From assembly GCA_903859715.1 (NCBI GenBank), contig CAIONS010000062.1:1-64000 (forward strand): a DNA stretch of 64,000 nt. The letters run 5' to 3'. Under the pieces are notes generated by a model that was not told where the DNA came from, searched no databases, and saw only the letters and a list, made by a program, of their open reading frames with translations. The position numbers and the translations under genes were made by a program. Source of the DNA: an uncultured Opitutia bacterium (GTDB taxonomy: Bacteria > Verrucomicrobiota > Verrucomicrobiia > Opitutales > Opitutaceae). How positions within the stretch are numbered: position 1 is the stretch's first letter; each line of letters opens with the position of its first letter. Shown piece by piece: positions 1-64,000 of the stretch.

Positions 1-46
1 CACCCCGCAGCGAGGCTCAGCGGGGTGAGGGCACCCCGCCCACATC
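1..46. repeat. Family B palindromic repeat, right arm, inside hrpA frame
   Basis: The core GCGGGGTGAGGGCACCCCGC recurs, whole or slightly diverged, near 18090-18150, 36023-36091 and 49550-49630. Here it is translated as part of the helicase tail. The left arm is cut by the window edge. Confidence 0.75.
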
Positions 47-302
47 TGAATCTGCGGGTCAGGCCCTGCGCTGGCTCGTCGAGGAATTTCGCGTGAGTCT
101 CTTCGCGCAGGAGCTTGGGACCGCGGAGCCGGTGTCGACGGTCAAGCTCGAGCGGGCATTTGCCGCGGTGCAGACGGGGCCGGTGGTGCGAAGCGCTGAG
201 CCGGTTACGCCGCCCAAACCCATCGTCGTGGCACCCGTACCGCAGAAAAAATCCGCGCCGCTCAAGAACCTCAGCGCGCTCGACAAGCTGTTTCCGCGGT
301 AA
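1..302 (+). CDS. hrpA: ATP-dependent RNA helicase HrpA, C-terminal end (partial)
   Basis: The frame is open at the left edge and ends at the TAA at 300-302. The visible tail contains RWLVEEFRVSLFAQELGT followed by PVSTVKLERAF, which matches the extreme C-terminus of the HrpA DEAH-box helicase family (E. coli has RWMIEELRVSYFAQQLGT). The helicase core lies outside the window. The last 45 or so residues are proline- and lysine-rich and look like a loose tail. Residues encoded by about 3-50 derive from an intergenic-type palindromic repeat lying in frame just before the conserved motif. Assignment rests on this short segment only. Confidence 0.72.
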   Translation, partial: PRSEAQRGEGTPPTSESAGQALRWLVEEFRVSLFAQELGTAEPVSTVKLERAFAAVQTGPVVRSAEPVTPPKPIVVAPVPQKKSAPLKNLSALDKLFPR

Positions 303-308
303 ACCGGA

Positions 309-430
309 CTGTTTTTACAGGAGGTAACGGAGAGAACAGAGGGCGAGATGGATCGCTTCGGCGCGCTGCTTCTCGCGATGACGATCAGGGCAGTCTTCTC
401 CCTTTCCTCCGTTACTTCCTGTAAAAACAG
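309..430. repeat. Family F inverted repeat (TTTTTACAGGAGG type)
   Basis: CTGTTTTTACAGGAGG at the left is mirrored by CTTCCTGTAAAAACAG at the right. The same arms, slightly diverged, recur near 2489-2555 and 24536-24628. It fills the gap between hrpA and the converging TPM-domain gene. Confidence 0.8.
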
Positions 431-450
431 GTTGGATGCCCGCCCTCGGC

Positions 451-888
451 TCAATCGACCTCGGTGATGTCGTTGGGCAGCTGATCCTGTTCGCCGGCGG
501 TCCGAGGGAAGTGGACGGCGAGGAGTGCGCCGGCGCGTTCGATGCCATGGACCAGGCCACCGGTGAAGTCGCCGCGCTTGAAATGGCCGCTCATCGCCGC
601 GGTCAATTCCAGCCACAGCGCATCGCCGCATTTTTCGTGCACCGCGGTGTCGCCGATGACGGCGAACGTGCGGGAGCGCGGGGCGAGGAAGATGAGCACG
701 CCATTGCGGTGGGCAGTGCGGGTCATGCCGAGGCGTTCGAATTGCTTCTTGGCTGCGGCCACAGGGTCGGCGGCCCGATGACGGGCAATCACGACCCGGA
801 TCTCGCCGGAGGTGTGCTGCTCCGCCGCAGTGATCGCGGCGGTGACGCGCGGGTGGTCGACCTTGGGAGGAACGTAAAAGAAGATCAT
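451..888 (-). CDS. TPM-domain protein (short YgcG-like)
   Basis: About 145 residues starting MIFFYVPPKVDHPRV. The fold-defining stretch HTSGEIRVVIARHR, then NGVLIFLAPRSRTFAVIGD and FKRGDFTGGLVHGIE, match the TPM (repair of photosystem II/phosphatase-like) domain also present in the gene upstream. There is no obvious signal peptide or membrane segment, so this is the isolated domain. The ATG at 886-888 was preferred over a longer upstream frame, because that extension is antisense-like Ala/Val-rich sequence overlapping the glycine-rich tail of the upstream gene. The gap to the upstream gene is four bases. The function of the domain in such clusters is unsettled. Confidence 0.8.
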   Translation of the reverse strand: MIFFYVPPKVDHPRVTAAITAAEQHTSGEIRVVIARHRAADPVAAAKKQFERLGMTRTAHRNGVLIFLAPRSRTFAVIGDTAVHEKCGDALWLELTAAMSGHFKRGDFTGGLVHGIERAGALLAVHFPRTAGEQDQLPNDITEVD

Positions 889-892
889 AGGA

Positions 893-1654
893 TTACCAGC
901 TGCCTCCAGCGCCACCGCCGCCAAAGCTGCCGCCGCCACCCGAGAAACTGCCACCGCCACCCCCTCCGCCGCCGAATGAACCGCCGCCACCGCCGCCGAG
1001 GAATCCGCCATAGGTGATGATCCGGCCATTGCGCCCGTAGACGGTGCTGCCGCGACGGCTGAGGATCGTCCAAATCACCAGCAAAAGCACGAAGATGCCG
1101 ACGCCAATGGGATTGAAGTTGCTGCTGCTTCCCCGGCGCCGGTCCGCCACGGTGCGTCCCGTGCCATGATATTCGCCGCGGGTGGCCGCGATCAGCGCCT
1201 GCACGCCGGCCTGCACGCCGCCGGTGAAGTCACCGTTCCGGAAGCGGGGCGTGATTTCGTTCGCGATGATCTGCTTGCACAGGGCGTCGGGCAGCACGCC
1301 CTCGAGGCCATAACCGACTTGGACGTAAAGTTTGTGATCCTCGCTGAAGATGAACAGCACCGCGCCGTTCTTGTCGCCCTTCTGGCCGACGCCCCAGGCC
1401 TGGGCAACGCGCACGGTGTAGTCCTCGATCGAGGAGTCCGACTGCAGGTGCGGGTAGATCGCCACGACGATCTGGTTCGAGGAGGTGCGCTCGAGCTGCG
1501 TGAGCTCGGCATCGAGGGACTGCGCAACGCCGGCCGGGACGAGGCCGGCATAGTCGTTGAAGTGGTCCCGGGGCGCCGCCGGAATGACCTCGGCGGCGCG
1601 CAGGCTGCCGAAGAGCAACGCGCCGGCCAAGAGAAGGAAATTGCGCCAGCGCAT
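893..1654 (-). CDS. TPM-domain (YgcG family) membrane protein with Gly-rich tail
   Basis: 253 residues from the ATG at 1652-1654. An N-terminal signal sequence (MRWRNFLLLAGALLFGSL) precedes a TPM domain containing HFNDYAGLVPAG, SSNQIVVAIYPHL, GAVLFIFSEDHKLYVQVGYG and RNGDFTGGVQAG. A transmembrane segment (IGVGIFVLLLVIWTIL) follows near residue 190, and the end is a glycine/serine-rich low-complexity tail, typical of YgcG proteins. The lemA-TPM-TPM order is a common bacterial arrangement and suggests an envelope role. Known members are poorly characterised, so no reaction is assigned. Confidence 0.88.
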   Translation of the reverse strand: MRWRNFLLLAGALLFGSLRAAEVIPAAPRDHFNDYAGLVPAGVAQSLDAELTQLERTSSNQIVVAIYPHLQSDSSIEDYTVRVAQAWGVGQKGDKNGAVLFIFSEDHKLYVQVGYGLEGVLPDALCKQIIANEITPRFRNGDFTGGVQAGVQALIAATRGEYHGTGRTVADRRRGSSSNFNPIGVGIFVLLLVIWTILSRRGSTVYGRNGRIITYGGFLGGGGGGSFGGGGGGGGSFSGGGGSFGGGGAGGSW

Positions 1655-1682
1655 GGGGGAAGAACGAACCGTCCCGGTCCGT

Positions 1683-2321
1683 TTATGGCTTCGACGGCGC
1701 CGGCTTGGCGCTGAAGTCGAATTGCACGGTCGGCGGCTTGTCGCTGCCGGCGACGGCAGTGAAATACGGTCGGGCCGTGTGGCCGAACATGCCGGCAAAG
1801 ATCACGGCGGGGAAGCGCTTGAGCGCCGTGTTGTAGGCCTGCACGGCATCGTTGAAGCGGCCGCGCTCGACCGAGATGCGGTTCTCCGTGCCCTCGAGCT
1901 GCGCCTGCAGGTCCCGGAAGCCGGCGGTGGCGGTGAGATTGGGATAGTTTTCCGAGACGACGAGCAACCGCGAGAGCGCGCCGCCGAGCTGGGCCTGCGC
2001 CTGCTCGAACTGGGCCAGCTGGGCCGGGTCGGTGGGTGCGCCCGTGGCGGGCAATTGCACGCGGCCGACGGAGGCGCGGGCCGCGGTGACCTCGGTGAGC
2101 GTGGATTTTTCGAAGTTGGCGGCGCCGGCGACGGTGTTGACGAGGTTCGGGACCAGGTCGGCGCGGCGCTGATAGACATTCTGCACCTGCGCCCAGGCGG
2201 CGTCCGTGGCCTGCTGCAGGGTGACGAGGCGGTTGTAGATGCCGCTGACGGACAGGGCGGCGATGATCACGAGGACGACGAACGCGCCCAGGACGGCGAG
2301 GAGGATTTTACCGATACTCAT
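1683..2321 (-). CDS. lemA: LemA family protein
   Basis: 212 residues from MSIGKILLAVLGAFVVLVII, one N-terminal transmembrane anchor followed by long helices. The diagnostic LemA signatures YNRLVTLQQATDAAWAQVQN, RRADLVPNLVNTV and the later YPNLTATAGFRDLQAQLEGT / ENRISVERGRFNDAVQAYN are all present. Start chosen at 2321 because the upstream extension has no family match. It is the first gene of the lemA-TPM-TPM group, with 28 bases to the next gene. LemA proteins are inner-membrane anchored with a cytosolic or periplasmic helical bundle; the biochemical role is unknown. Confidence 0.92.
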   Translation of the reverse strand: MSIGKILLAVLGAFVVLVIIAALSVSGIYNRLVTLQQATDAAWAQVQNVYQRRADLVPNLVNTVAGAANFEKSTLTEVTAARASVGRVQLPATGAPTDPAQLAQFEQAQAQLGGALSRLLVVSENYPNLTATAGFRDLQAQLEGTENRISVERGRFNDAVQAYNTALKRFPAVIFAGMFGHTARPYFTAVAGSDKPPTVQFDFSAKPAPSKP

Positions 2322-2425
2322 GGGCCAGAGATTAGTCCGCGGGGAGTTTGGCGCAAGGGGCATCGGCTTCGAAGCGCGGGGGAAGGTTGTAATGGACAGG
2401 GCGGCAGCAAAAAAAATTTCGATCC

Positions 2426-2610
2426 TTTTTAACCACGGATTTCACGGATGCCACGGATGACAAATCCAATCTCCCGGCTCCAAACGGGTTTACAGGAGGA
2501 AACGGAGAGAACGGAGAAATGAGAATCCGCATTCTCTGTTTCCTCCTGTAAAAATAGATCGTGGTTCGGATTCCTCCATCCGTGGCATCCGTGAAATCCG
2601 TGGTTAAAAA
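2426..2610. repeat. Nested palindromes: family G outside, family F inside
   Basis: The outer arms AACCACGGATTTCACGGATG and its complement (2426-2460 and about 2578-2610) enclose a family F palindrome at 2489-2555. No gene is seen in the 2322-2675 gap apart from this repeat. The nesting suggests one element was inserted into another. Confidence 0.8.
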
Positions 2611-2675
2611 TCCGGATAGTTTTGCCTTCTGGCGGATTTGACGCAGCGGGAAATTGGCGCAATTGATCAAGTCTC

Positions 2676-3479
2676 ATGAAAGCCTTCCTTGCCTCCTTGG
2701 TCCTTCTTGCCGCCACGCTCACTGCCTCGGCTACAATCGTCACTCGCTCTGTCCCCTACGAGCACGCCGGCGTGAAACTGGTCGGCTATCTCGCCTATGA
2801 CGATGCCCTGACGGCACACGGCAAACTGCCGGGCGTGCTGGTGGTCCACGAATGGTGGGGCCTCAACGACTATGCGCGCAGCCGGGCCGAGCAGCTGGCG
2901 AAGCTGGGTTATGTGGCCTTCGCGCTCGACATGTACGGTGCGGGCGAGAGCACGACCGAGGCGAAGCAGGCCGGCGCCTGGTCGGGCCAATTCTATGGTT
3001 CACCGCTCATGGCCCAGCGGGCGCAGGCGGGACTCGACCAGCTGCTGCAGACGGGGTTGGTGGATCCGGTGCGCGTCGCGGCGATCGGCTACTGTTTCGG
3101 CGGCTCGACCGTGCAGGCGCTGGCCTACTCCGGTGCGCCGCTGGCGGGCATCGTGAGTTTCCATGGCGGGCTGATCCCGGTGCCGGCGGACGCGGCGGCG
3201 AAGACCAAGGCGAAAATCCTCATCTGCAACGGCGGGCGCGACGGGTTTGTCCCGGCGAAGGACATCGCTGCCTTCATCGACGCGATGAACGCCGGGAAGT
3301 TCGACTACCAGTTCATCAGCTACGCGGACGCGATCCACGCCTTCACGAGCCCCGCGGCCGACAAACTGGCGGCGGCGAACGGCATGCAGGGCAAGATCGG
3401 GTACAACGCCGCGGCCGACCGCCGTTCGTGGACGCACATGCAGGGATTCTTTGCGGAAATCTTTGCGGCGAAGAAATAA
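2676..3479 (+). CDS. Dienelactone hydrolase family protein, exported
   Basis: 267 residues. A signal peptide (MKAFLASLVLLAATLTASA) leads into an alpha/beta-hydrolase of the dienelactone hydrolase family. The expected Cys-Asp-His triad is visible: the nucleophile elbow GYCFGGSTV, the acid in GRDGFVPAKD and the His in DAIHAFTSP. VLVVHEWWGLNDYARSRAEQ is the usual oxyanion-side motif. The length fits the family once the leader is removed. The substrate cannot be told. It stands alone between two repeat-filled gaps. Confidence 0.9.
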   Translation: MKAFLASLVLLAATLTASATIVTRSVPYEHAGVKLVGYLAYDDALTAHGKLPGVLVVHEWWGLNDYARSRAEQLAKLGYVAFALDMYGAGESTTEAKQAGAWSGQFYGSPLMAQRAQAGLDQLLQTGLVDPVRVAAIGYCFGGSTVQALAYSGAPLAGIVSFHGGLIPVPADAAAKTKAKILICNGGRDGFVPAKDIAAFIDAMNAGKFDYQFISYADAIHAFTSPAADKLAAANGMQGKIGYNAAADRRSWTHMQGFFAEIFAAKK

Positions 3480-3530
3480 GCGAGTTCAGGACTTGGGATG
3501 GCAGGAGGGCGCAGCCTTCATTTAATAACC

Positions 3531-3683
3531 GTCATCCTGAGCGAAGCCGAAGGATCGCTGTTGTTAATTCCCTCGAGCATGTCTCCAGCCGTAGATACTT
3601 CCGCGACGACGCTTGAGTGTCCGAATCAAACATGGAATTGGCTAAAGAGATGACAGAGATCCTTCGACTTCGCTCAGGATGAC
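3531..3683 (+). repeat. Family A 153-bp inverted-repeat element, copy 1
   Basis: Terminal arm GTCATCCTGAGCGAAGCCGA, mirrored at the right end, with an internal small hairpin (…CTTGAGTGTCCGAATCAAAC). I call this internal orientation plus. Copies 1 and 2-6 share nearly the same length. Confidence 0.9.
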
Positions 3684-3771
3684 GGCTGAAAGGAGCGATA
3701 CGGGCCAGGGGACGGGCACGGGACCTCCTACAGCTTGCCATGGGGCGAAGTTTCCTCTTCTTCCCCGCATC

Positions 3772-4191
3772 ATGGACCTCGCCACCGCCCGCCAGCACAT
3801 TCACGCCAGCTTTGAGCGCATGCGTGTGCTCTACCAGAAGCCGGTGTTCGACGAGTGGGTGATCCTGTCGCCTGCGGCCAAGCATGGCGGCGTGCTGGCC
3901 TATTCGGGCCCGCGGATCGAGGAGTTCCGGCAGAAGCTGCCGTCGGACGTCGAGCCGTTGCTGCATCAGCTGGCTGGCCGCAACTTGGATGCCGGTGATT
4001 TTGAGTTCACCTCCGCGGGCGATGGCACGCGTCACGACGCCCTGGTGCGGCTTGGCGCCGCGAGCTATCTGGTCTGCAACAACCTCGCGAAGTCCATGGC
4101 CGAAATCCGCCAGGATCCGCGCTGGCTGAAGGCGCAGGTGGCCTTCGTGGAACTGAGCGAGCGGTTCCGGTCCGACCCGCTCGAGGTTTAG
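3772..4191 (+). CDS. Conserved hypothetical protein
   Basis: 139 residues from MDLATARQHIHASFERMRVL; this ATG follows the end of the family A element, whereas the upstream in-frame extension is repeat-derived. It has no signal peptide or membrane helix. It is mixed alpha/beta with FDEWVILSP, GGVLAYSGPRIEEF and a C-terminal part GAASYLVCNNLAKSM followed by WLKAQVAFVELSERFRSDPL. I do not recognise the family. The last block looks like an amphipathic helix suited to a protein-protein contact. Confidence 0.65.
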   Translation: MDLATARQHIHASFERMRVLYQKPVFDEWVILSPAAKHGGVLAYSGPRIEEFRQKLPSDVEPLLHQLAGRNLDAGDFEFTSAGDGTRHDALVRLGAASYLVCNNLAKSMAEIRQDPRWLKAQVAFVELSERFRSDPLEV

Positions 4192-4342
4192 GCATTCGGA
4201 ATTTTTTAACCGCGAAGGGCGTGAAGCTCACAAAGGGCCGATCCATCGGGCCCAACCCCTCCAATGGATCATCTTGGGGGTGTTTTTATTTTCCCTCCAA
4301 GTCCGGGTCCGAGATGGAAGAACTTTCGATCGGTTGGTTTGC

Positions 4343-6400
4343 CTACTGACGCGGCAGCTTTTCGTACGTGAGCACGGCCGAGCCCGGGCGGGTCGAGAGG
4401 GTGAGCTCCAGCCCGGGCTCCATCAGTTCGCGGCCGGGAACCTTCCGTGGGCTCTCCGGGTGATCGAGGTCGGTCAGAAGGTAAAATGCGGCGGGATCGA
4501 GCCCCCGGAGCCTGACCCGCGCGGTTTCGTAGACACTGTCTTCGCGGCGGAAGGCTTGGACGACGCCACGTCCCGCCTCGGGCCGGTCGAACTGCCAGGC
4601 AACCCAGACATCGGCTCCCAAGCTGCATGGGGTGAGCGGATAGAAATCGCCCAGATAATTTTCCGCGTAGTCCCGCCATGCGCGGACGGCGCGACGCAGG
4701 TCGTCATAGGGCAGTGTCCGGTCGCGCACATCCCAGGACGCGATGGCCAGCGGGCAGGTCAGATTGCTCCGCAGCTCGTAGGGGGTGAACTGGCGCGGGC
4801 CGGTGGCGGTGCCGAAAAACGGGAGCCACAGCGCGAGGCCGTAGCTCTGGCATTGGTTGGACACGACATCGTAGCAGTAGTCCGAACGCCAGAACGGCAG
4901 GGCGCGGCGCATCGACTCGAGGTCATTCCGCGAACCTCCGCCGGCGCAGGAATCGATGACGAGACCCGGGTGCCGGCGCAGGAGTTCGTCGTAGTGGGCC
5001 AAGTATCCGACCAAGTGATGGTTTTCGGTGATGCCCTGCCGGTCCTCGGCGTCGTTGCTGCGCCAGAGTTCGACCGGCTCGAGCACGTTGAAGTCCTGGC
5101 GGTAGACGTCGATGCCCTCCGCAGTGATGATCCCGCTGATCAGATCAGTGAGCCAGGTCCGGGCGGCCGGATTGCCGAGATAGAGGAGCTTGGAGAGACG
5201 CTTTGAAATCCGATTGGGCAGGAGCCATTCCGGATGCTCCTGGAAGAGGGAGTTGCTGGGCATCACCCGCTCCGGCTCAAACCAGACGATCGACTTGAGG
5301 CCGGCCGCATGCGCGTGATCGGTGATGGCGCGGAGCCCGTGCGGAAAACGTGCGGGATCGGCCCGCCATACGATGGGTTCCTGCCAGCGGCCGTTATTCA
5401 CATACCAGCCGGCGTCCATCCACCAGTAGTCGAGGCCCAGCCGCTCCTCACGGTAGCGGTCGATGAAAAGGAGCTGGTTGGCCTCATTGGCGCGGATCAT
5501 TTCGCCGAATTGAGCCCCGCTGCTGGCGGCGAACATGGGGCGAACCTGCCGGCCGCCGGGCTTGGGCAGATTGTGCGCGAGCATCCAGCGGCGCCAGGTG
5601 TTCTGCGCCCCGATCCAGTCGCCGCGCCAGAATTGCAGGACAATCAGCGGCGTGCGGATTTCCTCGCCCGGATGAAGGCGCAGGTGGGTGAGCTCCTGCC
5701 CGGCGGTGACCCGGATCCCGGTCCGGTTGTCCCGGATAAACTCGGCCGACCACGCCCCGGGCCAGCCCACCACCACGATGACGCCCGAACTGGGGCTGCG
5801 TTCCAGGTTGAAGTAGGGCATGACATCCGCGCAGGCGCGGCCCTTGCTCGGGATAAACCGCCGGGACGTCCCCGGTTCAAGCCGGCTTTCCTGCGGCATG
5901 AAATCCGTGGGCACATTGGGATAGAAGGTCCCGAATTCATGGTGCAGCAGAAATTCGTCCGCGCCACTCCGCTCCCAGTGGGCGTCGAGTGCCTGAATTT
6001 CCGCGAGGATGGGTGTGTCGACCGTCCCGTTGTTTTTGAAATAGACCGTCCACTCGACCGTGGGAAAGTCGCGGTACCGGACGGCGACGCACCGGACCTC
6101 AAGGCCGGTCCGGGGATCCGCGTAGGTGGTGCTCAGCTCCTGCCGTTGGGCATCCAGGTCGCGTTCCGCATGGTGCTCCTGCCACCCAGGTAGGATTTCC
6201 CCGGAAGCTTTCCCGTCGTAGGTGAAGCTGAACGGCGGGGTTTGCGCGGCCTTGCCGGCGGCAGCCGGGAGGAATTGCGCCGACCAGGCCAGGGCCTCGG
6301 TGAATGCGGCGGACTGGGCCGGAGCGTTCGCCGGTCCGGGTGCGGCCAGCGCAGGAGAAAGGCCGATGACCATAAACAAAAGCCAGCGGGGGTGGGGCAT
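4343..6400 (-). CDS. Secreted alpha-galactosidase, GH36 family
   Basis: 685 residues with a signal peptide (MPHPRWLLFMVIGLSPALA). GH36 hallmarks appear in order: a beta-sandwich N-domain, YWWMDAGWYVNNGRWQ, GLKSIVWFEPERVMP, then VYRQDFNV whose Asp is the expected nucleophile, and VIDSCAGGGSRNDLESMRR, whose Asp near the C-terminal barrel end is the expected acid/base. A C-terminal beta domain (LRGLDPAAFYLLTDLD) closes the protein. It would release alpha-linked galactose from oligo- or polysaccharides in the periplasm or outside. The start was set at 6400 because the leader begins there. It is monocistronic, and no transporter is adjacent. Confidence 0.92.
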   Translation of the reverse strand: MPHPRWLLFMVIGLSPALAAPGPANAPAQSAAFTEALAWSAQFLPAAAGKAAQTPPFSFTYDGKASGEILPGWQEHHAERDLDAQRQELSTTYADPRTGLEVRCVAVRYRDFPTVEWTVYFKNNGTVDTPILAEIQALDAHWERSGADEFLLHHEFGTFYPNVPTDFMPQESRLEPGTSRRFIPSKGRACADVMPYFNLERSPSSGVIVVVGWPGAWSAEFIRDNRTGIRVTAGQELTHLRLHPGEEIRTPLIVLQFWRGDWIGAQNTWRRWMLAHNLPKPGGRQVRPMFAASSGAQFGEMIRANEANQLLFIDRYREERLGLDYWWMDAGWYVNNGRWQEPIVWRADPARFPHGLRAITDHAHAAGLKSIVWFEPERVMPSNSLFQEHPEWLLPNRISKRLSKLLYLGNPAARTWLTDLISGIITAEGIDVYRQDFNVLEPVELWRSNDAEDRQGITENHHLVGYLAHYDELLRRHPGLVIDSCAGGGSRNDLESMRRALPFWRSDYCYDVVSNQCQSYGLALWLPFFGTATGPRQFTPYELRSNLTCPLAIASWDVRDRTLPYDDLRRAVRAWRDYAENYLGDFYPLTPCSLGADVWVAWQFDRPEAGRGVVQAFRREDSVYETARVRLRGLDPAAFYLLTDLDHPESPRKVPGRELMEPGLELTLSTRPGSAVLTYEKLPRQ

Positions 6401-6460
6401 GCGGCTGAAGGTGTGGATCCCGCCGGTTGCAGGCAAGCCGCGGACCCGGCGTCCGACCGG

Positions 6461-7480
6461 TCACGCGCCCAACAAGCCGGTGCCGACGAACCACGCGTAG
6501 GCGGCGAGCAGCGGCCAGCCCATCCAGCGCGGCAGGCCGCCGGTGAACAGCACACAGGCGAGGTGCACGACCGCGGCGCCGATCAGGATGGCGAGGCCGG
6601 TCTCAAAAAATTTCGGCACGGCGATCGGCTGGATCATCGCGCTGAGCCCGAGGCACAGCGGAATGCAGATGTGCCCGTCGCCCACCTGGGAGGCATAGGC
6701 GATGTCAGCGCGGCGTTTGGCGGCATAATAAAAGGCCAGCAGGGCGTTGGGCACGACCATGAGCCAGCCGCTCAGCCAGCCGAGATTCGAGGCGTTGATG
6801 AAACCGCCCTTTTGCGCGGACAGCCAGTCGACGAGCCAGTCGAGGCTCACATAGCTGCCATAGGCCGCGACCAGGATGACGGCCAGGTCGAGGTAGAACA
6901 TCGGGCGGAAGGCATGGCGCTGCCGGACGTTGTGCTTGAGCACGTCGAAGACCTGGAAGCACTGCCAGAAGAGGAACAGCGCCACGAGCACGAGCCCGTC
7001 GCTGGCGTCGAGCTGGCCGTCGGCGCCGAGGGCCCAGGTGGCGCCGGTGAAAAAGATCACGGCGGAGAGGGTGAGCAGCAGCGAGAGCCGGTTGATCTTC
7101 TGCTCGGTCTCGGCGGTCGAGGCGCCCTTTTTTTTGGCGGCGCCTTTTTTGGCCTTCGACTCGGTGCGCAGGCTCAGGCCCCAGAACAGCGCGGGCAGGC
7201 CGAGGACCAGCGTGAGGTTGGTGACGTTGTTGACGAGGCAGTTGGTCAGCACGTCCTGCGCGGGGCCGTGGCGGACGGCGATGATCCCGACGAAGATCAG
7301 GTTTCCCAAGCCGGAGCAGTACGGCATCACGATCGTGGCGAGCGCGGTGCCCTCGAGGCCGTGGTCGAGCATCGCCTCCAGCCGCCAGATCATCAGGAGG
7401 GAGGCGGCGAGGAACAGCCCGATGTAGGTCCAAAGGCTGGTGAGCCCCAGCTGGTCAATGGCCTCGGCGAGCGGATTCAC
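6461..7480 (-). CDS. Divergent CaCA-type (sodium/calcium exchanger-like) membrane protein
   Basis: 339 residues with about ten hydrophobic segments and a Lys/Ala-rich cytoplasmic loop (KAKKGAAKKKGAS). The segment MPYCSGLGNLIFVGIIAV followed by NCLVNNVTNLTLVLGLP resembles the first alpha-repeat of CaCA exchangers (usually GSNIxNxLLVLG), and HICIPLCLGLSAMIQPIAVP is a plausible second repeat. The ion-binding acidic residues typical of the family are not obvious, so the transported ion is unknown. GTG start, overlapping the end of the ABC ATPase gene by four bases, so the two are probably translationally coupled. Confidence 0.68.
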   Translation of the reverse strand: MNPLAEAIDQLGLTSLWTYIGLFLAASLLMIWRLEAMLDHGLEGTALATIVMPYCSGLGNLIFVGIIAVRHGPAQDVLTNCLVNNVTNLTLVLGLPALFWGLSLRTESKAKKGAAKKKGASTAETEQKINRLSLLLTLSAVIFFTGATWALGADGQLDASDGLVLVALFLFWQCFQVFDVLKHNVRQRHAFRPMFYLDLAVILVAAYGSYVSLDWLVDWLSAQKGGFINASNLGWLSGWLMVVPNALLAFYYAAKRRADIAYASQVGDGHICIPLCLGLSAMIQPIAVPKFFETGLAILIGAAVVHLACVLFTGGLPRWMGWPLLAAYAWFVGTGLLGA

Positions 7481-8262
7481 AGGCGGGTGAACGCGAGCTG
7501 GTAGCGGCGGCCGGTGCGGGTCAGCCGCAGCGGCGCCCCGAACGTGGCGGAAAGGTGGCGGGAGGTGAGCAGGCGGTCGCGCGGGCCGGAGTCGAGGACG
7601 CGACCGCCACGGAGCAGCAGCACATGCGAAAACGCGGGGGTGATTTCCTCGACGTGATGCGTGACAAGCACGAGCGCCGGGCCGCGGCGCCGGCGGGCGA
7701 GACGCTCGATGAGGCGCAGAAAATCATTCCGCGCGACAGGATCGAGGCCGGCGCACGGCTCGTCGAGGATCAGCAGCCGCGGCTTCGCCATGAGGGCGCG
7801 GGCGATCAGCACGCGCTGGCGTTCGCCCTGCGAGAGATAAACCCATTCGCGTGCGGCGATCCGGCCGGCGCCCACGAGCCGCAGCAGCCGGAGGGCGGAG
7901 CGCCGGTCGGCGCGGCTGACGCGCGCCCAGAGGTCGAGCTGGGCAAATTTGCCGCTGATGACGGTGTCGAGTGCGACCTCGGCCGGCGGGATCGCGACGG
8001 CGAAGGCGCTCATGACCACGCCGATTTTCAGGCGCAGGTCACGCCAGTCGCTCGCGCCGTAGCGCTGGCCGAGCACGGCGATCTCGCCGGCGGTGGGCGG
8101 CAGGTGGCCGTTGAGGACCTTGAGCAGGGAAGTCTTGCCGGAGCCGTTGGCGCCAAGAATGACCCAGTGTTCGCCGGAGCGGACCCGCCAGGCGATGTCG
8201 GACAAAATCGTGGTGCGGCCGCGGACGACGCGCACGCCGGTGACATCGAGGACGGATTTCAT
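7477..8262 (-). CDS. ABC transporter ATP-binding protein
   Basis: 261 residues from MKSVLDVTGVRVVRG. Walker A is ILGANGSGKTSL, the signature is YLSQGERQRVLIARAL, Walker B is RLLILDEPCAGLDP and the switch His is in VLVTHHVEEI. The signature and spacing resemble the ModF/molybdate-type single-domain ATPases. There is no ABC permease nearby; instead the gene runs into a CaCA-like membrane protein with a four-base overlap. That pairing is unusual, and the partner may be encoded elsewhere. Start at 8262 was preferred to the upstream extension (residues MPGSLKAAKSAGLS), which lacks homology. Confidence 0.9.
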   Translation of the reverse strand: MKSVLDVTGVRVVRGRTTILSDIAWRVRSGEHWVILGANGSGKTSLLKVLNGHLPPTAGEIAVLGQRYGASDWRDLRLKIGVVMSAFAVAIPPAEVALDTVISGKFAQLDLWARVSRADRRSALRLLRLVGAGRIAAREWVYLSQGERQRVLIARALMAKPRLLILDEPCAGLDPVARNDFLRLIERLARRRRGPALVLVTHHVEEITPAFSHVLLLRGGRVLDSGPRDRLLTSRHLSATFGAPLRLTRTGRRYQLAFTRL

Positions 8263-8335
8263 GGATAAGCCCGCGGATTTCGCAGCTTTCAACGAGCCGG
8301 GCAAGGGCGGACTGAATCCTTGACGGGGGAGTTTT

Positions 8336-8401
8336 ATGTGGAACTCGGGAAATCAGGAATCGGATCGAATGGTTTGTTTCCATGTTTCCTGAGTTCCACA
8401 T
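8336..8401 (+). repeat. Family E palindrome, copy 1
   Basis: 66 bp with arms ATGTGGAACTCGGGAAAT and ATTTCC-type mirror ending GAGTTCCACAT. The internal AATCGGATCGAATGG is shared with copy 2 at 9136-9201 in the same orientation; the two copies bracket the Spx/ArsC two-gene unit. Confidence 0.88.
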
Positions 8402-8450
8402 CCAAAATTGATTTGTTTGGTTTTCCCGCATCGGCAATGAAGCGAGCCGC

Positions 8451-8816
8451 ATGAACGCCCTGAAAATCTACACCTACGCCAACTGCGACACCTGCCGGAA
8501 GGCGGTGAAGTGGCTGCGCGCGCACGGACTGGCCTTCGATGAGCGGCCGATTCGCGAGACGCCGCCGTCGCTGACGGAATTGAAGACGATGCTGGCGGCG
8601 CAGGGCGGTGAACTGCGGCGGCTGTTCAACACGTCGGGCAAGGATTACCGGGAGCAGAAGCTGGGTGAAAAACTGCCGGCGCTGAGCCCGGCGGCAGCGC
8701 TCGGGTTGCTCGCGGGCAATGGCAACCTGGTGAAACGGCCGTTCCTGCTGGGCGCGGGCGTGGCGCTGACAGGCTTTGACGAACCGGCCTGGAGTGTGGC
8801 ACTGTCGAAGGAATGA
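8451..8816 (+). CDS. Spx/ArsC family (glutaredoxin-like) protein
   Basis: 121 residues. The N-terminal redox motif TYANCDTCRKAVKWL gives Cys-Asp-Thr-Cys, followed by the family's FNTSGKDYRE and LVKRPFLL blocks. This is the Spx/MgsR/YffB side of the arsenate reductase family. It lacks the clear Arg set of true arsenate reductases as far as I can judge, so a general thiol-redox or regulatory role is likelier than arsenate reduction. Its stop overlaps the next start (ATGA). Confidence 0.88.
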   Translation: MNALKIYTYANCDTCRKAVKWLRAHGLAFDERPIRETPPSLTELKTMLAAQGGELRRLFNTSGKDYREQKLGEKLPALSPAAALGLLAGNGNLVKRPFLLGAGVALTGFDEPAWSVALSKE

Positions 8817-9064
8817 AATCCACCGACCCGCTCCGCGATACTGTGCGCTGGCTTGCCGCGCACACACGCTTTCCCGCGAGCCGGCTCGAAACCCGCTCGG
8901 AAGTTTTGCTCTGCGTGGCCGCCCTGGCCGCCGCGGAGGAAGCGGAGGAACGCCAGCGTCACCTGATCCAGAGCCGCGACCCCGCCCAGACCTCGGCCCT
9001 GCGGGCCCACGGGCTGCGCCGCTCCCAGGTCCACTACAAGTGCGACAACAGCGCGAAGGTCTGA
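8813..9064 (+). CDS. Hypothetical protein coupled to the Spx/ArsC gene
   Basis: 83 residues beginning MKSTDPLRDTVRWLAAHT, overlapping the upstream gene by four bases, which argues for translational coupling. It is charged and helical (AALAAAEEAEERQRHLIQ), with no signal peptide or membrane segment. The end reads VHYKCDNSAKV with a single Cys that could be a redox target of its partner. I do not recognise the family. Confidence 0.6.
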   Translation: MKSTDPLRDTVRWLAAHTRFPASRLETRSEVLLCVAALAAAEEAEERQRHLIQSRDPAQTSALRAHGLRRSQVHYKCDNSAKV

Positions 9065-9078
9065 CCGCCGCGGGGCGG

Positions 9079-9290
9079 CGGAAATCCGAAGGGAGAAATC
9101 CGAAATTCGAGGGAATCGCTGGTGGACGGATTTGGATGTGGAACTCAGGAAATCAGGAATCGGATCGAATGGCCTGCCTCCAGATTTCCTGAGTTCCACA
9201 TAAAAATCTCCTCCCATAGGAAGACTGAGAGTTTGCGAGATTTGAACCTTCTTTCGAATTTCGGATTTCCACCTTCGAATTTTCAGCCGG
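9079..9290. repeat. Family H arms enclosing a family E palindrome
   Basis: GGAAATCCGAAGG / GAAATCCGAAATTCG at 9079-9112 is mirrored by TTTCGAATTTCGGATTTCC and CTTCGAATTTT at about 9252-9288. Between them lies family E copy 2 (9136-9201). This occupies almost all of the 9065-9342 gap; no gene is seen. Confidence 0.8.
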
Positions 9291-9342
9291 CCGCTGTTTC
9301 CTTGTAACTTCCCGCCCGCGGCCGGGTTTTAGGGTACAACCT

Positions 9343-10284
9343 ATGAAAGCCCACACTCTGTTCCTCGCGGCCGGCTTGCTGGCCCTGGCTCCCTTGTCTG
9401 CGTTCGCCAAAATCGAGCGCACGGTCGAAAAGACCTTCACGGTCCAGCCCGGCGGCCTGCTAAAGGTCGAAACCCAGGGCGGTGACATCCATGTCCTGAC
9501 CTCGTCCGATGCGACCGTGAAGGTCGTGGTCCGCGAGAAGATCAAGGCCAGTTCCGACGCGGAGGCGGACGAGATTCTCCAGAAGCTCTCGCTGACCATC
9601 GAGCAGCAGGGCAATGGCGTCCTGGCGGCCGCGGCCTACGAGAAGGAAGGTTCCGGTTTTCACTTCGGCTCATGGCCGCCGGTGCAGGTGGACTTTACTG
9701 TGACCGTGCCCGCGAACTATAATGTCGAGCTCAAGACCTCTGGTGGCGATGTCACGGTGGGTGACCTGCAGGGCAAGGTGACCGCGCGCACCTCGGGCGG
9801 AGACATCACGCTCGGCAAGATCGCGGGCGAGATCCATGCCACCACCTCGGGTGGCAATGTGCGCCTTGAGGAAGGCCTGGCCGAGGTGAAGCTTGGCACG
9901 TCGGGCGGCGACATCCGCGTGGGCCGCGCCGTTGGCCCCACGGATCTGGACACTTCAGGCGGCAACATCGAAATCAAGTCGGTGGAGAACGTGCTGCATG
10001 CCTCGACGAGCGGTGGCGACGTCAGTGCCGGCATCGCCGGCGCGCTCAAGGGCGACTGCAAGCTCGGCACGTCGGGTGGCCGCGTGCGCGTGAAGGTGGA
10101 CAAGGGCGTGAGCTTCGATCTCGACGCCTCGACGAGCGGCGGCGAAGTGGATGCAGCCGGGCTGACCATTACGATCGAACGGGGCGGCTCGGGCAAAAGC
10201 CGGCTCGCGGGCAAGGTCAATGGCGGCGGACCGTTGCTGAAGCTCCGCTCCAGCGGTGGCGACGTCAGCGTCGAGACGCGCTGA
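9343..10284 (+). CDS. DUF4097 family beta-strand repeat protein, exported
   Basis: 313 residues with a signal peptide (MKAHTLFLAAGLLALAPLSAFA). After residue 125 it consists of short repeated beta units built on TSGGDV / TSGGNI (about ten copies), the pattern of the DUF4097 adhesin-like right-handed beta fold. The N-terminal part (ERTVEKTFTVQPGGLLKVET) is the usual entry to this domain. It probably sits in the periplasm or envelope. Role in the cell is not known; members are often near stress-response genes, which are not seen here. Confidence 0.88.
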   Translation: MKAHTLFLAAGLLALAPLSAFAKIERTVEKTFTVQPGGLLKVETQGGDIHVLTSSDATVKVVVREKIKASSDAEADEILQKLSLTIEQQGNGVLAAAAYEKEGSGFHFGSWPPVQVDFTVTVPANYNVELKTSGGDVTVGDLQGKVTARTSGGDITLGKIAGEIHATTSGGNVRLEEGLAEVKLGTSGGDIRVGRAVGPTDLDTSGGNIEIKSVENVLHASTSGGDVSAGIAGALKGDCKLGTSGGRVRVKVDKGVSFDLDASTSGGEVDAAGLTITIERGGSGKSRLAGKVNGGGPLLKLRSSGGDVSVETR

Positions 10285-10316
10285 ACGATTCAGTCGTTAC
10301 GCGGGCGATGGCCCCA

Positions 10317-10385
10317 GTAGCGGCCGACGTAAGGAGGCTGGTTCAACATCGACGCTCAAACCAGCCTCCTTGCGTCGGCTGCTAC
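10317..10385. repeat. Family C palindrome, copy 1
   Basis: GTAGCGGCCGACGTAAGGAG at the left, mirrored at the right to GGCTGCTAC. It lies between convergent genes and may act as a bidirectional terminator. Confidence 0.88.
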
Positions 10386-10405
10386 TAACTGGAGAATCTC
10401 GAACC

Positions 10406-12007
10406 TTAATGCTCGTTTCCGGCCGACGACTTTCGCCGGTAGAGCTGGTACTGCGCCTCGAACTCGTTCCACGGCCGGCCCGGCAGGATGGAGATGGCGT
10501 CGAGCTGGGGTGAGGCGTCCCAGCTTTGCACAAGCGCGTAATCATTCAGCACCGGATGCTGACTGAATTCCGGCCGGGCGGCTTCCACGGGCCGCAGCAC
10601 GATCCAAGTCGGTTTCAATTTCGCGATCAGCGCAGCATAGCTCTTGGCGCCGCCCCGGACGGCGGCCACGACTTCTGGCGAACTCAGGCCGGGAAAATCG
10701 TAGGTTTTCAGCCGGGAGTAATAGCCGATGTAGCCGAGCGGCTCGAGAAAGACGGTGTCACCCGGCGCGGCGTGCAGCCGGAGCCAGTCGCCGACGGGAC
10801 GACGCGCGCCGTTTTCCACCACGGTCTGCTGCATCCGCATCTGCCACGCAGAGGCGACCCACTGGGCCGCTTGCAACACCACGATGAATCCGCACGCCAG
10901 GCGGATCGCGACCTTGAGCCAGGCCCGCGAGGCGACCACCGCCCGAGTGTAAACGTGATCGGCGGCGAACGCGAGGGCGAGGGAAGCCAGCACGCTCCAC
11001 GGGGGATTGTACCACGGGAAAAGGATGATCGCGCAGAGGTAGAACATGCCCAGAAACACCGCGAGCGACAGCCGCCGTCCCACGGCCGGCCACCCCGGCA
11101 CGAGCCACGCAAAGGCGGCGATCACCGTGAGGACATGGGCAAATTGAGTGAGCGCCGGCGGCCAGCCGCCGAAAATCCAGTAGGTTGGCAGAAAGAGATC
11201 GAGGAGGGCGGATTGTCCGGTGAACACCTGCCACGGCAGGTACAGCAGGTCCCGGAGATGAACCGGCGGCGTGTAGGCGGCCTTCGCGATGATGGTGTGC
11301 GGCACCGGCGATCCGTAGTACCACCACGCCCAGATGAACCATGGGAGGTAGATCACCGCTCCGAAGAGAATCCCGCGCGCGAGCTGTGACCAAGCGGGGC
11401 GAAAAGCGGTTTCGCCGTTCTGGCGCGGACGGAACCAGACATGCGGCACGAGGAGGACACCCACGAGAATGAAGGCGTCGGGTCGCGTCCACATCAGTCC
11501 GCCCAGCGCGACCGCGAGCCAGCCCGCACGCGGACCGGCCGGCGCCTCGAGTTCGCTCCACAGCAGGAGCACAAAGAAGACGAGCACGGCGGTCTCCATG
11601 CCGTTGATGGCGAAATCCGTCAGCTTGGCGTCGGCCAGCATCAGGCCAAAAAAAACGAGGCGTCCGATCGCGCCCAGTCGTAAGGTGTCGGCGCGGCGCC
11701 AGACGAGCAGGACCGCGGCCGCGAGCAGCGCGGCGTTGATCAGGCGGAACAGCCACAAGGCGGCCTCCTCGTGGTCGACGCCGGCAATTCCGGTGCAAAG
11801 TGCGGGGAGCAGCACGCCCAGCGGGGAGGTGAACGTGTGCACGCGCTCACCGGGATTGAACACGAGTCCGTGGCCCTCCACCAGGTTCCGGCTGCTGCGC
11901 AGCGTGATGAAGTAGTCCTCCCACGCATGGCCCGTAAATCCAGCAAAGGCGAGCGGCAGAAGGAATGCCAGGAGCACGACAAGCCACTTGGAGCGGACGG
12001 AGAACAT
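10406..12007 (-). CDS. GT39/ArnT-like polytopic glycosyltransferase
   Basis: 533 residues with roughly ten transmembrane helices, starting MFSVRSKWLVVLLAFLLPLA. The first periplasmic loop has AWEDYFITLRSSRNLVEGHG with the acidic Glu-Asp pair, then LVFNPGERVHTFTSPLG, as in polyprenyl-phosphate-sugar dependent GT39-like membrane glycosyltransferases. A soluble C-terminal part (GDWLRLHAAPGDTVFLEPLG … PTWIVLRPVEAARPEF) follows. It probably transfers a sugar from a lipid carrier to an unknown acceptor at the outer face of the inner membrane. Start at 12007 was chosen for the membrane leader. Confidence 0.82.
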   Translation of the reverse strand: MFSVRSKWLVVLLAFLLPLAFAGFTGHAWEDYFITLRSSRNLVEGHGLVFNPGERVHTFTSPLGVLLPALCTGIAGVDHEEAALWLFRLINAALLAAAVLLVWRRADTLRLGAIGRLVFFGLMLADAKLTDFAINGMETAVLVFFVLLLWSELEAPAGPRAGWLAVALGGLMWTRPDAFILVGVLLVPHVWFRPRQNGETAFRPAWSQLARGILFGAVIYLPWFIWAWWYYGSPVPHTIIAKAAYTPPVHLRDLLYLPWQVFTGQSALLDLFLPTYWIFGGWPPALTQFAHVLTVIAAFAWLVPGWPAVGRRLSLAVFLGMFYLCAIILFPWYNPPWSVLASLALAFAADHVYTRAVVASRAWLKVAIRLACGFIVVLQAAQWVASAWQMRMQQTVVENGARRPVGDWLRLHAAPGDTVFLEPLGYIGYYSRLKTYDFPGLSSPEVVAAVRGGAKSYAALIAKLKPTWIVLRPVEAARPEFSQHPVLNDYALVQSWDASPQLDAISILPGRPWNEFEAQYQLYRRKSSAGNEH

Positions 12008-12089
12008 CACGCGGCGATGGTGAGGGGAGCGGGAGCGCGCACAAATAGTTTCTGGGCGGAGTAGGCATTGGGGCAGCCCTATCTCGTCC

Positions 12090-12242
12090 GTCATCCTGAG
12101 CGAAGCCGAAGGATCTCTGTTAATCTTGCGGGTGATTTCACCTTTGATTCGGACACTCAGGCATCGTCGCGGGAGTGTCGGTGGCTGGAATCGGCCTCGA
12201 GCGAAATGATCACAGGGATCCTTCGGCTTCGCTCAGGATGAC
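12090..12242 (-). repeat. Family A 153-bp element, copy 2
   Basis: Same arms as copy 1 with the internal hairpin reversed (TTCGGACACTCAGGCATCG). It lies in the divergent promoter region of the GT39-like gene and the M32 peptidase. The remainder of the 12008-12310 gap shows nothing recognisable. Confidence 0.9.
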
Positions 12243-12310
12243 GATTTGAATAAGGATCCGGCCGCGACATCGCACTGGCCAAGCCGGGTCGTTCTGTGCG
12301 AAATGGCGGC

Positions 12311-13822
12311 ATGTCTTCCGAAACGATTTATGTGGAACTGACCGACTGGATCAAACGTGTGCACGCCCTTGGCACGGTGGGTGAATTGCTCGGCTGGGAC
12401 GAGCAGGTGAACCTGCCTCCCGGCGCCGCCGAGCAGCGGGCCGGCCAGCAGGCGGCCCTCGCCGGCGCGCAGCATGCGGCGGCGAGCGATCCGCGCCTGG
12501 GCGAATGGCTCACGGCGCTGGAAAAAAACGTGGCGGCACTGAGCGACGACCAGCGGGCGGTCGTGAAGAATGCGCGGCGCGACTACGACCGCGCGACGAA
12601 GCTGCCGGCGGAGTTTGTGCGCGACAAGGCCGTGCAGAGCAGCCGGGGGTATCACGCGTGGGCGAAGGCCCGGGCGGCTGACGACTTTGCTGGTTATGCG
12701 CCGGTGCTGGCCCAAAACCTGGACTTCGCGAAACGCGAGGCGGTCTACCTCGGCTGGCAGGGCCGGGAATATGACTACATGATCGACCAATTCGACCCCG
12801 GCATGACGGCGGCGGTCATCGGGCGGCTCTTTGCCGAACTCAAAGGCGAACTGGTCCCGCTGGTGCGGCAGATCGCGGCCTCGCCGGTGAAGCCGCAGGC
12901 GGGTGCGCTGAAAGGATTCCCCGTCGAGGGTCAGCTGGCGTTTTTGCGCGAGGTCACGGAGCGGATCGGCTTTGACTACGCGCGCGGGCGCATCGACGTG
13001 TCGCTGCATCCGTTCTGCACGGGCACTGGATCCGATGTGCGGATGACGACGCGCTTCTCCGTGGACGAGCCGCTGCGCTCGCTCTTCGGCGCGATTCACG
13101 AGACGGGCCACGGCATGTACGAGCAGGGCCTGCCGGCGTCGCAGCTGGGCACGGCGCTCGGCATCAATGCGGGCATGGCGGTGCACGAGTCGCAGAGCCG
13201 CCTGTGGGAAAACCAAGTGGGGCGCAGCCGGGGATTCTGGCGGTTTTTTGAACCGCGGTTCCGCGCGCTGTTCCCGACCCAGACGGCGGCGATCTCTTCG
13301 GACGAACTCTACCTCGCGATCAATACGGTGGCGCCGACCCTTATCCGGGTCGAATCCGACGAGGTGACCTACAACCTGCACATCATCCTGCGGTTTGAGC
13401 TGGAGAAGAAACTCTTCACCGGGGAACTCGCGGTGAAGGACCTGCCGGCGGCGTGGCGCGCGGCGGCGCAGGAACTGCTCGGGCTGACGCCGCCGAACGA
13501 CCGCGAAGGCGTGCTGCAGGACGTGCACTGGAGCGGCGGGGCGTTCGGCTATTTCCCGAGTTACTGCCTCGGCAACATGCTCGCGGCCCAGCTCTGGTAC
13601 CGCGCCCTCGCATTGCGGCCGGCGCTGGAGGAAGAGTTCGCGCGCGGGGATTTTACGTGGCTGCTCGGCTGGCTGCGGGAAAACATCCACACACAGGGGC
13701 GCCGGTTCGACGCCCTCACGCTGGCCCGGCGCGTGACGGGAGAGGAACTGTCGCCGCGCCATCTCGTGCGCTACCTGCGCGAGAGATATGGCCCGCTTTA
13801 TGGCGGGAAGCTCGAAGGTTGA
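12311..13822 (+). CDS. Metallocarboxypeptidase, M32 family
   Basis: 503 residues from MSSETIYVELTDWIKRVHAL. The zinc motif is HETGHGMYEQGLP, with the third ligand in HESQSRLWEN, and the M32-specific block HPFCTGTGSDVRMTTRF is present, as is the C-terminal RYLRERYGPLYGG. Length matches family members of about 500 residues. It trims C-terminal residues from peptides in the cytosol. A GTG at 12296 would add five residues; the ATG at 12311 is preferred because of codon and homology. Confidence 0.94.
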   Translation: MSSETIYVELTDWIKRVHALGTVGELLGWDEQVNLPPGAAEQRAGQQAALAGAQHAAASDPRLGEWLTALEKNVAALSDDQRAVVKNARRDYDRATKLPAEFVRDKAVQSSRGYHAWAKARAADDFAGYAPVLAQNLDFAKREAVYLGWQGREYDYMIDQFDPGMTAAVIGRLFAELKGELVPLVRQIAASPVKPQAGALKGFPVEGQLAFLREVTERIGFDYARGRIDVSLHPFCTGTGSDVRMTTRFSVDEPLRSLFGAIHETGHGMYEQGLPASQLGTALGINAGMAVHESQSRLWENQVGRSRGFWRFFEPRFRALFPTQTAAISSDELYLAINTVAPTLIRVESDEVTYNLHIILRFELEKKLFTGELAVKDLPAAWRAAAQELLGLTPPNDREGVLQDVHWSGGAFGYFPSYCLGNMLAAQLWYRALALRPALEEEFARGDFTWLLGWLRENIHTQGRRFDALTLARRVTGEELSPRHLVRYLRERYGPLYGGKLEG

Positions 13823-13915
13823 AGTTCGAAATCCGAAACCCGGAAAAATGACCTGAGTTGGGAAATCACGGCTCGGCGATTCCTTCGGATTTCGAGTTTC
13901 CTTCTTAGAATTTAT
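13818..13915. repeat. Family H inverted repeat
   Basis: GAAGTTCGAAATCCGAAA is mirrored by TTCGGATTTCGAGTTTCC. It fills the gap between the M32 gene and tatD and overlaps neither coding core. Confidence 0.7.
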
Positions 13916-13922
13916 TTCTGCC

Positions 13923-14774
13923 ATGTCCCTGATCGATACCCACACGCACCTCGAATCCTTCGTGCAGGCCGGTACGCTGCCGGGCGCGCTGGCCCGGGCG
14001 CGCGAGGCGGGGTTGGACATGATGATTTCCATCGGAACGTCGCCAGAGGACTGGGCGCTCTATCGGGACTTGGCGCGAGAGCACACTGGTTTTGTACGGT
14101 ACACGGTGGGGCTGCATCCCTGCGCCGTGGAAGCGAATTGGGAGTCAGCGCAGGCGCAGGTGGAAGAGTTTTGGGGTAGGGCGCGACCGCTGGGCGCGCC
14201 GAGATCGAACGCGGCGGTCCCAGCGGTCCCGCCCTACCTCGAGCCGGTGGCCGTCGGTGAAATCGGGCTCGACCGGTTTCACCTGCCGAAGGATGCGGCG
14301 GAGGCCGAAAAGATTTTTGGATGGCAGCGCGCGGCATTCGCCGCGGGGCTGGGGTCGGCGAAGAAGCTGGGCTGTCCGGTCGTGATTCACTCGCGCGGTG
14401 CGTTCGCGGAGTGCGTGGAGATGATCGACGCCAGCGGCGTGGAGTGGGCGAAGGTCGTGTTTCACTGCTTTACGGAGGGCGAGGCCGAGATGGCGGAGCT
14501 GACGAAGCGCGGCGGATGCGCGTCGTTCACCGGCATCCTGACCTACAAGAGTGCGGCGAATGTCCGCGCGGCGGCGAAGGCACAGGGACTCGCGCGGCTG
14601 ATGATCGAAACGGATGCGCCTTATCTCACACCAATGCCGCACCGCGGAAAGCCGAACGAGCCGGCCTTTTTACGGCACACCGCGGAATTCGCCGCCAAGG
14701 AAGTGTTTGGCGTGAGCCCCGGGGAGCTGGCTGCGATCACGACCGCGAATGCGCGGAGTTTTTTCGGGCTTTGA
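13923..14774 (+). CDS. tatD: TatD family metal-dependent hydrolase with a repeat-derived insertion
   Basis: 283 residues. Metal-binding and family motifs are MSLIDTHTHLES, VGLHPCAVE, VGEIGLDRFH, VVIHSRGAF, VFHCFTEGE and IETDAPYLTP. Together they define TatD-type TIM-barrel nucleases/deacylases. Between the helix after VGLHP and the strand VAVGEIGLD there are about 21 extra residues (GRARPLGAPRSNAAVPAVPP) encoded by a palindromic element at 14176-14237. The insertion lies in a surface position and keeps the frame, so the enzyme is probably functional. Family members are usually about 255-265 residues, consistent with an insertion. Confidence 0.92.
   Translation: MSLIDTHTHLESFVQAGTLPGALARAREAGLDMMISIGTSPEDWALYRDLAREHTGFVRYTVGLHPCAVEANWESAQAQVEEFWGRARPLGAPRSNAAVPAVPPYLEPVAVGEIGLDRFHLPKDAAEAEKIFGWQRAAFAAGLGSAKKLGCPVVIHSRGAFAECVEMIDASGVEWAKVVFHCFTEGEAEMAELTKRGGCASFTGILTYKSAANVRAAAKAQGLARLMIETDAPYLTPMPHRGKPNEPAFLRHTAEFAAKEVFGVSPGELAAITTANARSFFGL
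14176..14237. repeat. Palindromic repeat inside the tatD reading frame
   Basis: The left arm GTAGGGCGCGACCGCTGGG and the right arm's complement GTAGGGCGGGACCGCTGGG match in 18 of 19 positions. The GTAGGGCG end is shared with family D intergenic elements. Confidence 0.85.
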
Positions 14775-14811
14775 TCGCGGGCGCGGAAGAACGGTATTCC
14801 AAGCCCAAAGC

Positions 14812-14896
14812 CGATCACGGAAACGCGGAAGAGTCGAAGCGCGGAGTCAGAATCCGGGAAATTCTGCGTTTCCGCCCTTTCGCGTTTCCGCAATAA
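14812..14896. repeat. Inverted repeat of GGAAACGCGGAAGAG type
   Basis: CACGGAAACGCGGAAGAG is mirrored by CCCTTTCGCGTTTCCGC. It lies between the convergent tatD and HPr genes. Confidence 0.7.
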
Positions 14897-14899
14897 GCC

Positions 14900-15199
14900 T
14901 TAAGCCTCGTCGAACTTGCGGACGAAGAGCTGGTCGAGCTCGTCGAGCATCTGCTGGGCATCGGCGCCGCTGGCCAGAAACTTGACCTTCGAGCCCTTGC
15001 CGGCCGCGAGCATCATGAGGCCCATGATGCTCTTGCCGTTCACCTGTTCCTCGTCTTTTTCCACGAACACGTCGGCTTTGAACTTGTTGGTGATGCGGAC
15101 AATCATGGCGGCAGGACGGGCGTGAATGCCCATCTTGTTCTGCACCAAAAGCTCCTTGATGAGCTGAGGGCTGGCAGGCGTGGTGTCGCTTTTGTTCAT
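14900..15199 (-). CDS. ptsH: HPr family phosphocarrier protein
   Basis: 99 residues. The active histidine lies in NKMGIHARPAAMIVR and the regulatory serine in VNGKSIMGLMMLAAG, both standard HPr motifs, so it could be phosphorylated by Enzyme I and by an HPr kinase. It carries about ten extra N-terminal residues (MNKSDTTPASP). No PTS permease or HPr kinase gene is in the window, so it may serve a regulatory PTS rather than sugar uptake. It is divergent from kdsB. Confidence 0.95.
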   Translation of the reverse strand: MNKSDTTPASPQLIKELLVQNKMGIHARPAAMIVRITNKFKADVFVEKDEEQVNGKSIMGLMMLAAGKGSKVKFLASGADAQQMLDELDQLFVRKFDEA

Positions 15200-15282
15200 G
15201 GAGAGGGAAAAGGAGAACCGGCGTAAATCCGGGATGAGAGCTCGGCTTGCAACCTAAAAACCAGATGCCAGTCTGTCAAAAG

Positions 15283-16029
15283 ATGACAGACACTGCAATC
15301 ATCGTGCCATGCCGGTTGGAGTCTACGCGCTTCCCCCGTAAGCTCTTACATAAGATCAAAGGCCGGCCGCTGCTGTCCTGGGTGGCGGAACGCATCGCCC
15401 GCCAGGCGCCCGAGTTTCCGCTCTATTTCGCGGTGGACCATCAACTTTTGCATGACTGCGTCGTCCAAGCGGGGTTCAAGGCGATTATGACAGACCCGGC
15501 GCATCAAAGCGGCACGGACCGCATCGCGGAGGCCAACCGGAGCATCCGGGCCGGGCAGGTCATCAACGTTCAGGCGGATGAGCCGCTGGTTTCGGGAGGA
15601 CAGATCCGGGCGCTGGCCGGGTTGCTGAAGGCCGGCGTGCCGATGGCGACCCTGGCCACGGCGTTCAAGACGGCGGCGGATTTTTCCAATCCCAACCAAG
15701 TGAAGGTCGTGATGCGGCAGGATGGCCGGGCGCTGTATTTTTCCCGCGCGATGACGCCCTATCCGCGGGAGCGCGGGGCCGCAATCGACGACGCCTGGGT
15801 GCGGGCGAACCCCTGCTTCAAGCATCTTGGGCTCTATGCCTACCAGGCGGACCTGCTGGAGAAATTTGCGAAACTGCCGCCGGGTCGGTTGGAGCAGATT
15901 GAAAAGCTCGAGCAATTGCGCGTGCTGGAGAATGGCTACGAGATCGCCTGCGGGGTGACCGAGGATCCGACGATCGGCGTGGATACGCCGGAGGACGCGG
16001 TGAAGTTCGAGGAGTGGCTTGGAAAATAA
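15283..16029 (+). CDS. kdsB: 3-deoxy-manno-octulosonate cytidylyltransferase
   Basis: 248 residues from MTDTAIIVPCRLESTRFPRK, the CTP-binding loop of the CMP-Kdo synthetase family. VINVQADEPLVSGGQI and the C-terminal block IEKLEQLRVLENGYEI and GVDTPEDAVKFE are diagnostic. It activates Kdo with CTP for lipopolysaccharide inner-core synthesis, which shows the organism makes a Kdo-containing LPS or related glycan. The start at 15283 fits the family; a longer frame from 15247 adds 12 unconserved residues. Confidence 0.95.
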   Translation: MTDTAIIVPCRLESTRFPRKLLHKIKGRPLLSWVAERIARQAPEFPLYFAVDHQLLHDCVVQAGFKAIMTDPAHQSGTDRIAEANRSIRAGQVINVQADEPLVSGGQIRALAGLLKAGVPMATLATAFKTAADFSNPNQVKVVMRQDGRALYFSRAMTPYPRERGAAIDDAWVRANPCFKHLGLYAYQADLLEKFAKLPPGRLEQIEKLEQLRVLENGYEIACGVTEDPTIGVDTPEDAVKFEEWLGK

Positions 16030-16108
16030 ATTCGAAGGTCCAAATCCGAAGTCCGAATGGCTCGAACCGAATAATTTCGGATTTTGAGCTTCTCCCTTCG
16101 AGTTTTCC
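16029..16108. repeat. Family H inverted repeat
   Basis: AAATTCGAAGGTCCAAATCC is mirrored by TTTCGGATTTTGAGC and CCCTTCGAGTTTTC, between convergent kdsB and the exported hypothetical gene. Confidence 0.75.
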
Positions 16109-16110
16109 CC

Positions 16111-16701
16111 TCAGAGCTTTTTGCTGTCCACGCTCGTGATCCACATCACCTCGCACGCTCCGCCGCCGGTGTCTTCGCGGGTGAGCGAGGAGCGCCAGCG
16201 GTAGCCATCGGTGTCAGTCACTTCGACGAGATAGCCGTCCATGGTGACGAGATCGTGGCGCTTCACCGCGAGCAGGCGGTCGCGGACGGCGCCGTCCGCG
16301 GGCAGGCAATGCGTGTTGGCGGAGTGGATCTCGATCTGGCGTTGGTCCAGGGGCGGCTCGCCGGAATAACTGAATTCGTACCAGCGGCCGGACTGGCTGA
16401 TCTTAAGCTCGTTGATGACGGAGGCGACCGACATGGGGCCCCAGCCAAGGGCGAGATCCACGGGGCCGATCTCGGCCGCGCGGTCATTGCGGTAGCGCTC
16501 CCGGCTGAGCACGACGGCGCTCACATGGTAGCGAGCGAGCGGGGTGATCGTGTAGTCACCGTGTTGAAAAGGCCGGGGCAGGCCGCCGGACGTCTGCACC
16601 GGGTCCCTGGCCGCCGGCATGCCGCGCCAGGCAGCCGCGGGCTCGTGAAAATAAAACCACCCGGCGGCCACGAGCACGGCGAGCGCGAGGAATTTTTTCA
16701 C
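16111..16701 (-). CDS. Conserved exported protein of unknown function
   Basis: 196 residues, GTG start, with a hydrophobic leader (KKFLALAVLVAAGWFYF). Conserved-looking blocks are HVSAVVLSRERY, GPVDLALGWGPMSVASVI, the NTHCLPAD region, MDGYLVEVTDTDGYRWRSS and RWRSSLTREDTGGGACEVMW. I recall similar small periplasmic proteins in Proteobacteria, with SANxH and SSLTRxDTGxGACE motifs, none with a known function. The anchor may remain uncleaved. Confidence 0.78.
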   Translation of the reverse strand: MKKFLALAVLVAAGWFYFHEPAAAWRGMPAARDPVQTSGGLPRPFQHGDYTITPLARYHVSAVVLSRERYRNDRAAEIGPVDLALGWGPMSVASVINELKISQSGRWYEFSYSGEPPLDQRQIEIHSANTHCLPADGAVRDRLLAVKRHDLVTMDGYLVEVTDTDGYRWRSSLTREDTGGGACEVMWITSVDSKKL

Positions 16702-16762
16702 CGGGACGGTGTCGGGGAAAACGCCGGGCGAGGCAAGCCATCGGCGGGAGAAGGTGACTCAC

Positions 16763-16831
16763 GTAGCAGCCGACATAAGGAGGCTGGATCGGAATCTATC
16801 GCCAACCCAGCCTCCTTACGTCGGCTGCTAC
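16763..16831. repeat. Family C palindrome, copy 2
   Basis: GTAGCAGCCGACATAAGGAG mirrored to CCTCCTTACGTCGGCTGCTAC-type right arm. 69 bp, between the exported protein and carA. Confidence 0.9.
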
Positions 16832-16845
16832 CGGCTGAAGGCAGC

Positions 16846-18018
16846 TCAGATCTTCCCGGCCTTGCGCTGCTCAACCATCTTGTAGAAGTCGACGAAGAGC
16901 GGGTCGGCGTCGTTCGGGCCCGGGGCGGCCTCGGGGTGGTATTGCACGCAGAAAACGGGGAGTTTCGTATGGCGGAGGCCTTCCACGGTCTGATCGTTGA
17001 GGTTGATCTCGGTGACCTTGGCGCCGCGGCTCTCGATCGATTTCGGGTCGGTGGCGAAGCCGTGGTTTTGCGCGGTGATGGAGACCTTGCCGGTCTCGAG
17101 GTTTTTCACGGGCTGGTTGCCGCCGCGGTGGCCGAACTTGAGCTTGAAGGTCGTACCGCCGAGCGCGTGCGTGATCATCTGGTGCCCGAGGCAGATGCCA
17201 AAGATGGGGAAATCGGGCAGCAGGCCGGTGACGGTCTGATGGATGTAAGGGAGCGCGGCGGGATCGCCGGGGCCATTGGAGAGGAATACGGCGTCGGGCT
17301 GGTGTTCGCGGACCTGCTCATGGGTCGCGGTGGCGGGGAAGACCTGCACCTCGAAGCCATGGTTCACGAGCTTCCGGTAGATGCTGTGCTTGGCGCCATA
17401 GTCGAAGGCGGCGACGCGGAATTTTTTGGCCGGGATGCCCGGGGCGTTCATCGTGGTGCCGACGGGAAGATAAGGGGTGTTGTGATTCGCGGGATCACCG
17501 GCGCGCCAGAGATAGGGCTCCTTGCAGGTGACGTCCTTCACATAATCGGCGCCAGCCATGTCGCGCCAGCTGCGGGCACGGTTGACCGCTTCGGCGTCGC
17601 TGAGGGGCAGGGTGCTGAGGCAGCACTTCATGGCGCCGTCGACGCGAAGCTTTTTCGTGAGGGCGCGGGTGTCGATTTCGCTGATCCCCGGAATGCCGTA
17701 CTGGCGGAGATAATCGCCGAGGGACTGCTGGCTGCGCCAGTTGCTGACGACCGGCGAGAGTTCGCGGACGACGAAACCGGAGCACTTGGGGGAGGCGGAC
17801 TCGGCGTCCTCGGCATTGATGCCATAGTTGCCGATCTGGACGGCGGTCATGGTGACAATCTGGCCGAAGTAGGAGGGGTCGGTGAGGATCTCCTGGTAGC
17901 CGGTCATCGACGTATTGAACACGCATTCACCGGCAATGGTGGCGTCGGCGCCGAAGGCGAGGCCCCGGAAAATCGAACCATCCTCGAGGGCAAGAATTGC
18001 GGGCTTGGGCGTGGACAT
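16846..18018 (-). CDS. carA: Carbamoyl-phosphate synthase small subunit
   Basis: 390 residues from MSTPKPAILALEDGSIFRG. The N-terminal domain has FNTSMTGYQEILTDPSY, and the C-terminal class I glutamine amidotransferase has SNGPGDPAALPYI, the nucleophile in FGICLGHQMITHALGG, and HGFATDP / VQYHPEAAPGPND supplying His and Glu. It hydrolyses glutamine and passes ammonia to CarB for pyrimidine and arginine synthesis. carB is not adjacent. The start at 18018 was chosen because the upstream frame (45 residues) runs through a family B repeat. Confidence 0.97.
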   Translation of the reverse strand: MSTPKPAILALEDGSIFRGLAFGADATIAGECVFNTSMTGYQEILTDPSYFGQIVTMTAVQIGNYGINAEDAESASPKCSGFVVRELSPVVSNWRSQQSLGDYLRQYGIPGISEIDTRALTKKLRVDGAMKCCLSTLPLSDAEAVNRARSWRDMAGADYVKDVTCKEPYLWRAGDPANHNTPYLPVGTTMNAPGIPAKKFRVAAFDYGAKHSIYRKLVNHGFEVQVFPATATHEQVREHQPDAVFLSNGPGDPAALPYIHQTVTGLLPDFPIFGICLGHQMITHALGGTTFKLKFGHRGGNQPVKNLETGKVSITAQNHGFATDPKSIESRGAKVTEINLNDQTVEGLRHTKLPVFCVQYHPEAAPGPNDADPLFVDFYKMVEQRKAGKI

Positions 18019-18089
18019 TAAAGCCTGACGAAAAGGCGTCGTCCCATGCCTGCCAAGGGGAAACATGGCAGGGAGTGTAGAAATTCGGA

Positions 18090-18150
18090 TGGAGGCGGGG
18101 CGCCCTCGCCCTGCGTTCATGCATTGCGGGGTGAGGGCACCCCGCCTCCA
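18090..18150. repeat. Family B palindrome
   Basis: TGGAGGCGGGGCGCCCTCGC at the left is mirrored by GCGGGGTGAGGGCACCCCGC at the right, within the divergent carA / kamA promoter region. Confidence 0.85.
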
Positions 18151-18231
18151 CAAGAAAACGAAGGCCGAGCCAATTTAACCCCGCCATTTGACACGAGTGG
18201 TTAGGCCCCGTACCAGTTTCCCCACAAACAG

Positions 18232-19428
18232 ATGCCCTACATCGAAGACCGCGCCACTTGGTTTGAAGGCCAGGGGCTTTGGCAGCACATCCCCGAGAGC
18301 GACTGGCGCAGTTGGACGTGGCAGCTGAAGAACCGCCTCACGAGCGTCGCTCAGCTGGAACAGTACATGACGCTCACGCCGGATGAGAAGGCCGGGTGCT
18401 ATTTTGCCGACAAGAAGCTGTCGCTGGCGATCACGCCGTACTTTTTCAACCTGATCGACCGCAACGACCCCGACTGTCCCCTCCGCAAGCAGGTCATCCC
18501 GCGTTCCGGCGAGATGCAGCTCTCGGCCGAGGAACAGTTGGATTCGCTCGGCGAAGATGAGCATTCGCCGGTGCCGGGCCTGGTGCACCGCTATCCCGAC
18601 CGGGTGTTGTTCCTGGTGACGGACCGCTGCGCCTCGTACTGCCGCTATTGCACACGGAGCCGGCTCGTTTCCAACGCGCAGGACTACAATTTCCATCCCG
18701 AATACGAGCAGGCGCTCCGCTACATCGAGTCGCACCCGGAAGTGCGCGATGTGCTGCTGTCGGGCGGCGACCCGCTGCTGCTCTCGGACAAGAAACTCGA
18801 GCATTTGCTGGCGCGGCTGCGTGCGATCAAACACGTCGAGTTCATCCGCATCGGCTCGCGCATCCCGGTGTTCCTGCCGCAGCGCATCACGCCGGAGCTC
18901 TGTGAGATTTTCAAAAAATACGGCCCGATCTGGATGAGCATCCACGTGAATCATCCGAAGGAGACGACCCAGGAGCTGAAGGACGCGTGCGAGCGGCTGT
19001 CGTTCGCCGGCGTGCCGCTCGGCAACCAAAGCGTGCTGCTCAAGGGTGTGAACGATGATGCCGACGTGATGAAGGCGCTGGTGCACCGTCTGCTGCGCAT
19101 GCGGGTGCGGCCTTACTACCTGTACCAGATGGACCTCATCACCGGTGGGGCGCACTTCAAGGTCGATGTCCGCAAGGGCATCGAAATCATCCAGGCGCTC
19201 CGCGGCCACACGACGGGTTATGCCGTGCCGCAGTACGTCATCGACGCCCCGGGTGGCGGCGGCAAGGTGCCGGTCAACCCGGAGTACGTCGAAAAAATCA
19301 CCGACGACGAGGTAGTGTTCCGCAATTACGAGGGAAAGCGTTTCAGCTATCCGCTGAAGAGCACGCCGGTGCCGGAGAAGCCGGCGGCGGACGTGCCCAG
19401 CGAGGTGCCGAGCGCGATTTTGGACTGA
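18232..19428 (+). CDS. KamA family radical SAM aminomutase (lysine 2,3-aminomutase-like)
   Basis: 398 residues. The cluster motif is in VTDRCASYCRYCTRSRLV (Cys-x3-Cys-x2-Cys). The family blocks DVLLSGGDPLLLSDKKLE, IRIGSRIPVFLPQRITPEL, GVPLGNQSVLLKGVNDD and VPQYVIDAPGGGGKVPVNPEY follow. The last contains the PLP-lysine block. This is KamA/EpmB family; the length and the C-terminal extension beyond the PLP site fit lysine 2,3-aminomutase or a glutamate/arginine variant better than EpmB. The exact amino acid cannot be decided from sequence alone. Confidence 0.9.
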   Translation: MPYIEDRATWFEGQGLWQHIPESDWRSWTWQLKNRLTSVAQLEQYMTLTPDEKAGCYFADKKLSLAITPYFFNLIDRNDPDCPLRKQVIPRSGEMQLSAEEQLDSLGEDEHSPVPGLVHRYPDRVLFLVTDRCASYCRYCTRSRLVSNAQDYNFHPEYEQALRYIESHPEVRDVLLSGGDPLLLSDKKLEHLLARLRAIKHVEFIRIGSRIPVFLPQRITPELCEIFKKYGPIWMSIHVNHPKETTQELKDACERLSFAGVPLGNQSVLLKGVNDDADVMKALVHRLLRMRVRPYYLYQMDLITGGAHFKVDVRKGIEIIQALRGHTTGYAVPQYVIDAPGGGGKVPVNPEYVEKITDDEVVFRNYEGKRFSYPLKSTPVPEKPAADVPSEVPSAILD

Positions 19429-19453
19429 GCTGCGCGGAGAAACGTCTTTCTAG

Positions 19454-19521
19454 GTAGCAGCCGACGTAAGGAAGCTGGTTGAGATTCGTCGCAGACCCAG
19501 CCTCCTTACGTCGGCTGCTAC
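19454..19521. repeat. Family C palindrome, copy 3
   Basis: GTAGCAGCCGACGTAAGGAA at the left, mirrored to the right end GGCTGCTAC. It lies between the convergent KamA and SIMPL genes. Confidence 0.9.
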
Positions 19522-19530
19522 GAGCCTACT

Positions 19531-20274
19531 TCACTCCAGCGCGAAGGTTGCGCTGATCGTGGTGGTGATGGTTTTTTCGAGGGAGGACGTGTCGTTGTTT
19601 CCCTCCCAGCTCGTGGCGCTCGAGTATAGCGGATTGATCTGCACGACGCCCATCCGCGCGGTGCGCAGCTCCTTGATCTTCCGGCCGCCCTGACTGGCGA
19701 TCTGCTCGGCTCGGGCTCGGGCGTCCTTGGTGGCTTCTGCCATCATTTCGACCTTCGCTTCGCTGGCCTTCGTATAGATGAATTCCAGTCCCTCGGAGAC
19801 GAGGGCGACGCCTTGTTCGAGCAACACGGCGGATTCGGTGCCGAGGCGGGTGGTGGTTGCGAGGTCGGCGGACTTGATTTCGATCCGCTGGGTGAGGCGG
19901 TAGCCGACGCGTTTTGACACGGCTTCATCCTCGTCGTTTTTCGTTCGCTCGGTGATCTCACGGATCTGTACGGGCAGGAGTACAAACTCACCCATGCCCT
20001 TCGCGCGCAGAAACGCGCGGACCTTCTCCAAGTCACTCTGGAGCTTGGCGTGGGCGCCCAGCAGGGCCTCGTCTTCCACCGCAAAACTGGCGCGCCAGAT
20101 CACGAGGTCGGAGAGGACATTTTTGCGGGCGGACCCTGTTACATCGATGACTTGGGATTCGTGGAGATGAGTCCAGGTCCGGGTAAAGAGGATGGAGGCG
20201 AAGCATAGGCCGGCGGCGAGAAACAGGCCTGCGAGCAGGCCGAAGAGGTGAGGGCGGGGAGAGGAATTTTCCAT
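19531..20274 (-). CDS. SIMPL domain (DUF541) membrane-anchored protein
   Basis: 247 residues. An N-terminal transmembrane helix (LFGLLAGLFLAAGLCFASIL) precedes the SIMPL domain: VIDVTGSARKNVLSDLVIW, RYRLTQ-like GYRLTQRIEIKSADL, EGLEFIYTKASEAKVEMMAE and a C-terminal TTTISATFALE. It is probably periplasmic, tethered to the inner membrane. The family's function is unclear. It is a single gene between a family C repeat and the small-RNA region. Confidence 0.9.
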   Translation of the reverse strand: MENSSPRPHLFGLLAGLFLAAGLCFASILFTRTWTHLHESQVIDVTGSARKNVLSDLVIWRASFAVEDEALLGAHAKLQSDLEKVRAFLRAKGMGEFVLLPVQIREITERTKNDEDEAVSKRVGYRLTQRIEIKSADLATTTRLGTESAVLLEQGVALVSEGLEFIYTKASEAKVEMMAEATKDARARAEQIASQGGRKIKELRTARMGVVQINPLYSSATSWEGNNDTSSLEKTITTTISATFALE

Positions 20275-20407
20275 GGTGAAAAGGTGCGCGGAAAGCCCTC
20301 GGGCCGTGTGTCATAGTTGTCCAATCCAAGTCATTCACAATTCTCTAAACCATGATAGATAATGCTTTATGAGTCATGATCGCTCGCATCAAAAAACCGG
20401 ACTTTTT

Positions 20408-20437
20408 TTGAGCATTTCACGGGTTGGTCCGTCTATC
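20408..20437 (+). promoter_or_regulatory. Sigma-70-like promoter of small RNA unit 1
   Basis: TTGAGC at 20408-20413 and TCTATC at 20432-20437 are separated by 18 bases. The same two boxes with the same spacing precede unit 2. Confidence 0.5.
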
Positions 20438-20443
20438 TGGGTG

Positions 20444-20527
20444 TAGTCAGAAATTGTTCGTAGTTCTTACGGTTTGCTTGGTGTTAGGTCACTCGGGCCG
20501 CCTCGAAAGGGGCGGCCCTTGTGTTTC
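20444..20527 (+). ncRNA. Candidate small RNA, unit 1
   Basis: The unit starts just after a promoter-like pair and contains GTGTAGTCA, then TAGTTCTTACGGTTTGCTTG with GTGTTAGGTCA (20461-20491, identical to unit 2). It ends in a terminator: GGGCCGCCTC / GAAA / GGGGCGGCCC followed by TTGTGTTT. No convincing reading frame spans it. The start of the transcript is inferred from the promoter boxes. Confidence 0.55.
20495..20527 (+). terminator. Rho-independent terminator of unit 1
   Basis: A ten-pair stem (one T-G wobble) with a GAAA loop and a downstream T-rich stretch. Confidence 0.75.
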
Positions 20528-20568
20528 CGGAGTTCGAGACGGATCGATTTTCGATGGGCAAATAATTT

Positions 20569-20598
20569 TTGAACGTTTCGGCTTCGGGCGCATCTATC
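20569..20598 (+). promoter_or_regulatory. Sigma-70-like promoter of small RNA unit 2
   Basis: TTGAAC at 20569-20574 and TCTATC at 20593-20598 are separated by 18 bases, exactly as in unit 1. Confidence 0.5.
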
Positions 20599-20603
20599 CC
20601 CGT

Positions 20604-20708
20604 GTAGTCAACATCGTCCTGGTAAGACGGTGAGTGTTTGTAGTTCTTACGGTTTGCTTGGTGTTAGGTCATAAAAGCCGCCTCGAAAGAGGCGGCTTTT
20701 GTGTTTTG
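20604..20708 (+). ncRNA. Candidate small RNA, unit 2
   Basis: Paralogue of unit 1 with the conserved core displaced by exactly 180 bases (20641-20671). The leader is longer and diverged (GACGGTGAGTGTTTG), while the 31-base core is unchanged. It ends in a terminator with stem GCCGCCTC / GAAA / GAGGCGGC flanked by A-run and T-run. Compared with unit 1, the stem base changes GG-CC to AA-TT, a compensatory difference. Confidence 0.58.
20674..20708 (+). terminator. Rho-independent terminator of unit 2
   Basis: AAAGCCGCCTC-GAAA-GAGGCGGCTTTT followed by GTGTTTT, a strong hairpin with a GNRA tetraloop. Confidence 0.82.
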
Positions 20709-20770
20709 GGCGTGAGACATGCCCCGATAACTTTCGCTTGCAGTGCGGCGCGCGGACCGTTTGCTGCGGC

Positions 20771-20875
20771 TTGCCTGTAGGGGTGCCCTCCGCGGAGGGC
20801 TGAGATTGCGGCGCGACCGGCTGCTGGACCCTTCGAACCTGAAACGGATCATGCCGACGAAGGAAACAGCAGGCG
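20771..20875 (+). promoter_or_regulatory. TPP riboswitch (THI element)
   Basis: The conserved elements occur in order: GGGGTGCCC, GGGCTGAGA, ACCCTTCGAACCTGA, GGATCATGCCG and CGAAGGAA, closed by a CTGT/ACAG pairing. This is the thiamin pyrophosphate aptamer. Directly behind it, GGCGCTGCGAGCGCC (20872-20886) can form a perfect hairpin that could serve as the expression platform. It lies 70-odd bases ahead of the TonB-dependent receptor start, so that gene should be shut off when TPP is abundant. Confidence 0.95.
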
Positions 20876-20947
20876 CTGCGAGCGCCATTGGGCGGGCAAC
20901 GCCGCTTTTGCCGGGAGTTTGTTTCAGGGCGGGCACCAGCCACCACC

Positions 20948-23296
20948 ATGAAACTCCCGACCCAACTCCTGATTGTGACCGCCAGCCTCCTAGCCTTCGA
21001 CCGCGTTGAAGCGCAAACCACGCCGGAGGTCACCACGCTTTCGCCCTTCGTCGTCACCGGCGTGCCGGTCGATCAATCGGTCAATCCGCTCACGCGCACG
21101 AGCGACGCGGTGACCGGCGACACCCGCGGTCCGCTCGATACTCCGCGCGGCGTGAGCACCATCACGAGCGGACTTTTCCATGAGCGCCAGATCGATGGCG
21201 TGCAGGAACTCCTGCTCTACTCGCCGAGCACCTACGTCGGCGCTTCGTACGGCAACATCACCACGCCGAACATCCGTGGCGACCTTGCCGAGACCTACCT
21301 CAACGGCCAGCGGCTCAGCTACAACGACTATGGCTATTTCCCGTCGTTCAACGGCGTCGAGGCTGTCGACCTCGTGCGCGGGCCCGGCTCGGCGGTGTTT
21401 GGCGCGGGTTACTTTACCGGCGGCTATGTCAATTACGTCTCCAAGCAGCCGAGCTTTGCGGGACCGGAAACGATCGTCACCACGCGCTTCGGCACTTGGG
21501 CGCCGGGCAATGTTTCCTATCTCAACGGTTCGGTGCAGATCGACACGACGGCGCCGGTCAACGACCGGCTCGCCTGGCGCGTGAGCTATGAGGCGAAGGG
21601 AGGAGGCACATTCTTTCGCGAGAATGGCGCCAAGGACGACCGGGAGGATATTTACGGGGCGGTCACGTGGAAGCCTTCCGCGGCCACGACGCTGGAATTC
21701 AGCGGGCAGTTTTTCTGGCAGGACACGCCGGAAACCCTCGGCGTGAACCGAGTCAACCAGCAGCTCATCTGGCACGACCTGTACTACACGTGCGCCTCCG
21801 TTGACGCTTCGCCGTTTCCCGGCCCCGTCCCGGGCACGACCGTCGTGAAGCTGCCGTGGAACGACATTCTTTTTTCCCGCGGCGATTTCTCCAACGCCAA
21901 CGTCGCGCGCTCGCAGCTGATCCTGACCCACGTGTTCTCGCCCGAGCTCACGCTCGTGAACCGCACGCTCTTCGAGTACGTGAACCGCCGGCGCTACCAG
22001 CAGTTCGAGTACGCGGAATATATCACGCAGCATACCTTCGAGAATCGCACGGAGCTGCACTTCGACTGGAGCGGCTGGGACCTGCCGCAGAGCGCGGTTG
22101 CCGGGGTGACCGTGCGTTATGCGCACACGCTCGGCTTTGAGAACTACTTCAACGAGTACATGTACAATTTCGACGCCACCGATCCCTCGCGTGTCTTCAA
22201 CGAACCGGGGCAGTTTCCCAACTCGTATTATCCCGGCACCACCGGACCCGGTGGCCGGCCTTTTTTTGGCGCGGCTGACGGCAGTCCGGAAACGGACAAC
22301 AGCACGCTGTGGAACCCGGCGGTGTTCTGGCAGCAGGACATCAGGCTCGCGCCCAAGCTCTCGCTGCTGGTGGGCCTGCGCGGCGATCTCTTCATCGGCG
22401 AGGCGCGCGATCCGTTGCCGCCGGCGGGCACGACTCCCTGGTCCGATCGTGCGGACGTGGCGACATTTTCGCCTACGTTGAACCTGATCTACCGCCCGAC
22501 AGCACAGGCTTCGGTTTACGCCACCTATCAGCGGATCCGCTCGGTCGCGGGGAACCTCGGCGGGGGCGGACTCACGCTCTACGATCAGGGCAACGGGACG
22601 GGTGCGTTGAACAAAGACGATTTCCGCAACCGCAGTGACCTCGCCGAGATCGGGGCGAAGTACGCGCTGCTGGACAACAAACTCTACACCGCTGCCACGC
22701 TGTTTGACCAACGCCGCACCGAGATCGAACTCGGCGGCAAACATGACGACATCGAAGTCCGCGGTCTCGAGCTGGAGGCGGTCTACCAGCCGACGGATCG
22801 CCTGAGCGCGACGTTCAACACGACCTTCCAGGAAGGCCACTACGTCAACTCGGCGCCGTTCCAAATGGGCGGGCGGGATATCTATGCCGGGTATGCGGCG
22901 GGGACCGGCCCGGGCGGCCTCGGCACGGGTACGGCCGACTACGACCCGTATGCGAATCAGGTGCCGTTGGGCGACTGGGCGCTGGTGGGTTTTTCGCGGG
23001 TCATGGTCAACGGCAGCGTGCGCTACCGTTTGGAAAACGGCTTTGGCGCGGGGCTCAACGCCCGCTGGCAGAGCTGGCAGCGCGGCAATCTCGACGACCA
23101 GTGGCACATCCCCGCGCAGTACACGCTCAACGCTTCGCTCTTCTACGAGGCGAAGCGCTGGTCCGTGAACCTCGATTTCCTCAACGTCACCGACCGGCAC
23201 AACTGGATCCACAACGGCGATGCGTACACCGCGAGCGAGCTCATCTTTCCCGAGCTGCCATTTCGGATCGAGGGGTACGTGAAACTGAAATTCTGA
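20948..23296 (+). CDS. TonB-dependent outer-membrane receptor, TPP-regulated
   Basis: 782 residues from MKLPTQLLIVTASLLAFDRV, a signal peptide. The plug domain has RGPLDTPRGVSTITSGLFHE, NIRGDLAETYLNGQRLSYND and EAVDLVRGPGSAVFGAGYFTGG. The rest is a beta-barrel ending in an aromatic terminal strand (RIEGYVKLKF). The TPP riboswitch in its leader makes thiamin, or a thiamin precursor, the likely substrate, as known for THI-regulated outer-membrane receptors. No inner-membrane thiamin transporter is next to it. The upstream start at 20888 was rejected because it lies in the riboswitch's 3' region. Confidence 0.93.
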   Translation: MKLPTQLLIVTASLLAFDRVEAQTTPEVTTLSPFVVTGVPVDQSVNPLTRTSDAVTGDTRGPLDTPRGVSTITSGLFHERQIDGVQELLLYSPSTYVGASYGNITTPNIRGDLAETYLNGQRLSYNDYGYFPSFNGVEAVDLVRGPGSAVFGAGYFTGGYVNYVSKQPSFAGPETIVTTRFGTWAPGNVSYLNGSVQIDTTAPVNDRLAWRVSYEAKGGGTFFRENGAKDDREDIYGAVTWKPSAATTLEFSGQFFWQDTPETLGVNRVNQQLIWHDLYYTCASVDASPFPGPVPGTTVVKLPWNDILFSRGDFSNANVARSQLILTHVFSPELTLVNRTLFEYVNRRRYQQFEYAEYITQHTFENRTELHFDWSGWDLPQSAVAGVTVRYAHTLGFENYFNEYMYNFDATDPSRVFNEPGQFPNSYYPGTTGPGGRPFFGAADGSPETDNSTLWNPAVFWQQDIRLAPKLSLLVGLRGDLFIGEARDPLPPAGTTPWSDRADVATFSPTLNLIYRPTAQASVYATYQRIRSVAGNLGGGGLTLYDQGNGTGALNKDDFRNRSDLAEIGAKYALLDNKLYTAATLFDQRRTEIELGGKHDDIEVRGLELEAVYQPTDRLSATFNTTFQEGHYVNSAPFQMGGRDIYAGYAAGTGPGGLGTGTADYDPYANQVPLGDWALVGFSRVMVNGSVRYRLENGFGAGLNARWQSWQRGNLDDQWHIPAQYTLNASLFYEAKRWSVNLDFLNVTDRHNWIHNGDAYTASELIFPELPFRIEGYVKLKF

Positions 23297-23298
23297 AG

Positions 23299-23373
23299 GG
23301 TAGGGCAGGTCTTTGACCTGCCCTTTGGCCTTCGCGCCTACTTCAAGGGACGGGTCAGAGACCCGCCCTACCT
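23299..23373. repeat. Family D palindrome (TAGGGCGGGTCTTTGACCC type)
   Basis: GTAGGGCAGGTCTTTGACCTG at left, and GGGTCAGAGACCCGCCCTAC mirrored at right, directly after the receptor gene. Confidence 0.88.
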
Positions 23374-23413
23374 CTCGCTTGCGCGCGGCGGCGGCCGTCG
23401 TTCAACTTCGGGC

Positions 23414-24007
23414 ATGATTGGGCTCCTTGAAGGCAAAGGCACGCCGGCGAAGAAACCACCCGAGCGGGTGTTCTCGCTGCGGCTCACCGTGACCGGATGC
23501 CAGCCGCGCATCTGGCGGCGGCTGATCGTGCGCGAATCGATGTGGCTCTCCCGCCTGCATGACAGCATCCAGGTGGCCTTCGACTGGTTCGACTACCAGA
23601 CCCATGTCTTCACCCTCGACGACCTGCGCTTTGGCAACCCGCTCCGCCGCGATGATCTCACCATTGAGGATGACCGCGATGTGAGCCTGGCCGATCTCGA
23701 CCTCGAACACCGGACGCACTTCACCTACGGTTATAATTTTGGCGAAGTCTGGCAGGTCGAAATCAAGGTCGAGAAAGTCATCGTGGTGGAAAAAGGCGCC
23801 GTCTACCCGCTTTGCGTCGCGGGCGAACGGGCCGGGCCGCCGGAGGACTGCGGCGGCCTGGAGGCATTTCATGACATGCTGGCGTGCATCAAGGAGCCGC
23901 AGACTGACCTTGGTCGCGAATGGGTTGAATGGCTGGGCCCGGATTACGATCCGGCCGCTTGCGATTTGGTGAAGATCAATAAGTCGCTGAAAAAGTTGGC
24001 CAAATGA
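23414..24007 (+). CDS. Plasmid pRiA4b ORF-3-like family protein
   Basis: 197 residues. The family core is visible in VFSLRLTVTGCQPRIWRRLIV, LSRLHDSIQVAFDWFDYQTH, FTYGYNFGEVWQVEIKVEK and CVAGERAGPPEDCGG. This family also appears in some IS elements and plasmids, but no transposase or inverted termini are near here. Function is unknown. It begins about 100 bases after the receptor and may be independent. Confidence 0.88.
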   Translation: MIGLLEGKGTPAKKPPERVFSLRLTVTGCQPRIWRRLIVRESMWLSRLHDSIQVAFDWFDYQTHVFTLDDLRFGNPLRRDDLTIEDDRDVSLADLDLEHRTHFTYGYNFGEVWQVEIKVEKVIVVEKGAVYPLCVAGERAGPPEDCGGLEAFHDMLACIKEPQTDLGREWVEWLGPDYDPAACDLVKINKSLKKLAK

Positions 24008-24161
24008 TTGCTATCCAATTGCAAAAGGGATTGACGCGGAAAAGTGACAGAACAAGGTCTTGACGGTCTGCCGCCTCTGCACAGGTTGCGGCCGTTCTTT
24101 GGTAGCTTCCTGGTCAGCTAGGAGTCGTCGCCGCGGGTTGCGGCGAAGCCTCCATCTGACC

Positions 24162-24419
24162 ATGAAAAACAGGACAAGACAGCTCTACGTCATGAGTCCG
24201 GGGATTTCCTCGGGTATGGCGTTCGTGAGCTGGGATGCGGGTGAAGACCCCTACCAGCGTGCGAGCGACTATTTCCCTGATGAGGATAAACCGGTCGAAA
24301 AACGCCAGGGCCCGCAACGCAACTGGACGCAGGCGATCAAGCACCTGCCCAAGGTGTGGAACCGTCTCGTCCGTCAAACGCCGTGGCGTCAGGTTCTAAA
24401 AACCGTCGCCTCAGCTTAA
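24162..24419 (+). CDS. Small hypothetical protein
   Basis: 85 residues from MKNRTRQLYVMSPGISSGMA. Middle part is acidic (DAGEDPYQRASDYFPDEDKP) and the end is basic and aromatic (WNRLVRQTPWRQVLK). No signal, helix bundle or known motif. The leader contains a hairpin (GTCGCCGC / GCGGCGA near 24126-24148), and a strong terminator follows, so it appears to be a real transcription unit. I do not recognise it. Confidence 0.6.
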   Translation: MKNRTRQLYVMSPGISSGMAFVSWDAGEDPYQRASDYFPDEDKPVEKRQGPQRNWTQAIKHLPKVWNRLVRQTPWRQVLKTVASA

Positions 24420-24431
24420 ACAGCAAATAAC

Positions 24432-24475
24432 GCCGGGGTGGAGGAGCAATCCTCTGCCCCGGCTCTTTTTTTGGG
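24432..24475 (+). terminator. Rho-independent terminator
   Basis: GCCGGGG at the left pairs with CCCCGGC, and CTTTTTTT follows. It ends the small hypothetical gene's transcript. Confidence 0.85.
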
Positions 24476-24486
24476 ATCAGGCCTTG

Positions 24487-24675
24487 CCCGCGAATTACGC
24501 GAATCGACGCGAATTAAAACCCCTGAACCAGTTAATTTTCACAGGAGGAAACAGAGCAAACGGAAAGGGAGAAAGGTTTCACGGTTCCTTATTAGGTCCT
24601 CTGTTCCCTCTGTTTCCTCCTGTGAAAACAGGTAGGGTCTGGAAAAATTCACGCCGATTCGCAGCAGTCGCGGGC
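24487..24675. repeat. Nested palindromes: family G outside, family F inside
   Basis: The outer arms CCCGCGAATTACGCGAATCG and the right ATTCACGCCGATTCGCAG… surround a family F palindrome at 24536-24628 (TTTTCACAGGAGGAAACAG and its mirror). It fills the gap between the terminator and the SLOG-membrane gene. Confidence 0.78.
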
Positions 24676-24688
24676 AAAGATCGATCCC

Positions 24689-26182
24689 TTAGTGCGATTC
24701 CGAGAAGCTCGTGATCGAGTGCCACTCGAGCACTTCTTGCAGCAGGGCGCGCTCGGTTTTCAGTACGATGCGCTCGAGGCTGTTCCACGTCTGGCAGAAG
24801 GCGACCTGCTTGCGGCTGTCCTCCAGCATCGCGCGCATTTCGCGGTAGCGGGCCACCCGGCGCTGCAGGTCGTTGATCGAAATCAGCGAGATGAGTGCCG
24901 CCGCCACCACCGGCAGGGAAATGGGCAGGAAATAAAATACCGTCATCTGCAGCCACTCCGGCACTTCGACGCCGAAGGTGTGCGCGAGCGCATAGGCCGC
25001 GGTGGAAACGATGGCGGAAATCGTGGCGACCCAGAAGCCCGCCTTGAGCCGCTTGAACAGCGGCAAAGCCCGCCCTTCCTGTCGCACGTAGTACGCGAGC
25101 TGGTCGTCGATGCGTTTTTCGAGATAGATCCGTTTGAACTCCTCCATCGACACCGGTCGCACGGCGGACGAACGGCTGTGCAGGATGTGCAGCGAACGCG
25201 TGAGGCCGAGCACCCCCGGCAGGCCGAGGTCTTGGAACAGCGGTGCCGCGCGCGGCAATCCCCACGTCGCGAGTGCCGACCGGCAGAATTCCGCCGCGAG
25301 CCGGCAGCGCACCCAGCTGTGGTGGGAATGGGCATGGCGCCCCAGCACGATCGCCACGCCCAGGGCCGCCGCGAGACAGCCCAGCTTCGCCCACGGCAGC
25401 ATCGTGAAGTGCAGTCCGTAGGCGAGGGCACCCGCCGCGATCAACGTGGCCATGACATGTAGCAGCACCGTCGAGACAATCAGGCGCCGGAATTGCGGGG
25501 CGCCGTGGCTCGCCGCGTGGTCGCACTTCTGTTGGAACGTGAAAATGGTGTCGGGCGCCTTGAAGGGATTCTGGGCCCACGCACTCGTCGCGTCGGGCAA
25601 CCGGTTCAGGTTGGCCAGACTCGCGTCACCGAGCTTGAGCTTGTCCCAGTTTTCCATCCGCAGTGCATGCGTCGTGGCGTCGATGATCAGGACCGGTTTG
25701 CCGATGGCCTTGGCGTAGTCCACGACGTCGGCCGTGCCGCCCTTGCCGCGGGCCGGCTGGCCATCCCAGACGGCGAGCAGCACGTCGGCGCCGTTGATCG
25801 TTTCCATTCCGCAATCGAGATAGGCGTCCTCGCGTTCTCCATTCTCCGTGATCACGCGCACCTCCTCCGCGTGCTCCAGGGTGGCTTCCACAGCTGTCCA
25901 TTCTGCCGGGGAAAAATCCTTCGCGAATTCCGCGCGCGGGAGCGGCAGGATGGCGTGCCAGGACCAGCCGAGGGCGCGGGCCTCCTGCACGAACACCTGG
26001 TCGCTGCCGATCGCGATCGAGGAAAGAGCGATCCATTCTCCGGGGGCTTCACGCTGCAGGGATTCCAAGGCCGCCCGGATGGCGGTGGCGGCGCCCGCGG
26101 GATCGCTCAGTTGCCGATGGCCGGAAAAGCCGACGACGTGAAATAGAGGCAACTGACTGGCAATGCTGGCGGAGGAGGACAT
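24689..26182 (-). CDS. SLOG-like nucleotide-binding protein with C-terminal SLATT/DUF4231-like membrane domain
   Basis: 497 residues from MSSSASIASQLPLFHVVGFS. Residues about 12-190 form a Rossmannoid domain with VVGFSGHRQL, IALSSIAIGSDQVFVQEA, TINGADVLLAVWDGQPA and GGTADVVDYAKAIGKPVLII, the pattern of SLOG proteins. Four hydrophobic segments follow in two pairs (near 235-285 and 375-430). Between them is the helical block EKRIDDQLAYYVRQEGRALP, which resembles the RxxDQxxYY motif of SLATT/DUF4231 proteins. The gene is divergent from a TIR gene 90 bases away. SLOG sensors and SLATT pores are associated with nucleotide-signal conflict systems; the function here is inferred. Starts at 26242 or 26257 are also possible. 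Confidence 0.75.
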   Translation of the reverse strand: MSSSASIASQLPLFHVVGFSGHRQLSDPAGAATAIRAALESLQREAPGEWIALSSIAIGSDQVFVQEARALGWSWHAILPLPRAEFAKDFSPAEWTAVEATLEHAEEVRVITENGEREDAYLDCGMETINGADVLLAVWDGQPARGKGGTADVVDYAKAIGKPVLIIDATTHALRMENWDKLKLGDASLANLNRLPDATSAWAQNPFKAPDTIFTFQQKCDHAASHGAPQFRRLIVSTVLLHVMATLIAAGALAYGLHFTMLPWAKLGCLAAALGVAIVLGRHAHSHHSWVRCRLAAEFCRSALATWGLPRAAPLFQDLGLPGVLGLTRSLHILHSRSSAVRPVSMEEFKRIYLEKRIDDQLAYYVRQEGRALPLFKRLKAGFWVATISAIVSTAAYALAHTFGVEVPEWLQMTVFYFLPISLPVVAAALISLISINDLQRRVARYREMRAMLEDSRKQVAFCQTWNSLERIVLKTERALLQEVLEWHSITSFSESH

Positions 26183-26272
26183 TCGACCGGGACCAAGGAT
26201 GGCAAACGGGGGTGTCAGCCGGGGTTTGGGCTGGCAAGGCATAAGCTTGAGGGCCATACAGCTGCACCAGCC

Positions 26273-26593
26273 ATGGCGGAATCTGTACCTACCACAAAAG
26301 ACCAGGCGGTCTTCCTCAGTTACGCGCGGAAGGATGCGGACGTAGTGCGGCGTATTGCCGATGCGTTGCGTGGTTTTGGCGTCGAAGTGTGGTTCGATCA
26401 GAACGAACTGCGCGGCGGCGACACGTGGGACGCGAAGATCCGCAACCAGATCCGATCCTGCACGCTGTTCATGCCGGTGATTTCCGCCACGACCCAGGCG
26501 CGCGGCGAAGGTTATTTTCGCCGCGAATGGAAACTCGCCGTGGACCGCACCCACGACATGGCGGAGGGCGTGGCGTATACGACCGCGACCTGA
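26273..26593 (+). CDS. TIR-domain protein, truncated by frameshift
   Basis: 106 residues. The TIR domain runs almost from the start: QAVFLSYARKDADVVRRIAD (box 1), FGVEVWFDQNELRGGDTW (box 2), IRSCTLFMPVISATTQARGE and YFRREWKLAVDRTHDMAEGV, where the Glu of REWKLA is the position of the catalytic NADase glutamate in active TIRs. It stops six codons after the last recognisable TIR residue, so the final strand and helix are missing. The following sequence (from about 26577) continues the family's downstream TPR part in another frame, so this is probably the 5' fragment of a longer gene. It could still be expressed as a short TIR protein. Confidence 0.72.
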   Translation: MAESVPTTKDQAVFLSYARKDADVVRRIADALRGFGVEVWFDQNELRGGDTWDAKIRNQIRSCTLFMPVISATTQARGEGYFRREWKLAVDRTHDMAEGVAYTTAT

Positions 26594-28908
26594 CCGACGT
26601 CTTCGCGATCCAGGCCGCGCTCTCGCAGGAGATCGCGAACGCGCTCTCGGCCGCGATTTCGCCCCAGACGCAAAAATTCATCACCCGCCGGCCAACGGAG
26701 AACACCGCCGCCTACGATCTCTATCTTAAGGCCCGGGATATCTCGAACCGGGAGCCGATCTCGTCGGTTCCCGCCCTGCGGAACCAGGAAACGCTCTTCA
26801 AAAAGGCCGTGGAGCTGGATCCTAATTTTGCCGCCGCGTGGGGCGAACTTTCCCGCGTGCAAGCGCTGTTCGTCTTTTGGGGAATTGACGCCACCCCGGC
26901 CCGGCTGGCCGAGGCCGACGCGGCGATCGCCCAGGCCATGCACATGAATCTCGCGACGCAGGCCCTGGAGTCGAAGATCGTCGACCTGGCCGATGCGCAT
27001 GCCCGCCTGGCCAGCACCCGGCCGGCGCCCGACGGGCGCGATTTGCGCGGCTTCGAGTGGCGCTATCTCTGGCTGCGCAGCCGGGGCGACGAGCTGGCGG
27101 AATTGCCCGGCCACCACCAGGTGGTGGATGCCGCGGTGTTTTCGCCCATCGGAACCCTGCTGGCGACCCACAGCATGGATGGGGTCCTCAAATTGTGGGC
27201 GGCAGGCAGTCTGGGTGAGCTGCAGACTATTTCCGACGTCGCCGCGATCACGGGCTTTGCGGGCGATGGGCGCAGTTTGTTTTTCACCCGGCCGGATCGG
27301 TCGCTCTGGCGGATCGATCTGGCCAGCCGTCAGTCGGAAAAAGTACTGGCCTCGGCCGGCCACTTGCTCGGAGTCCGGCCGGATGGCCGTGCGGCGATCG
27401 TGCTGGGAGCCGGCCTGAAGCCGGTGATCCGTAATCTGGAGGATTCCGCTCCGCCGGCGGTCCAGGAAGACACGGCGCCCGATACCTTGGCGGCAATGTC
27501 CCGCGATGGGAGCCGCGTGGCGCTGTCCGGCCGGTCCTTCGATGGTATTCAGGTCTTCGACGTCGCGTCGCAGCGCGAGGTGGCCCGCTTCCATGATCAC
27601 CGGCCGGTAATCGCCATTGCCCTGTCCGCGGACGGCTCCCGGCTGGTTTCGGCCAGCTTTGACGGGGTCATCAAAGTCTGGGCGGCGGGCCGGCCGGATC
27701 CCGTGGTTTCGTTCAAGGCCTTCGTCGATCCGATCAACAGCCTGGCATTTTCACCCGACGGAAAATCTCTGGCGGCCGGCGGCTGCGACCGGCAGGTCAA
27801 GCTGTGGACCACGGATGATTGGCGTGAGCAACTGACGTTGAGCGGACATGACGGCACCATCGATTGCGTCGCCTTTTCCCCGGATGGACAACGCCTGGTC
27901 ACCGGAGGCGATGACGAGAAGGTGCTCCTGTGGTCGGCCGCGCCGCCGGCCAAGCCCCCGGCGGAAGCGCCGCGTCTGCTGCGGGGTCAGAGTTATGTGG
28001 ATCGCACGCCGGACCTCGGATTTTCGCCGGACAGCCGCCTGTTCGCCGGCACCGCAGCGGCCGGGACGGTCAAAGTCTGGCGTGCAGCCAGCTTGGAATG
28101 CGTGGCCACCTTTCCGGTGGAGGCGCGCACGGTGTCCTTCGCGGCCGACGGCCGGCACGTCTTGAGCGAGAGTTTCGATGGTACCGTGCAGCAATGGTCA
28201 CTCGAGGGCCCGGAACCCGCGCAACGGCTGCAGTCCGCCACTTCGGCCGGCGACTGGCAGCTGGCGTCGCTTTCCTCGCAAGCACGGCTCTCCTGGATGT
28301 CCTCAGGCAGCAATGCCGCCCGGACTTGCAGCCTCTGCGAGATCAGCAGTGGCCGGGATTACTTCAATCTGGGCACGACCGTCACCTGCTCCGCGCTCGC
28401 AGTGGCACCCGCGGGGGACCGCATGTATGTCGGGCAGATGGACGGGTCGGTGGAAGTCTGGGATGTCGATCACCAGCACCAGCGCCTGCATTTCCCGGCC
28501 CACAAGCTGGCGATCACCTCGCTCGCGGTCTCCCCGGATGGCCGGTACCTGGCGACCGGCGGGCTCGACAACCAGACGCAGCTTTGGGACGCGGCCACGG
28601 GTGAGCACCTTGCAACCTTTCTCGTGCACAACCGCCCGGTGTGGGCGCTCGCGTTTTCGCCGGACGGGCGGACGCTGGCCTCCGGCAGCTGCGACAAGTC
28701 GGTCATCCTGTGCAGCGTGCCGCTGCGGCGGTTTCTGACGCAGATCAAATTCTACACCGGCCAGCCGCAAGGCTACGAACAGGAAGTCCGCCGGCTGCGC
28801 TTTTCACCCGATGGCAACCTGCTGACCGCCATCCTCGGCGATGGGTCACTGCGCTTTTTGCGCGCGGCACCCCTTTCGGTGACCGACGCCCCGGAGCAGC
28901 ATTTTTAG
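26575..28908 (+). CDS. TPR / WD40-repeat protein, 3' part of a rearranged TIR gene
   Basis: The frame is open from before 26575 to 28908 with no convincing start; the first ATG after the junction is at 26938. It begins YDRDLTDVFAIQAALSQEI, the end of the TolB-like segment of TIR-TolB-TPR proteins, then a TPR (LFKKAVELDPNFAAAWGELS). At AMHMN it passes into NLATQALE and DLRGFEWRYLW, the entry of a different family of WD40 proteins, and continues with at least ten WD repeats (for example AFSPDGRTLASGSCDKS), enough for one or two propellers. It looks like two internal deletions joining three gene pieces. It may be a pseudogene, or a new fusion expressed from 26938. Confidence 0.6.
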   Translation, partial: VYDRDLTDVFAIQAALSQEIANALSAAISPQTQKFITRRPTENTAAYDLYLKARDISNREPISSVPALRNQETLFKKAVELDPNFAAAWGELSRVQALFVFWGIDATPARLAEADAAIAQAMHMNLATQALESKIVDLADAHARLASTRPAPDGRDLRGFEWRYLWLRSRGDELAELPGHHQVVDAAVFSPIGTLLATHSMDGVLKLWAAGSLGELQTISDVAAITGFAGDGRSLFFTRPDRSLWRIDLASRQSEKVLASAGHLLGVRPDGRAAIVLGAGLKPVIRNLEDSAPPAVQEDTAPDTLAAMSRDGSRVALSGRSFDGIQVFDVASQREVARFHDHRPVIAIALSADGSRLVSASFDGVIKVWAAGRPDPVVSFKAFVDPINSLAFSPDGKSLAAGGCDRQVKLWTTDDWREQLTLSGHDGTIDCVAFSPDGQRLVTGGDDEKVLLWSAAPPAKPPAEAPRLLRGQSYVDRTPDLGFSPDSRLFAGTAAAGTVKVWRAASLECVATFPVEARTVSFAADGRHVLSESFDGTVQQWSLEGPEPAQRLQSATSAGDWQLASLSSQARLSWMSSGSNAARTCSLCEISSGRDYFNLGTTVTCSALAVAPAGDRMYVGQMDGSVEVWDVDHQHQRLHFPAHKLAITSLAVSPDGRYLATGGLDNQTQLWDAATGEHLATFLVHNRPVWALAFSPDGRTLASGSCDKSVILCSVPLRRFLTQIKFYTGQPQGYEQEVRRLRFSPDGNLLTAILGDGSLRFLRAAPLSVTDAPEQHF

Positions 28909-28995
28909 CCGGAAGGAGAAATTTCCGGATGTCTTTCCTGCGGCCGAAGGTGGCACCTTGCGCCGGCGTGATCCGGGACGCATGAGGTGACGCGG

Positions 28996-31900
28996 TCAAA
29001 CGGAAGGCCCGAGGATTTTTTGCTGCAGGTGGGTGACGCGCTGCTTGGATTCGCTGTTGCGCACGGCCATGGCGTAGGCGGCGGGCTCGCCGACGATCAC
29101 GACTTTTTTCCGGCCGCGCGTGATCGCGGTGTAGAGCAGGTTGCGCTGCAGCATCATGAAATGGCCTTTCAGCAGCGGAAGGATGACGACGGGATATTCG
29201 CTACCCTGGGACTTGTGGATGCTGATCGCGTAGGCGAGCACGAGGTCGCCGAATTCGCCGCGGTCAAACGTGTGGCGCTCGCCGTCGAATTCCGCGTCGA
29301 GCGTGCCGGCGACGCCGTCGATGGACTTCACGGTGCCGATGTCACCGTTGAAGAGATTTTTGTCATAGTTGTTGCGGAGCTGGATGACCTTGTCGCCGGG
29401 CCGGTATTCCGCGGCCGGTCCGCGCAGGCCGCGGGAGTGCGGATTGAGCGCGCCCTGCAGGGTGGTGTTGAGGTTGGCGACGCCTGCCACGCCCTTGTGC
29501 ATCGGCGCGAGCACCTGCACGTCGGCGACGGGATCGAACCATTTCCAGAGCTGCGGCACGAACTCGGTGCAGAGCGCCGTGACCTTGCGCAGGCAGTCCT
29601 CGGCATCGGTGGCGACCACGAACGTGAGGTCGCTCCACGCCTGGAGCCCGGTGAGCTCGGTCACGGCGGGCGGCAGGGAGGCGTCGCCGGAGTTGATGGC
29701 GTGGGCGGTGGTGACAATGCCGCTCTGCTCCTTCTGGCGGTAGATGACAGATAAACGCGTCACGGGAATCGGGACGCGTTTGGGCGATGGGATATGAGAG
29801 ATGGAAGATGGAAGGCTGGAGCGGGCGGGGGGACTTCGGTTGTCGCCGGTGGTGGTCCCATCTCCCATCTGCCATCTTCCATCTCCTATCGCCGCGGAGG
29901 CAGCGATGAGGTCCTTGAGCACATTGCCCGCGCCGACGCTGGGCAGCTGGTCGGTGTCGCCGACGAGGAGCAGATGCGCCTTGGCCGGCACGGCCTGAAG
30001 AAGGGCGGAGGCCAGCCGGGCGTCGAGCATGGAGGCCTCGTCGACGATGAGAAAATCGGTCGCGAGCGGATGGGATTCGTTGCTCGTGAAGCCGCCGCTG
30101 GCGGGATCGTACTTGAGCAGCCGGTGAATGGTGGAGGCGAAGCCGCCGGTCGTCTCGGCCAGCCGCTGCGCGGCGCGGCCGGTGGGGGCGGCAAGGTGCA
30201 CGCGGACCTTCTTGGCCTTCAGGATCTCGACGAGGGCGCGGAGGATCGTGGTGTTGTGCGTGACGACATAGTCGTTGGTCACGTAGAGTCCGCTGGCCGT
30301 ATCGATGGAGATGCAGACGCATGCCTCGGGCGGGACCGGGGTGACCGAAGCGATGCGAAGGCGGTGGTCGAGGCGTTTGCGCGGCCGAGGACGGAGCGTG
30401 CGCTTGATTTTCCGCGTGAGTGCGAACAGGGAGGCCGGCTCAGGGTGTTGAAGAAATATGGTGTAGGCGTCCGCGCCGGATTTTTTTTCACCTCGATAGG
30501 TGTAAGTTGGCTTTTTGACCGCGCCGATCGTGGCGATGCAGCCTAGGGACCACGCGAGCCGTTGAAAATCAGTGGCCAACTGATAAGAGCTGGAAGTGAA
30601 AGAAACCACGCCCAGCTTATCGACCGTGCCATCGGTATCCAACAGGCCGCGGATCAGTTCGAGGCGTTGGACTTTGGAAGCATTAAAATAAAGGGAAGGG
30701 ATGAATTTCTGTCCGGAATTAACGATGAGTCCGAGACCCTTGATGGCATCACGCAACGGATTGGGAAACCCCTTGCCGCGGGCGATCAGGCGCCAGGAGA
30801 TGGTGCCGGTGCCTTTCAGCGTCACTTGCTTCAATCTCACGCCCAACGGGGCTACCCGCGCTGACACGCGATCGAGAATTTCTTGATCAATGCACGTAAG
30901 AACCAGGGCATCCGACAGATTCCCGTCCCTGATCAGAGCTCCGAGTACATAGGGATCACAGGGCAGAGTGATATCGGGTAAAGCGGAATTGGGCTGGGCC
31001 AGAGGGATTGCCATGCGCACGCTTTCGGCGCGTCCTTCGGTCAGGCGGCGCAGAATGTAGCTGAGAGGTACCACCCGCCAGCCGCGCGAGCGAACCTTCT
31101 TCTTTTTGGCCGGACTCCACACTGAAATGCGGGTCCAGACCTTCCATAAATGGTCGGCGCAGCACTCGCAGGCACGGCCATCGGCGAATAGCACGCGGAA
31201 GATGGGCTTTACTCCCTGGGGATGCAGGCCGGTGACATGGGCGATATTTCCTTCGGCTGAGATGATGGCGTCACCCGCACGCAGCTGCCCGATTGGACGG
31301 AAGCCCGAAGGAGTCAGAACTTGAGCGTGGAGTGGTTGGGCTTTTCCGGTGCCCGGCCCGCCGGTGAGGATTGTGAACTTGTGCGTCAGGGCGTGGCGAA
31401 CGGCGGTGCGCTGCAGCTCGTGGAAGGCGAAGCCGGCCTTGTCCTCGGCCCACTTCACGGCGGCGTCGGCCTTGATCGGCGGGAGCCCGCTCGCGACACG
31501 GTTGAGCCGGACGACGACGTCGGCGATCTTCTGCTCGGCGCGATCGTTGTGCGGCAGCTGGATGAGAGCGGAGCCGGGCAGGGGCGCGGCGACGCCGGCG
31601 AGCGCGTGCCGGATGAGGGCCTTGTTCTCGACAAGAGCCTGAATGCGGGCCTCGACGAGTTTCGAATCGGTCTCGAGTTGGTTTGAAGAGTAGTCAACCA
31701 GATCGGCCTCGCGGAACGCGGTGTGGCCCTCCTCCTGCAGCGTCTCGAGTGCGAAAATCAGGCCGGCGTCGAGCCGGGGTGGGGCGTCGTTGGCGAAGCC
31801 GAGGTTGATGGCGATGCGGTCGGCGGTCTTGAAGCCGATGCCATCGATCTCGCGGGCGACGCGGTAGGGCTCATTGATCAGCACCTGCTTCGCGCCGGGG

Positions 31901-32475
31901 CCGAAGTGGTTGACGAGCTTCACGCACTGCGAGGGCGTGACGCCGTAGGTCTGGAGAAAGATGTAGAGTTCGCGCTCGGTGCGCTTCTCGTCCCATGCCT
32001 GCTTGATCGAGGTCGCGCGTTTTTTGCCGATGCCCTCGACATCGCGCAGCCGGCCGGATTCCTCGCTGAGCACGCGGAACGTGTCGGTGCCGAACGCATC
32101 GACGATCTTGTTGGCATAGACCTTGCCAATGCCCGGGACGAGGCCGCTGCCGAGGTATTTGCGGATGCCGTAGACGGAGGAGGGGAGCTCGGACTTGAAG
32201 GCCGCGACCTTGAACTGCGCGCCGTGCTGGGCGTGCTTGGTCCATTCCCCGTCGAGGTGCAGCGTCTCGCCGCACTCCACGCCAGGCAGCGTGCCGACGA
32301 TCGTGACCTTGGCCTCGGCGTCCTTCGGGTTCGCGGCGCCGGGCCGGAACTCCGCGATGGTGTAGTGGTTTTCCTCGTTGAAGAAAATGATGCGCTCGAG
32401 GACGCCGGTCAGGGAAGTGGAGACGGGAGGAGCCACGGGTGTCCGCACAAAAAACACAGATGCGCGGCGAGGCAA
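28996..32475 (-). CDS. recD2: RecD2-type DNA helicase containing an in-frame intein
   Basis: 1159 codons, about 796 after removal of the intein (residues 379-741). Host motifs in order: an OB-like N-domain (TIVGTLPGVECGETLHLDG), helix-hairpin-helix (REIDGIGFKTADRIA), the P-loop GGPGTGK/T split by the intein, LIVDEASMLD, LLVGDTDQLPSVGAGNVL, VTRLSVIYRQ, SIHKSQGSEYPVVILPL and LLYTAITRGRKKV. This defines a RecBC-independent 5'-3' SF1B helicase. A second in-frame insertion (residues about 861-898) derives from a palindromic repeat. The frame begins with TTG at 32475; GTG codons at 32448 and 32439 are equally plausible starts. Residue numbers here count from 32475. Confidence 0.95.
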   Translation of the reverse strand: MPRRASVFFVRTPVAPPVSTSLTGVLERIIFFNEENHYTIAEFRPGAANPKDAEAKVTIVGTLPGVECGETLHLDGEWTKHAQHGAQFKVAAFKSELPSSVYGIRKYLGSGLVPGIGKVYANKIVDAFGTDTFRVLSEESGRLRDVEGIGKKRATSIKQAWDEKRTERELYIFLQTYGVTPSQCVKLVNHFGPGAKQVLINEPYRVAREIDGIGFKTADRIAINLGFANDAPPRLDAGLIFALETLQEEGHTAFREADLVDYSSNQLETDSKLVEARIQALVENKALIRHALAGVAAPLPGSALIQLPHNDRAEQKIADVVVRLNRVASGLPPIKADAAVKWAEDKAGFAFHELQRTAVRHALTHKFTILTGGPGTGKAQPLHAQVLTPSGFRPIGQLRAGDAIISAEGNIAHVTGLHPQGVKPIFRVLFADGRACECCADHLWKVWTRISVWSPAKKKKVRSRGWRVVPLSYILRRLTEGRAESVRMAIPLAQPNSALPDITLPCDPYVLGALIRDGNLSDALVLTCIDQEILDRVSARVAPLGVRLKQVTLKGTGTISWRLIARGKGFPNPLRDAIKGLGLIVNSGQKFIPSLYFNASKVQRLELIRGLLDTDGTVDKLGVVSFTSSSYQLATDFQRLAWSLGCIATIGAVKKPTYTYRGEKKSGADAYTIFLQHPEPASLFALTRKIKRTLRPRPRKRLDHRLRIASVTPVPPEACVCISIDTASGLYVTNDYVVTHNTTILRALVEILKAKKVRVHLAAPTGRAAQRLAETTGGFASTIHRLLKYDPASGGFTSNESHPLATDFLIVDEASMLDARLASALLQAVPAKAHLLLVGDTDQLPSVGAGNVLKDLIAASAAIGDGRWQMGDGTTTGDNRSPPARSSLPSSISHIPSPKRVPIPVTRLSVIYRQKEQSGIVTTAHAINSGDASLPPAVTELTGLQAWSDLTFVVATDAEDCLRKVTALCTEFVPQLWKWFDPVADVQVLAPMHKGVAGVANLNTTLQGALNPHSRGLRGPAAEYRPGDKVIQLRNNYDKNLFNGDIGTVKSIDGVAGTLDAEFDGERHTFDRGEFGDLVLAYAISIHKSQGSEYPVVILPLLKGHFMMLQRNLLYTAITRGRKKVVIVGEPAAYAMAVRNSESKQRVTHLQQKILGPSV
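29783..29893. repeat. Palindromic repeat inside the recD2 reading frame
   Basis: GGCGATGGGATATGAGAG and GAGATGGAAGATGGAAGG at the left are mirrored by CCATCTTCCATCTCCTATCG at the right. The element is 111 bases, exactly 37 codons, with no stop in the used frame. It lies between helicase motifs III and IV. Confidence 0.88.
30253..31341 (-). other. Class 3 LAGLIDADG intein in the RecD2 P-loop
   Basis: 363 residues between GGPGTGK and TTILRALVE, beginning AQPLHAQVLTPSG and ending VVTHN. Residue 1 is Ala, so a class 1 acyl shift cannot occur. The class 3 triplet is complete: Trp66 in block B (ADHLW), Cys343 in block F (VCISID) and Thr361 in block G (THN); His362 and Asn363 are the usual last pair and the +1 residue is Thr. 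Block B has CADH in place of TxxH. A homing endonuclease is embedded: LGALIRDG (Asp139) and LIRGLLDTDG (Asp237) keep both catalytic acids. It removes itself to rebuild the ATP-binding loop. Confidence 0.93.
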
Positions 32476-32499
32476 CTGCGCCGAGCGGGTTGGGCGGGA

Positions 32500-32673
32500 T
32501 CAGCGATCCCGCCGGGCGATTTCGTCAACGCGGGCGTTCTCCGCGGTCAGGTCCTTGATCAGCGTGCGGATTTCACCGCCGGCCTTGATGCCGATGTAGA
32601 ACACGAGGAAGCCGTACCATGCGATGGAGCTGAAGAGCAGCACGGCCCAGCAGATGACATAGGGATCTTTCAT
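32500..32673 (-). CDS. Small membrane protein linked to the SSS symporter
   Basis: 57 residues starting MKDPYVICWAVLLFSSIAWY, with one transmembrane helix (residues 5-28) and a charged cytoplasmic tail (RTLIKDLTAENARVDEIARR). It begins three bases after the symporter stop on the same strand. The arrangement parallels the small membrane partners known for several SSS transporters (for example YhdT with PanF). Its stop codon lies inside a GGCGGGATC…GATCCCGCC repeat, so the last few residues may be repeat-derived. Confidence 0.72.
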   Translation of the reverse strand: MKDPYVICWAVLLFSSIAWYGFLVFYIGIKAGGEIRTLIKDLTAENARVDEIARRDR

Positions 32674-32676
32674 GGG

Positions 32677-34188
32677 TCAGGCGGGGTTGGGTGCGGAGGC
32701 CTTGGCCGGGGCGGCCGTGAGGAGCGAGCCGACGATCATGCCGAGAAACGACAGGGCAAAGGAGGACGCGCCGGCGATCTCGGGCGCGATCTGGCGGTCC
32801 TTCGCGACCACGGCGTTGACCACGAGGAAAGTCAGCGGCCCGACGGCGCCGAGGATCAGGGCGGCGTAGGCGCCCGTGGAGTTGGCCCGCGGCCAGTAAA
32901 GTCCTGCGACGAGCAGCGCGAAGACGCTTGCGAGGTAGATGTTGCCCGTCACCGCGAGATAATCCCAGGCGTTGCCCGGCATCTTGTACCACAGGCCGTA
33001 GAAGAGCAGGAAGGCCGCGATGGCGAAGAGGATGCTGCGCGTGAGGAACAGCTGGCTCTTCGGCCGCAGCGGCTGCTTGAGGCACGGCGTGATGATGTCG
33101 TTATAGATGACGGTGGCCCACGTGAGCATGTAGCCGCTGACCGTGGACATCTCCGCTGCGATCATGGCTGCGATGATCAGGCCCAGGAAGCCGGCGGGCA
33201 GCACGACGCCGAGATACCGCGGCATGGCCGTCGAGGAATCGAGCCCGGACGGAAGACCGCCATGCTGGGTGAAATAGACGAAGGCCGCCGCACCCCAGAG
33301 GCCCGGCAGCAGGAAGCGGCCGACAAAATAAAACGACACGCGGCGGTACATCTGCTTGGCGGTGCCGGAGTCCTTCGTCGCGAGCACGCGGCTGATCGTC
33401 GTCTGCCACGTGGTGACCACGGCGAGTTGGAAGACAAACTGCCAGGCGAGATAGCCCCAGCCGAAATTGGACGGATGCGCCGGGTTGAACGGATGGGCGG
33501 CGGCCTTGGCGCCGGCGGCTTGATTGGCGGCCCACGCGGAATTCAGGCCGTCGATCAGGTTGCCCCAGCCGATATGCCGGAGCACGAGCACGGAGGTGAC
33601 CACGATGCCCACGCCGACGACGAGGAACTGCAGGTAATCCGTGATGAGCACGGACAGCATGCCGCCGAACACGGTGTAGAGCAGCACGAGGCCGAGGAGG
33701 ATGGTCATCACGCTCTCGAGCCAGCTGCCCGGCATGCCGGTGACATGGACGAGGAAGTCACCGCCGAGGCGCAGGAAAATACCCATGTTGAGCAAGCCGC
33801 CCAGCGCCACAAACACGCCGGCGAGCCAGCGCACGCGCGTGCTGAAGCGTTTCTCAAACAGCTCGGGGATGGTCATGACGCCGGCATTGCGCAGCGGCTC
33901 GATCACGAAGCCGGTGGAGCCGACAAAGAGGAACGCGATCGCCATGATCACGCCGATGATGGCACCGGCGAAACCCTTCTCATAGCCGAGCTGGGCGGTG
34001 TACATGACCGTGACGAGGCCGAGTTCCGTGGCGGCCAGCGACGCGATGCCGAGGTTCACGTGTACCTCGCGGCCAGCGACGGTGAAGTCATCCACGCTGC
34101 GGACGAAGCGCCGCATCCACAAACCCGCCGAGAGACAGCCGACGATGTAAACCGCGATGATAATCCAGTCGATCAGGGCAAGCGTCAT
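32677..34188 (-). CDS. Sodium:solute symporter (SSS family)
   Basis: 503 residues, about 13 transmembrane helices. It starts MTLALIDWIIIAVYIVGCLS; family blocks are SLAATELGLVTVMYTAQLGY, GGDFLVHVTGMPGSW, GGMLSVLITDYLQFLVVGVG and AAMIAAEMSTVSGYMLTWAT (the sodium-site Ser/Thr helix). Substrate is unknown; the closest-looking SSS members carry sugars, sialic acid or carboxylates. It is expressed toward recD2 with the 57-residue partner. Confidence 0.94.
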   Translation of the reverse strand: MTLALIDWIIIAVYIVGCLSAGLWMRRFVRSVDDFTVAGREVHVNLGIASLAATELGLVTVMYTAQLGYEKGFAGAIIGVIMAIAFLFVGSTGFVIEPLRNAGVMTIPELFEKRFSTRVRWLAGVFVALGGLLNMGIFLRLGGDFLVHVTGMPGSWLESVMTILLGLVLLYTVFGGMLSVLITDYLQFLVVGVGIVVTSVLVLRHIGWGNLIDGLNSAWAANQAAGAKAAAHPFNPAHPSNFGWGYLAWQFVFQLAVVTTWQTTISRVLATKDSGTAKQMYRRVSFYFVGRFLLPGLWGAAAFVYFTQHGGLPSGLDSSTAMPRYLGVVLPAGFLGLIIAAMIAAEMSTVSGYMLTWATVIYNDIITPCLKQPLRPKSQLFLTRSILFAIAAFLLFYGLWYKMPGNAWDYLAVTGNIYLASVFALLVAGLYWPRANSTGAYAALILGAVGPLTFLVVNAVVAKDRQIAPEIAGASSFALSFLGMIVGSLLTAAPAKASAPNPA

Positions 34189-34310
34189 GGAAGTTGGGTG
34201 GCCTGCGGGCGACGAAATGAGAGCGGGCCGACGCTGTCACCTTGGTGCAAGGTCCGGCGGAGTGAAGCGGATTCTGCGGGCGCGGGCGGAAAGGCCGCTC
34301 GGCCGGGATT

Positions 34311-34419
34311 GAGGTAGGGCGGGTCTTTGACCCGCTCTGAATGTGCTGCGCGTGGCGGGTGACTTCTTGCGTGCAATGGGGTCGCGCTGAAAGGGCGGGT
34401 CAAAGACCCGCCCTACCTC
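34311..34419. repeat. Family D palindrome
   Basis: GGTAGGGCGGGTCTTTGACC and its mirror GGGTCAAAGACCCGCCCTAC, with a 60-base unrelated interior. It separates the AraC gene end from the symporter start. Confidence 0.9.
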
Positions 34420-35206
34420 ATGCTCCGGCATTCCGCTCCGTGGTGGGCGGAACGCCGTGGGCCTTGCGGTAGTCGCGGGAGAATTCATGGACGCGCGCAT
34501 AACCCACGCGCTGGGAAATCTCGGTCATGTTGAGGTCCGAATGCCGCACCAGGCCGCGGGCGAGACTCAGGCGGATCTGCTTCAGGCGCTTCATGGGTGC
34601 CAGGCCAACGGCTTCACGGCAGGCGCGGGCGACGGTATTGGGGCTGCGGCCAAACTTCGCGCATAGCTCGCCCAGCGACCGCGTTTGGTCGATGTGAAGA
34701 CGCGCCCACGCCTCGATTTCCCACCAGAGCTTGCCGACGGGCGTGGCGGCTGGATGATCGGAAGGATGGGCGCCCGTGCCGGCGATCAGCGCCAGCAGGT
34801 GGGACTGGCAGAGGCAGTCGCGCTGCCACGACGGCGGTGAACGCCAGGCCGTGAGCAGCTGCGCGAACTGCGGGGCGAGGTGCTTGCGGCCGGACAGGAG
34901 CCGCTGCTCGAAGTCGGGCGGACTGAGGGTGGGCGCCGAGAAATTCACCGAATAGTAAACCCACGGGGCGCGTTGCACGCGGCCCTCCACCCATTCGTCC
35001 TCGTGATACCAGACGACGGTTCCCGGGGTGAGCCGTTGCTGCCGGCCGTTGCAGGTCTGCTCGACTTCGCCGGACACGACGAGATGGATAAGGTGACCGG
35101 GCAGGGAGGTGGCGGTGAATTTGAACCCGGGCTCCCGGCGCTCGAACCGCTCGACCAGCCGGATGCTCTCGAGCGGAAAGGGGCCGATGGCGGCGGGACT
35201 GGGCAT
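34418..35206 (-). CDS. AraC family transcriptional regulator
   Basis: 262 residues. An N-terminal cupin-like sensing domain (LPGHLIHLVVSGEVEQTCNG, TPGTVVWYHEDEWVEGR) leads to two helix-turn-helix motifs at the C-terminus: LGELCAKFGRSPNTVARACR and LNMTEISQRVGYARVHEFSR, followed by DYRKAHGVPP. It probably senses a small sugar-like ligand. It is divergent from the first dioxygenase gene (80-base spacing), which is its likely target. Confidence 0.93.
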   Translation of the reverse strand: MPSPAAIGPFPLESIRLVERFERREPGFKFTATSLPGHLIHLVVSGEVEQTCNGRQQRLTPGTVVWYHEDEWVEGRVQRAPWVYYSVNFSAPTLSPPDFEQRLLSGRKHLAPQFAQLLTAWRSPPSWQRDCLCQSHLLALIAGTGAHPSDHPAATPVGKLWWEIEAWARLHIDQTRSLGELCAKFGRSPNTVARACREAVGLAPMKRLKQIRLSLARGLVRHSDLNMTEISQRVGYARVHEFSRDYRKAHGVPPTTERNAGA

Positions 35207-35285
35207 GGCGAAAATTGCTAAACAATGGCCGATCCCTGCTAAAGACTAATCGGCCGTCCTCTGCTAGGGTAGGGCTCAAGCACCC

Positions 35286-35978
35286 ATGAAAACCAAGGTT
35301 TCAACCGGTCTGGCGGAGAAATTTGAACGCGATGGATTTGCTGTCGTCCCCGATCTGATCAGTGCCGAGGAATGCGACAAGCTGAAGACCGAGGCCCGCA
35401 GGATGCTGGATTCTTCCGGCAAGCCCGGGACCTCGGTGCACCTGCACATGGCGGCGACGAGCCCGCTCTTCCGGTCACTGGCCGAGGATGTCCGCGTGGT
35501 GGATGCGCTGCGCGAGGTCATGCCGCACGGCGTGATGTTCCTGAGTGACAAGATCGTCTACAAGTCCGCGGACAAGACCTTCGCGACGCCGTGGCACATC
35601 GACTGTTTCTACTGGCGCAACACGCGGCCGAAGCTCTCGGTCTGGATTCCGCTCGATGATGCCGCCGCCGAGAACGGCACGCTCACCGTGGTGCCCGGCA
35701 GCCATCGCAAGGATTGGAAGATGGTGAAGATGGGCCTGCCCAGCGGCGACTTTGTGAACGAGATCTCCAATGCCGACTGGCGCGAGGGCGACATCGTCAC
35801 CTGCGGGATCAAGCGCGGCACCGGGATTATCTTCTCCGACCGGCTGGTGCATGGCTCGACGTCCAACACGGCGGGCAAGGACCGCTACGCGATCATCAGC
35901 ACGTATCACGCGCCCGCGGCGGACGAGCCGTTTGATCTGGATTTTCCCGCGCGGAAGGTGCTCGTGCCGGCGGCGTGA
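35286..35978 (+). CDS. Phytanoyl-CoA dioxygenase (PhyH) family protein 1
   Basis: 230 residues. Fe(II)/2-oxoglutarate oxygenase with the metal motif in TPWHIDCFYWRN (His-x-Asp) and the distal His in DRLVHGSTSNTAG, followed by the 2-oxoglutarate-binding Arg in KDRYAIIS. It also carries LTVVPGSHRKDW, typical of the PhyH superfamily. The substrate is unknown. It lies head-to-head with AraC and near a second PhyH gene and a sugar porter, so it could act on a carbohydrate-linked or environmental small molecule. Confidence 0.92.
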   Translation: MKTKVSTGLAEKFERDGFAVVPDLISAEECDKLKTEARRMLDSSGKPGTSVHLHMAATSPLFRSLAEDVRVVDALREVMPHGVMFLSDKIVYKSADKTFATPWHIDCFYWRNTRPKLSVWIPLDDAAAENGTLTVVPGSHRKDWKMVKMGLPSGDFVNEISNADWREGDIVTCGIKRGTGIIFSDRLVHGSTSNTAGKDRYAIISTYHAPAADEPFDLDFPARKVLVPAA

Positions 35979-35988
35979 GGATGACTGT

Positions 35989-36127
35989 CGGGCGGGATCG
36001 CTGATCCCGCCGTTGCTTGGGTCCAATGTAGGCGGGGTGCCCTCACCCCGCATCCGTCCAATGACGGGTGAGGGCACCCGTCCCACATTGGAAAAACGCC
36101 AAGGCGGGGTCAGCGACCCCGCCCTAC
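35989..36127. repeat. Nested palindromes: family D outside, family B inside
   Basis: GGGCGGGATCGCTGATCCCGCC at 35989-36011 and GGCGGGGTCAGCGACCCCGCC at about 36100-36122 are compact family D hairpins. Between them lies a family B palindrome (about 36023-36091). It separates two convergent dioxygenase genes. Confidence 0.8.
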
Positions 36128-36143
36128 AACAGAACACTCGGCC

Positions 36144-36908
<765 letters not shown>

Positions 36909-37003
36909 GGGGTAAGCGGATTGGGGGTTGCGTAAGAAAGGGGCAGCGAACGGCGTCACCCTTCCTCCTGCGGTGGCGGCGAGGCAAGCCGGAAGAATAC
37001 CGT

Positions 37004-37155
37004 GGCCCGCGAATCACGCGAATCGATCCGAATCCAAGCGTCGGAATTCACCACGAAAGACACAAAGCACACGAAAAGGGGTGGTCGCGGCAGAATGCCG
37101 GTCTCCATTTTGTAACCGTACCCTCATCGGAATTCGCGGCGATTCACCGGCGGTG
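37004..37155. repeat. Degenerate family G inverted repeat
   Basis: GGCCCGCGAATCACGCGAATC at 37002-37022 and ATTCGCGGCGATTCACCGG near 37130-37150 are partial mirror images. An inner CACGAAAGACACAAAGCAC tract suggests another nested element. No gene is seen in the 36909-37165 gap. Confidence 0.55.
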
Positions 37156-37165
37156 ATCGAATGAT

Positions 37166-38590
37166 TCAGGTGGATGCGGCGGCTTCGCCCATCTGTTCCA
37201 GCGTGCGGCCGCGGGTCTCCGGCACGAAGCGGCGGACGAACCACACCGAGATGAGCGAGAATCCTGCATAGACGGCAAAGGCGCCGCCCAAGCTCACCGC
37301 TTCGACCAGGCCGGGGAAGCTGAAGGTCACGGCAAAGTTGGCCACCCACATCACCGTCGCGGCCACGGCCAGGGCCGCGCCGCGCATCCGGTTGGGAAAC
37401 ATCTCGCCGAGCAGCACCCACGTGACCGGTCCCCACGTCGCGCCGAAGCAAAAGATGTAGAGATGCTCCGCGGTGAGCGCGGTGATCATCTGCAGTCGCG
37501 AGGGCGCCAGGGTGCCGTCGGCTAGCCGGTTGCTCAGCAGGAAAACCACCATGAGCACGGCCAGCATCAGGGTCATGATCACCCCGCCGGCCAGGAGCAG
37601 CGGCCGGCGCCCCACGCGGTCCACGAGCGCCATCGAGACCAGTGTCGCCACGATCAGGTTGGCGCCGAGCGTCACGTTGATGAGCAGCGCGTTTTGCTCG
37701 GTGAAACCGGCCTTGTGCCACAGCACCTCGCCAAAATACATCACGGCATTGATGCCGGAGGCCTGGCAGAAGAACGCCAGCCCGCAGCCGACGGCGACGA
37801 TGGGCAGCAGCCAAAATGTGCCCGGCTTGAGGACATCGCCCAACCGGGCCTTTCGCTCCTGGCTGACCGAGGCGCGGATCTCGGCGACCATGGAATCGGG
37901 ATTCTCCCGTGCGCCCCAGAGGCGTGTCATCACGAGCCGGGCCTCCACCTCGCGTCCACGGATGACCAGGTAACGGGGAGACTCCGGCAGAAACAGCGTG
38001 GCGAGCAGATAGCCGGCGCTCGGGAGCAACTGCACCCAGAACATCCAGCGCCACGCCGGCTGGTTCAGCAGCCACGCGTGCTCGGCCCCGCCGGCTGCGC
38101 GGGCGATGAGGTAGTTGCTCAGGAAGGCGCACTGCAGACCCACCACGATGGCAAGCTGCTGCAACGTGGTCAGCCGGCCGCGCAGCTGCGCCGGCGAAAT
38201 TTCGGCGATGTAGGCCGGCGCGACGACGCACGCCGCCCCGACGCCGAGGCCGCCGATCAGCCGGAAGAGGATGAACACGTTAGCCGACGCGGCGCCGCCG
38301 GCGCCCCACGCGCTGATGCCGAAGAGTACGGCCGTGACCATCATCACGCGTTTCCGTCCGAAGTGGTCGGAGCATTGGCCGGCGACAAACGCGCCCACGG
38401 CCGAGCCGAGCAGCACGACCGCGACGGCGAAACCGGTGGCGCCAGCCGAGGTGTTGAACGCCGCGGCGAGCGCGAGGACGGTGCCGTTGATCACCGAGGC
38501 ATCGAAGCCGAAGAGGAAACCGGCGAGCGTGGAGGCGACGCAGAGGAACAGCAGGTAGCCGAGAGGCTTGGACGAGGTGGATGCAGGCAT
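37166..38590 (-). CDS. Major facilitator superfamily sugar porter
   Basis: 474 residues, 12 transmembrane helices, from MPASTSSKPLGYLLFLCVAS. Sugar-porter signatures: DHFGRKRVMM, GGLGVGAACVVAPAYIAEIS, PESPRYLVIRGRE, DRVGRRPLLLAGG and the C-terminal PETRGRTLEQMG. It takes up a monosaccharide, probably by proton symport. Sits with the two PhyH genes but transcribed apart, and with a HAD phosphatase upstream. Confidence 0.94.
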   Translation of the reverse strand: MPASTSSKPLGYLLFLCVASTLAGFLFGFDASVINGTVLALAAAFNTSAGATGFAVAVVLLGSAVGAFVAGQCSDHFGRKRVMMVTAVLFGISAWGAGGAASANVFILFRLIGGLGVGAACVVAPAYIAEISPAQLRGRLTTLQQLAIVVGLQCAFLSNYLIARAAGGAEHAWLLNQPAWRWMFWVQLLPSAGYLLATLFLPESPRYLVIRGREVEARLVMTRLWGARENPDSMVAEIRASVSQERKARLGDVLKPGTFWLLPIVAVGCGLAFFCQASGINAVMYFGEVLWHKAGFTEQNALLINVTLGANLIVATLVSMALVDRVGRRPLLLAGGVIMTLMLAVLMVVFLLSNRLADGTLAPSRLQMITALTAEHLYIFCFGATWGPVTWVLLGEMFPNRMRGAALAVAATVMWVANFAVTFSFPGLVEAVSLGGAFAVYAGFSLISVWFVRRFVPETRGRTLEQMGEAAAST

Positions 38591-38707
38591 GGGGTCAAAA
38601 GCAAAAACAGAATCCGCCGGACGGACCGGCGGGAACAGGGGTAGCTTCAAGTGGCAGCCGGATTGCGGGGGCACAATGTCTAACTGTGGTGACTGATGTC
38701 CGTTTTG

Positions 38708-38846
38708 TAGGGCGGGGTCGCTGACCCCGCCTTGGGTTGGAGGGTAGGGCGAGTCGTCCCCGACGAGCCGTGCATCCCAGCGGCTTATCCGGAGGATTCG
38801 CCCTACCTTCCTATATCAGGCGGGGTCAGCGACCCCGCCCTACAAA
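38708..38846. repeat. Nested family D palindromes
   Basis: Outer arms GTAGGGCGGGGTCGCTGACC (38708-38733) and its mirror (38819-38844) enclose a second palindrome GTAGGGCGAGTCGTCC … GGATTCGCCCTACC (38743-38807). The rest of the 38591-38894 gap shows nothing else. Confidence 0.88.
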
Positions 38847-38894
38847 AACCGCTGTCGAAGAATTGGAGACGCGGCGCCCTCGCCGCGTTGCGTG

Positions 38895-39536
38895 TCAGCC
38901 CAACTTTGCGCCTAGCGCGGACAGATCGGGAAAAACTTCATCTGCCCCGGCGGCGCGCAGGGCCGCCTCGTCGTGTGTGCCGGTGGTGACGCACCAGCAC
39001 GGGAAGCCGGCGTTCTTCGCCGTCTCGACATCGAAGGGTGAGTCGCCGACCAGCAGCGTGGTTGCGGCGTCGGCCCCGAGCCGGGCCAGGACATGATCGG
39101 TGAATTCGCGCTGCGGCTTGAGCCAGAATGTGTCCCCGGCGCCGAAGACGCCCTCGACCAAGGGGGTCACCCCGAGATGCACGCAGATCTGACGGGCATT
39201 TCCGGCGCGCTTGTTGGTGAAGACCGCAAGTTTCACGCCCCGGGCGTGCAGCGAGCGCAGCAGGGCGGCGGCGCCCGGCAGCAGTCGTACATCCTCCAGA
39301 AGGATGGTCTCGGTGTAGGCGTTATGAATCTCAATGGCCCGCGGAATGAGTTCCGGGGGCAAAAAATGGGCCATGGCGTTCACGATCCCACCGCCCACCG
39401 CCCGGCGCACTTCGGCCATGGTCGGGGCCGGCCGGCCCAACTGCGGCAGTGTGTGCACATAGCTGCGATGAATCGTCGTGAAGGCGTCTACCAGCGTGCC
39501 GTCGAGGTCGAACAGGATGGTTTCAAAAGGGGCCAT
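38895..39536 (-). CDS. HAD family phosphatase (phosphoglycolate phosphatase-like)
   Basis: 213 residues from MAPFETILFDLDGTLVDAFT. Motif I DLDGTLVD, motif II in VKLAVFTNKRAGN, the lysine/PQ block LKPQREFTDHVLARLG, and motif IV LLVGDSPFDVETAKNAG place it in the Gph/PGP-like subfamily with an alpha-helical cap. It probably dephosphorylates a small sugar-phosphate or phosphoglycolate. It is divergent from the lipid-transport operon. Confidence 0.9.
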   Translation of the reverse strand: MAPFETILFDLDGTLVDAFTTIHRSYVHTLPQLGRPAPTMAEVRRAVGGGIVNAMAHFLPPELIPRAIEIHNAYTETILLEDVRLLPGAAALLRSLHARGVKLAVFTNKRAGNARQICVHLGVTPLVEGVFGAGDTFWLKPQREFTDHVLARLGADAATTLLVGDSPFDVETAKNAGFPCWCVTTGTHDEAALRAAGADEVFPDLSALGAKLG

Positions 39537-39628
39537 GCTCCGCCAGTCATTGCGGACAGTGCCGGGACGATGCAACACCGCGAAAGCCGCAGTTGCGTCC
39601 TAAATTCATTCCACCGTCTTTCTTTACC

Positions 39629-39781
39629 GTCATCCTGAGCGAAGCCGAAGGATCTCTGTTATTATTCCGCTTCATTCTACGACCGACCATAGACACTTCT
39701 GCGACGGTGCTTGAGTGTCCGAATCAAACACGGAATCAACGGCCAGGATAACAGAGATCCTTCGGCTTCGCTCAGGATGAC
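39629..39781 (+). repeat. Family A 153-bp element, copy 3
   Basis: Same arms; the internal hairpin is in plus orientation (GACACTTCTGCGACGGTGC, CTTGAGTGTCCGAATCAAAC). It lies upstream of the Mla-type operon. Nothing else is seen in the 39537-39871 gap. Confidence 0.92.
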
Positions 39782-39871
39782 GTTGGAGGGATCCGAACGT
39801 CTTCAAAAAGACACTGGCACGCGCGGAGAATTGGTTTGGCGGCGGGCGGTGTCACGAGTGAAGTGGTGGGC

Positions 39872-40999
39872 ATGTCCGCGGAACCTGTCCCTCTCCATGC
39901 GCGCGTCTCGGCCAAGGCCGAGGGCGACGGGCTGGAGGTTTCGCTCGCCGGTACCTGGCAGATCACCGAGTCGCGTCCGTCGTGGGCCGGGTTCCTGGGC
40001 ACGCAGAATCCGGCGCTGGTGCGGCTGCGGGTCGATGAAGTCGGGAAATGGGACAGCTCCCTGCTGCTGTTTTTGTTCGCGGCGCAGCAATGGTGCCGCG
40101 TCACCGGCGCCCATTGCGACACGGACGCGCTGCCCGAGAAAATCCGCACGCTGCTCGCCCAGATTTCGGCCTCGCATGAGACGAGCGTGCCGTTCGACCG
40201 CTCGGAGAATTTCCTGGTTACCGTCGGAGTGGCGACGCAGGACCTGCTGGTGAAGATGCGCAGCATCTTCACCTTCATCGGCGAGTGCGTAATCAGCGCG
40301 ATCCGCCTCGTGCGCCACCCGAGGAAATTCCGCTGGGGCGACTGTCTCTTTGAGATGCAGCAATGCGGCGCGATGGCGCTGCCGATCGTCAGCCTCATCA
40401 GTTTTCTGGTCGGGGTGACGCTGGCCTACACGGGTGCGCTGGTCCTGCGGCAGTACGGAGGCGACATTTACGTGGCTGATCTCATCGGACTCGCGATGGT
40501 GCGCGAGATGGGCGCGATGATGACGGGCGTCGTGCTCGCCGGCCGCACTGGTGCGGCGTTCGCGGCGACGCTCGGCAACATGAAGGCCAATGAGGAGATC
40601 GATGCGCTCGAAACCCTCGGGATCCCGGCCGTGAACTTCCTCGTGCTGCCGCGGCTGCTCGCGCTGGGCGTGATGCTGCCGTTGCTCGCACTCTACTCCA
40701 ACGCCCTGGGCATTCTCGGCGGCATGGCGGTGTCGCGCGGGCTGCTCGGGATCTCACCCACTGCCTACTGGGTCGAGACGCTGAGCATCGTGAGCCTGAC
40801 GGATGTCGCCGTGGGCGTGATCAAGGCCACGGCCTTCGGCCTGATCATTGGCGTGTCGGGCTGCTTGCGGGGCCTGCAGGCGGAGCGCAGCGCGGCGGGC
40901 GTGGGCCAGGCTGCGACCTCGGCGGTGGTCACCGCGATCCTCTTCATCATCGTCGCCGACGCGATCTTCGCAGTCGTGTTCAACATCATCGGTTTCTGA
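39872..40999 (+). CDS. mlaE: MlaE-type ABC permease with fused N-terminal STAS domain
   Basis: 375 residues from MSAEPVPLHARVSAKAEGDG. Residues 1-115 form a STAS-like domain (VRLRVDEVGKWDSSLLLFLF), functionally like MlaB. The remainder is the MlaE/YrbE permease: GVTLAYTGALVLRQYGGDIY, REMGAMMTGVVLAGRTGAAF, MKANEEIDALETLGIPAVNF and GVSGCLRGLQAERSAAGVGQA. It is the membrane part of a phospholipid transporter that maintains outer-membrane lipid asymmetry. It is first in a four-gene operon. Confidence 0.94.
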   Translation: MSAEPVPLHARVSAKAEGDGLEVSLAGTWQITESRPSWAGFLGTQNPALVRLRVDEVGKWDSSLLLFLFAAQQWCRVTGAHCDTDALPEKIRTLLAQISASHETSVPFDRSENFLVTVGVATQDLLVKMRSIFTFIGECVISAIRLVRHPRKFRWGDCLFEMQQCGAMALPIVSLISFLVGVTLAYTGALVLRQYGGDIYVADLIGLAMVREMGAMMTGVVLAGRTGAAFAATLGNMKANEEIDALETLGIPAVNFLVLPRLLALGVMLPLLALYSNALGILGGMAVSRGLLGISPTAYWVETLSIVSLTDVAVGVIKATAFGLIIGVSGCLRGLQAERSAAGVGQAATSAVVTAILFIIVADAIFAVVFNIIGF

Positions 41000-41003
41000 G
41001 CCC

Positions 41004-41786
41004 ATGCCCGAAGCCGCCGCCATTACCGGGAGTCCGCTTGCGATCGAGGCCGCCGGCCTGTCCTGCGGCTACGATGGCAACCTCGTGTTGAAGAACCTGA
41101 CGTTCTCCGTTCGGCCCGGGGAGATTTTCTTCATCATCGGCGGATCCGGGTGCGGCAAGAGCACGCTCCTGCGCAACCTGATCGGCATCCAGACCCCGAT
41201 GGCGGGCACGGTGAAATTCTTTGGCCAGACTTTTTCGGACAACGACCCGGTGGCGCGGCGCGCCCTGCTCAAGACCTTCGGAGTGCTCTACCAGGGCGGC
41301 GCACTGTGGAGCTCGCTCACGCTGCGCCAGAACGTGTCCCTGCCGCTCGAGGAATACACCGCGCTGTCCCGGCGCGAGATCGAGGAGATCGCCGCCCTCA
41401 AGCTTTCGCAGGTCGGGCTGACGGGCTTCGAGGACTACTATCCCGCGGAGATCAGCGGCGGCATGAAGAAGCGGGCCGGGCTGGCCCGGGCGCTGGCCCT
41501 CGACCCGGCGATCGTGTTCCTCGACGAACCCTCGGCGGGACTCGATCCCATCACGTCGCGCCGGCTCGACGAGCTTGTGCTCCAGATCCGGGAGATGTTC
41601 GGCACCACCATCGCGGTGGTCTCCCACGAACTGGCCTCGATCTTCAGCATCGCGGACCGCGTCATCATGCTCGACCGCGGGGAGAAGGGCATCATCGCGG
41701 AAGGCCCGCCCCGCGACCTGGCGGCCCAGAGCCGCGATCCGCGCGTGACGGAGTTTCTCCACCGCGGCGATTTGTTGCCGCAATAG
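41004..41786 (+). CDS. mlaF: MlaF-type ABC ATPase
   Basis: 260 residues from MPEAAAITGSPLAIEAAGLS. Walker A IIGGSGCGKSTLLRN, signature EISGGMKKRAGLARAL (the MlaF-type SGGM), Walker B IVFLDEPSAGLDPI and switch VVSHELASIF. It energises MlaE and lies four bases after it. Confidence 0.94.
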   Translation: MPEAAAITGSPLAIEAAGLSCGYDGNLVLKNLTFSVRPGEIFFIIGGSGCGKSTLLRNLIGIQTPMAGTVKFFGQTFSDNDPVARRALLKTFGVLYQGGALWSSLTLRQNVSLPLEEYTALSRREIEEIAALKLSQVGLTGFEDYYPAEISGGMKKRAGLARALALDPAIVFLDEPSAGLDPITSRRLDELVLQIREMFGTTIAVVSHELASIFSIADRVIMLDRGEKGIIAEGPPRDLAAQSRDPRVTEFLHRGDLLPQ

Positions 41787-41826
41787 GCTTCCCCCTCAAT
41801 TCCCCAACCGTTATCCCATTGCCCAC

Positions 41827-42825
41827 GTGAAAACCAAGTTCAGTCCCGCGGTGATCGGCGCCTTTGTCATCGGGGCCTTTACGCTCATCATCATCGCCCT
41901 GCTGGCGTTTGGTGGCGTGAACTTCTTTTCCAAGCCGCAGCGGTTCGTCGTCTATTTCGAGGAGTCGATCCACGGCCTGGACCTCGGCTCCCCGGTGAAG
42001 CTGAACGGCGTGCGCGTGGGCCGCGTGGTCGACCTCAACATCCGCTACGACGAAGCCACCAACAAGTCGGTCGTCGCGGTCGTCTGCGAACTCAGCAAAA
42101 ACATCCTGACCGACGCCAAGGGCCACATCATCGATGTGTCCGGCCGCAACGAGCTGCAGGAGCTCATTGACCACGGCCTGCGGGCCCAGCTCGGCTTCCT
42201 CGGCTTCGCCACCGGCCTCCTGTTCGTGGAACTCGATTTCCGCGACCCCAAGGACTACCCGGCTGACGACCAGCGGACCGAGATCAAGTACGCCGTGGTG
42301 CCGGCCGTGAAATCGGCGATCTCCGAGGTCCAAGCCAGCGCCATCGATATCATGGCCAATCTCCAGAAGGTCGATTTTGCCGGGCTTTCGGTTGAGCTGA
42401 AGTCCCTGCTGGTCGCCACGCACAAGCAGGTCGACGGCCTCGATCTCCCGGGCATGGCGGCGCAATGGAAGAAGACCGGCGTGGCGGTCGAGCAGGCCGT
42501 GAGCGCTCCCGAGATCAAGCAGACCTTCGCCAATCTCAATGCGGCCGTGACGGACCTGCGCACCGTGCTCGCCAAGCTGGACACGCAGGTGATGCCGGCC
42601 GGCAAGGAGCTGACGGCGACACTCGCGCAGGCCAAGGCCACGCTGGAGTCCTTCAATTCGGCGGCCAACGACACGCGCCGCTTCATCGCGGCGCAGGGCG
42701 GACTGGGTGACGAAGTTGCGCACACGCTGGCGCAGCTCGGCGAGGCCGCCGACTCGGTGCAGCGCCTCGCGGACTACCTCGAGCGCAATCCGAACGCGCT
42801 CATCGCCGGCAAGAAACGGCCCTGA
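41827..42825 (+). CDS. mlaD: MlaD-type MCE domain protein
   Basis: 332 residues, GTG start at 41827. A short cytoplasmic start, one membrane anchor (VIGAFVIGAFTLIIIALLAF), then the MCE domain with FEESIHGLDLGSPVKLNGVR and VGRVVDLNIRYDE. The C-terminal half is a helical, coiled-coil-like region (DLRTVLAKLDTQVMPAGKEL), longer than E. coli MlaD and typical of PqiB/YebT or plant/actinobacterial MCE tails. It presumably binds lipid in the periplasm. Confidence 0.92.
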   Translation: MKTKFSPAVIGAFVIGAFTLIIIALLAFGGVNFFSKPQRFVVYFEESIHGLDLGSPVKLNGVRVGRVVDLNIRYDEATNKSVVAVVCELSKNILTDAKGHIIDVSGRNELQELIDHGLRAQLGFLGFATGLLFVELDFRDPKDYPADDQRTEIKYAVVPAVKSAISEVQASAIDIMANLQKVDFAGLSVELKSLLVATHKQVDGLDLPGMAAQWKKTGVAVEQAVSAPEIKQTFANLNAAVTDLRTVLAKLDTQVMPAGKELTATLAQAKATLESFNSAANDTRRFIAAQGGLGDEVAHTLAQLGEAADSVQRLADYLERNPNALIAGKKRP

Positions 42826-42859
42826 TCATTTTACTGCCACGAATTCAACGGACGCGACG

Positions 42860-43489
42860 ATGAAGACCTCCCTCAAACAGGCCCTGACGGTTTTAACCGG
42901 TGCAGTTTTCGCGGTCTTCGCCGGGCTGGGTGCGGGTTGCTCGCTGCCGCAGGCCCAGGCGGATTCGACCCGTTATTATGTGCTCACCACGGCGGGCACG
43001 CCGGCGACGGTCGCGCCGGCCGGTCCGCACTGGCGCGTCGCGCTCCGGCCGGTGGATGTGCCGAGTTATCTCCGGGGCAAGGCGATCCAGGTGCGGGTCG
43101 GCGGCAACGAAATCCAATATGCCGAGGATTCCCGGTGGGCGGAGTCGCTGGAGGCCGGCATCGGCCGGGTCCTGCGCGAGAGCCTCGAGGGCCGCGGGGA
43201 AATTGCGCACGTCGTGACGTCGGCGGGCGAGGATCATGATTTCGATATTTCCGTGCGGGTGTTGCGCTGCGAAGGCGACCGCACGACCGGCGTGGCGCGG
43301 TTCACGGCCGTGGTGGAAATCTATTCCGCGGGTCCGGGCGCGGCGCGGCGGGCGCGGGACACGTTCACGATGGAGGTTCCCGGCTGGGACAAACAGGATT
43401 ACGGCCAGCTCGCACAGAAGCTGAGCGAGGCCGTGGATGGACTCGGCGACCGCATCGTCACGCTGATGGCGACGTCGGAGAAGCCGTGA
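42860..43489 (+). CDS. pqiC: ABC-type transport auxiliary lipoprotein (PqiC-like)
   Basis: 209 residues from MKTSLKQALTVLTGAVFAVF. The lipobox is AGLGAGCSLP, so it is a lipoprotein. The family signature RYYVLTTAGTP, ALRPVDVPSYLRGKAIQVRV and RWAESLEAGIGRVLRESLEG is that of the DUF330/PqiC family. It is the outer-membrane-side partner of the MlaE-F-D proteins. Last gene of the operon; a family A element follows. Confidence 0.9.
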   Translation: MKTSLKQALTVLTGAVFAVFAGLGAGCSLPQAQADSTRYYVLTTAGTPATVAPAGPHWRVALRPVDVPSYLRGKAIQVRVGGNEIQYAEDSRWAESLEAGIGRVLRESLEGRGEIAHVVTSAGEDHDFDISVRVLRCEGDRTTGVARFTAVVEIYSAGPGAARRARDTFTMEVPGWDKQDYGQLAQKLSEAVDGLGDRIVTLMATSEKP

Positions 43490-43525
43490 CGCGCGGGTCA
43501 ACTCCGCGATTTTTCGCCCACTCTC

Positions 43526-43678
43526 GTCATCCTGAGCGAAGCCGAAGGATCCCTGTTATCCTTGCCGTTGATTCCGCGCTTGGTTCGGACACTCAAGCGC
43601 CGTCGCAGAAGTGTCTATAGCTAGCCGCTGGCTCAAGTGAGATAACAACAGAGATCCTTCGGCTTCGCTCAGGATGAC
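43526..43678 (-). repeat. Family A 153-bp element, copy 4
   Basis: Internal hairpin is in minus orientation (TTCGGACACTCAAGCGCCG). With copy 3 it brackets the whole lipid-transport operon in inverted orientation. Confidence 0.92.
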
Positions 43679-43739
43679 GGTCAAAGGAAAAAGCCGTGGC
43701 GAGGGCGCCGCGGCTTCAGTACTTATGGTCGACAGTCGC

Positions 43740-44963
43740 TTACTTCAGCGCGGCGGCGATGCGGGCCAGGGCGGTCTCGACGTTGGCGCGGGAGTTGAAC
43801 GCGCTGATGCGCACGTGGCCCTCGCCGCACTTGCCGAAGCCGGCGCCGGGCGTGCAGACGACCTGGGCCTGGTTCAGCAGCATGTCGAAGAATTCCCAGG
43901 AATCGCGGCCGGTGTTGACCCAGATGTACGGGGCGTTGTCGCCGCCGATGCACGGCAGGCCGAGCTTGGCCATGGCGTCGCGGATGAGCTTCGCGTTGCC
44001 GAGATAGAAATCCGTCATCGCGCGCGTCTGCTGGTGGCCGGTCGCGGTCAGCAGGGCGGCGGCGGCCTTCTGGATCGGGTAGGCGACGCCGTTGAACTTG
44101 GTCGTGTGGCGGCGGTTCCAGAGGGCGTGCACGGAGTGCTCCTGGCCCGCGGCATCGAAGGCCTTGAGCGACTTCGGCACCACGGTGTAGGCGCAGCGCA
44201 TGCCGGTGAATCCGCCGGTCTTCGAGAAGCTGCGGAACTCGATGGCGACCTCGCGCGCGCCCTCGATTTCATAGATGGAGTGGGGGATCGCCGGGTCGCG
44301 GATGTAGGCCTCGTAGGCGGAGTCGAAGAGGATGATCGCCCGGTTCTTCTTCGCATAGGCAACCCACGCGGCGAGCTGCGCCTTGGTGGCGACGGCGCCG
44401 GTGGGGTTGTTCGGGAAACAGAGGTAGATCAGGTCGGCGCCGCCGGCCGGAATGGCAGGCACATAGCCGTTGGCCGGCGTGCTATCGAGGTAGGTGACGC
44501 CCGGGTAGCGGCCGTCGGTGTTCGCGCCGGTGCGGCCGGCCATCACGTTGGTATCGATGTAAACCGGGTAAACGGGATCGGGAATCGCGAGGCGGATGTC
44601 GTGGCCGAAAATCTCCTGGATGTTGGCACAGTCGCACTTCGAGCCGTCGGAGACGAAAACCTCGTCGGCCTCGATCGGGCAGCCGCGCGCGGTGTAGTCG
44701 GACGCCGTGATGGCCTCGCGGAGGAACGCGTAGCCTTGCTCGGGCCCGTAGCCCTTGAAGGTCTCGCGCTTCGCCATCTCGTCGGTCGCGGCGTGCATCG
44801 CCTCGATGCAGACGGGCGGGAGCGGCTCGGTGACATCGCCGATGCCGAGCCGGATGACGGGCTTCGACGGGTTGGCGGCGACGTAGGCGGTCACGCGCTT
44901 GGCGATGTCGCTGAAGAGGTAGGAGGCCTTGAGCTTGAGGTAGTTTTCGTTGATGCGGATCAT
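43740..44963 (-). CDS. dapL: LL-diaminopimelate aminotransferase
   Basis: 407 residues. PLP-dependent class I aminotransferase with [47 protein letters not shown], the segment [18 protein letters not shown] and the PLP-lysine in [19 protein letters not shown], all diagnostic of DapL. It converts tetrahydrodipicolinate directly to LL-diaminopimelate in lysine/peptidoglycan synthesis. This one-step route is found in Chlamydiae, Verrucomicrobia and some other lineages, supporting the taxonomic inference. Confidence 0.96.
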
Positions 44964-45092
44964 GGGAGGAGCGGTAAAGGAGGCGTGAAGCGGGATTTGG
45001 CCGGGCGAAAAACTTGAACAAACCCCGCGGGCGCCGTTAGTTCAAGCCCGACGTTTGATCATGTCCTGATTTGCCACCGGTCATTTTCTTCC

Positions 45093-45246
45093 GTCATCCT
45101 GAGCGAAGTCGAAGGATCCCTGTGATGATACTCCTCTGTCCCCATCTTACCCAATTCTGCAGCCGGCGACGCGGTGGAAGTGGCCGGATCCAACCCGGAA
45201 TCATCGGGAAAGATAACAGAGATCCTTCGACTTCGCTCAGGATGAC
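45093..45246 (+). repeat. Family A element, copy 5
   Basis: 154 bp; the interior is more diverged but ends GGATCCAACCCGGAATCATC in the plus-like orientation. It sits between divergent dapL and panC; nothing else is seen in the 44964-45295 gap. Confidence 0.85.
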
Positions 45247-45295
45247 GGCCTAAATGGGATCCGATCCGACGTTTCCTTTAACCCAGCCGCGCCTC

Positions 45296-46138
45296 ATGCA
45301 AAAAATCGAGTCTGTCCCGGAAATGCGGTCGGTCGCCGCGCACTTAAAATCGCAGGGCAAGACCGTCGCGCTCGTGCCGACCATGGGCGCGCTGCACGCC
45401 GGGCAGGAGGCGCTGATCCGGGCCGCGGTGGCGAAGGCGGACGTCGTGATCGTGGCGATCTTCCTGAACCCGCTGCAGTTCGGCCCCAACGAGGTCATCG
45501 CAAAGTATCCGCGCAGCCTGACCGAGGACGTGCAGCTGTGCGAGGCCTGCGGGGCGCACATCGTGTTCGCCCCGTCGGTCGAGGAAATGTACCCGCGCGG
45601 CTACTCCACCTACGTGATCGAGGAGCAGACGAGCCGGGCGTTGTGCGGGCCGTCCCGGCCGACGCATTTCCGCGGCGTGACGACCATGATGGCGAATTTC
45701 TTCAATCTCATCCGGCCCGATTTCGCCTTCTACGGCCAGAAATCCGTCCAGCGCGCGGCGGTGGTGCGGAAGATGGCGTTGGACCTGCATTTTGGCGTGG
45801 AGATCGTCGTGGTGCCCACGGTGCGCGAGTCCGACGGGCTCGCCGCCGGCGTGCGCAACCGGGAATTCACCAGCAGCGCGCGATCCGAGGCCCTCGCCCT
45901 CAGCAAGGCGCTGATCAAGGTGAAGGAGATGGCCGACAGCGGCGTGCGGAGCCCCGACCGGCTCATCGCTGAGGCCACCCACATCCTCAGCCAACACCGC
46001 CGCGTCCGGATCATCTACATTTCAATCGTTGACACCGTGACGATGGAGACCGCGCGGGAAGTCATCCCGGGCCGCACCATGCTGGCCATCGCCGCCTGGA
46101 TCGACGAGGTGCGGCTGATCGATAACGCGGTGTTGTAG
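45296..46138 (+). CDS. panC: Pantothenate synthetase homologue with altered active site
   Basis: 280 residues from MQKIESVPEMRSVAAHLKSQ. Overall it is clearly PanC: VALVPTMGALHAGQEALI, IFLNPLQFGPNEVIAKYPRS, VFAPSVEEMYPRG, CGPSRPTHFRGVTTMMANFF and RLIDNAV. However, the HxGH signature is HAGQ, GQKDxxQ is GQKSVQR and the SSRN motif is GVRN. These are ATP- and pantoate-binding or catalytic positions in studied enzymes. It may be a paralogue with a changed function or an atypical active variant. Start at 45296 follows the family. Confidence 0.82.
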   Translation: MQKIESVPEMRSVAAHLKSQGKTVALVPTMGALHAGQEALIRAAVAKADVVIVAIFLNPLQFGPNEVIAKYPRSLTEDVQLCEACGAHIVFAPSVEEMYPRGYSTYVIEEQTSRALCGPSRPTHFRGVTTMMANFFNLIRPDFAFYGQKSVQRAAVVRKMALDLHFGVEIVVVPTVRESDGLAAGVRNREFTSSARSEALALSKALIKVKEMADSGVRSPDRLIAEATHILSQHRRVRIIYISIVDTVTMETAREVIPGRTMLAIAAWIDEVRLIDNAVL

Positions 46139-46181
46139 GCAACCCATGCAGGCACGGGGACGTGCCCTGCCCACCTCCCAC

Positions 46182-46334
46182 GTCATCCTGAGCGAAGCCG
46201 AAGGATCCCTGTGATTCTTGCCGGTGATTCCACGTTTGGCTCAGACACTCCTGCAGCGTCATCTAAGTGTCGGTGGCCGGTCATGGGCTTGAGTGAAATA
46301 ACCTAAGAGATCCTTCGGCTTCGCTCAGGATGAC
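46182..46334 (-). repeat. Family A 153-bp element, copy 6
   Basis: Internal hairpin in minus orientation (GCTCAGACACTCCTGCAGCG). With copy 5 it brackets panC in inverted orientation. The remaining 46139-46421 gap shows nothing else. Confidence 0.9.
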
Positions 46335-46421
46335 GGTTTAAATGAGGGTGTTTCTAAAGTTTCGGCTCAGCTGAGAGTTTTCGGTGGAAATCTCCCAGAA
46401 TCTATCATCAGCTACCCGTTC

Positions 46422-47186
46422 ATGGCCGCCCCAACCGACTTGCTTCCGCGTCTGCTTGACCTCTCGCACCAGCTGGGCCGCGAGGAGCGCAAGCTGTCCA
46501 TTCTCGGCGAGGGCAACACGTCCGCCCGCGTCTCGGCCGACACCTTTCTCGTCAAGGCCAGCGGCTCGAACCTCGGCACGCTGGCGGCGGCCAACCTGAC
46601 CGAGTGCCGGTTCTCGCAGCTGCTGCCCGCGCTGGATGCCCGGGCCATGACGGACGCGGCGGTGGACAGCCAGCTGCTCGCCTCGCGGGTCGATCCGGCG
46701 GCGAAGAAGCCCTCGGTCGAGGCCATGTTTCACGCATGGCTGCTCACGCTGCCGGGCGTGAACTTTGTCGGCCACACGCATCCCGTGGCGATCAACAGCA
46801 TTCTGGCCACGCGGCATGCCCGCGCCTTCGCGACCAAGCGCCTGTGCCCGGATGAGATCGTGTGCTGCGGGGCCGAGTTCGTGCTCGTGCCCTACGTCGA
46901 TCCCGGCCTGAAGCTCGCGCAGGCGATCCGCAAGGCCGTGACCGCCTATGTGAAGCGCCTTTCCCGTCCGCCGCGCGTCATCCTGCTGGAGAACCACGGC
47001 CTGATCGCCCTCGGCGCCACGCCCGAGGCGGTGCTGGCGGCGACGCTGATGGCGGTGAAGGCCGCCGAGATCTTTGCCGGCGCCGCGGCGCTCGGCTCGG
47101 TGCGGTTTCTGTCCCCGGCCGTGGCCAAGCGCATCGCCGGCCGCCCCGATGAGCACTACCGGGAAAAGATGCTCGGTCTCCGTTAA
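46422..47186 (+). CDS. Class II aldolase/adducin family protein
   Basis: 254 residues. The fold signature is LGREERKLSILGEGNTSARV and FLVKASGSNLGTLAA, with the metal-binding histidines in VGHTHPVAINSI and ILLENHGLIALG. This is the class II aldolase family (fuculose-, ribulose-, rhamnulose-phosphate enzymes). The insert ILATRHARAFATKRLCPDEI matches a subfamily whose substrate I cannot name. It precedes rhaEW by 130 bases and may work in the same catabolic route. Confidence 0.88.
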   Translation: MAAPTDLLPRLLDLSHQLGREERKLSILGEGNTSARVSADTFLVKASGSNLGTLAAANLTECRFSQLLPALDARAMTDAAVDSQLLASRVDPAAKKPSVEAMFHAWLLTLPGVNFVGHTHPVAINSILATRHARAFATKRLCPDEIVCCGAEFVLVPYVDPGLKLAQAIRKAVTAYVKRLSRPPRVILLENHGLIALGATPEAVLAATLMAVKAAEIFAGAAALGSVRFLSPAVAKRIAGRPDEHYREKMLGLR

Positions 47187-47202
47187 GGCCATCCAACCCT
47201 TT

Positions 47203-47297
47203 CAACCACGAATGGACACGAATGAACACGAATTAGGTTCGGAGATAGGAGCTACTCCTGATCTGAATTCGTGTTCATTCGTGTCCATTCGTGGTTA
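47203..47297. repeat. Family G inverted repeat
   Basis: ACCACGAATGGACACGAATG at the left and CATTCGTGTCCATTCGTGGT at the right are exact mirrors. It lies between the class II aldolase gene and rhaEW. Confidence 0.92.
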
Positions 47298-47319
47298 AAA
47301 AAATCCCCATCTTATCCAC

Positions 47320-49512
<2,193 letters not shown>

Positions 49513-49515
49513 TAC

Positions 49516-49679
49516 CGGATTGCGGATACCGGAAACCGGATAGTCTGCCAATGTGGGCGGGTGCCCTCACCCCGCATCAGACCGGGTTGGCAGGCAGGCA
49601 TCAAGCGGGGTGAGGGCACCCCACCTACATCTTCTTCATGCGTTGAAACCTTTCCGGTTTCCGGTATCCGCAATCCGCA
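49516..49679. repeat. Nested palindromes: ATTGCGGATACCGGAAACCG type outside, family B inside
   Basis: CCGGATTGCGGATACCGG at 49516-49533 is mirrored by CCGGTATCCGCAATCCGC at about 49660-49677. Between them lies a family B palindrome (49550-49630). It spans nearly the whole gap between rhaEW and panE. Confidence 0.88.
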
Positions 49680-50606
49680 ATGTTCAACTCCATCGCCATC
49701 GTTGGCTCCGGTGCGATTGGCACTTTTTACGGTGCACGCCTTGCGTTCGCGGGCAGCCACGTCCGCTTCCTGATGCGCAGCGATCTCGCCCGGGTCCGGG
49801 CGCAGGGCATCACGCTGATCGAGGGGGAAGGCACCCGCACACTTTCGCCCGTCGAGGCTTTCGCCACCACCGCGGAAATCGGTCCGGTCGATCTGGTGTT
49901 CATCACGCTCAAGACCACCGCCAATCCCGAGCTGGCCCGCCTGCTGCCGCCGTTGCTCCACGCGGGCACGGCGGTCGTCACGCTGCAGAACGGACTCGGC
50001 AACGAGGAACGGGTTGCGTCGATCGTCGGCGCCGAACGTGTGCTGGGCGGACTCTGCTACATCGCGGCGAACCGGACCGCGCCGGGAGAAATCACGTGCC
50101 GTTATCCGGGTTCGATTGTGCTGGGCGAATTTACCGGGCCGGCGCTGGATCGCACGGGTGCCATCGCCGCATTATTCACGGCGGCGGGCGTCCGCTGCAG
50201 TACGGAGGACAGCCTGGCGCAGGCGCGCTGGCGCAAGCTGGTGTGGAACGTAGCCTTCAACGGGCTCGCGGTTGCGGGCGGCGGGATCACCACGGACCAA
50301 ATTCTGGCCTCGCCAGTGCTGGCTGCCCGCGTGCGCGTGCTGATGGATGAGATCGCCGCCGCGGCCCGTGTGCTGGGCTACGAAATTTCCGAATCGTTCA
50401 TCCAGGAGCAGATCATCCGCACACCTGCCATCGGGGCGTACCGCCCTTCGACGCTGGTCGATTTCCTCGCCGGGCGGGAACTCGAACTCGAGGCTATCTG
50501 GGGCGAACCGTTGCGCCGCGGCCAGGCCGCCGGCGTGGCGATGCCGGAGCTGGGCCGGCTCTATGCGGAACTCAAGGCAGCCGGCCAAGTGCCAAGGGCC
50601 AAGTAA
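49680..50606 (+). CDS. panE: 2-dehydropantoate 2-reductase
   Basis: 308 residues. NADP-binding MFNSIAIVGSGAIGTFYGAR, TLQNGLGNEERVASIVG, CYIAANRTAPGEI, the catalytic Lys in RWRKLVWNVAFNGLAV and the Ser/Glu block KPSTLVDFLAG-like RPSTLVDFLAGRELELEAI. This is the ApbA/PanE family, reducing ketopantoate to pantoate for coenzyme A synthesis. With the atypical panC 3.5 kb away it makes a loose pantothenate pair inside a sugar-catabolism area. Confidence 0.93.
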   Translation: MFNSIAIVGSGAIGTFYGARLAFAGSHVRFLMRSDLARVRAQGITLIEGEGTRTLSPVEAFATTAEIGPVDLVFITLKTTANPELARLLPPLLHAGTAVVTLQNGLGNEERVASIVGAERVLGGLCYIAANRTAPGEITCRYPGSIVLGEFTGPALDRTGAIAALFTAAGVRCSTEDSLAQARWRKLVWNVAFNGLAVAGGGITTDQILASPVLAARVRVLMDEIAAAARVLGYEISESFIQEQIIRTPAIGAYRPSTLVDFLAGRELELEAIWGEPLRRGQAAGVAMPELGRLYAELKAAGQVPRAK

Positions 50607-50770
50607 CAAGTGACAAGAATTTCGGAGTAGGGCGGGTCTTTGACCCGCCTTCAGGGCGCAGCTGTGTGTGCGAGCCGGTTTCGAGGACGGACCAAGGCGG
50701 GACAAAGACCCGCCCTACTGCGATCCGCCAAATTTCCTCTTGTTACTTGTCCCTTGCCCCTTGTCACTTG
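50586..50770. repeat. Nested palindromes: AAGTGCCAAGGGCCAAGTAA type outside, family D inside
   Basis: CAAGTGCCAAGGGCCAAGTA at 50586-50605 is mirrored by TACTTGTCCCTTGCCCCTTG at about 50744-50763. Family D (50627-50718) lies inside. The outer left arm overlaps the last codons of panE. Confidence 0.85.
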
Positions 50771-50799
50771 CCTCGTGCGGCTCAGCCGCACGAGGCACC

Positions 50800-51639
50800 A
50801 TGAAACTCGGCGCGCACATCTATCTCTGGACCGAACGCTGGTCCGACGCCGAAACCGGCCTCTTTGAGCGGGCACGCGGGCTCGGGTTGGACACGCTGGA
50901 GCTGGCGGTTGGACTAGATGTGAAATTTTCCTCTGCGCTTACGCGTCGTGCGGCCGAGTCGGCGGGTATGAGCCTGTTGGTCGGGCCGGGCGGCGAATGG
51001 CCGGCAGGGGCGGATTTGTCGGACGACGATCCGGCGAACCGTCGCGCTGCGCTGGAGTTTCATACCGCGATCATCAACCAGGCGGCCGAGCTGGGCGCGC
51101 TGGCGTATGCCGGTGCACTTTATGGCCGGCCGGGCAAGGTCCTGCGACGCCGTCCGCCGCCGGATGAGCTGCCGCGCACCGCGGAGGGCCTGCACGCGCT
51201 CGCGATGCATGCGCAGCGGGCGGGCGTGAAGCTGGTGCTCGAGCCGATGAGCCGGTTTCGCTCGCACGTGGTGAACACCCCGGCGCAGGCGCTGCAGCTG
51301 CTCACCCTTTCAGCGCATCCGAATCTTTTCATCCTGCTCGACACGTATCACCTCGTCACCGAGGTGCGCGACTACGCAGCGGCGATTCGCTCGGTCGGCG
51401 ACCGGCTCTGGGGCCTGCATGCCTGCGAAAACGACCGCGGCGTCCCGGGTGGCGGCCTGCTGCCGTGGCCGGAGATTTTTGCCGCGTTGAAAACAACGAA
51501 GGCCGAGTACGTCGGCTTCGAAGGCTACAACACCGGTATCGGCGACTTCGGCTGGCGGCGTGGCATGTTTCAGAATGTGTGTCCCGACGGCGACGCGTTC
51601 GTGCGCGAGGCCGTGGGGTTTACCCGGCGTTTTATGTAG
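50800..51639 (+). CDS. Sugar phosphate isomerase/epimerase (xylose isomerase-like TIM barrel)
   Basis: 279 residues from MKLGAHIYLWTERWSDAETG. TIM-barrel signatures of the AP endonuclease 2 superfamily: LGLDTLELAV, VKLVLEPMSRFRSHVVNTP (metal Glu), ILLDTYHLVTE (Asp and His), LWGLHACENDRGVPGGGLLP (His) and YVGFEGYNTG (Glu). These resemble ketose 3-epimerases. Substrate unresolved; the rhamnose neighbours suggest a sugar. The stop codon TAG is supplied by the first bases of a GTAGGGCGG repeat. Confidence 0.9.
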   Translation: MKLGAHIYLWTERWSDAETGLFERARGLGLDTLELAVGLDVKFSSALTRRAAESAGMSLLVGPGGEWPAGADLSDDDPANRRAALEFHTAIINQAAELGALAYAGALYGRPGKVLRRRPPPDELPRTAEGLHALAMHAQRAGVKLVLEPMSRFRSHVVNTPAQALQLLTLSAHPNLFILLDTYHLVTEVRDYAAAIRSVGDRLWGLHACENDRGVPGGGLLPWPEIFAALKTTKAEYVGFEGYNTGIGDFGWRRGMFQNVCPDGDAFVREAVGFTRRFM

Positions 51640-51664
51640 GGCGGGGTCGCCGACCCCGCCCTAC
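51636..51664. repeat. Compact family D hairpin
   Basis: GTAGGGCGGGGTCG and its mirror without interior. It provides the stop codon of the upstream gene and may act as a terminator. Confidence 0.85.
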
Positions 51665-51736
51665 ATCAGAGCAGATTCAGGCTCACCCCCGCCATTGCAG
51701 GCTTGTCGCCGGTTTCGCGCTGGTTGAGTTTGAACC

Positions 51737-53746
51737 ATGCGTAAATTCATCCTCGCGGCGGCCGCCGCGCTTGTCTTCACCCTCGGCGCGGTCCGCGCCG
51801 AGATTGATCCGAAACAATTCGATCCGGCGGTGAAACCGCAGGATGACTTTTTCCACTATGTGAACGGCCCCTGGCTGAAGGCCACGGCGATCCCGGCCGA
51901 ATACAGCATGTGGGGCACCGCGATGAAGCTGGTTGACGGCAACTCCACGGCCCTCCGGACGCTCTGCGAGCGCGCGGCGGCCAAGGGCAGCGCGGGCACG
52001 GCCGCCGAGAAAATCGTCGGTGACTTTTACGCCAGCGGCATGGATCTGGCGGCGGTTAACGCCGCCGGTGCGACGCCGCTCAAGCCTGAGTTCGACCGCA
52101 TCGCGGCGCTCAAGACCCCGGCCGATGTACTCGGGGCCATCGCCCACCTGCACCAGCTCGGCGTCTCGGCCGGTTTCGATTTCGGCAGCGGGGCCGACTA
52201 CGCGAACAGCTCCCAGGAAATCGCGCAGCTCTACCAGGGCGGGCTCGGCCTGCCGGACCGTGAGTATTATTTCCGCGACGACGAGAAGTCCAAGACCCTG
52301 CGGACCAAATACACCGCCCATGTCACCAAGATGCTCGAACTCACGGGCGACACACCCGAGGTCGCGCAGGCGGGCGCCGCCGCGGTGATGCGGATCGAGA
52401 CGGCGCTGGCGAACGCCTCGCTGACCAAGGTCGTCCTCCGCAATCCCTATGCGCGCTACCACAAGATGCCCGTGACCAAGCTGCAGGCGCTCACGCCCAG
52501 CCTCGACTGGAACGTCTATTTCAAGGCGGTGGGCGCCCCGGCGTTCACCGAACTCAACGTGGGCATGCCGGGCTTCTGCCAGGGCTTCGCCGCCCAGCTC
52601 GCGCAGGCCCCCGTGGCCGACTGGCAGGCCTACTTGCGCTGGCACCTGGTGCACGACGCCGCCCGCTACCTCAGCGAGCCGTTTGTGCAGGAAAATTTCC
52701 AGTTCTATGGCATCGCGTTGTTCGGTACGAAGGAGTTGCGGCCGCGCTGGAAACGCGTCATCAGCTCGGTGGATTCCGGTGTGGGTGACGCCCTCGGCCA
52801 GCTCTACGTCGCCGAATACTTTCCGCCGGAGGCCAAGGCCCGCATGCTCCGGCTCGTCGGGAACCTGCGCGCCGCGATGGCGGAAAAACTTAAGACCCTG
52901 GAGTGGATGGATGACCCGACCCGCGCCAAGGCCCTGATCAAGCTCAATGCCCTTGGGGTGAAGATCGGCTATCCCGACAAATGGAAGGATTACAGCAGCC
53001 TGACCATCGACCGGGGATCGTATGTCCTGAATGCGCTGCGCGCCAATGCCTATGAAACGCGCCGCGATCTCGCGAAGATCGGCCAGCCCGTCGACAAGAC
53101 GGAGTGGGGCATGACGCCGCCGACCGTCAACGCGTACTACAGCCCCCTGCGCAACGAGATCGTGTTTCCGGCGGGCTACCTCCAGCCGCCGATCTTCGAC
53201 CCGAAGGCCGACGACGGCGCGAACTACGGTGCCATCGGCGCCACCATCGGCCACGAGATGACGCACGGCTTTGACGACCGGGGCCGGCAGTTTGACCCGT
53301 CCGGCAACCTCACGGACTGGTGGACGCCCGCGAGCGACGCCAAGTTCAAGGAGCGCGCGGCGCGCATCGTGAAGCAGTTCTCGGGCTACACGGTGCTCGA
53401 CGGCCTCCACGTGAACGGCGAGCTGACCGAGGGCGAAAACATCGCCGACCTGGGCGGCCTCCGGATCGCCTACGCGGCCCTGGAGAAGGAACTGGGGGAC
53501 AAGCCGCGCGTGAAGATCGACGGGTTCACGCCGGAGCAGCGCTTCTTCATCAGCTACGCGATGGACTCGCGCAGCAAGTGGCGCCCCGAAGTGCTGCGGC
53601 TCATCGTGCAGACGGATCCGCATTCCCCGGATGAATTCCGCGTCAACGGCCCGCTGTCGAACCTGGACGAATTCGCGAAGGCCTTCGACGTCCCCGAGGG
53701 CGCCCCGATGCGCCGCCCCGCCGCCGACCGCGTGAGCATCTGGTAA
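51737..53746 (+). CDS. pepO: M13 family (PepO/neprilysin-like) metallopeptidase, exported
   Basis: 669 residues with a signal peptide (MRKFILAAAAALVFTLGAVRA). The zinc site is in IGATIGHEMTHGFDDRGRQF, the third ligand in EGENIADLGGLRIAYAAL and the substrate-binding motif in TVNAYYSPLRNEIVFPAG. The N-terminal helical domain (QDDFFHYVNGPWLKATAIP) completes a full-length M13 peptidase. It probably degrades small peptides in the periplasm. A terminator follows. Confidence 0.96.
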   Translation: MRKFILAAAAALVFTLGAVRAEIDPKQFDPAVKPQDDFFHYVNGPWLKATAIPAEYSMWGTAMKLVDGNSTALRTLCERAAAKGSAGTAAEKIVGDFYASGMDLAAVNAAGATPLKPEFDRIAALKTPADVLGAIAHLHQLGVSAGFDFGSGADYANSSQEIAQLYQGGLGLPDREYYFRDDEKSKTLRTKYTAHVTKMLELTGDTPEVAQAGAAAVMRIETALANASLTKVVLRNPYARYHKMPVTKLQALTPSLDWNVYFKAVGAPAFTELNVGMPGFCQGFAAQLAQAPVADWQAYLRWHLVHDAARYLSEPFVQENFQFYGIALFGTKELRPRWKRVISSVDSGVGDALGQLYVAEYFPPEAKARMLRLVGNLRAAMAEKLKTLEWMDDPTRAKALIKLNALGVKIGYPDKWKDYSSLTIDRGSYVLNALRANAYETRRDLAKIGQPVDKTEWGMTPPTVNAYYSPLRNEIVFPAGYLQPPIFDPKADDGANYGAIGATIGHEMTHGFDDRGRQFDPSGNLTDWWTPASDAKFKERAARIVKQFSGYTVLDGLHVNGELTEGENIADLGGLRIAYAALEKELGDKPRVKIDGFTPEQRFFISYAMDSRSKWRPEVLRLIVQTDPHSPDEFRVNGPLSNLDEFAKAFDVPEGAPMRRPAADRVSIW

Positions 53747-53769
53747 GCTCAGCTTAGGCGACTCACTTC

Positions 53770-53800
53770 AAAGGCGCGGACCAAACTCCGCGCCTTTTTC
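53770..53800 (+). terminator. Rho-independent terminator of the M13 gene
   Basis: AAAGGCGCGGA / CCAAAC / TCCGCGCCTTTTT hairpin just after the stop codon. Confidence 0.85.
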
Positions 53801-53822
53801 GCGTTCAGTTTCCCAGCAGCCC

Positions 53823-53851
53823 GTAGCAGCCGACGTAAGGAGGCTGGGGCA
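53823..53851. repeat. Family C repeat, left arm only
   Basis: GTAGCAGCCGACGTAAGGAG with GCTGGGGCAAC; the mirrored right arm seen in the other three copies is missing, and low-GC sequence begins about 30 bases on. This points to a breakpoint. Confidence 0.8.
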
Positions 53852-53900
53852 ACGCCGTATTTCCAGCAACTCTTTGGAATCAGACCCCTTTCGGAGGAAA

Positions 53901-53929
53901 CCCATTGTCACGTATTACGTGACATTGGG
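53901..53929. promoter_or_regulatory. 19-bp perfect palindrome, candidate operator
   Basis: TGTCACGTATTACGTGACA (53906-53924) is a perfect palindrome around its central T and extends imperfectly to 29 bp. It resembles operators of HigBA/RelBE-type toxin-antitoxin operons, but no such genes are beside it. It could control the lipoprotein gene 100 bases downstream. Confidence 0.45.
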
Positions 53930-54025
53930 TTTGGAGCCCTTTTGCGGAGAATTCTGTCAAGAGTCACGACCTTCCCCTTTCCGCTCCTTGACCGCCTTAT
54001 GGCTCCTTCATACAAATTGTCCGCC

Positions 54026-54838
54026 ATGAAATTTGCATCATTCCAAGCAGTTTCAATTGGGCTCGCATTTTTGGTGGTTGGGATGACCGGTTGCCAAAGC
54101 CCATATTCAAAATTCTACACCAACTCGCTTCCCCCTAAGTTCGAGCGCTATTTGCTCCCGCACGTTGGTGAGACACAGTACTACTCAACTTCGATTGATG
54201 AACGAAAGGCAGGAATCGAAGCAATAGTCCGGCGCGGGTATAACGTCATTGGTTACGCTTCGTTCGAAGGGAACGCTGGAGATTATACCTCTTCGCTTCA
54301 TGCGAAGGCAAAAGAGGTACAAGCTGATATCGTCCTGCTGAGTAGCTCATATGCGGGAACTCGGAGCGGCGTGATGCCTTTGGTTACCTATCAACCTGGT
54401 CAGAACTCTACAACATACGCCAGCGGTCAAATAGGAGGAACGAACTATACAGGCACATCCACCACTACATCGCCCGGGACACTTAATACCACGTACGTTC
54501 CTTACAACGTAGAGCGTGACGACTATAGCGCCATCTTCTTTCGCAAGTATCATTACCTCATCGGAGCCCGATGGCATCCTTTAAACGATGACCAGCGGCG
54601 TGAATTACAGCGAAATGCTGGATTGGTCGTCGATTCTGTAATCGATGGCACACCTGCATTTGTAGCCAATATTCTACCTGGGGACATCTTGCTCACTATG
54701 GATGGTGACGCGATAATTTCGACGGAATGGTTGAATGCGCGGTCTGTCGAAAAGGCGGGGCAGGTCGTCAAATTTTCGGTGCTAAGAAACGGGACAGAAA
54801 AGATCATCGAACTGAGGATCAACCCGGATATACCCTAA
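54026..54838 (+). CDS. PDZ-domain lipoprotein, probably acquired
   Basis: 270 residues from MKFASFQAVSIGLAFLVVGM. The lipobox is VVGMTGCQSP. Middle part contains DERKAGIEAIVRRGYNVIGY and a Ser/Thr/Gly/Tyr-rich low-complexity stretch (residues about 125-165, SGQIGGTNYTGTSTTTSPGT). The C-terminal part has a PDZ-like domain (GLVVDSVIDGTPAFVANILP, GDILLTMDGD, VVKFSVLRNG). Base use is much less GC-rich than neighbours (28 of 60 in 54241-54300 against 38 of 60 in 53041-53100). A longer frame from 53942 is possible but the lipoprotein start is better. Confidence 0.82.
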   Translation: MKFASFQAVSIGLAFLVVGMTGCQSPYSKFYTNSLPPKFERYLLPHVGETQYYSTSIDERKAGIEAIVRRGYNVIGYASFEGNAGDYTSSLHAKAKEVQADIVLLSSSYAGTRSGVMPLVTYQPGQNSTTYASGQIGGTNYTGTSTTTSPGTLNTTYVPYNVERDDYSAIFFRKYHYLIGARWHPLNDDQRRELQRNAGLVVDSVIDGTPAFVANILPGDILLTMDGDAIISTEWLNARSVEKAGQVVKFSVLRNGTEKIIELRINPDIP

Positions 54839-54871
54839 CACTTCTCATTGCCCCATTAAGCTACCAGAAGC

Positions 54872-56299
54872 TTATTCGCGCGGCAGATAAGTCTTCTGCT
54901 GCAGATTCTCGCCCAGTAGCTGGCGGAACGTGGCTAGATCCTTCACCGCTCCCAGCGCGATCAGCTGGCTCGCCATGTTGCCCACGGCGGTGCCTTCGAG
55001 GTTGAAGGAGATCACCGGGATGCCGGCGGCATCGGCCGTGGCCTGACAGAGCAGGCGGTTTTTCGAACCGCCGCCGACCATCAGGATACGGCGGAATTTC
55101 TTGCTGGTCATCGCCTCGAAGTTTGCGGCGGCGACGGCGTGGCCGCGGCCGAGGGAGTCGCAGATGAGTCGGGTGTAGCCGGCGAGGTTCTTCGGCGCGG
55201 CGGCTTTCTTCCGCTTCAGCTGGGCGTCGATCGCGACGCGCATGGACTTCGGCGCGGTGAAGGCAGGATCGGCGGGATCCAGCAGTACTGCCGGCGCGGG
55301 CAGTTTGCTGGCGGCGGCGATCAGGGCGTCCCAGTCGCGCGGCGACTGCGGCCGCGTGCTGAAGCCGGCCATCGTTTGCTCGAGGAGGAAGAGCCCGACG
55401 ACATTCGTGAGCGGCCGGTAGCCGCCGAGGCCGGTGCGTTCGTTGGCGACGCGCGCGGCGAGCGCCGCGGGGCCGAGGAGGGGCTGGGCGCTTTCGAAGC
55501 CGACAAGCGACCACGTGCCGGAGCTGAGGAAGAGGTCGCCGCCCTCCGGCGAGGCGGGCATGGCGTCGTAGGCACTGGCGGTGTCGTGGCCGGGGACGGC
55601 GATCACCTGGGCGCCGGCGAGTTCGGGCAGCGCGGTGACGCGGCCAAGTTTCTTGCCGGACAGCACCGGCGTCGTGAACCACGACGGCGGGATATGGAAA
55701 TGCTCCAGCGCGGTGCGCGACCAGTCGCGGGTGTGGACGTCGATCAGCTGCGAGGTGCTGGCGACGGTGAACTCATTCTCGGCGCGGCCGCTGAGGAGGA
55801 AGTTGAAATAATCCGGCAGGAACAGGCAGCGCGTGGCAAGATCAGTGAGCGCAGGGCAACTGGCGACCGCCTCGGCGAGCTGCAGGCTGGAGTTGTAGAA
55901 AACGTTCGGGATGCCCGTCGCGGCGTAGATCCGGTCGGCGCCGTTGGCCGCGAGCGCTTTCAGGCCGGCCTGCGTGCGGTTGTCGCGGTAGGCGTGGACC
56001 GGAAACACGAGCCGGCCGGCGTCGTTGAGGAGGACGTGGTCGCAGCCCCAGGTGTCGACACCGACCGAGGCGAGCTTGGCGCCGCGGGGCAGGGCGGCGA
56101 CGGCCTTGCGCAGGCCGGTCTGCACCTCGAGCCAGAGCGTGCCGATTTCCCAGTAGGCGTGGGCGCCGAGCTCACGGTAGGCGTTGGGAAAGCGGTGGAC
56201 CTCATTGAGCGTGAGCCGGTTCTTGGCCCATGTGCCGAGGATGACGCGGCCACTGGTGGCGCCGAGATCGACGGCGGCGGTGTAGAGGGGGGAAGACAT
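54872..56299 (-). CDS. rhaB: Rhamnulokinase
   Basis: 475 residues. FGGY-family kinase: YTAAVDLGATSGRVILGTW, VGVDTWGCDHVLLNDAGR, PVHAYRDNRTQ, HDTASAYDAMPASPEG (catalytic Asp), LSSGTWSLVGFESAQPLL and GGGSKNRLLCQATADAAGIP. These match rhamnulokinase more closely than xylulo- or fuculokinase. It phosphorylates L-rhamnulose to feed RhaEW. It lies on the opposite strand to rhaEW, five genes away, so the pathway is not a single operon. Confidence 0.93.
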   Translation of the reverse strand: MSSPLYTAAVDLGATSGRVILGTWAKNRLTLNEVHRFPNAYRELGAHAYWEIGTLWLEVQTGLRKAVAALPRGAKLASVGVDTWGCDHVLLNDAGRLVFPVHAYRDNRTQAGLKALAANGADRIYAATGIPNVFYNSSLQLAEAVASCPALTDLATRCLFLPDYFNFLLSGRAENEFTVASTSQLIDVHTRDWSRTALEHFHIPPSWFTTPVLSGKKLGRVTALPELAGAQVIAVPGHDTASAYDAMPASPEGGDLFLSSGTWSLVGFESAQPLLGPAALAARVANERTGLGGYRPLTNVVGLFLLEQTMAGFSTRPQSPRDWDALIAAASKLPAPAVLLDPADPAFTAPKSMRVAIDAQLKRKKAAAPKNLAGYTRLICDSLGRGHAVAAANFEAMTSKKFRRILMVGGGSKNRLLCQATADAAGIPVISFNLEGTAVGNMASQLIALGAVKDLATFRQLLGENLQQKTYLPRE

Positions 56300-56309
56300 G
56301 GGATAGGAA

Positions 56310-56440
56310 AATTCGAAGGTAGAAATCCGAAATTCGAAAAACCAGAGCGGATTCGAATGAGTGACTTCTCTTTAATGATCGGGGTTTGGATTCAGATGAT
56401 CGAAAATTTCGGATTTCGAGTTTCTATCTTTGAATTTCTC
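56310..56440. repeat. Family H inverted repeat
   Basis: AAATTCGAAGGTAGAAATCC at the left is mirrored by ATTTCGGATTTCGAGTTTCT and TTTGAATTTCTC at the right. Confidence 0.8.
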
Positions 56441-56452
56441 GGCTGAGCCTTC

Positions 56453-57952
56453 TCAGCCGAGCTGCAGAATCTCATTCGCCTTGCGCTGGGTGGTGCGAAA
56501 GTAGTCGGCATTTTGGGCGAGTTTGATGTCCACGTCGTACGTGGGGATCATTTCCTTCATGCGGGCCTTGCCGGCCTCGGTGGCGAGCAGGTGCGGGAAG
56601 CAGAGCTTGATCACTTCGAGCACGATGTTGACCGACACCGACGCGCCAGGTGATGCGCCCAGCAGGGCGGAGATCGTGCGGTCCGGATTGGTGATGACCT
56701 CGGTGCCGTAGTGGACGATGCCGGCCTCGCCGTCGGTCTTCTTGATAGCCTGCACGCGGATGCCGGCGTCGATCAGCTTCCAGTCCTCAGCTTGGGCCGC
56801 CGGGTAGAAAATGTGCAGCACCTCCATGCGGTCGGCCATGCTCTGCGTGCCCTGCTGGATGAGGTAGCGGACGAGGGGCAGGTTGCTGGCCCCGATCTTG
56901 AGGAGCGTGGCGAGGTTGTCGGGTTTGATGGAGCCGGGGAGATCGGTCCAGCTGCCCTTCTTGTGGAGGAACTTCGTGGTCCACGCCGCGAAGGGGCCGA
57001 AGAGGAGCGTCTTCTTGCCGTCGAGGACGCGGGTGTCGAGATGTGGCACGGCCATCGTGGGCGCGGCATCGAGGGCCTGGCCATAGACCTTGGCTTGGTG
57101 CCGCTGGACGATCGCCGGGTTGTCGCAGACGAGCCACTGCCCACCGATCGGGAAGCCGCCGAGGCCCTTGCTCTCGGCGATGCCGGATTTCTGCAGCAGG
57201 TGCAGGCTGCCGCCGCCGGCGCCGACGAAGACGAACTTGGCGTGGTTCTGGCGGAGTTCGCCCGTGGCGAGGTCCTTGGTGAAGACATCCCAGCCGGTAT
57301 CGTTTTTCTTCAGGTCCACCACGCGGTGGTTGGAAGCGATGCCGCAACCGTTCTGGCGCTCGAGCCAGCCGAGGAGCTTGCGGGAGATGACGCCGAAGTT
57401 CACGTCGGTGCCGGCGTCCATCTTGGTCGCGGCGATCGGAATCTCAGCCCGGCCCTCGGTGAGGAGCGGAGCCCAGCGGCCGATGGTGGCGCGGTCGGTG
57501 GTGTACTCCATCTCCCGGAAGAAATGGTGCGCGGACATGCCGGCATGGCGGGCCTTCAGGAAACCGACCTGCTCCTCGCCGTGCACGAAGCTGAGGTGAG
57601 CGACGGGGTTGATGAACTCCTTCGGGTTCTCGACCATCCCGCTGGCCACGGCATAGCTCCAGAACTGCTTGGACTGCTCAAACTGCTCGAAAATCCCGAT
57701 GGCCTTGGCGACGTTGACGGAGCCGTCGGCCTCGCGCTTCGGCGTGTAGCTCAGCTCGCAGATGCCGGCGTGGCCGGTGCCGGCGTTGTTCCAGCCGTGG
57801 GAGCTTTCCTGCGCGAGGTCCTCGGTGACCTCGTAAACCTGGAGGGAAAGGGCGGGCTCCAGCCGCTTGAGGAGGGCGCCCAGGTTGGCGGACATGACAC
57901 CGCTGCCGATCAGGATGACATCGGGGTTCTCGATGTGCGTGGAGTGCTTCAT
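56453..57952 (-). CDS. mqo: Malate:quinone oxidoreductase
   Basis: 499 residues from MKHSTHIENPDVILIGSGVM. FAD-binding SGVMSANLGALLKRLEPALS, ESSHGWNNAGTGHAGICELS, FVGAGGGSLHLLQKSGI, FPIGGQWLVCDNP, LFGPFAAWTTKFLHKKGSW and the C-terminal GASPGASVSVNIVLEVIKLC are all Mqo-specific. Membrane-associated oxidation of malate to oxaloacetate, passing electrons to quinone in place of the NAD malate dehydrogenase. Start at 57952 was chosen because the upstream frame is repeat sequence. Confidence 0.97.
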   Translation of the reverse strand: MKHSTHIENPDVILIGSGVMSANLGALLKRLEPALSLQVYEVTEDLAQESSHGWNNAGTGHAGICELSYTPKREADGSVNVAKAIGIFEQFEQSKQFWSYAVASGMVENPKEFINPVAHLSFVHGEEQVGFLKARHAGMSAHHFFREMEYTTDRATIGRWAPLLTEGRAEIPIAATKMDAGTDVNFGVISRKLLGWLERQNGCGIASNHRVVDLKKNDTGWDVFTKDLATGELRQNHAKFVFVGAGGGSLHLLQKSGIAESKGLGGFPIGGQWLVCDNPAIVQRHQAKVYGQALDAAPTMAVPHLDTRVLDGKKTLLFGPFAAWTTKFLHKKGSWTDLPGSIKPDNLATLLKIGASNLPLVRYLIQQGTQSMADRMEVLHIFYPAAQAEDWKLIDAGIRVQAIKKTDGEAGIVHYGTEVITNPDRTISALLGASPGASVSVNIVLEVIKLCFPHLLATEAGKARMKEMIPTYDVDIKLAQNADYFRTTQRKANEILQLG

Positions 57953-58002
57953 GAAACCGCCATCGCACCCCGAGGGAGCGGCGGCGTCAATCGCGGAGGG
58001 CG

Positions 58003-58250
58003 GCGGACGCGAACTGAACATCGAACATTCAACGTCGAACTTCCAACTTTGAACTCGAACCTGAGGCAAGGCAAAGGGCTGCGGGGTCGTGGTGCAGTTT
58101 CAATTTCCCGGGTAGGTGGCGCGCTTGTCGCGCCACGTTGCGCGCGAGCGCGCAACCTACCAGGTGGTCAAACTGTACCACTATTGCCGCGGCCCTCCGA
58201 CTCATCGGGCGTTCGATGTTGGAGGTTCGAAGTTGAATGTTCGATGTTCG
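58003..58250. repeat. Nested palindromes in the mqo / OPT divergent gap
   Basis: GAACATCGAACATTCAACGT at the left (about 58014) is mirrored by TGAATGTTCGATGTTC near 58234. Inside, 58110-58161 is a family D-like GGTAGGTGGCGCGCTTGTC palindrome with a GCGCGCGAGCGCGC core. The rest of the 57953-58321 gap shows no gene. Confidence 0.8.
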
Positions 58251-58321
58251 CCCGGGCCCACGTTCGCCCGGGTTCGCATCCCGAGGCTTGATGCCCGGCG
58301 GACCGGTTTGCAGTGTCGGTC

Positions 58322-60271
58322 ATGCAACCAGCCCAGTCCGTCCGCGAGCTTACGGTCCGGAGTGTCATTCTCGGCGGCTTCATCACGCTGCTGTTCACCG
58401 CCGCCAATGTTTACCTGGGGTTGAAGGTCGGCCTGACCTTCGCGACCTCGATCCCGGCGGCGGTCATCTCGATGGCGCTGCTGCGCCTCGTCGGGAATTC
58501 CAACATCCTTGAAAACAACATCGTCCAGACGATCGCCTCCGCCGCGGGCACGCTGGCGGCGATCATCTTCGTGCTGCCCGGCCTCATCATGGTGGGCTGG
58601 TGGCAGGGTTTTCCCTATTGGATCACGGCGGCCGTCTGCGCGATCGGCGGCATCCTGGGCGTGATGTTCTCGGTGCCGCTGCGCCGCGCGCTGGTGACGG
58701 GTTCCGACCTGCCTTACCCGGAGGGCGTCGCCGCCGCCGAGGTGCTGAAGGTCGGCTTCGGCTCTGCGGAGGGCAAGGCGGAGAACGCCAAAGGACTCCG
58801 CATGATCATCGTAGGTTCGCTGGTCTCGGCGGGTTACGCGTTGCTGGCGGCGATGCGACTGGTGGCGAGCGATGTCGTCAAAAATTTCCGGGTGGGCGCG
58901 GGTGCCACCGGCGTCTCGACCAGCCTGTCTCTCGCCCTCATCGGCGTCGGCCATCTCGTCGGCCTGTCGGTCGGCGTGGCGATGCTGATTGGCATGCTCA
59001 TCACCTGGGCCGGGCTGGTGCCGATGCTCACCGCCGTGCACGGTGTGACGGGCAATCTGGATCATCTGGTCAATACGACCTTCCGCAGCGAAGTGCGCTT
59101 CATCGGTGCCGGGGCCATCGGCGTTGCCGCGCTTTGGAGCCTCATTCGCATTCTCGGGCCGATCATCAAGGGCATCCGCTCCGCGATGGCCGCATCGAAG
59201 GCCCGCTCGGCCGGGACCGAGCTGGCGCTCACCGAGCGCGACCTGCCCATCGGCATCGTGGGCGGCACCATCCTCGCCTTGCTCGTGCCGATCGCCGGCC
59301 TGCTCTGGGTTTTCTGCTCCGGCACGGCGATCGCCCACGGCATCGGCCCGGTGATCCTCGGCACGTTGGTCTACGTCGTGGTGATCGGCGCCATCATCGC
59401 GTCGGTCTGCGGTTACATGGCCGGCCTGATCGGCGCCTCGAACAGCCCGGTCTCTGGCGTGGGCATCCTCGCCGTGCTCGGTGCGTCACTGCTGCTCGTG
59501 ATGATCTACGGACACGGCGGCAGCCCGGAGCAGACCCGGGCGCTCGTGGCCTACGCGCTGTTCACCACCGGCATCGTGTTTTCCATCGCGACGATCGCGA
59601 ACGACAACCTGCAGGACCTGAAGACGGGGCAGCTGGTCGGCGCGACGCCGTGGCGGCAGCAGCTGGCGCTGATCTACGGCGTGATCTTTGGCTCGCTTGT
59701 GATCCCGCCGGTGCTCGACCTGCTCAACAAGGCCTTCGGCTTCGCCGGCGCGCCCGGGGCGGGGGAGCACGCGCTCGCCGCGCCGCAGGCCGCGCTCATT
59801 TCTGCGCTGGCCAAGGGCGTGCTCGGCGGCGACATCAGCTGGAACCTGATCGGCTGGGGCGCGCTGCTCGGCGTCTGCACGATCATCCTCGACGAAGTGC
59901 TGCGCAAAACCGGCAAGATGCGGCTGCCGCCGCTGTGCGTCGGCATGGGCATCTACCTGCCGATGGCACTGACGCTCTTGATTCCGGTCGGTGCCGTGCT
60001 CGGGCATTACTACGACAAGTGGGCCGGCCGCCATGCGAACCCGGAATTCGCCAAGCGCATGGGTGTGCTGGTGGCCACCGGGCTCATCGTGGGCGAGAGT
60101 CTTTTCGGCGTGGCGTTCGCCGGGGTCGTCGCGGCGGCGGGCACCGACACGCCGCTGGCGGTGGTCGGCGACAGCTTTGAAAAGCCCGGCATCATCATCG
60201 GGCTGGTGCTGTTCGCGGGCACGGTTGCTGCGCTCTACCGTTATGCCTGCCGGGTGTGTCGGGCGGGTTGA
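58322..60271 (+). CDS. OPT superfamily oligopeptide transporter
   Basis: 649 residues, about 14-16 transmembrane helices. It starts with QPAQSVRELTVRSVILGGFI and the OPT signature AANVYLGLKVGLTFATSIPA. Other family blocks are NNIVQTIASAAGTLAAIIFV, VTGSDLPYPEGVAAAEVLK, ASNSPVSGVGILAVLGASLL and PPLCVGMGIYLPMALTLLIP. It imports oligopeptides or metal-chelate-like substrates with protons. A GTG at 58313 is an alternative start. Confidence 0.95.
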   Translation: MQPAQSVRELTVRSVILGGFITLLFTAANVYLGLKVGLTFATSIPAAVISMALLRLVGNSNILENNIVQTIASAAGTLAAIIFVLPGLIMVGWWQGFPYWITAAVCAIGGILGVMFSVPLRRALVTGSDLPYPEGVAAAEVLKVGFGSAEGKAENAKGLRMIIVGSLVSAGYALLAAMRLVASDVVKNFRVGAGATGVSTSLSLALIGVGHLVGLSVGVAMLIGMLITWAGLVPMLTAVHGVTGNLDHLVNTTFRSEVRFIGAGAIGVAALWSLIRILGPIIKGIRSAMAASKARSAGTELALTERDLPIGIVGGTILALLVPIAGLLWVFCSGTAIAHGIGPVILGTLVYVVVIGAIIASVCGYMAGLIGASNSPVSGVGILAVLGASLLLVMIYGHGGSPEQTRALVAYALFTTGIVFSIATIANDNLQDLKTGQLVGATPWRQQLALIYGVIFGSLVIPPVLDLLNKAFGFAGAPGAGEHALAAPQAALISALAKGVLGGDISWNLIGWGALLGVCTIILDEVLRKTGKMRLPPLCVGMGIYLPMALTLLIPVGAVLGHYYDKWAGRHANPEFAKRMGVLVATGLIVGESLFGVAFAGVVAAAGTDTPLAVVGDSFEKPGIIIGLVLFAGTVAALYRYACRVCRAG

Positions 60272-60303
60272 GGCGGTAGGCAGTAGGCTTTAAGCGGTAG
60301 GCG

Positions 60304-60411
60304 GGTAGGGCGAGTCCTCCGGATGAGCCGTCAGCTCGAATATACAACGGCTCATCCGGTGGATTCGCACTACCTTGAAATCAGGCGGGGTCAGCGACCC
60401 CGCCCTACATC
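60304..60411. repeat. Adjacent family D palindromes
   Basis: GTAGGGCGAGTCCTCCGGATG and mirror (60304-60374), then CAGGCGGGGTCAGCGACCCC with CGCCCTAC (60383-60410), between the convergent OPT and cupin genes. A GGCGGTAGGCAGTAGGC tract precedes them and recurs near 63489. Confidence 0.82.
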
Positions 60412-60414
60412 GCC

Positions 60415-60888
60415 TCACTCCTCGCCGTCGAAGTAGCCGGCCTTGGTCATCTGGAAATATTTTCCGTGGGGACGCAGGCCCCATTTGCCGGAGTCGGGGT
60501 AATGGAAGATGTCGACGGGCGGATTGTCGGCGATGATGTAGTACACGAGGTCCTTCTTCCCCGTGTTGATGATCTGGTGCGCCTCGCCAGGCGAGTGCAT
60601 GATCACATCGCCCGCCTTGACCGGGTGCCGCTTCCGGCCGGTGCGCACGGTGCCCGTGCCCTCGAGGATGAGAAACATCTCCCACTGCGTGGTGTGGCTG
60701 TGGAACGGGCACGGCGCCTTGCCCGGCGGCACGCGGTTCAGCTCGAGGTTGAAGGGATGGCCGGCCTTGGGCCACGCATTGCGCTTGTCGCCCAGCGCTC
60801 CCGAGACCTGCTTGAACGCCGCGGCGTATTTTCCGCCGGGCGAGCGATCCTTCATCCAGGGAATTTTCGAGAGGTTGATTTTTTTCAT
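60415..60888 (-). CDS. Cupin domain protein
   Basis: 157 residues. The cupin motifs are PCPFHSHTTQWEMFLILEGT (motif 1, two His and a Glu) and PGEAHQIINTGKKDLVYYII (motif 2, His), so a metal is probably bound. IADNPPVDIFHYPDSGKWGL then a short C-terminal tail. Length fits small cupins of the sugar-isomerase/dioxygenase type. Substrate is unknown; it is downstream of the GH38 gene by 110 bases on the same strand. Confidence 0.88.
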   Translation of the reverse strand: MKKINLSKIPWMKDRSPGGKYAAAFKQVSGALGDKRNAWPKAGHPFNLELNRVPPGKAPCPFHSHTTQWEMFLILEGTGTVRTGRKRHPVKAGDVIMHSPGEAHQIINTGKKDLVYYIIADNPPVDIFHYPDSGKWGLRPHGKYFQMTKAGYFDGEE

Positions 60889-60897
60889 GGGGTCTCT

Positions 60898-60986
60898 GTC
60901 ATTCTGAGCGTAGCGAAGAATCCAGTTAGATCATGTCAAAGGTATAGGCTGAGCCTCACTGGATCCTTCGCTATGCTCAGGATGAC
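60898..60986. repeat. Family A-like short inverted repeat
   Basis: GTCATTCTGAGCGTAGCGAA and the mirror TTCGCTATGCTCAGGATGAC, with a 40-base interior. It is related to family A but shorter and diverged. Confidence 0.75.
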
Positions 60987-60997
60987 ATACAATGATG

Positions 60998-63475
60998 TCA
61001 CCGATCCGGCAACTCTGTGAGGGTAATAGCCGTGGCGCGGCCGCTGTGAATGCGATAGGTGGCGAGCGTATGCGGCTTGAGCGTGCCGAGCGCATAGGTG
61101 CGGCCGGCCAGCGTGAGGCGCGGCTTGACGGTGCGGCCGGCGATTTCCTGCACGCGCACGACGAGGCCGCGGCCGTCCTCGGCGGGCTTGAGGGCCAGCA
61201 GCTTCACGCCGTCTGGCGCGAGCGAGGCGATGCTGCCGGAGCGGCCCAGCGGGCCGGGATGCGGCGGCACTGCGAGCGTGATGGCCGGTTGCTCCAGCTC
61301 GGCCGCGAGCTGCGACAGTTTTTGGCTGTTGGTCGTGAGCAGGAAATTGAAGCGGTACTCCCCGCGATCGGCGACGGGCAGCCATGCGGGCGTGGCGGGC
61401 GTGTCACGGGCATCGAAGGCGTAGCGCGTTGAACGGATGACGGACGCGCGGAAAGTGCCGTCGGATGAATCGAACCCGTAGAGGGCGTCGCTGGCGAAGC
61501 CGAGGATGTGCCGGCCGTTTTTCACGCGCACCCAGCGGTTGCCCGGCACCTCGCCGGACGGCCCGCGATTCACGACACCGCCCGGCACGTCGAACTCGGC
61601 TTGGTCGCCGGCGCCGGGAAACACGAGCTTCAGGCGGGCGCGGGTTTCGTTCCACAGCAGCCGGGCTTCGACGTCGATGGCGTCACGGTCCTTGGCGAGG
61701 CGGAGAAAGAGATCGAGCTGGGATTTTCCGCCAGTGAGCCGGACCCACAACGCGGCGCGCAGCGGGCCGGACTCGAGCGTCTCGACGGCGGTGACTTTCC
61801 AGGCATGGCGCACCGTCATGAGGTGCATCGAATCCGGTTCGTCGTAGCAGCCGCCCCATGAACCGAAGGCGTCGTCCACGGTGATGGCGCCGAGTCCGCC
61901 GGCGGACAGCAGGCGGCGCGCGCCCTGGAAGACGGCGATGCCGTTGCCGCCGATGCGGGCCGAGGCACGGTAGCGGCCGTTGGTGATTTCGTTTTTCCGC
62001 GGCGAGGACGTGCCGGCAGAGACCTTGGGCGGACGGGCGCCCTCGACCCAGGCGACACTGAAGGAGCCCCAGCCGAGCGCGGGGAGGTGCGCGGTAGTGA
62101 GGACGCGGACGCGCCACGGGATGGTGGTCAGGAAGGTGTGCTCCGGCTTGATGCGCTGGAACGGCAGCGGCTTTCCATCGGGTCCGCGGACCTCGATCGG
62201 CACGGCGTCGGGGCGGTTCTCGTAGGCGAAGACGGGACGGTAATCCAGGCAGACCTCGAGCTCGAGCGGGCCTTCATAGGCATGCGGGTGCGGATTCCAG
62301 ACGAGCAGCGACATCGCGCTCGGATGATCGGGGCCGACGGCGGGCACAGAGGTGTCGGAGCGGCGGGCGAGGGCGTTGAGGGCGGTAAACTCCGTGGAGC
62401 GGGCGGTGTGCAGGAGGCCGCGGGTCCAGTCGGTCTGCTCGTCGAGCGCGCGCTCGATACTGGAGCCGGGGAGGATGTCGTGGAAGGAATTGAACATGAG
62501 CCCGCGCCAGGCGACCCCGAGGTCGGGGACGGGCGCAGGCGCCACCAGATTGATGGCGGTGGCGGCGGTCTCGGCGCGGCTGAGCAGGGCCTCGGCCTGG
62601 CGGTAGGCGAACTTGAACTTCGCGGCGGAGGTGTAGCAGCCGCGCTGGCAGAAATTGAGTTCACCGCGGTGCACGGGCGGTGCGGCCTCGGGGCGCGCGG
62701 CGATTTCCTTTTCCAGTTCGCCAAAAAAACGGTGCAGGCCGGAGTGCACGACGGCGACCTCGGGATGCGCGTCGGCCCACGTCTGGATCTCGTGCACGAG
62801 CCGGCGGGTCGGGCCGCCGCCGTGGTTGCCGAGGCCGTAGAACACGGCGATGTGGTGATACGGCTGCTTCTCCGCGGTGGCGAGAAAGCCATCCATCTTG
62901 CGCCGGGCTTCATCGCGTTCGCAGCCATACCAGCCGTGGATCGGGCGGTAGCCGAGGATGCGCGAGCCGCCGGAGCCTTCCCACCAGAACGCGGGGCCGG
63001 AGAGCGGATGCTGTTCGGGGTTGGGCCGGAAGAATGAGAAATAGCGGAAGCCCGCGGCGGCCATCAGCTCGGGCGCGCCGGCGCTGTGGCCGAAGGAGTC
63101 CGCGGCCCAGGCGACGGTGGCGGGCCGGCCGAACTTCTCGGCGAAGTAGCGCTGCCCGTGCAGGTAGATCCGCGCGAACGTTTCCGTGGCGGGCATGTTG
63201 GTGTCGGGCTGCAAATAGGAACCGCCGATGGGATCCCAGCGGCCCGAGCGGATGTGCTTCAGGATCTTCGCGAACATCGCCGGCTCCTCGCGCTCGATGT
63301 GCTCGTACAGCACGGTCTCGCCGCGCACGTAGGTGAGCGCGGGGATCTCGTCCATGAGCGCCAGCATGGTGCGGGCGGTGATGAGACCCTCGTTGAGGCC
63401 CTCGCGCCAGTCCCACTGCCAGACAGGATCGAGGTGCGAGTTGCCGATCAGGTGGAACGTATAGCGGGGTTTCAT
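60998..63475 (-). CDS. Alpha-mannosidase, GH38 family
   Basis: 825 residues, with no signal peptide, so probably cytosolic. GH38 signatures: IGNSHLDPVWQWDWREG (zinc His/Asp), GGSYLQPDTNMPATETFARI, WAADSFGHSAGAPELMAAAG (nucleophile Asp), FYGLGNHGGGPTRRLVHEI and GELNFCQRGCYTSAAKFKFA. A C-terminal beta-sandwich follows. It hydrolyses alpha-linked mannose from small oligosaccharides. The ATG at 63473-63475 fits the family start. It is upstream of the cupin gene. Confidence 0.95.
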   Translation of the reverse strand: MKPRYTFHLIGNSHLDPVWQWDWREGLNEGLITARTMLALMDEIPALTYVRGETVLYEHIEREEPAMFAKILKHIRSGRWDPIGGSYLQPDTNMPATETFARIYLHGQRYFAEKFGRPATVAWAADSFGHSAGAPELMAAAGFRYFSFFRPNPEQHPLSGPAFWWEGSGGSRILGYRPIHGWYGCERDEARRKMDGFLATAEKQPYHHIAVFYGLGNHGGGPTRRLVHEIQTWADAHPEVAVVHSGLHRFFGELEKEIAARPEAAPPVHRGELNFCQRGCYTSAAKFKFAYRQAEALLSRAETAATAINLVAPAPVPDLGVAWRGLMFNSFHDILPGSSIERALDEQTDWTRGLLHTARSTEFTALNALARRSDTSVPAVGPDHPSAMSLLVWNPHPHAYEGPLELEVCLDYRPVFAYENRPDAVPIEVRGPDGKPLPFQRIKPEHTFLTTIPWRVRVLTTAHLPALGWGSFSVAWVEGARPPKVSAGTSSPRKNEITNGRYRASARIGGNGIAVFQGARRLLSAGGLGAITVDDAFGSWGGCYDEPDSMHLMTVRHAWKVTAVETLESGPLRAALWVRLTGGKSQLDLFLRLAKDRDAIDVEARLLWNETRARLKLVFPGAGDQAEFDVPGGVVNRGPSGEVPGNRWVRVKNGRHILGFASDALYGFDSSDGTFRASVIRSTRYAFDARDTPATPAWLPVADRGEYRFNFLLTTNSQKLSQLAAELEQPAITLAVPPHPGPLGRSGSIASLAPDGVKLLALKPAEDGRGLVVRVQEIAGRTVKPRLTLAGRTYALGTLKPHTLATYRIHSGRATAITLTELPDR

Positions 63476-63488
63476 AGGGGAGGGGAAA

Positions 63489-63586
63489 GCGGCAGGCGAT
63501 AGGCTTTGGGCGGTAAGCTTTAGGGGTAGGGTGGGTCTTTGACCCGCCTCTGGCGCGCCGAGGGCAGGTCAGAGACCTGCCCTACT
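63489..63586. repeat. Family D palindrome with flanking GGTAAGCTTTAG tract
   Basis: GGGTAGGGTGGGTCTTTGACC at 63524 onwards is mirrored by GGTCAGAGACCTGCCCTAC, preceded by GCGGCAGGCGATAGGCTTTG. It lies between the GH38 gene and the partial hydrolase. Confidence 0.82.
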
Positions 63587-63594
63587 TCGAATCC

Positions 63595-64000
63595 TTAGAC
63601 CTTCTCGTTGATCACCGGGTTGGTGAGCGTGCCGATCTTCTCGATCTCGATGCTGACGGTGTCGCCAGCCTTCAGATAGATCGGGGGCTTGCGGGCGAAG
63701 CCGACGCCGTGTGGCGTGCCGGTGAGGATGACCGTGCCGGGCAGGAGGGTTTTGCTGCCGCTGAGGAATTCGATGAGCGTGGGCACGTCGAAGCACATGT
63801 CATTCGTGTTCCAGTCCTGCAGGGCGGTGCCGTTGAGGATGGTTTTGATGCCGAGGGTGTTGGGGTCGGGGATTTCGTCGCCGGTGACGAGCACCGGGCC
63901 GAGCGGGCAGAAGGTGTCGAAGCTCTTGCCCTGGCAGAACTGGCCGCCGCCCCAGCGGATCTGCCAGTCGCGGGCGGAGACGTCGTTGGCGCAGGTGTAG
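63595..64000 (-). CDS. Fumarylacetoacetate hydrolase family protein, partial
   Basis: About 135 residues to the window edge; the 5' end is missing. The C-terminal FAH fold is clear: [58 protein letters not shown]-like ([18 protein letters not shown]) and [20 protein letters not shown]. The family includes 2,4-diketo-3-deoxy-sugar-acid hydrolases used in L-fucose and L-rhamnose oxidation, which would fit the neighbours, but other 2-oxo-acid hydrolases share these motifs. Confidence 0.9.

What the first reader, a model, noticed from the sequence alone, without database searches (positions are those of the whole stretch)
30253..31341. Class 3 intein with LAGLIDADG endonuclease splitting the RecD2 P-loop
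The helicase P-loop GGPGTGK is separated from its Thr by 363 in-frame residues. Residue 1 is Ala, yet Trp66, Cys343 and Thr361 (the WCT triplet of class 3 inteins) are all present, with His362-Asn363 and Thr+1. Class 3 inteins start splicing from the block F Cys rather than residue 1, and are mostly reported from phage-related genes. Both LAGLIDADG acids (Asp139, Asp237) remain, so the homing endonuclease may be active. A chromosomal RecD2 host in this lineage seems unusual.
Basis: partly seen in the sequence, partly recalled or inferred. Interest (0 to 1): 0.85.

Follow-up and report, generated by a model that had tools for sequence, protein, structure and literature searches.

The report
Self-splicing intein in RecD2 repair helicase
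A bacterial DNA-repair helicase gene carries a mobile, predicted self-removing protein insert of an uncommon chemical class exactly in its ATP-binding loop; the insert type and insertion point are known, the host protein appears to be a new one.

Summary
On the minus strand, RecD2 (28996-32475) is split between Lys and Thr of GGPGTGK|TT by 363 in-frame residues (30253-31341) that begin with Ala and carry Trp66, Cys343, Thr361, His362-Asn363 and Thr+1. Motifs, family, predicted structure and empty orthologues make this a class 3 intein with a LAGLIDADG endonuclease domain.

The host is an Opitutaceae chromosome. The intein sits at the same RecD2 site in 17 of 252 family genomes, 363 residues in each; 11 of 11 congeners have an uninterrupted site. 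The 17 form one clade, presence is patchy on the RecD2 tree (7 changes, at least 6 forced), and intein and host-gene divergence disagree: the element moves.

Two side remarks need correction. Motif 1 of the window's endonuclease has Arg138 where the other 154 distinct relatives have Gly, Ala or Ser, so this copy may be impaired. And class 3 inteins at Lys|Thr of P-loops are common in bacterial genomes, chiefly in DnaB-like genes. RecD2 as host was not found in my literature searches. Verdict: new host and member of a known kind; splicing is inferred, not shown.

The parts
28996..32475 (-). recD2 precursor ORF (1159 aa from the first TTG; the true start may lie further in)
   Evidence: TIGR01448 757.5 bits; only RecD2 found in the genome
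31342..32475 (-). N-extein of RecD2, ending GGPGTGK (P-loop codons 31342-31362)
30253..31341 (-). class 3 intein, 363 aa, with LAGLIDADG endonuclease domain
28999..30252 (-). C-extein of RecD2, beginning Thr+1-Thr of the P-loop
31144..31146 (-). Trp66 (block B position 12, two after His64)
30313..30315 (-). Cys343 (block F position 4), predicted initiating nucleophile
30253..30261 (-). Thr361-His362-Asn363 (block G 5-7)
30382..30984 (-). homing-endonuclease domain (residues about 120-320, limits approximate)
30922..30948 (-). LAGLIDADG motif 1, VLGALIRDG, Asp139 kept, Arg138 (codon AGG) unusual
30628..30654 (-). LAGLIDADG motif 2, IRGLLDTDG, Asp237 kept

Best explanation
A mobile class 3 intein has invaded the chromosomal recD2 of an Opitutaceae bacterium at the Lys|Thr codon boundary of the Walker A loop. 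The precursor helicase lacks a contiguous P-loop and should be inactive as an ATPase until splicing. Splicing most likely starts with attack of Cys343 (helped by His64 and Thr361) on the Lys-Ala1 bond, passes to Thr+1, and ends with Asn363 cyclisation and Lys-Thr ligation, which restores GGPGTGKTT. The LAGLIDADG domain (or that of recent ancestors) cuts intein-free recD2, so the element spreads by homing among Opitutaceae. Shown here: sequence, position, family, predicted fold, patchy distribution, intein/extein discordance. Inferred: splicing, order of steps, endonuclease cutting.
For: Boundaries and residues. RecD2 model 757.5 bits over both exteins, single copy in the genome. W66, C343, T361, H362, N363 in 155 of 155 distinct intein sequences; residue 1 Ala in 139, Pro in 13, Cys, Met or Ser in one each. 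In sets not chosen by a scan pattern: 17 of 17 RecD2 copies and, read by eye, 10 of 10 hand-picked phage/plasmid hits. Profile alignment puts these columns on HLW, CI and THN of 6riz, the gp41-1 intein engineered to carry the class 3 triplet (PMC7664689 passages). Model pLDDT 94.1; class 3 DnaB intein 6bs8 Z 20.0, rmsd 1.5, 123 of 125 residues; PI-SceI Z 28.4 over 338 residues. Empty site in 11 of 11 congeners; nearest one 98% identical in RecD2. Mobility: extein tree needs 7 changes, at least 6 forced; L173/L175 intein dS 0.06 against extein 0.27, L002/L005 0.41 against 0.12; the window's intein groups with inteins of another RecD2 clade. Endonuclease-region dN/dS 0.13, 0.25, 0.13 in three close pairs.
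Against: No splicing data. The triplet is not sufficient by itself: gp41-1 engineered with it gave mainly cleavage and hardly any splicing (PMC7664689 passages). Among mini-inteins the Z of 6bs8 is tied (within 1) with class 3 and with Prp8 inteins, so the fold does not decide the class. Window copy has Arg138 in motif 1 and sister L003 has lost Asp237, so endonuclease activity is not uniform; in more distant pairs the endonuclease dN/dS reaches 0.65 with high dS. Insertion could be too recent for RecD2 constraint to prove that the window copy splices. Scans used patterns that contain HLW and CC, which biases the W and C61 counts in up to 138 of the 155 rows.
Confidence: 0.93

Rival explanations
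1. A splicing-dead relic: Ala1 marks a decayed class 1 intein, and RecD2 is inactive in this organism.
For: No nucleophile at residue 1; one endonuclease motif altered.
Against: Ala1 is the rule in the family (139 of 155) and the class 3 residues are fixed; the 17 RecD2 copies are all 363 aa; intact frame; the window's RecD2 branch is not longer than that of its empty sister (0.013 against 0.017), though that fits a very recent insertion too.
Confidence: 0.04
2. Class 2-type splicing, in which Thr+1 attacks the N-terminal junction directly and Cys343 is dispensable.
For: Class 2 inteins also do without Cys1/Ser1 (PMC5222942, first quarter read; PMC7664689 passages).
Against: [quoted passage not shown]
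Confidence: 0.02
3. A normal lineage-specific domain of RecD2 that is kept in the mature helicase.
For: Seventeen genomes of the family share it.
Against: It splits Lys from Thr of the P-loop; the same family sits in DnaB-like, SNF2-like and other NTPases; congeners lack it; fold is intein plus homing endonuclease.
Confidence: 0.01

Closest known systems
Class 3 P-loop DnaB inteins (M. smegmatis DnaBi1, PDB 6bs8; M. chimaera DnaB1, 6rix/6riy)
   Same: W/C/T triplet, terminal His-Asn, same splicing-domain fold; DnaBi1 also Ala1 and P-loop insertion (PMC6195587 passages)
   Different: Short inteins (139-146 residues) in DnaB with Ser+1; DnaBi1 is stated to lack an endonuclease. This one has a LAGLIDADG domain, Thr+1 and RecD2 as host
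Full-length P-loop inteins of DnaB-like genes in Burkholderiales, Caulobacterales and other bacterial genomes, found here
   Same: Class 3 residues, LAGLIDADG, insertion at Lys|Thr; most share one starred 76-row set with the RecD2 clade
   Different: About 30-42% identity; host assigned as DnaB-like by P-loop motif only
Phage class 3 inteins in helicases and terminases (for example PhiPA3 SNF2-like helicase, Vibrio phage YC primase-helicase)
   Same: Similar length, triplet, and in those read here mostly a GK|T/S insertion
   Different: Phage genes; 37.3% identity at best over the full query among the rows listed
PI-SceI (VMA1 intein)
   Same: HINT plus LAGLIDADG architecture (Z 28.4)
   Different: Yeast V-ATPase host and Cys1 (class 1), both recalled; 19% identity

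Membership tests
Class 3 inteins | No Cys/Ser/Thr at residue 1 | tested here: met
   Ala1; Ala in 17 of 17 RecD2 copies
Class 3 inteins | Trp B:12, Cys F:4, Thr G:5 | tested here: met
   W66, C343, T361; columns align with W, C and T of 6riz
Class 3 inteins | His B:10, penultimate His, terminal Asn, Ser/Thr +1 | tested here: met
   H64, H362, N363, T+1
Class 3 inteins | HINT fold close to solved class 3 members | tested here: met
   6bs8 Z 20.0, rmsd 1.5, 123 residues aligned; a prediction, and other mini-inteins score within 1
Class 3 inteins | Splicing needs the block F Cys | not testable with these tools
   Needs a bench assay
LAGLIDADG homing endonucleases | Two motifs, each with its acidic residue | tested here: met
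   D139, D237; Pfam LAGLIDADG_3 E 1.9e-9
LAGLIDADG homing endonucleases | Small residue just before the catalytic Asp in motif 1 (a regularity of this alignment, not a published definition) | tested here: not met
   Arg138; 147 Gly, 4 Ala, 3 Ser among the other 154
LAGLIDADG homing endonucleases | Cuts the intein-free allele | not testable with these tools
   Only indirect evidence of mobility
RecD2 (TIGR01448) | Score over the curated cut-off of 500 bits | tested here: met
   757.5 bits

The most novel reading that the evidence does not exclude
The intein has become a redox-gated switch on a DNA-repair helicase: oxidation of Cys343, for example with neighbouring Cys341 or with Cys60/Cys61 (all present in 17 of 17 RecD2 copies), would stall splicing and hold RecD2 as an ATPase-dead precursor until stress is over, as reported for the Cys118-Cys48 disulfide of M. 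smegmatis DnaBi1 (PMC6195587 passages).
Probability: 0.07. Interest if true: 0.6.

Novelty: new member of a known kind. Interest (0 to 1): 0.36.

Why it matters
It adds RecD2 to the hosts of class 3 inteins (none found in print by the searches named in the report) and gives a clean natural series in one bacterial family: occupied and empty alleles of one gene in close relatives, with intact-looking, suspect and acid-lost endonuclease copies. That makes homing, loss and decay of a chromosomal class 3 intein directly testable. The insertion point and chemistry are ordinary for the class.

Tried and rejected
First viral-contig scan with the single protein found nothing (3 pattern matches, none confirmed); the scan with a three-sequence alignment gave 80 kept loci.

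Co-conversion around the insertion site: identity in 25-codon blocks between occupied and nearest empty alleles (six pairs) shows no clear donor tract. L170/L198 has a cluster of synonymous differences in the first codons after the site, but the empty allele L193 has nearly the same codons there, so I did not use it as evidence.

Site preference: AAA|ACC in 15 of 17 occupied and 11 of 28 empty alleles (Fisher 0.0017). Not corrected for relatedness, and the empty alleles were those nearest to the window, so only a hint.

First divergence script compared exteins without gaps and misaligned some; replaced by the codon-aligned. The N-extein part of the third-position test has the same fault; I rely and on the C-extein test.

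Papers opened for intein+RecD co-mentions (PMC1193525, PMC3556154, PMC5418858; passages only) show no RecD2 intein in those passages.

Full report
What is there. The window's minus strand holds a 1159-aa ORF (28996-32475) that scores 757.5 bits against the RecD2 equivalog model (cut-off 500). It is the only RecD2 found in this 3.18-Mb, 71-contig genome. The Walker A loop is split as GGPGTGK | 363 residues | TTILRAL. Its G+C is 0.586 (third positions 0.669) against 0.660 (0.874) for the flanking exteins; among the 17 distinct RecD2 copies third-position G+C is lower in the intein in 16, the exception being L165. Pfam finds LAGLIDADG_3 (E 1.9e-9) and only a sub-threshold Hint domain.

Surroundings. 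That the window's family is Opitutaceae follows from L004 being identical in intein and compared extein to the same-family locus L169. Of ten neighbouring ORFs scanned, nine have ordinary cellular domains (TonB plug, WD40, sodium:solute symporter, AraC regulator, two PhyH, sugar transporter, radical SAM, HAD) and one has none. Nothing phage-specific appeared among them, so I take the host gene to be chromosomal.

Family. tblastn with the 363 residues hits 764 phage records, 482 with at least 80% coverage, and 39 plasmid records, 20 with at least 80%. The scan of genome contigs gave 90 confirmed relatives, best 80 kept; the scan of viral contigs 231, best 80 kept. I dropped rows that did not reach residue 363 or were short, and identical copies; 155 distinct inteins remained from 170 usable rows. 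By a motif rule on the flank before the insert, 55 are DnaB-like, 18 SNF2-like, 17 RecD2, 47 other P-loops (flank ends in GK or AK) and 18 not P-loops (one of these, L014, has a broken N-end). So in 137 of 155 the element follows the Lys of a P-loop-like motif. [quoted passage not shown]

Class 3 test. W66, C343, T361, H362 and N363 are present in 155 of 155; residue 1 is Ala in 139, Pro in 13, Cys, Met and Ser in one each. The two scans used patterns containing HLW and CC, so W and C61 are partly selected; C343, T361 and HN are not. Two sets free of that bias: the 17 RecD2 copies (16 besides the window) and ten phage and plasmid hits that I chose by hand for diversity out of those listed. All show H-x-W, block F Cys and THN. 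Departures among the ten: L226 has H-E-W and Cys+1, L223 reads Leu at residue 1 and L230 Gly; none has Cys, Ser or Thr at residue 1. The profile of 67 members matches 6riz with E 3.8e-21 and aligns the triplet columns with HLW, CI and THN of that chain. 6riz is the class 1 gp41-1 intein engineered with C1A, F65W, D107C (title), so it carries the class 3 triplet by design; the paper says that its triplet superimposes on that of the natural class 3 MchDnaB1 intein, and also that the engineered protein mainly cleaved instead of splicing, so the triplet is a marker and not a sufficient cause (PMC7664689 passages). The definition of the class that I used is in PMC5222942 (first quarter read) and PMC6195587 (passages).

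Structure. AlphaFold2 with 67 sequences (window and loci, alignment) gives mean pLDDT 94.1, pTM 0.92. VIA-align ranks PI-SceI first for the whole (Z 28.4, 4.1 A, 338 residues) and, among mini-inteins, the class 3 M. smegmatis DnaB intein 6bs8 (Z 20.0, 1.5 A, 123 of 125). 6riy (19.5), the Prp8 inteins 6mwy and 6mx6 (19.4, 19.2) and 6rix (19.3) are tied with it; 6riz and wild-type gp41-1 6qaz have 18.9. So the fold supports an intein and not, by itself, the class. I had no coordinates, so the geometry of Cys343-His64-Thr361 was not measured.

Distribution. In the family, 17 of 252 genomes (10 of 49 genera) carry it, all in RecD2 by flank and extein similarity, all 363 aa. A joined-flank query of 179 residues matched in 231 of 252 genomes; all 11 congeners align without interruption, 90-99% identical. 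Wider draws: 6 of 372 genomes of the order, five of them in this family, and 9 of 387 of the phylum, two of them in this family; none of the hits outside the family lies in RecD2 as far as their flanks show (in L213 the N-flank is garbled and in L218 absent). RecD2 inteins outside the family therefore were not seen, but the draws are samples and the genome-contig scan is pattern-limited and capped at 80 of 90.

History. The 17 RecD2 inteins form one clade (SH-aLRT 100, quick tree, 154 rows, one row left out for length). On a quick tree of 45 RecD2 exteins (17 occupied and 28 of the 30 fetched empty ones; two were dropped because the exact P-loop string was not found; the empty ones were those most similar to the window) presence needs 7 changes, at least 6 forced by starred branches. 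Such counts cannot tell gain from loss. The nearest relative of the window's RecD2 is an empty allele (98% identity), whereas its intein falls with inteins L004, L164-L168 and L171 (97), six of whose seven hosts belong to a separate starred RecD2 clade. Two occupied alleles of one genus, L173/L175, have intein dS 0.06 but extein dS 0.27 (third positions 17 of 363 against 19 of 100 in the C-extein, Fisher 1.7e-5). Another congeneric pair, L002/L005, is the reverse: 0.41 against 0.12. Inteins on average diverge more at synonymous sites than exteins (mean pS 0.64 against 0.44), which makes the first pair the more telling. I read this as transfer and replacement at a fixed site, i.e. homing or homing-like recombination.

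Endonuclease. Both acids are present in the window. But residue 138, just before Asp139, is Arg (codon AGG, window 30928-30930); the other 154 distinct sequences have Gly (147), Ala (4) or Ser (3), and PI-SceI has Gly there (alignment). That this position is packed near the active site is recalled, not tested. One sister (L003) has Gly instead of Asp237. dN/dS of the endonuclease region is 0.13, 0.25 and 0.13 in the close pairs L002/L005, L173/L175 and L174/L177; over the 25 pairs printed it runs from 0.11 to 0.65. So the domain is under constraint in sister lineages. The window copy may be freshly damaged, or the Arg may be an assembly error.

Mechanism. From the class definition: Cys343 attacks the Lys-Ala1 bond (block F branched intermediate), the N-extein passes to Thr+1, Asn363 cyclises, and Lys-Thr is joined. 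The Thr restored is the P-loop residue, so ATPase activity should depend on splicing. None of these steps was observed.

Novelty. Literature: 'intein'+'RecD2' gave one paper, which mentions inteins once, in a figure legend; 'intein'+'RecD' 12 papers, of which I looked into three by passages and the rest by listing only; 'intein'+'RecD'+'P-loop' none; 'intein'+'opitut' none; 'intein'+'Verrucomicrobia'+'helicase' four, listing only. Two general class 3 searches were used to choose papers. The library is open-access only and InBase was not available, so 'RecD2 host not reported' is limited to these searches. I file it as a new member of a known kind with a new host protein.

Noticed in passing
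window 30928-30930 (-), codon 138 of the intein: Arg (AGG) in LAGLIDADG motif 1 where the 154 other distinct relatives have Gly, Ala or Ser.
   Followed up: partly
window 31342-31344 and 30250-30252 (-), and related loci: Codons at the insertion point are AAA|ACC in 15 of 17 occupied but 11 of 28 empty RecD2 alleles; DnaB-like hosts use mostly AAG (41 of 55). Could reflect target preference or co-conversion.
   Followed up: partly
window 30313-30321 (-): Cys341-x-Cys343: a second Cys two residues before the predicted nucleophile in 17 of 17 RecD2 inteins and 63 of 155 overall; a possible redox partner.
   Followed up: no
L094, L118, L155: Viral loci with two separate ORFs that match the intein, i.e. 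probably two class 3 inteins close together (the second match in L118 is partial).
   Followed up: no
L212-L215, L218: Other genomes of the phylum carry class 3 inteins with Ser+1; L212, L214 and L215 at a different P-loop (EGVGK|S), in L213 and L218 the N-flank is garbled or absent.
   Followed up: no
L098: A viral member with Cys at residue 1 as well as the full W/C/T set.
   Followed up: no
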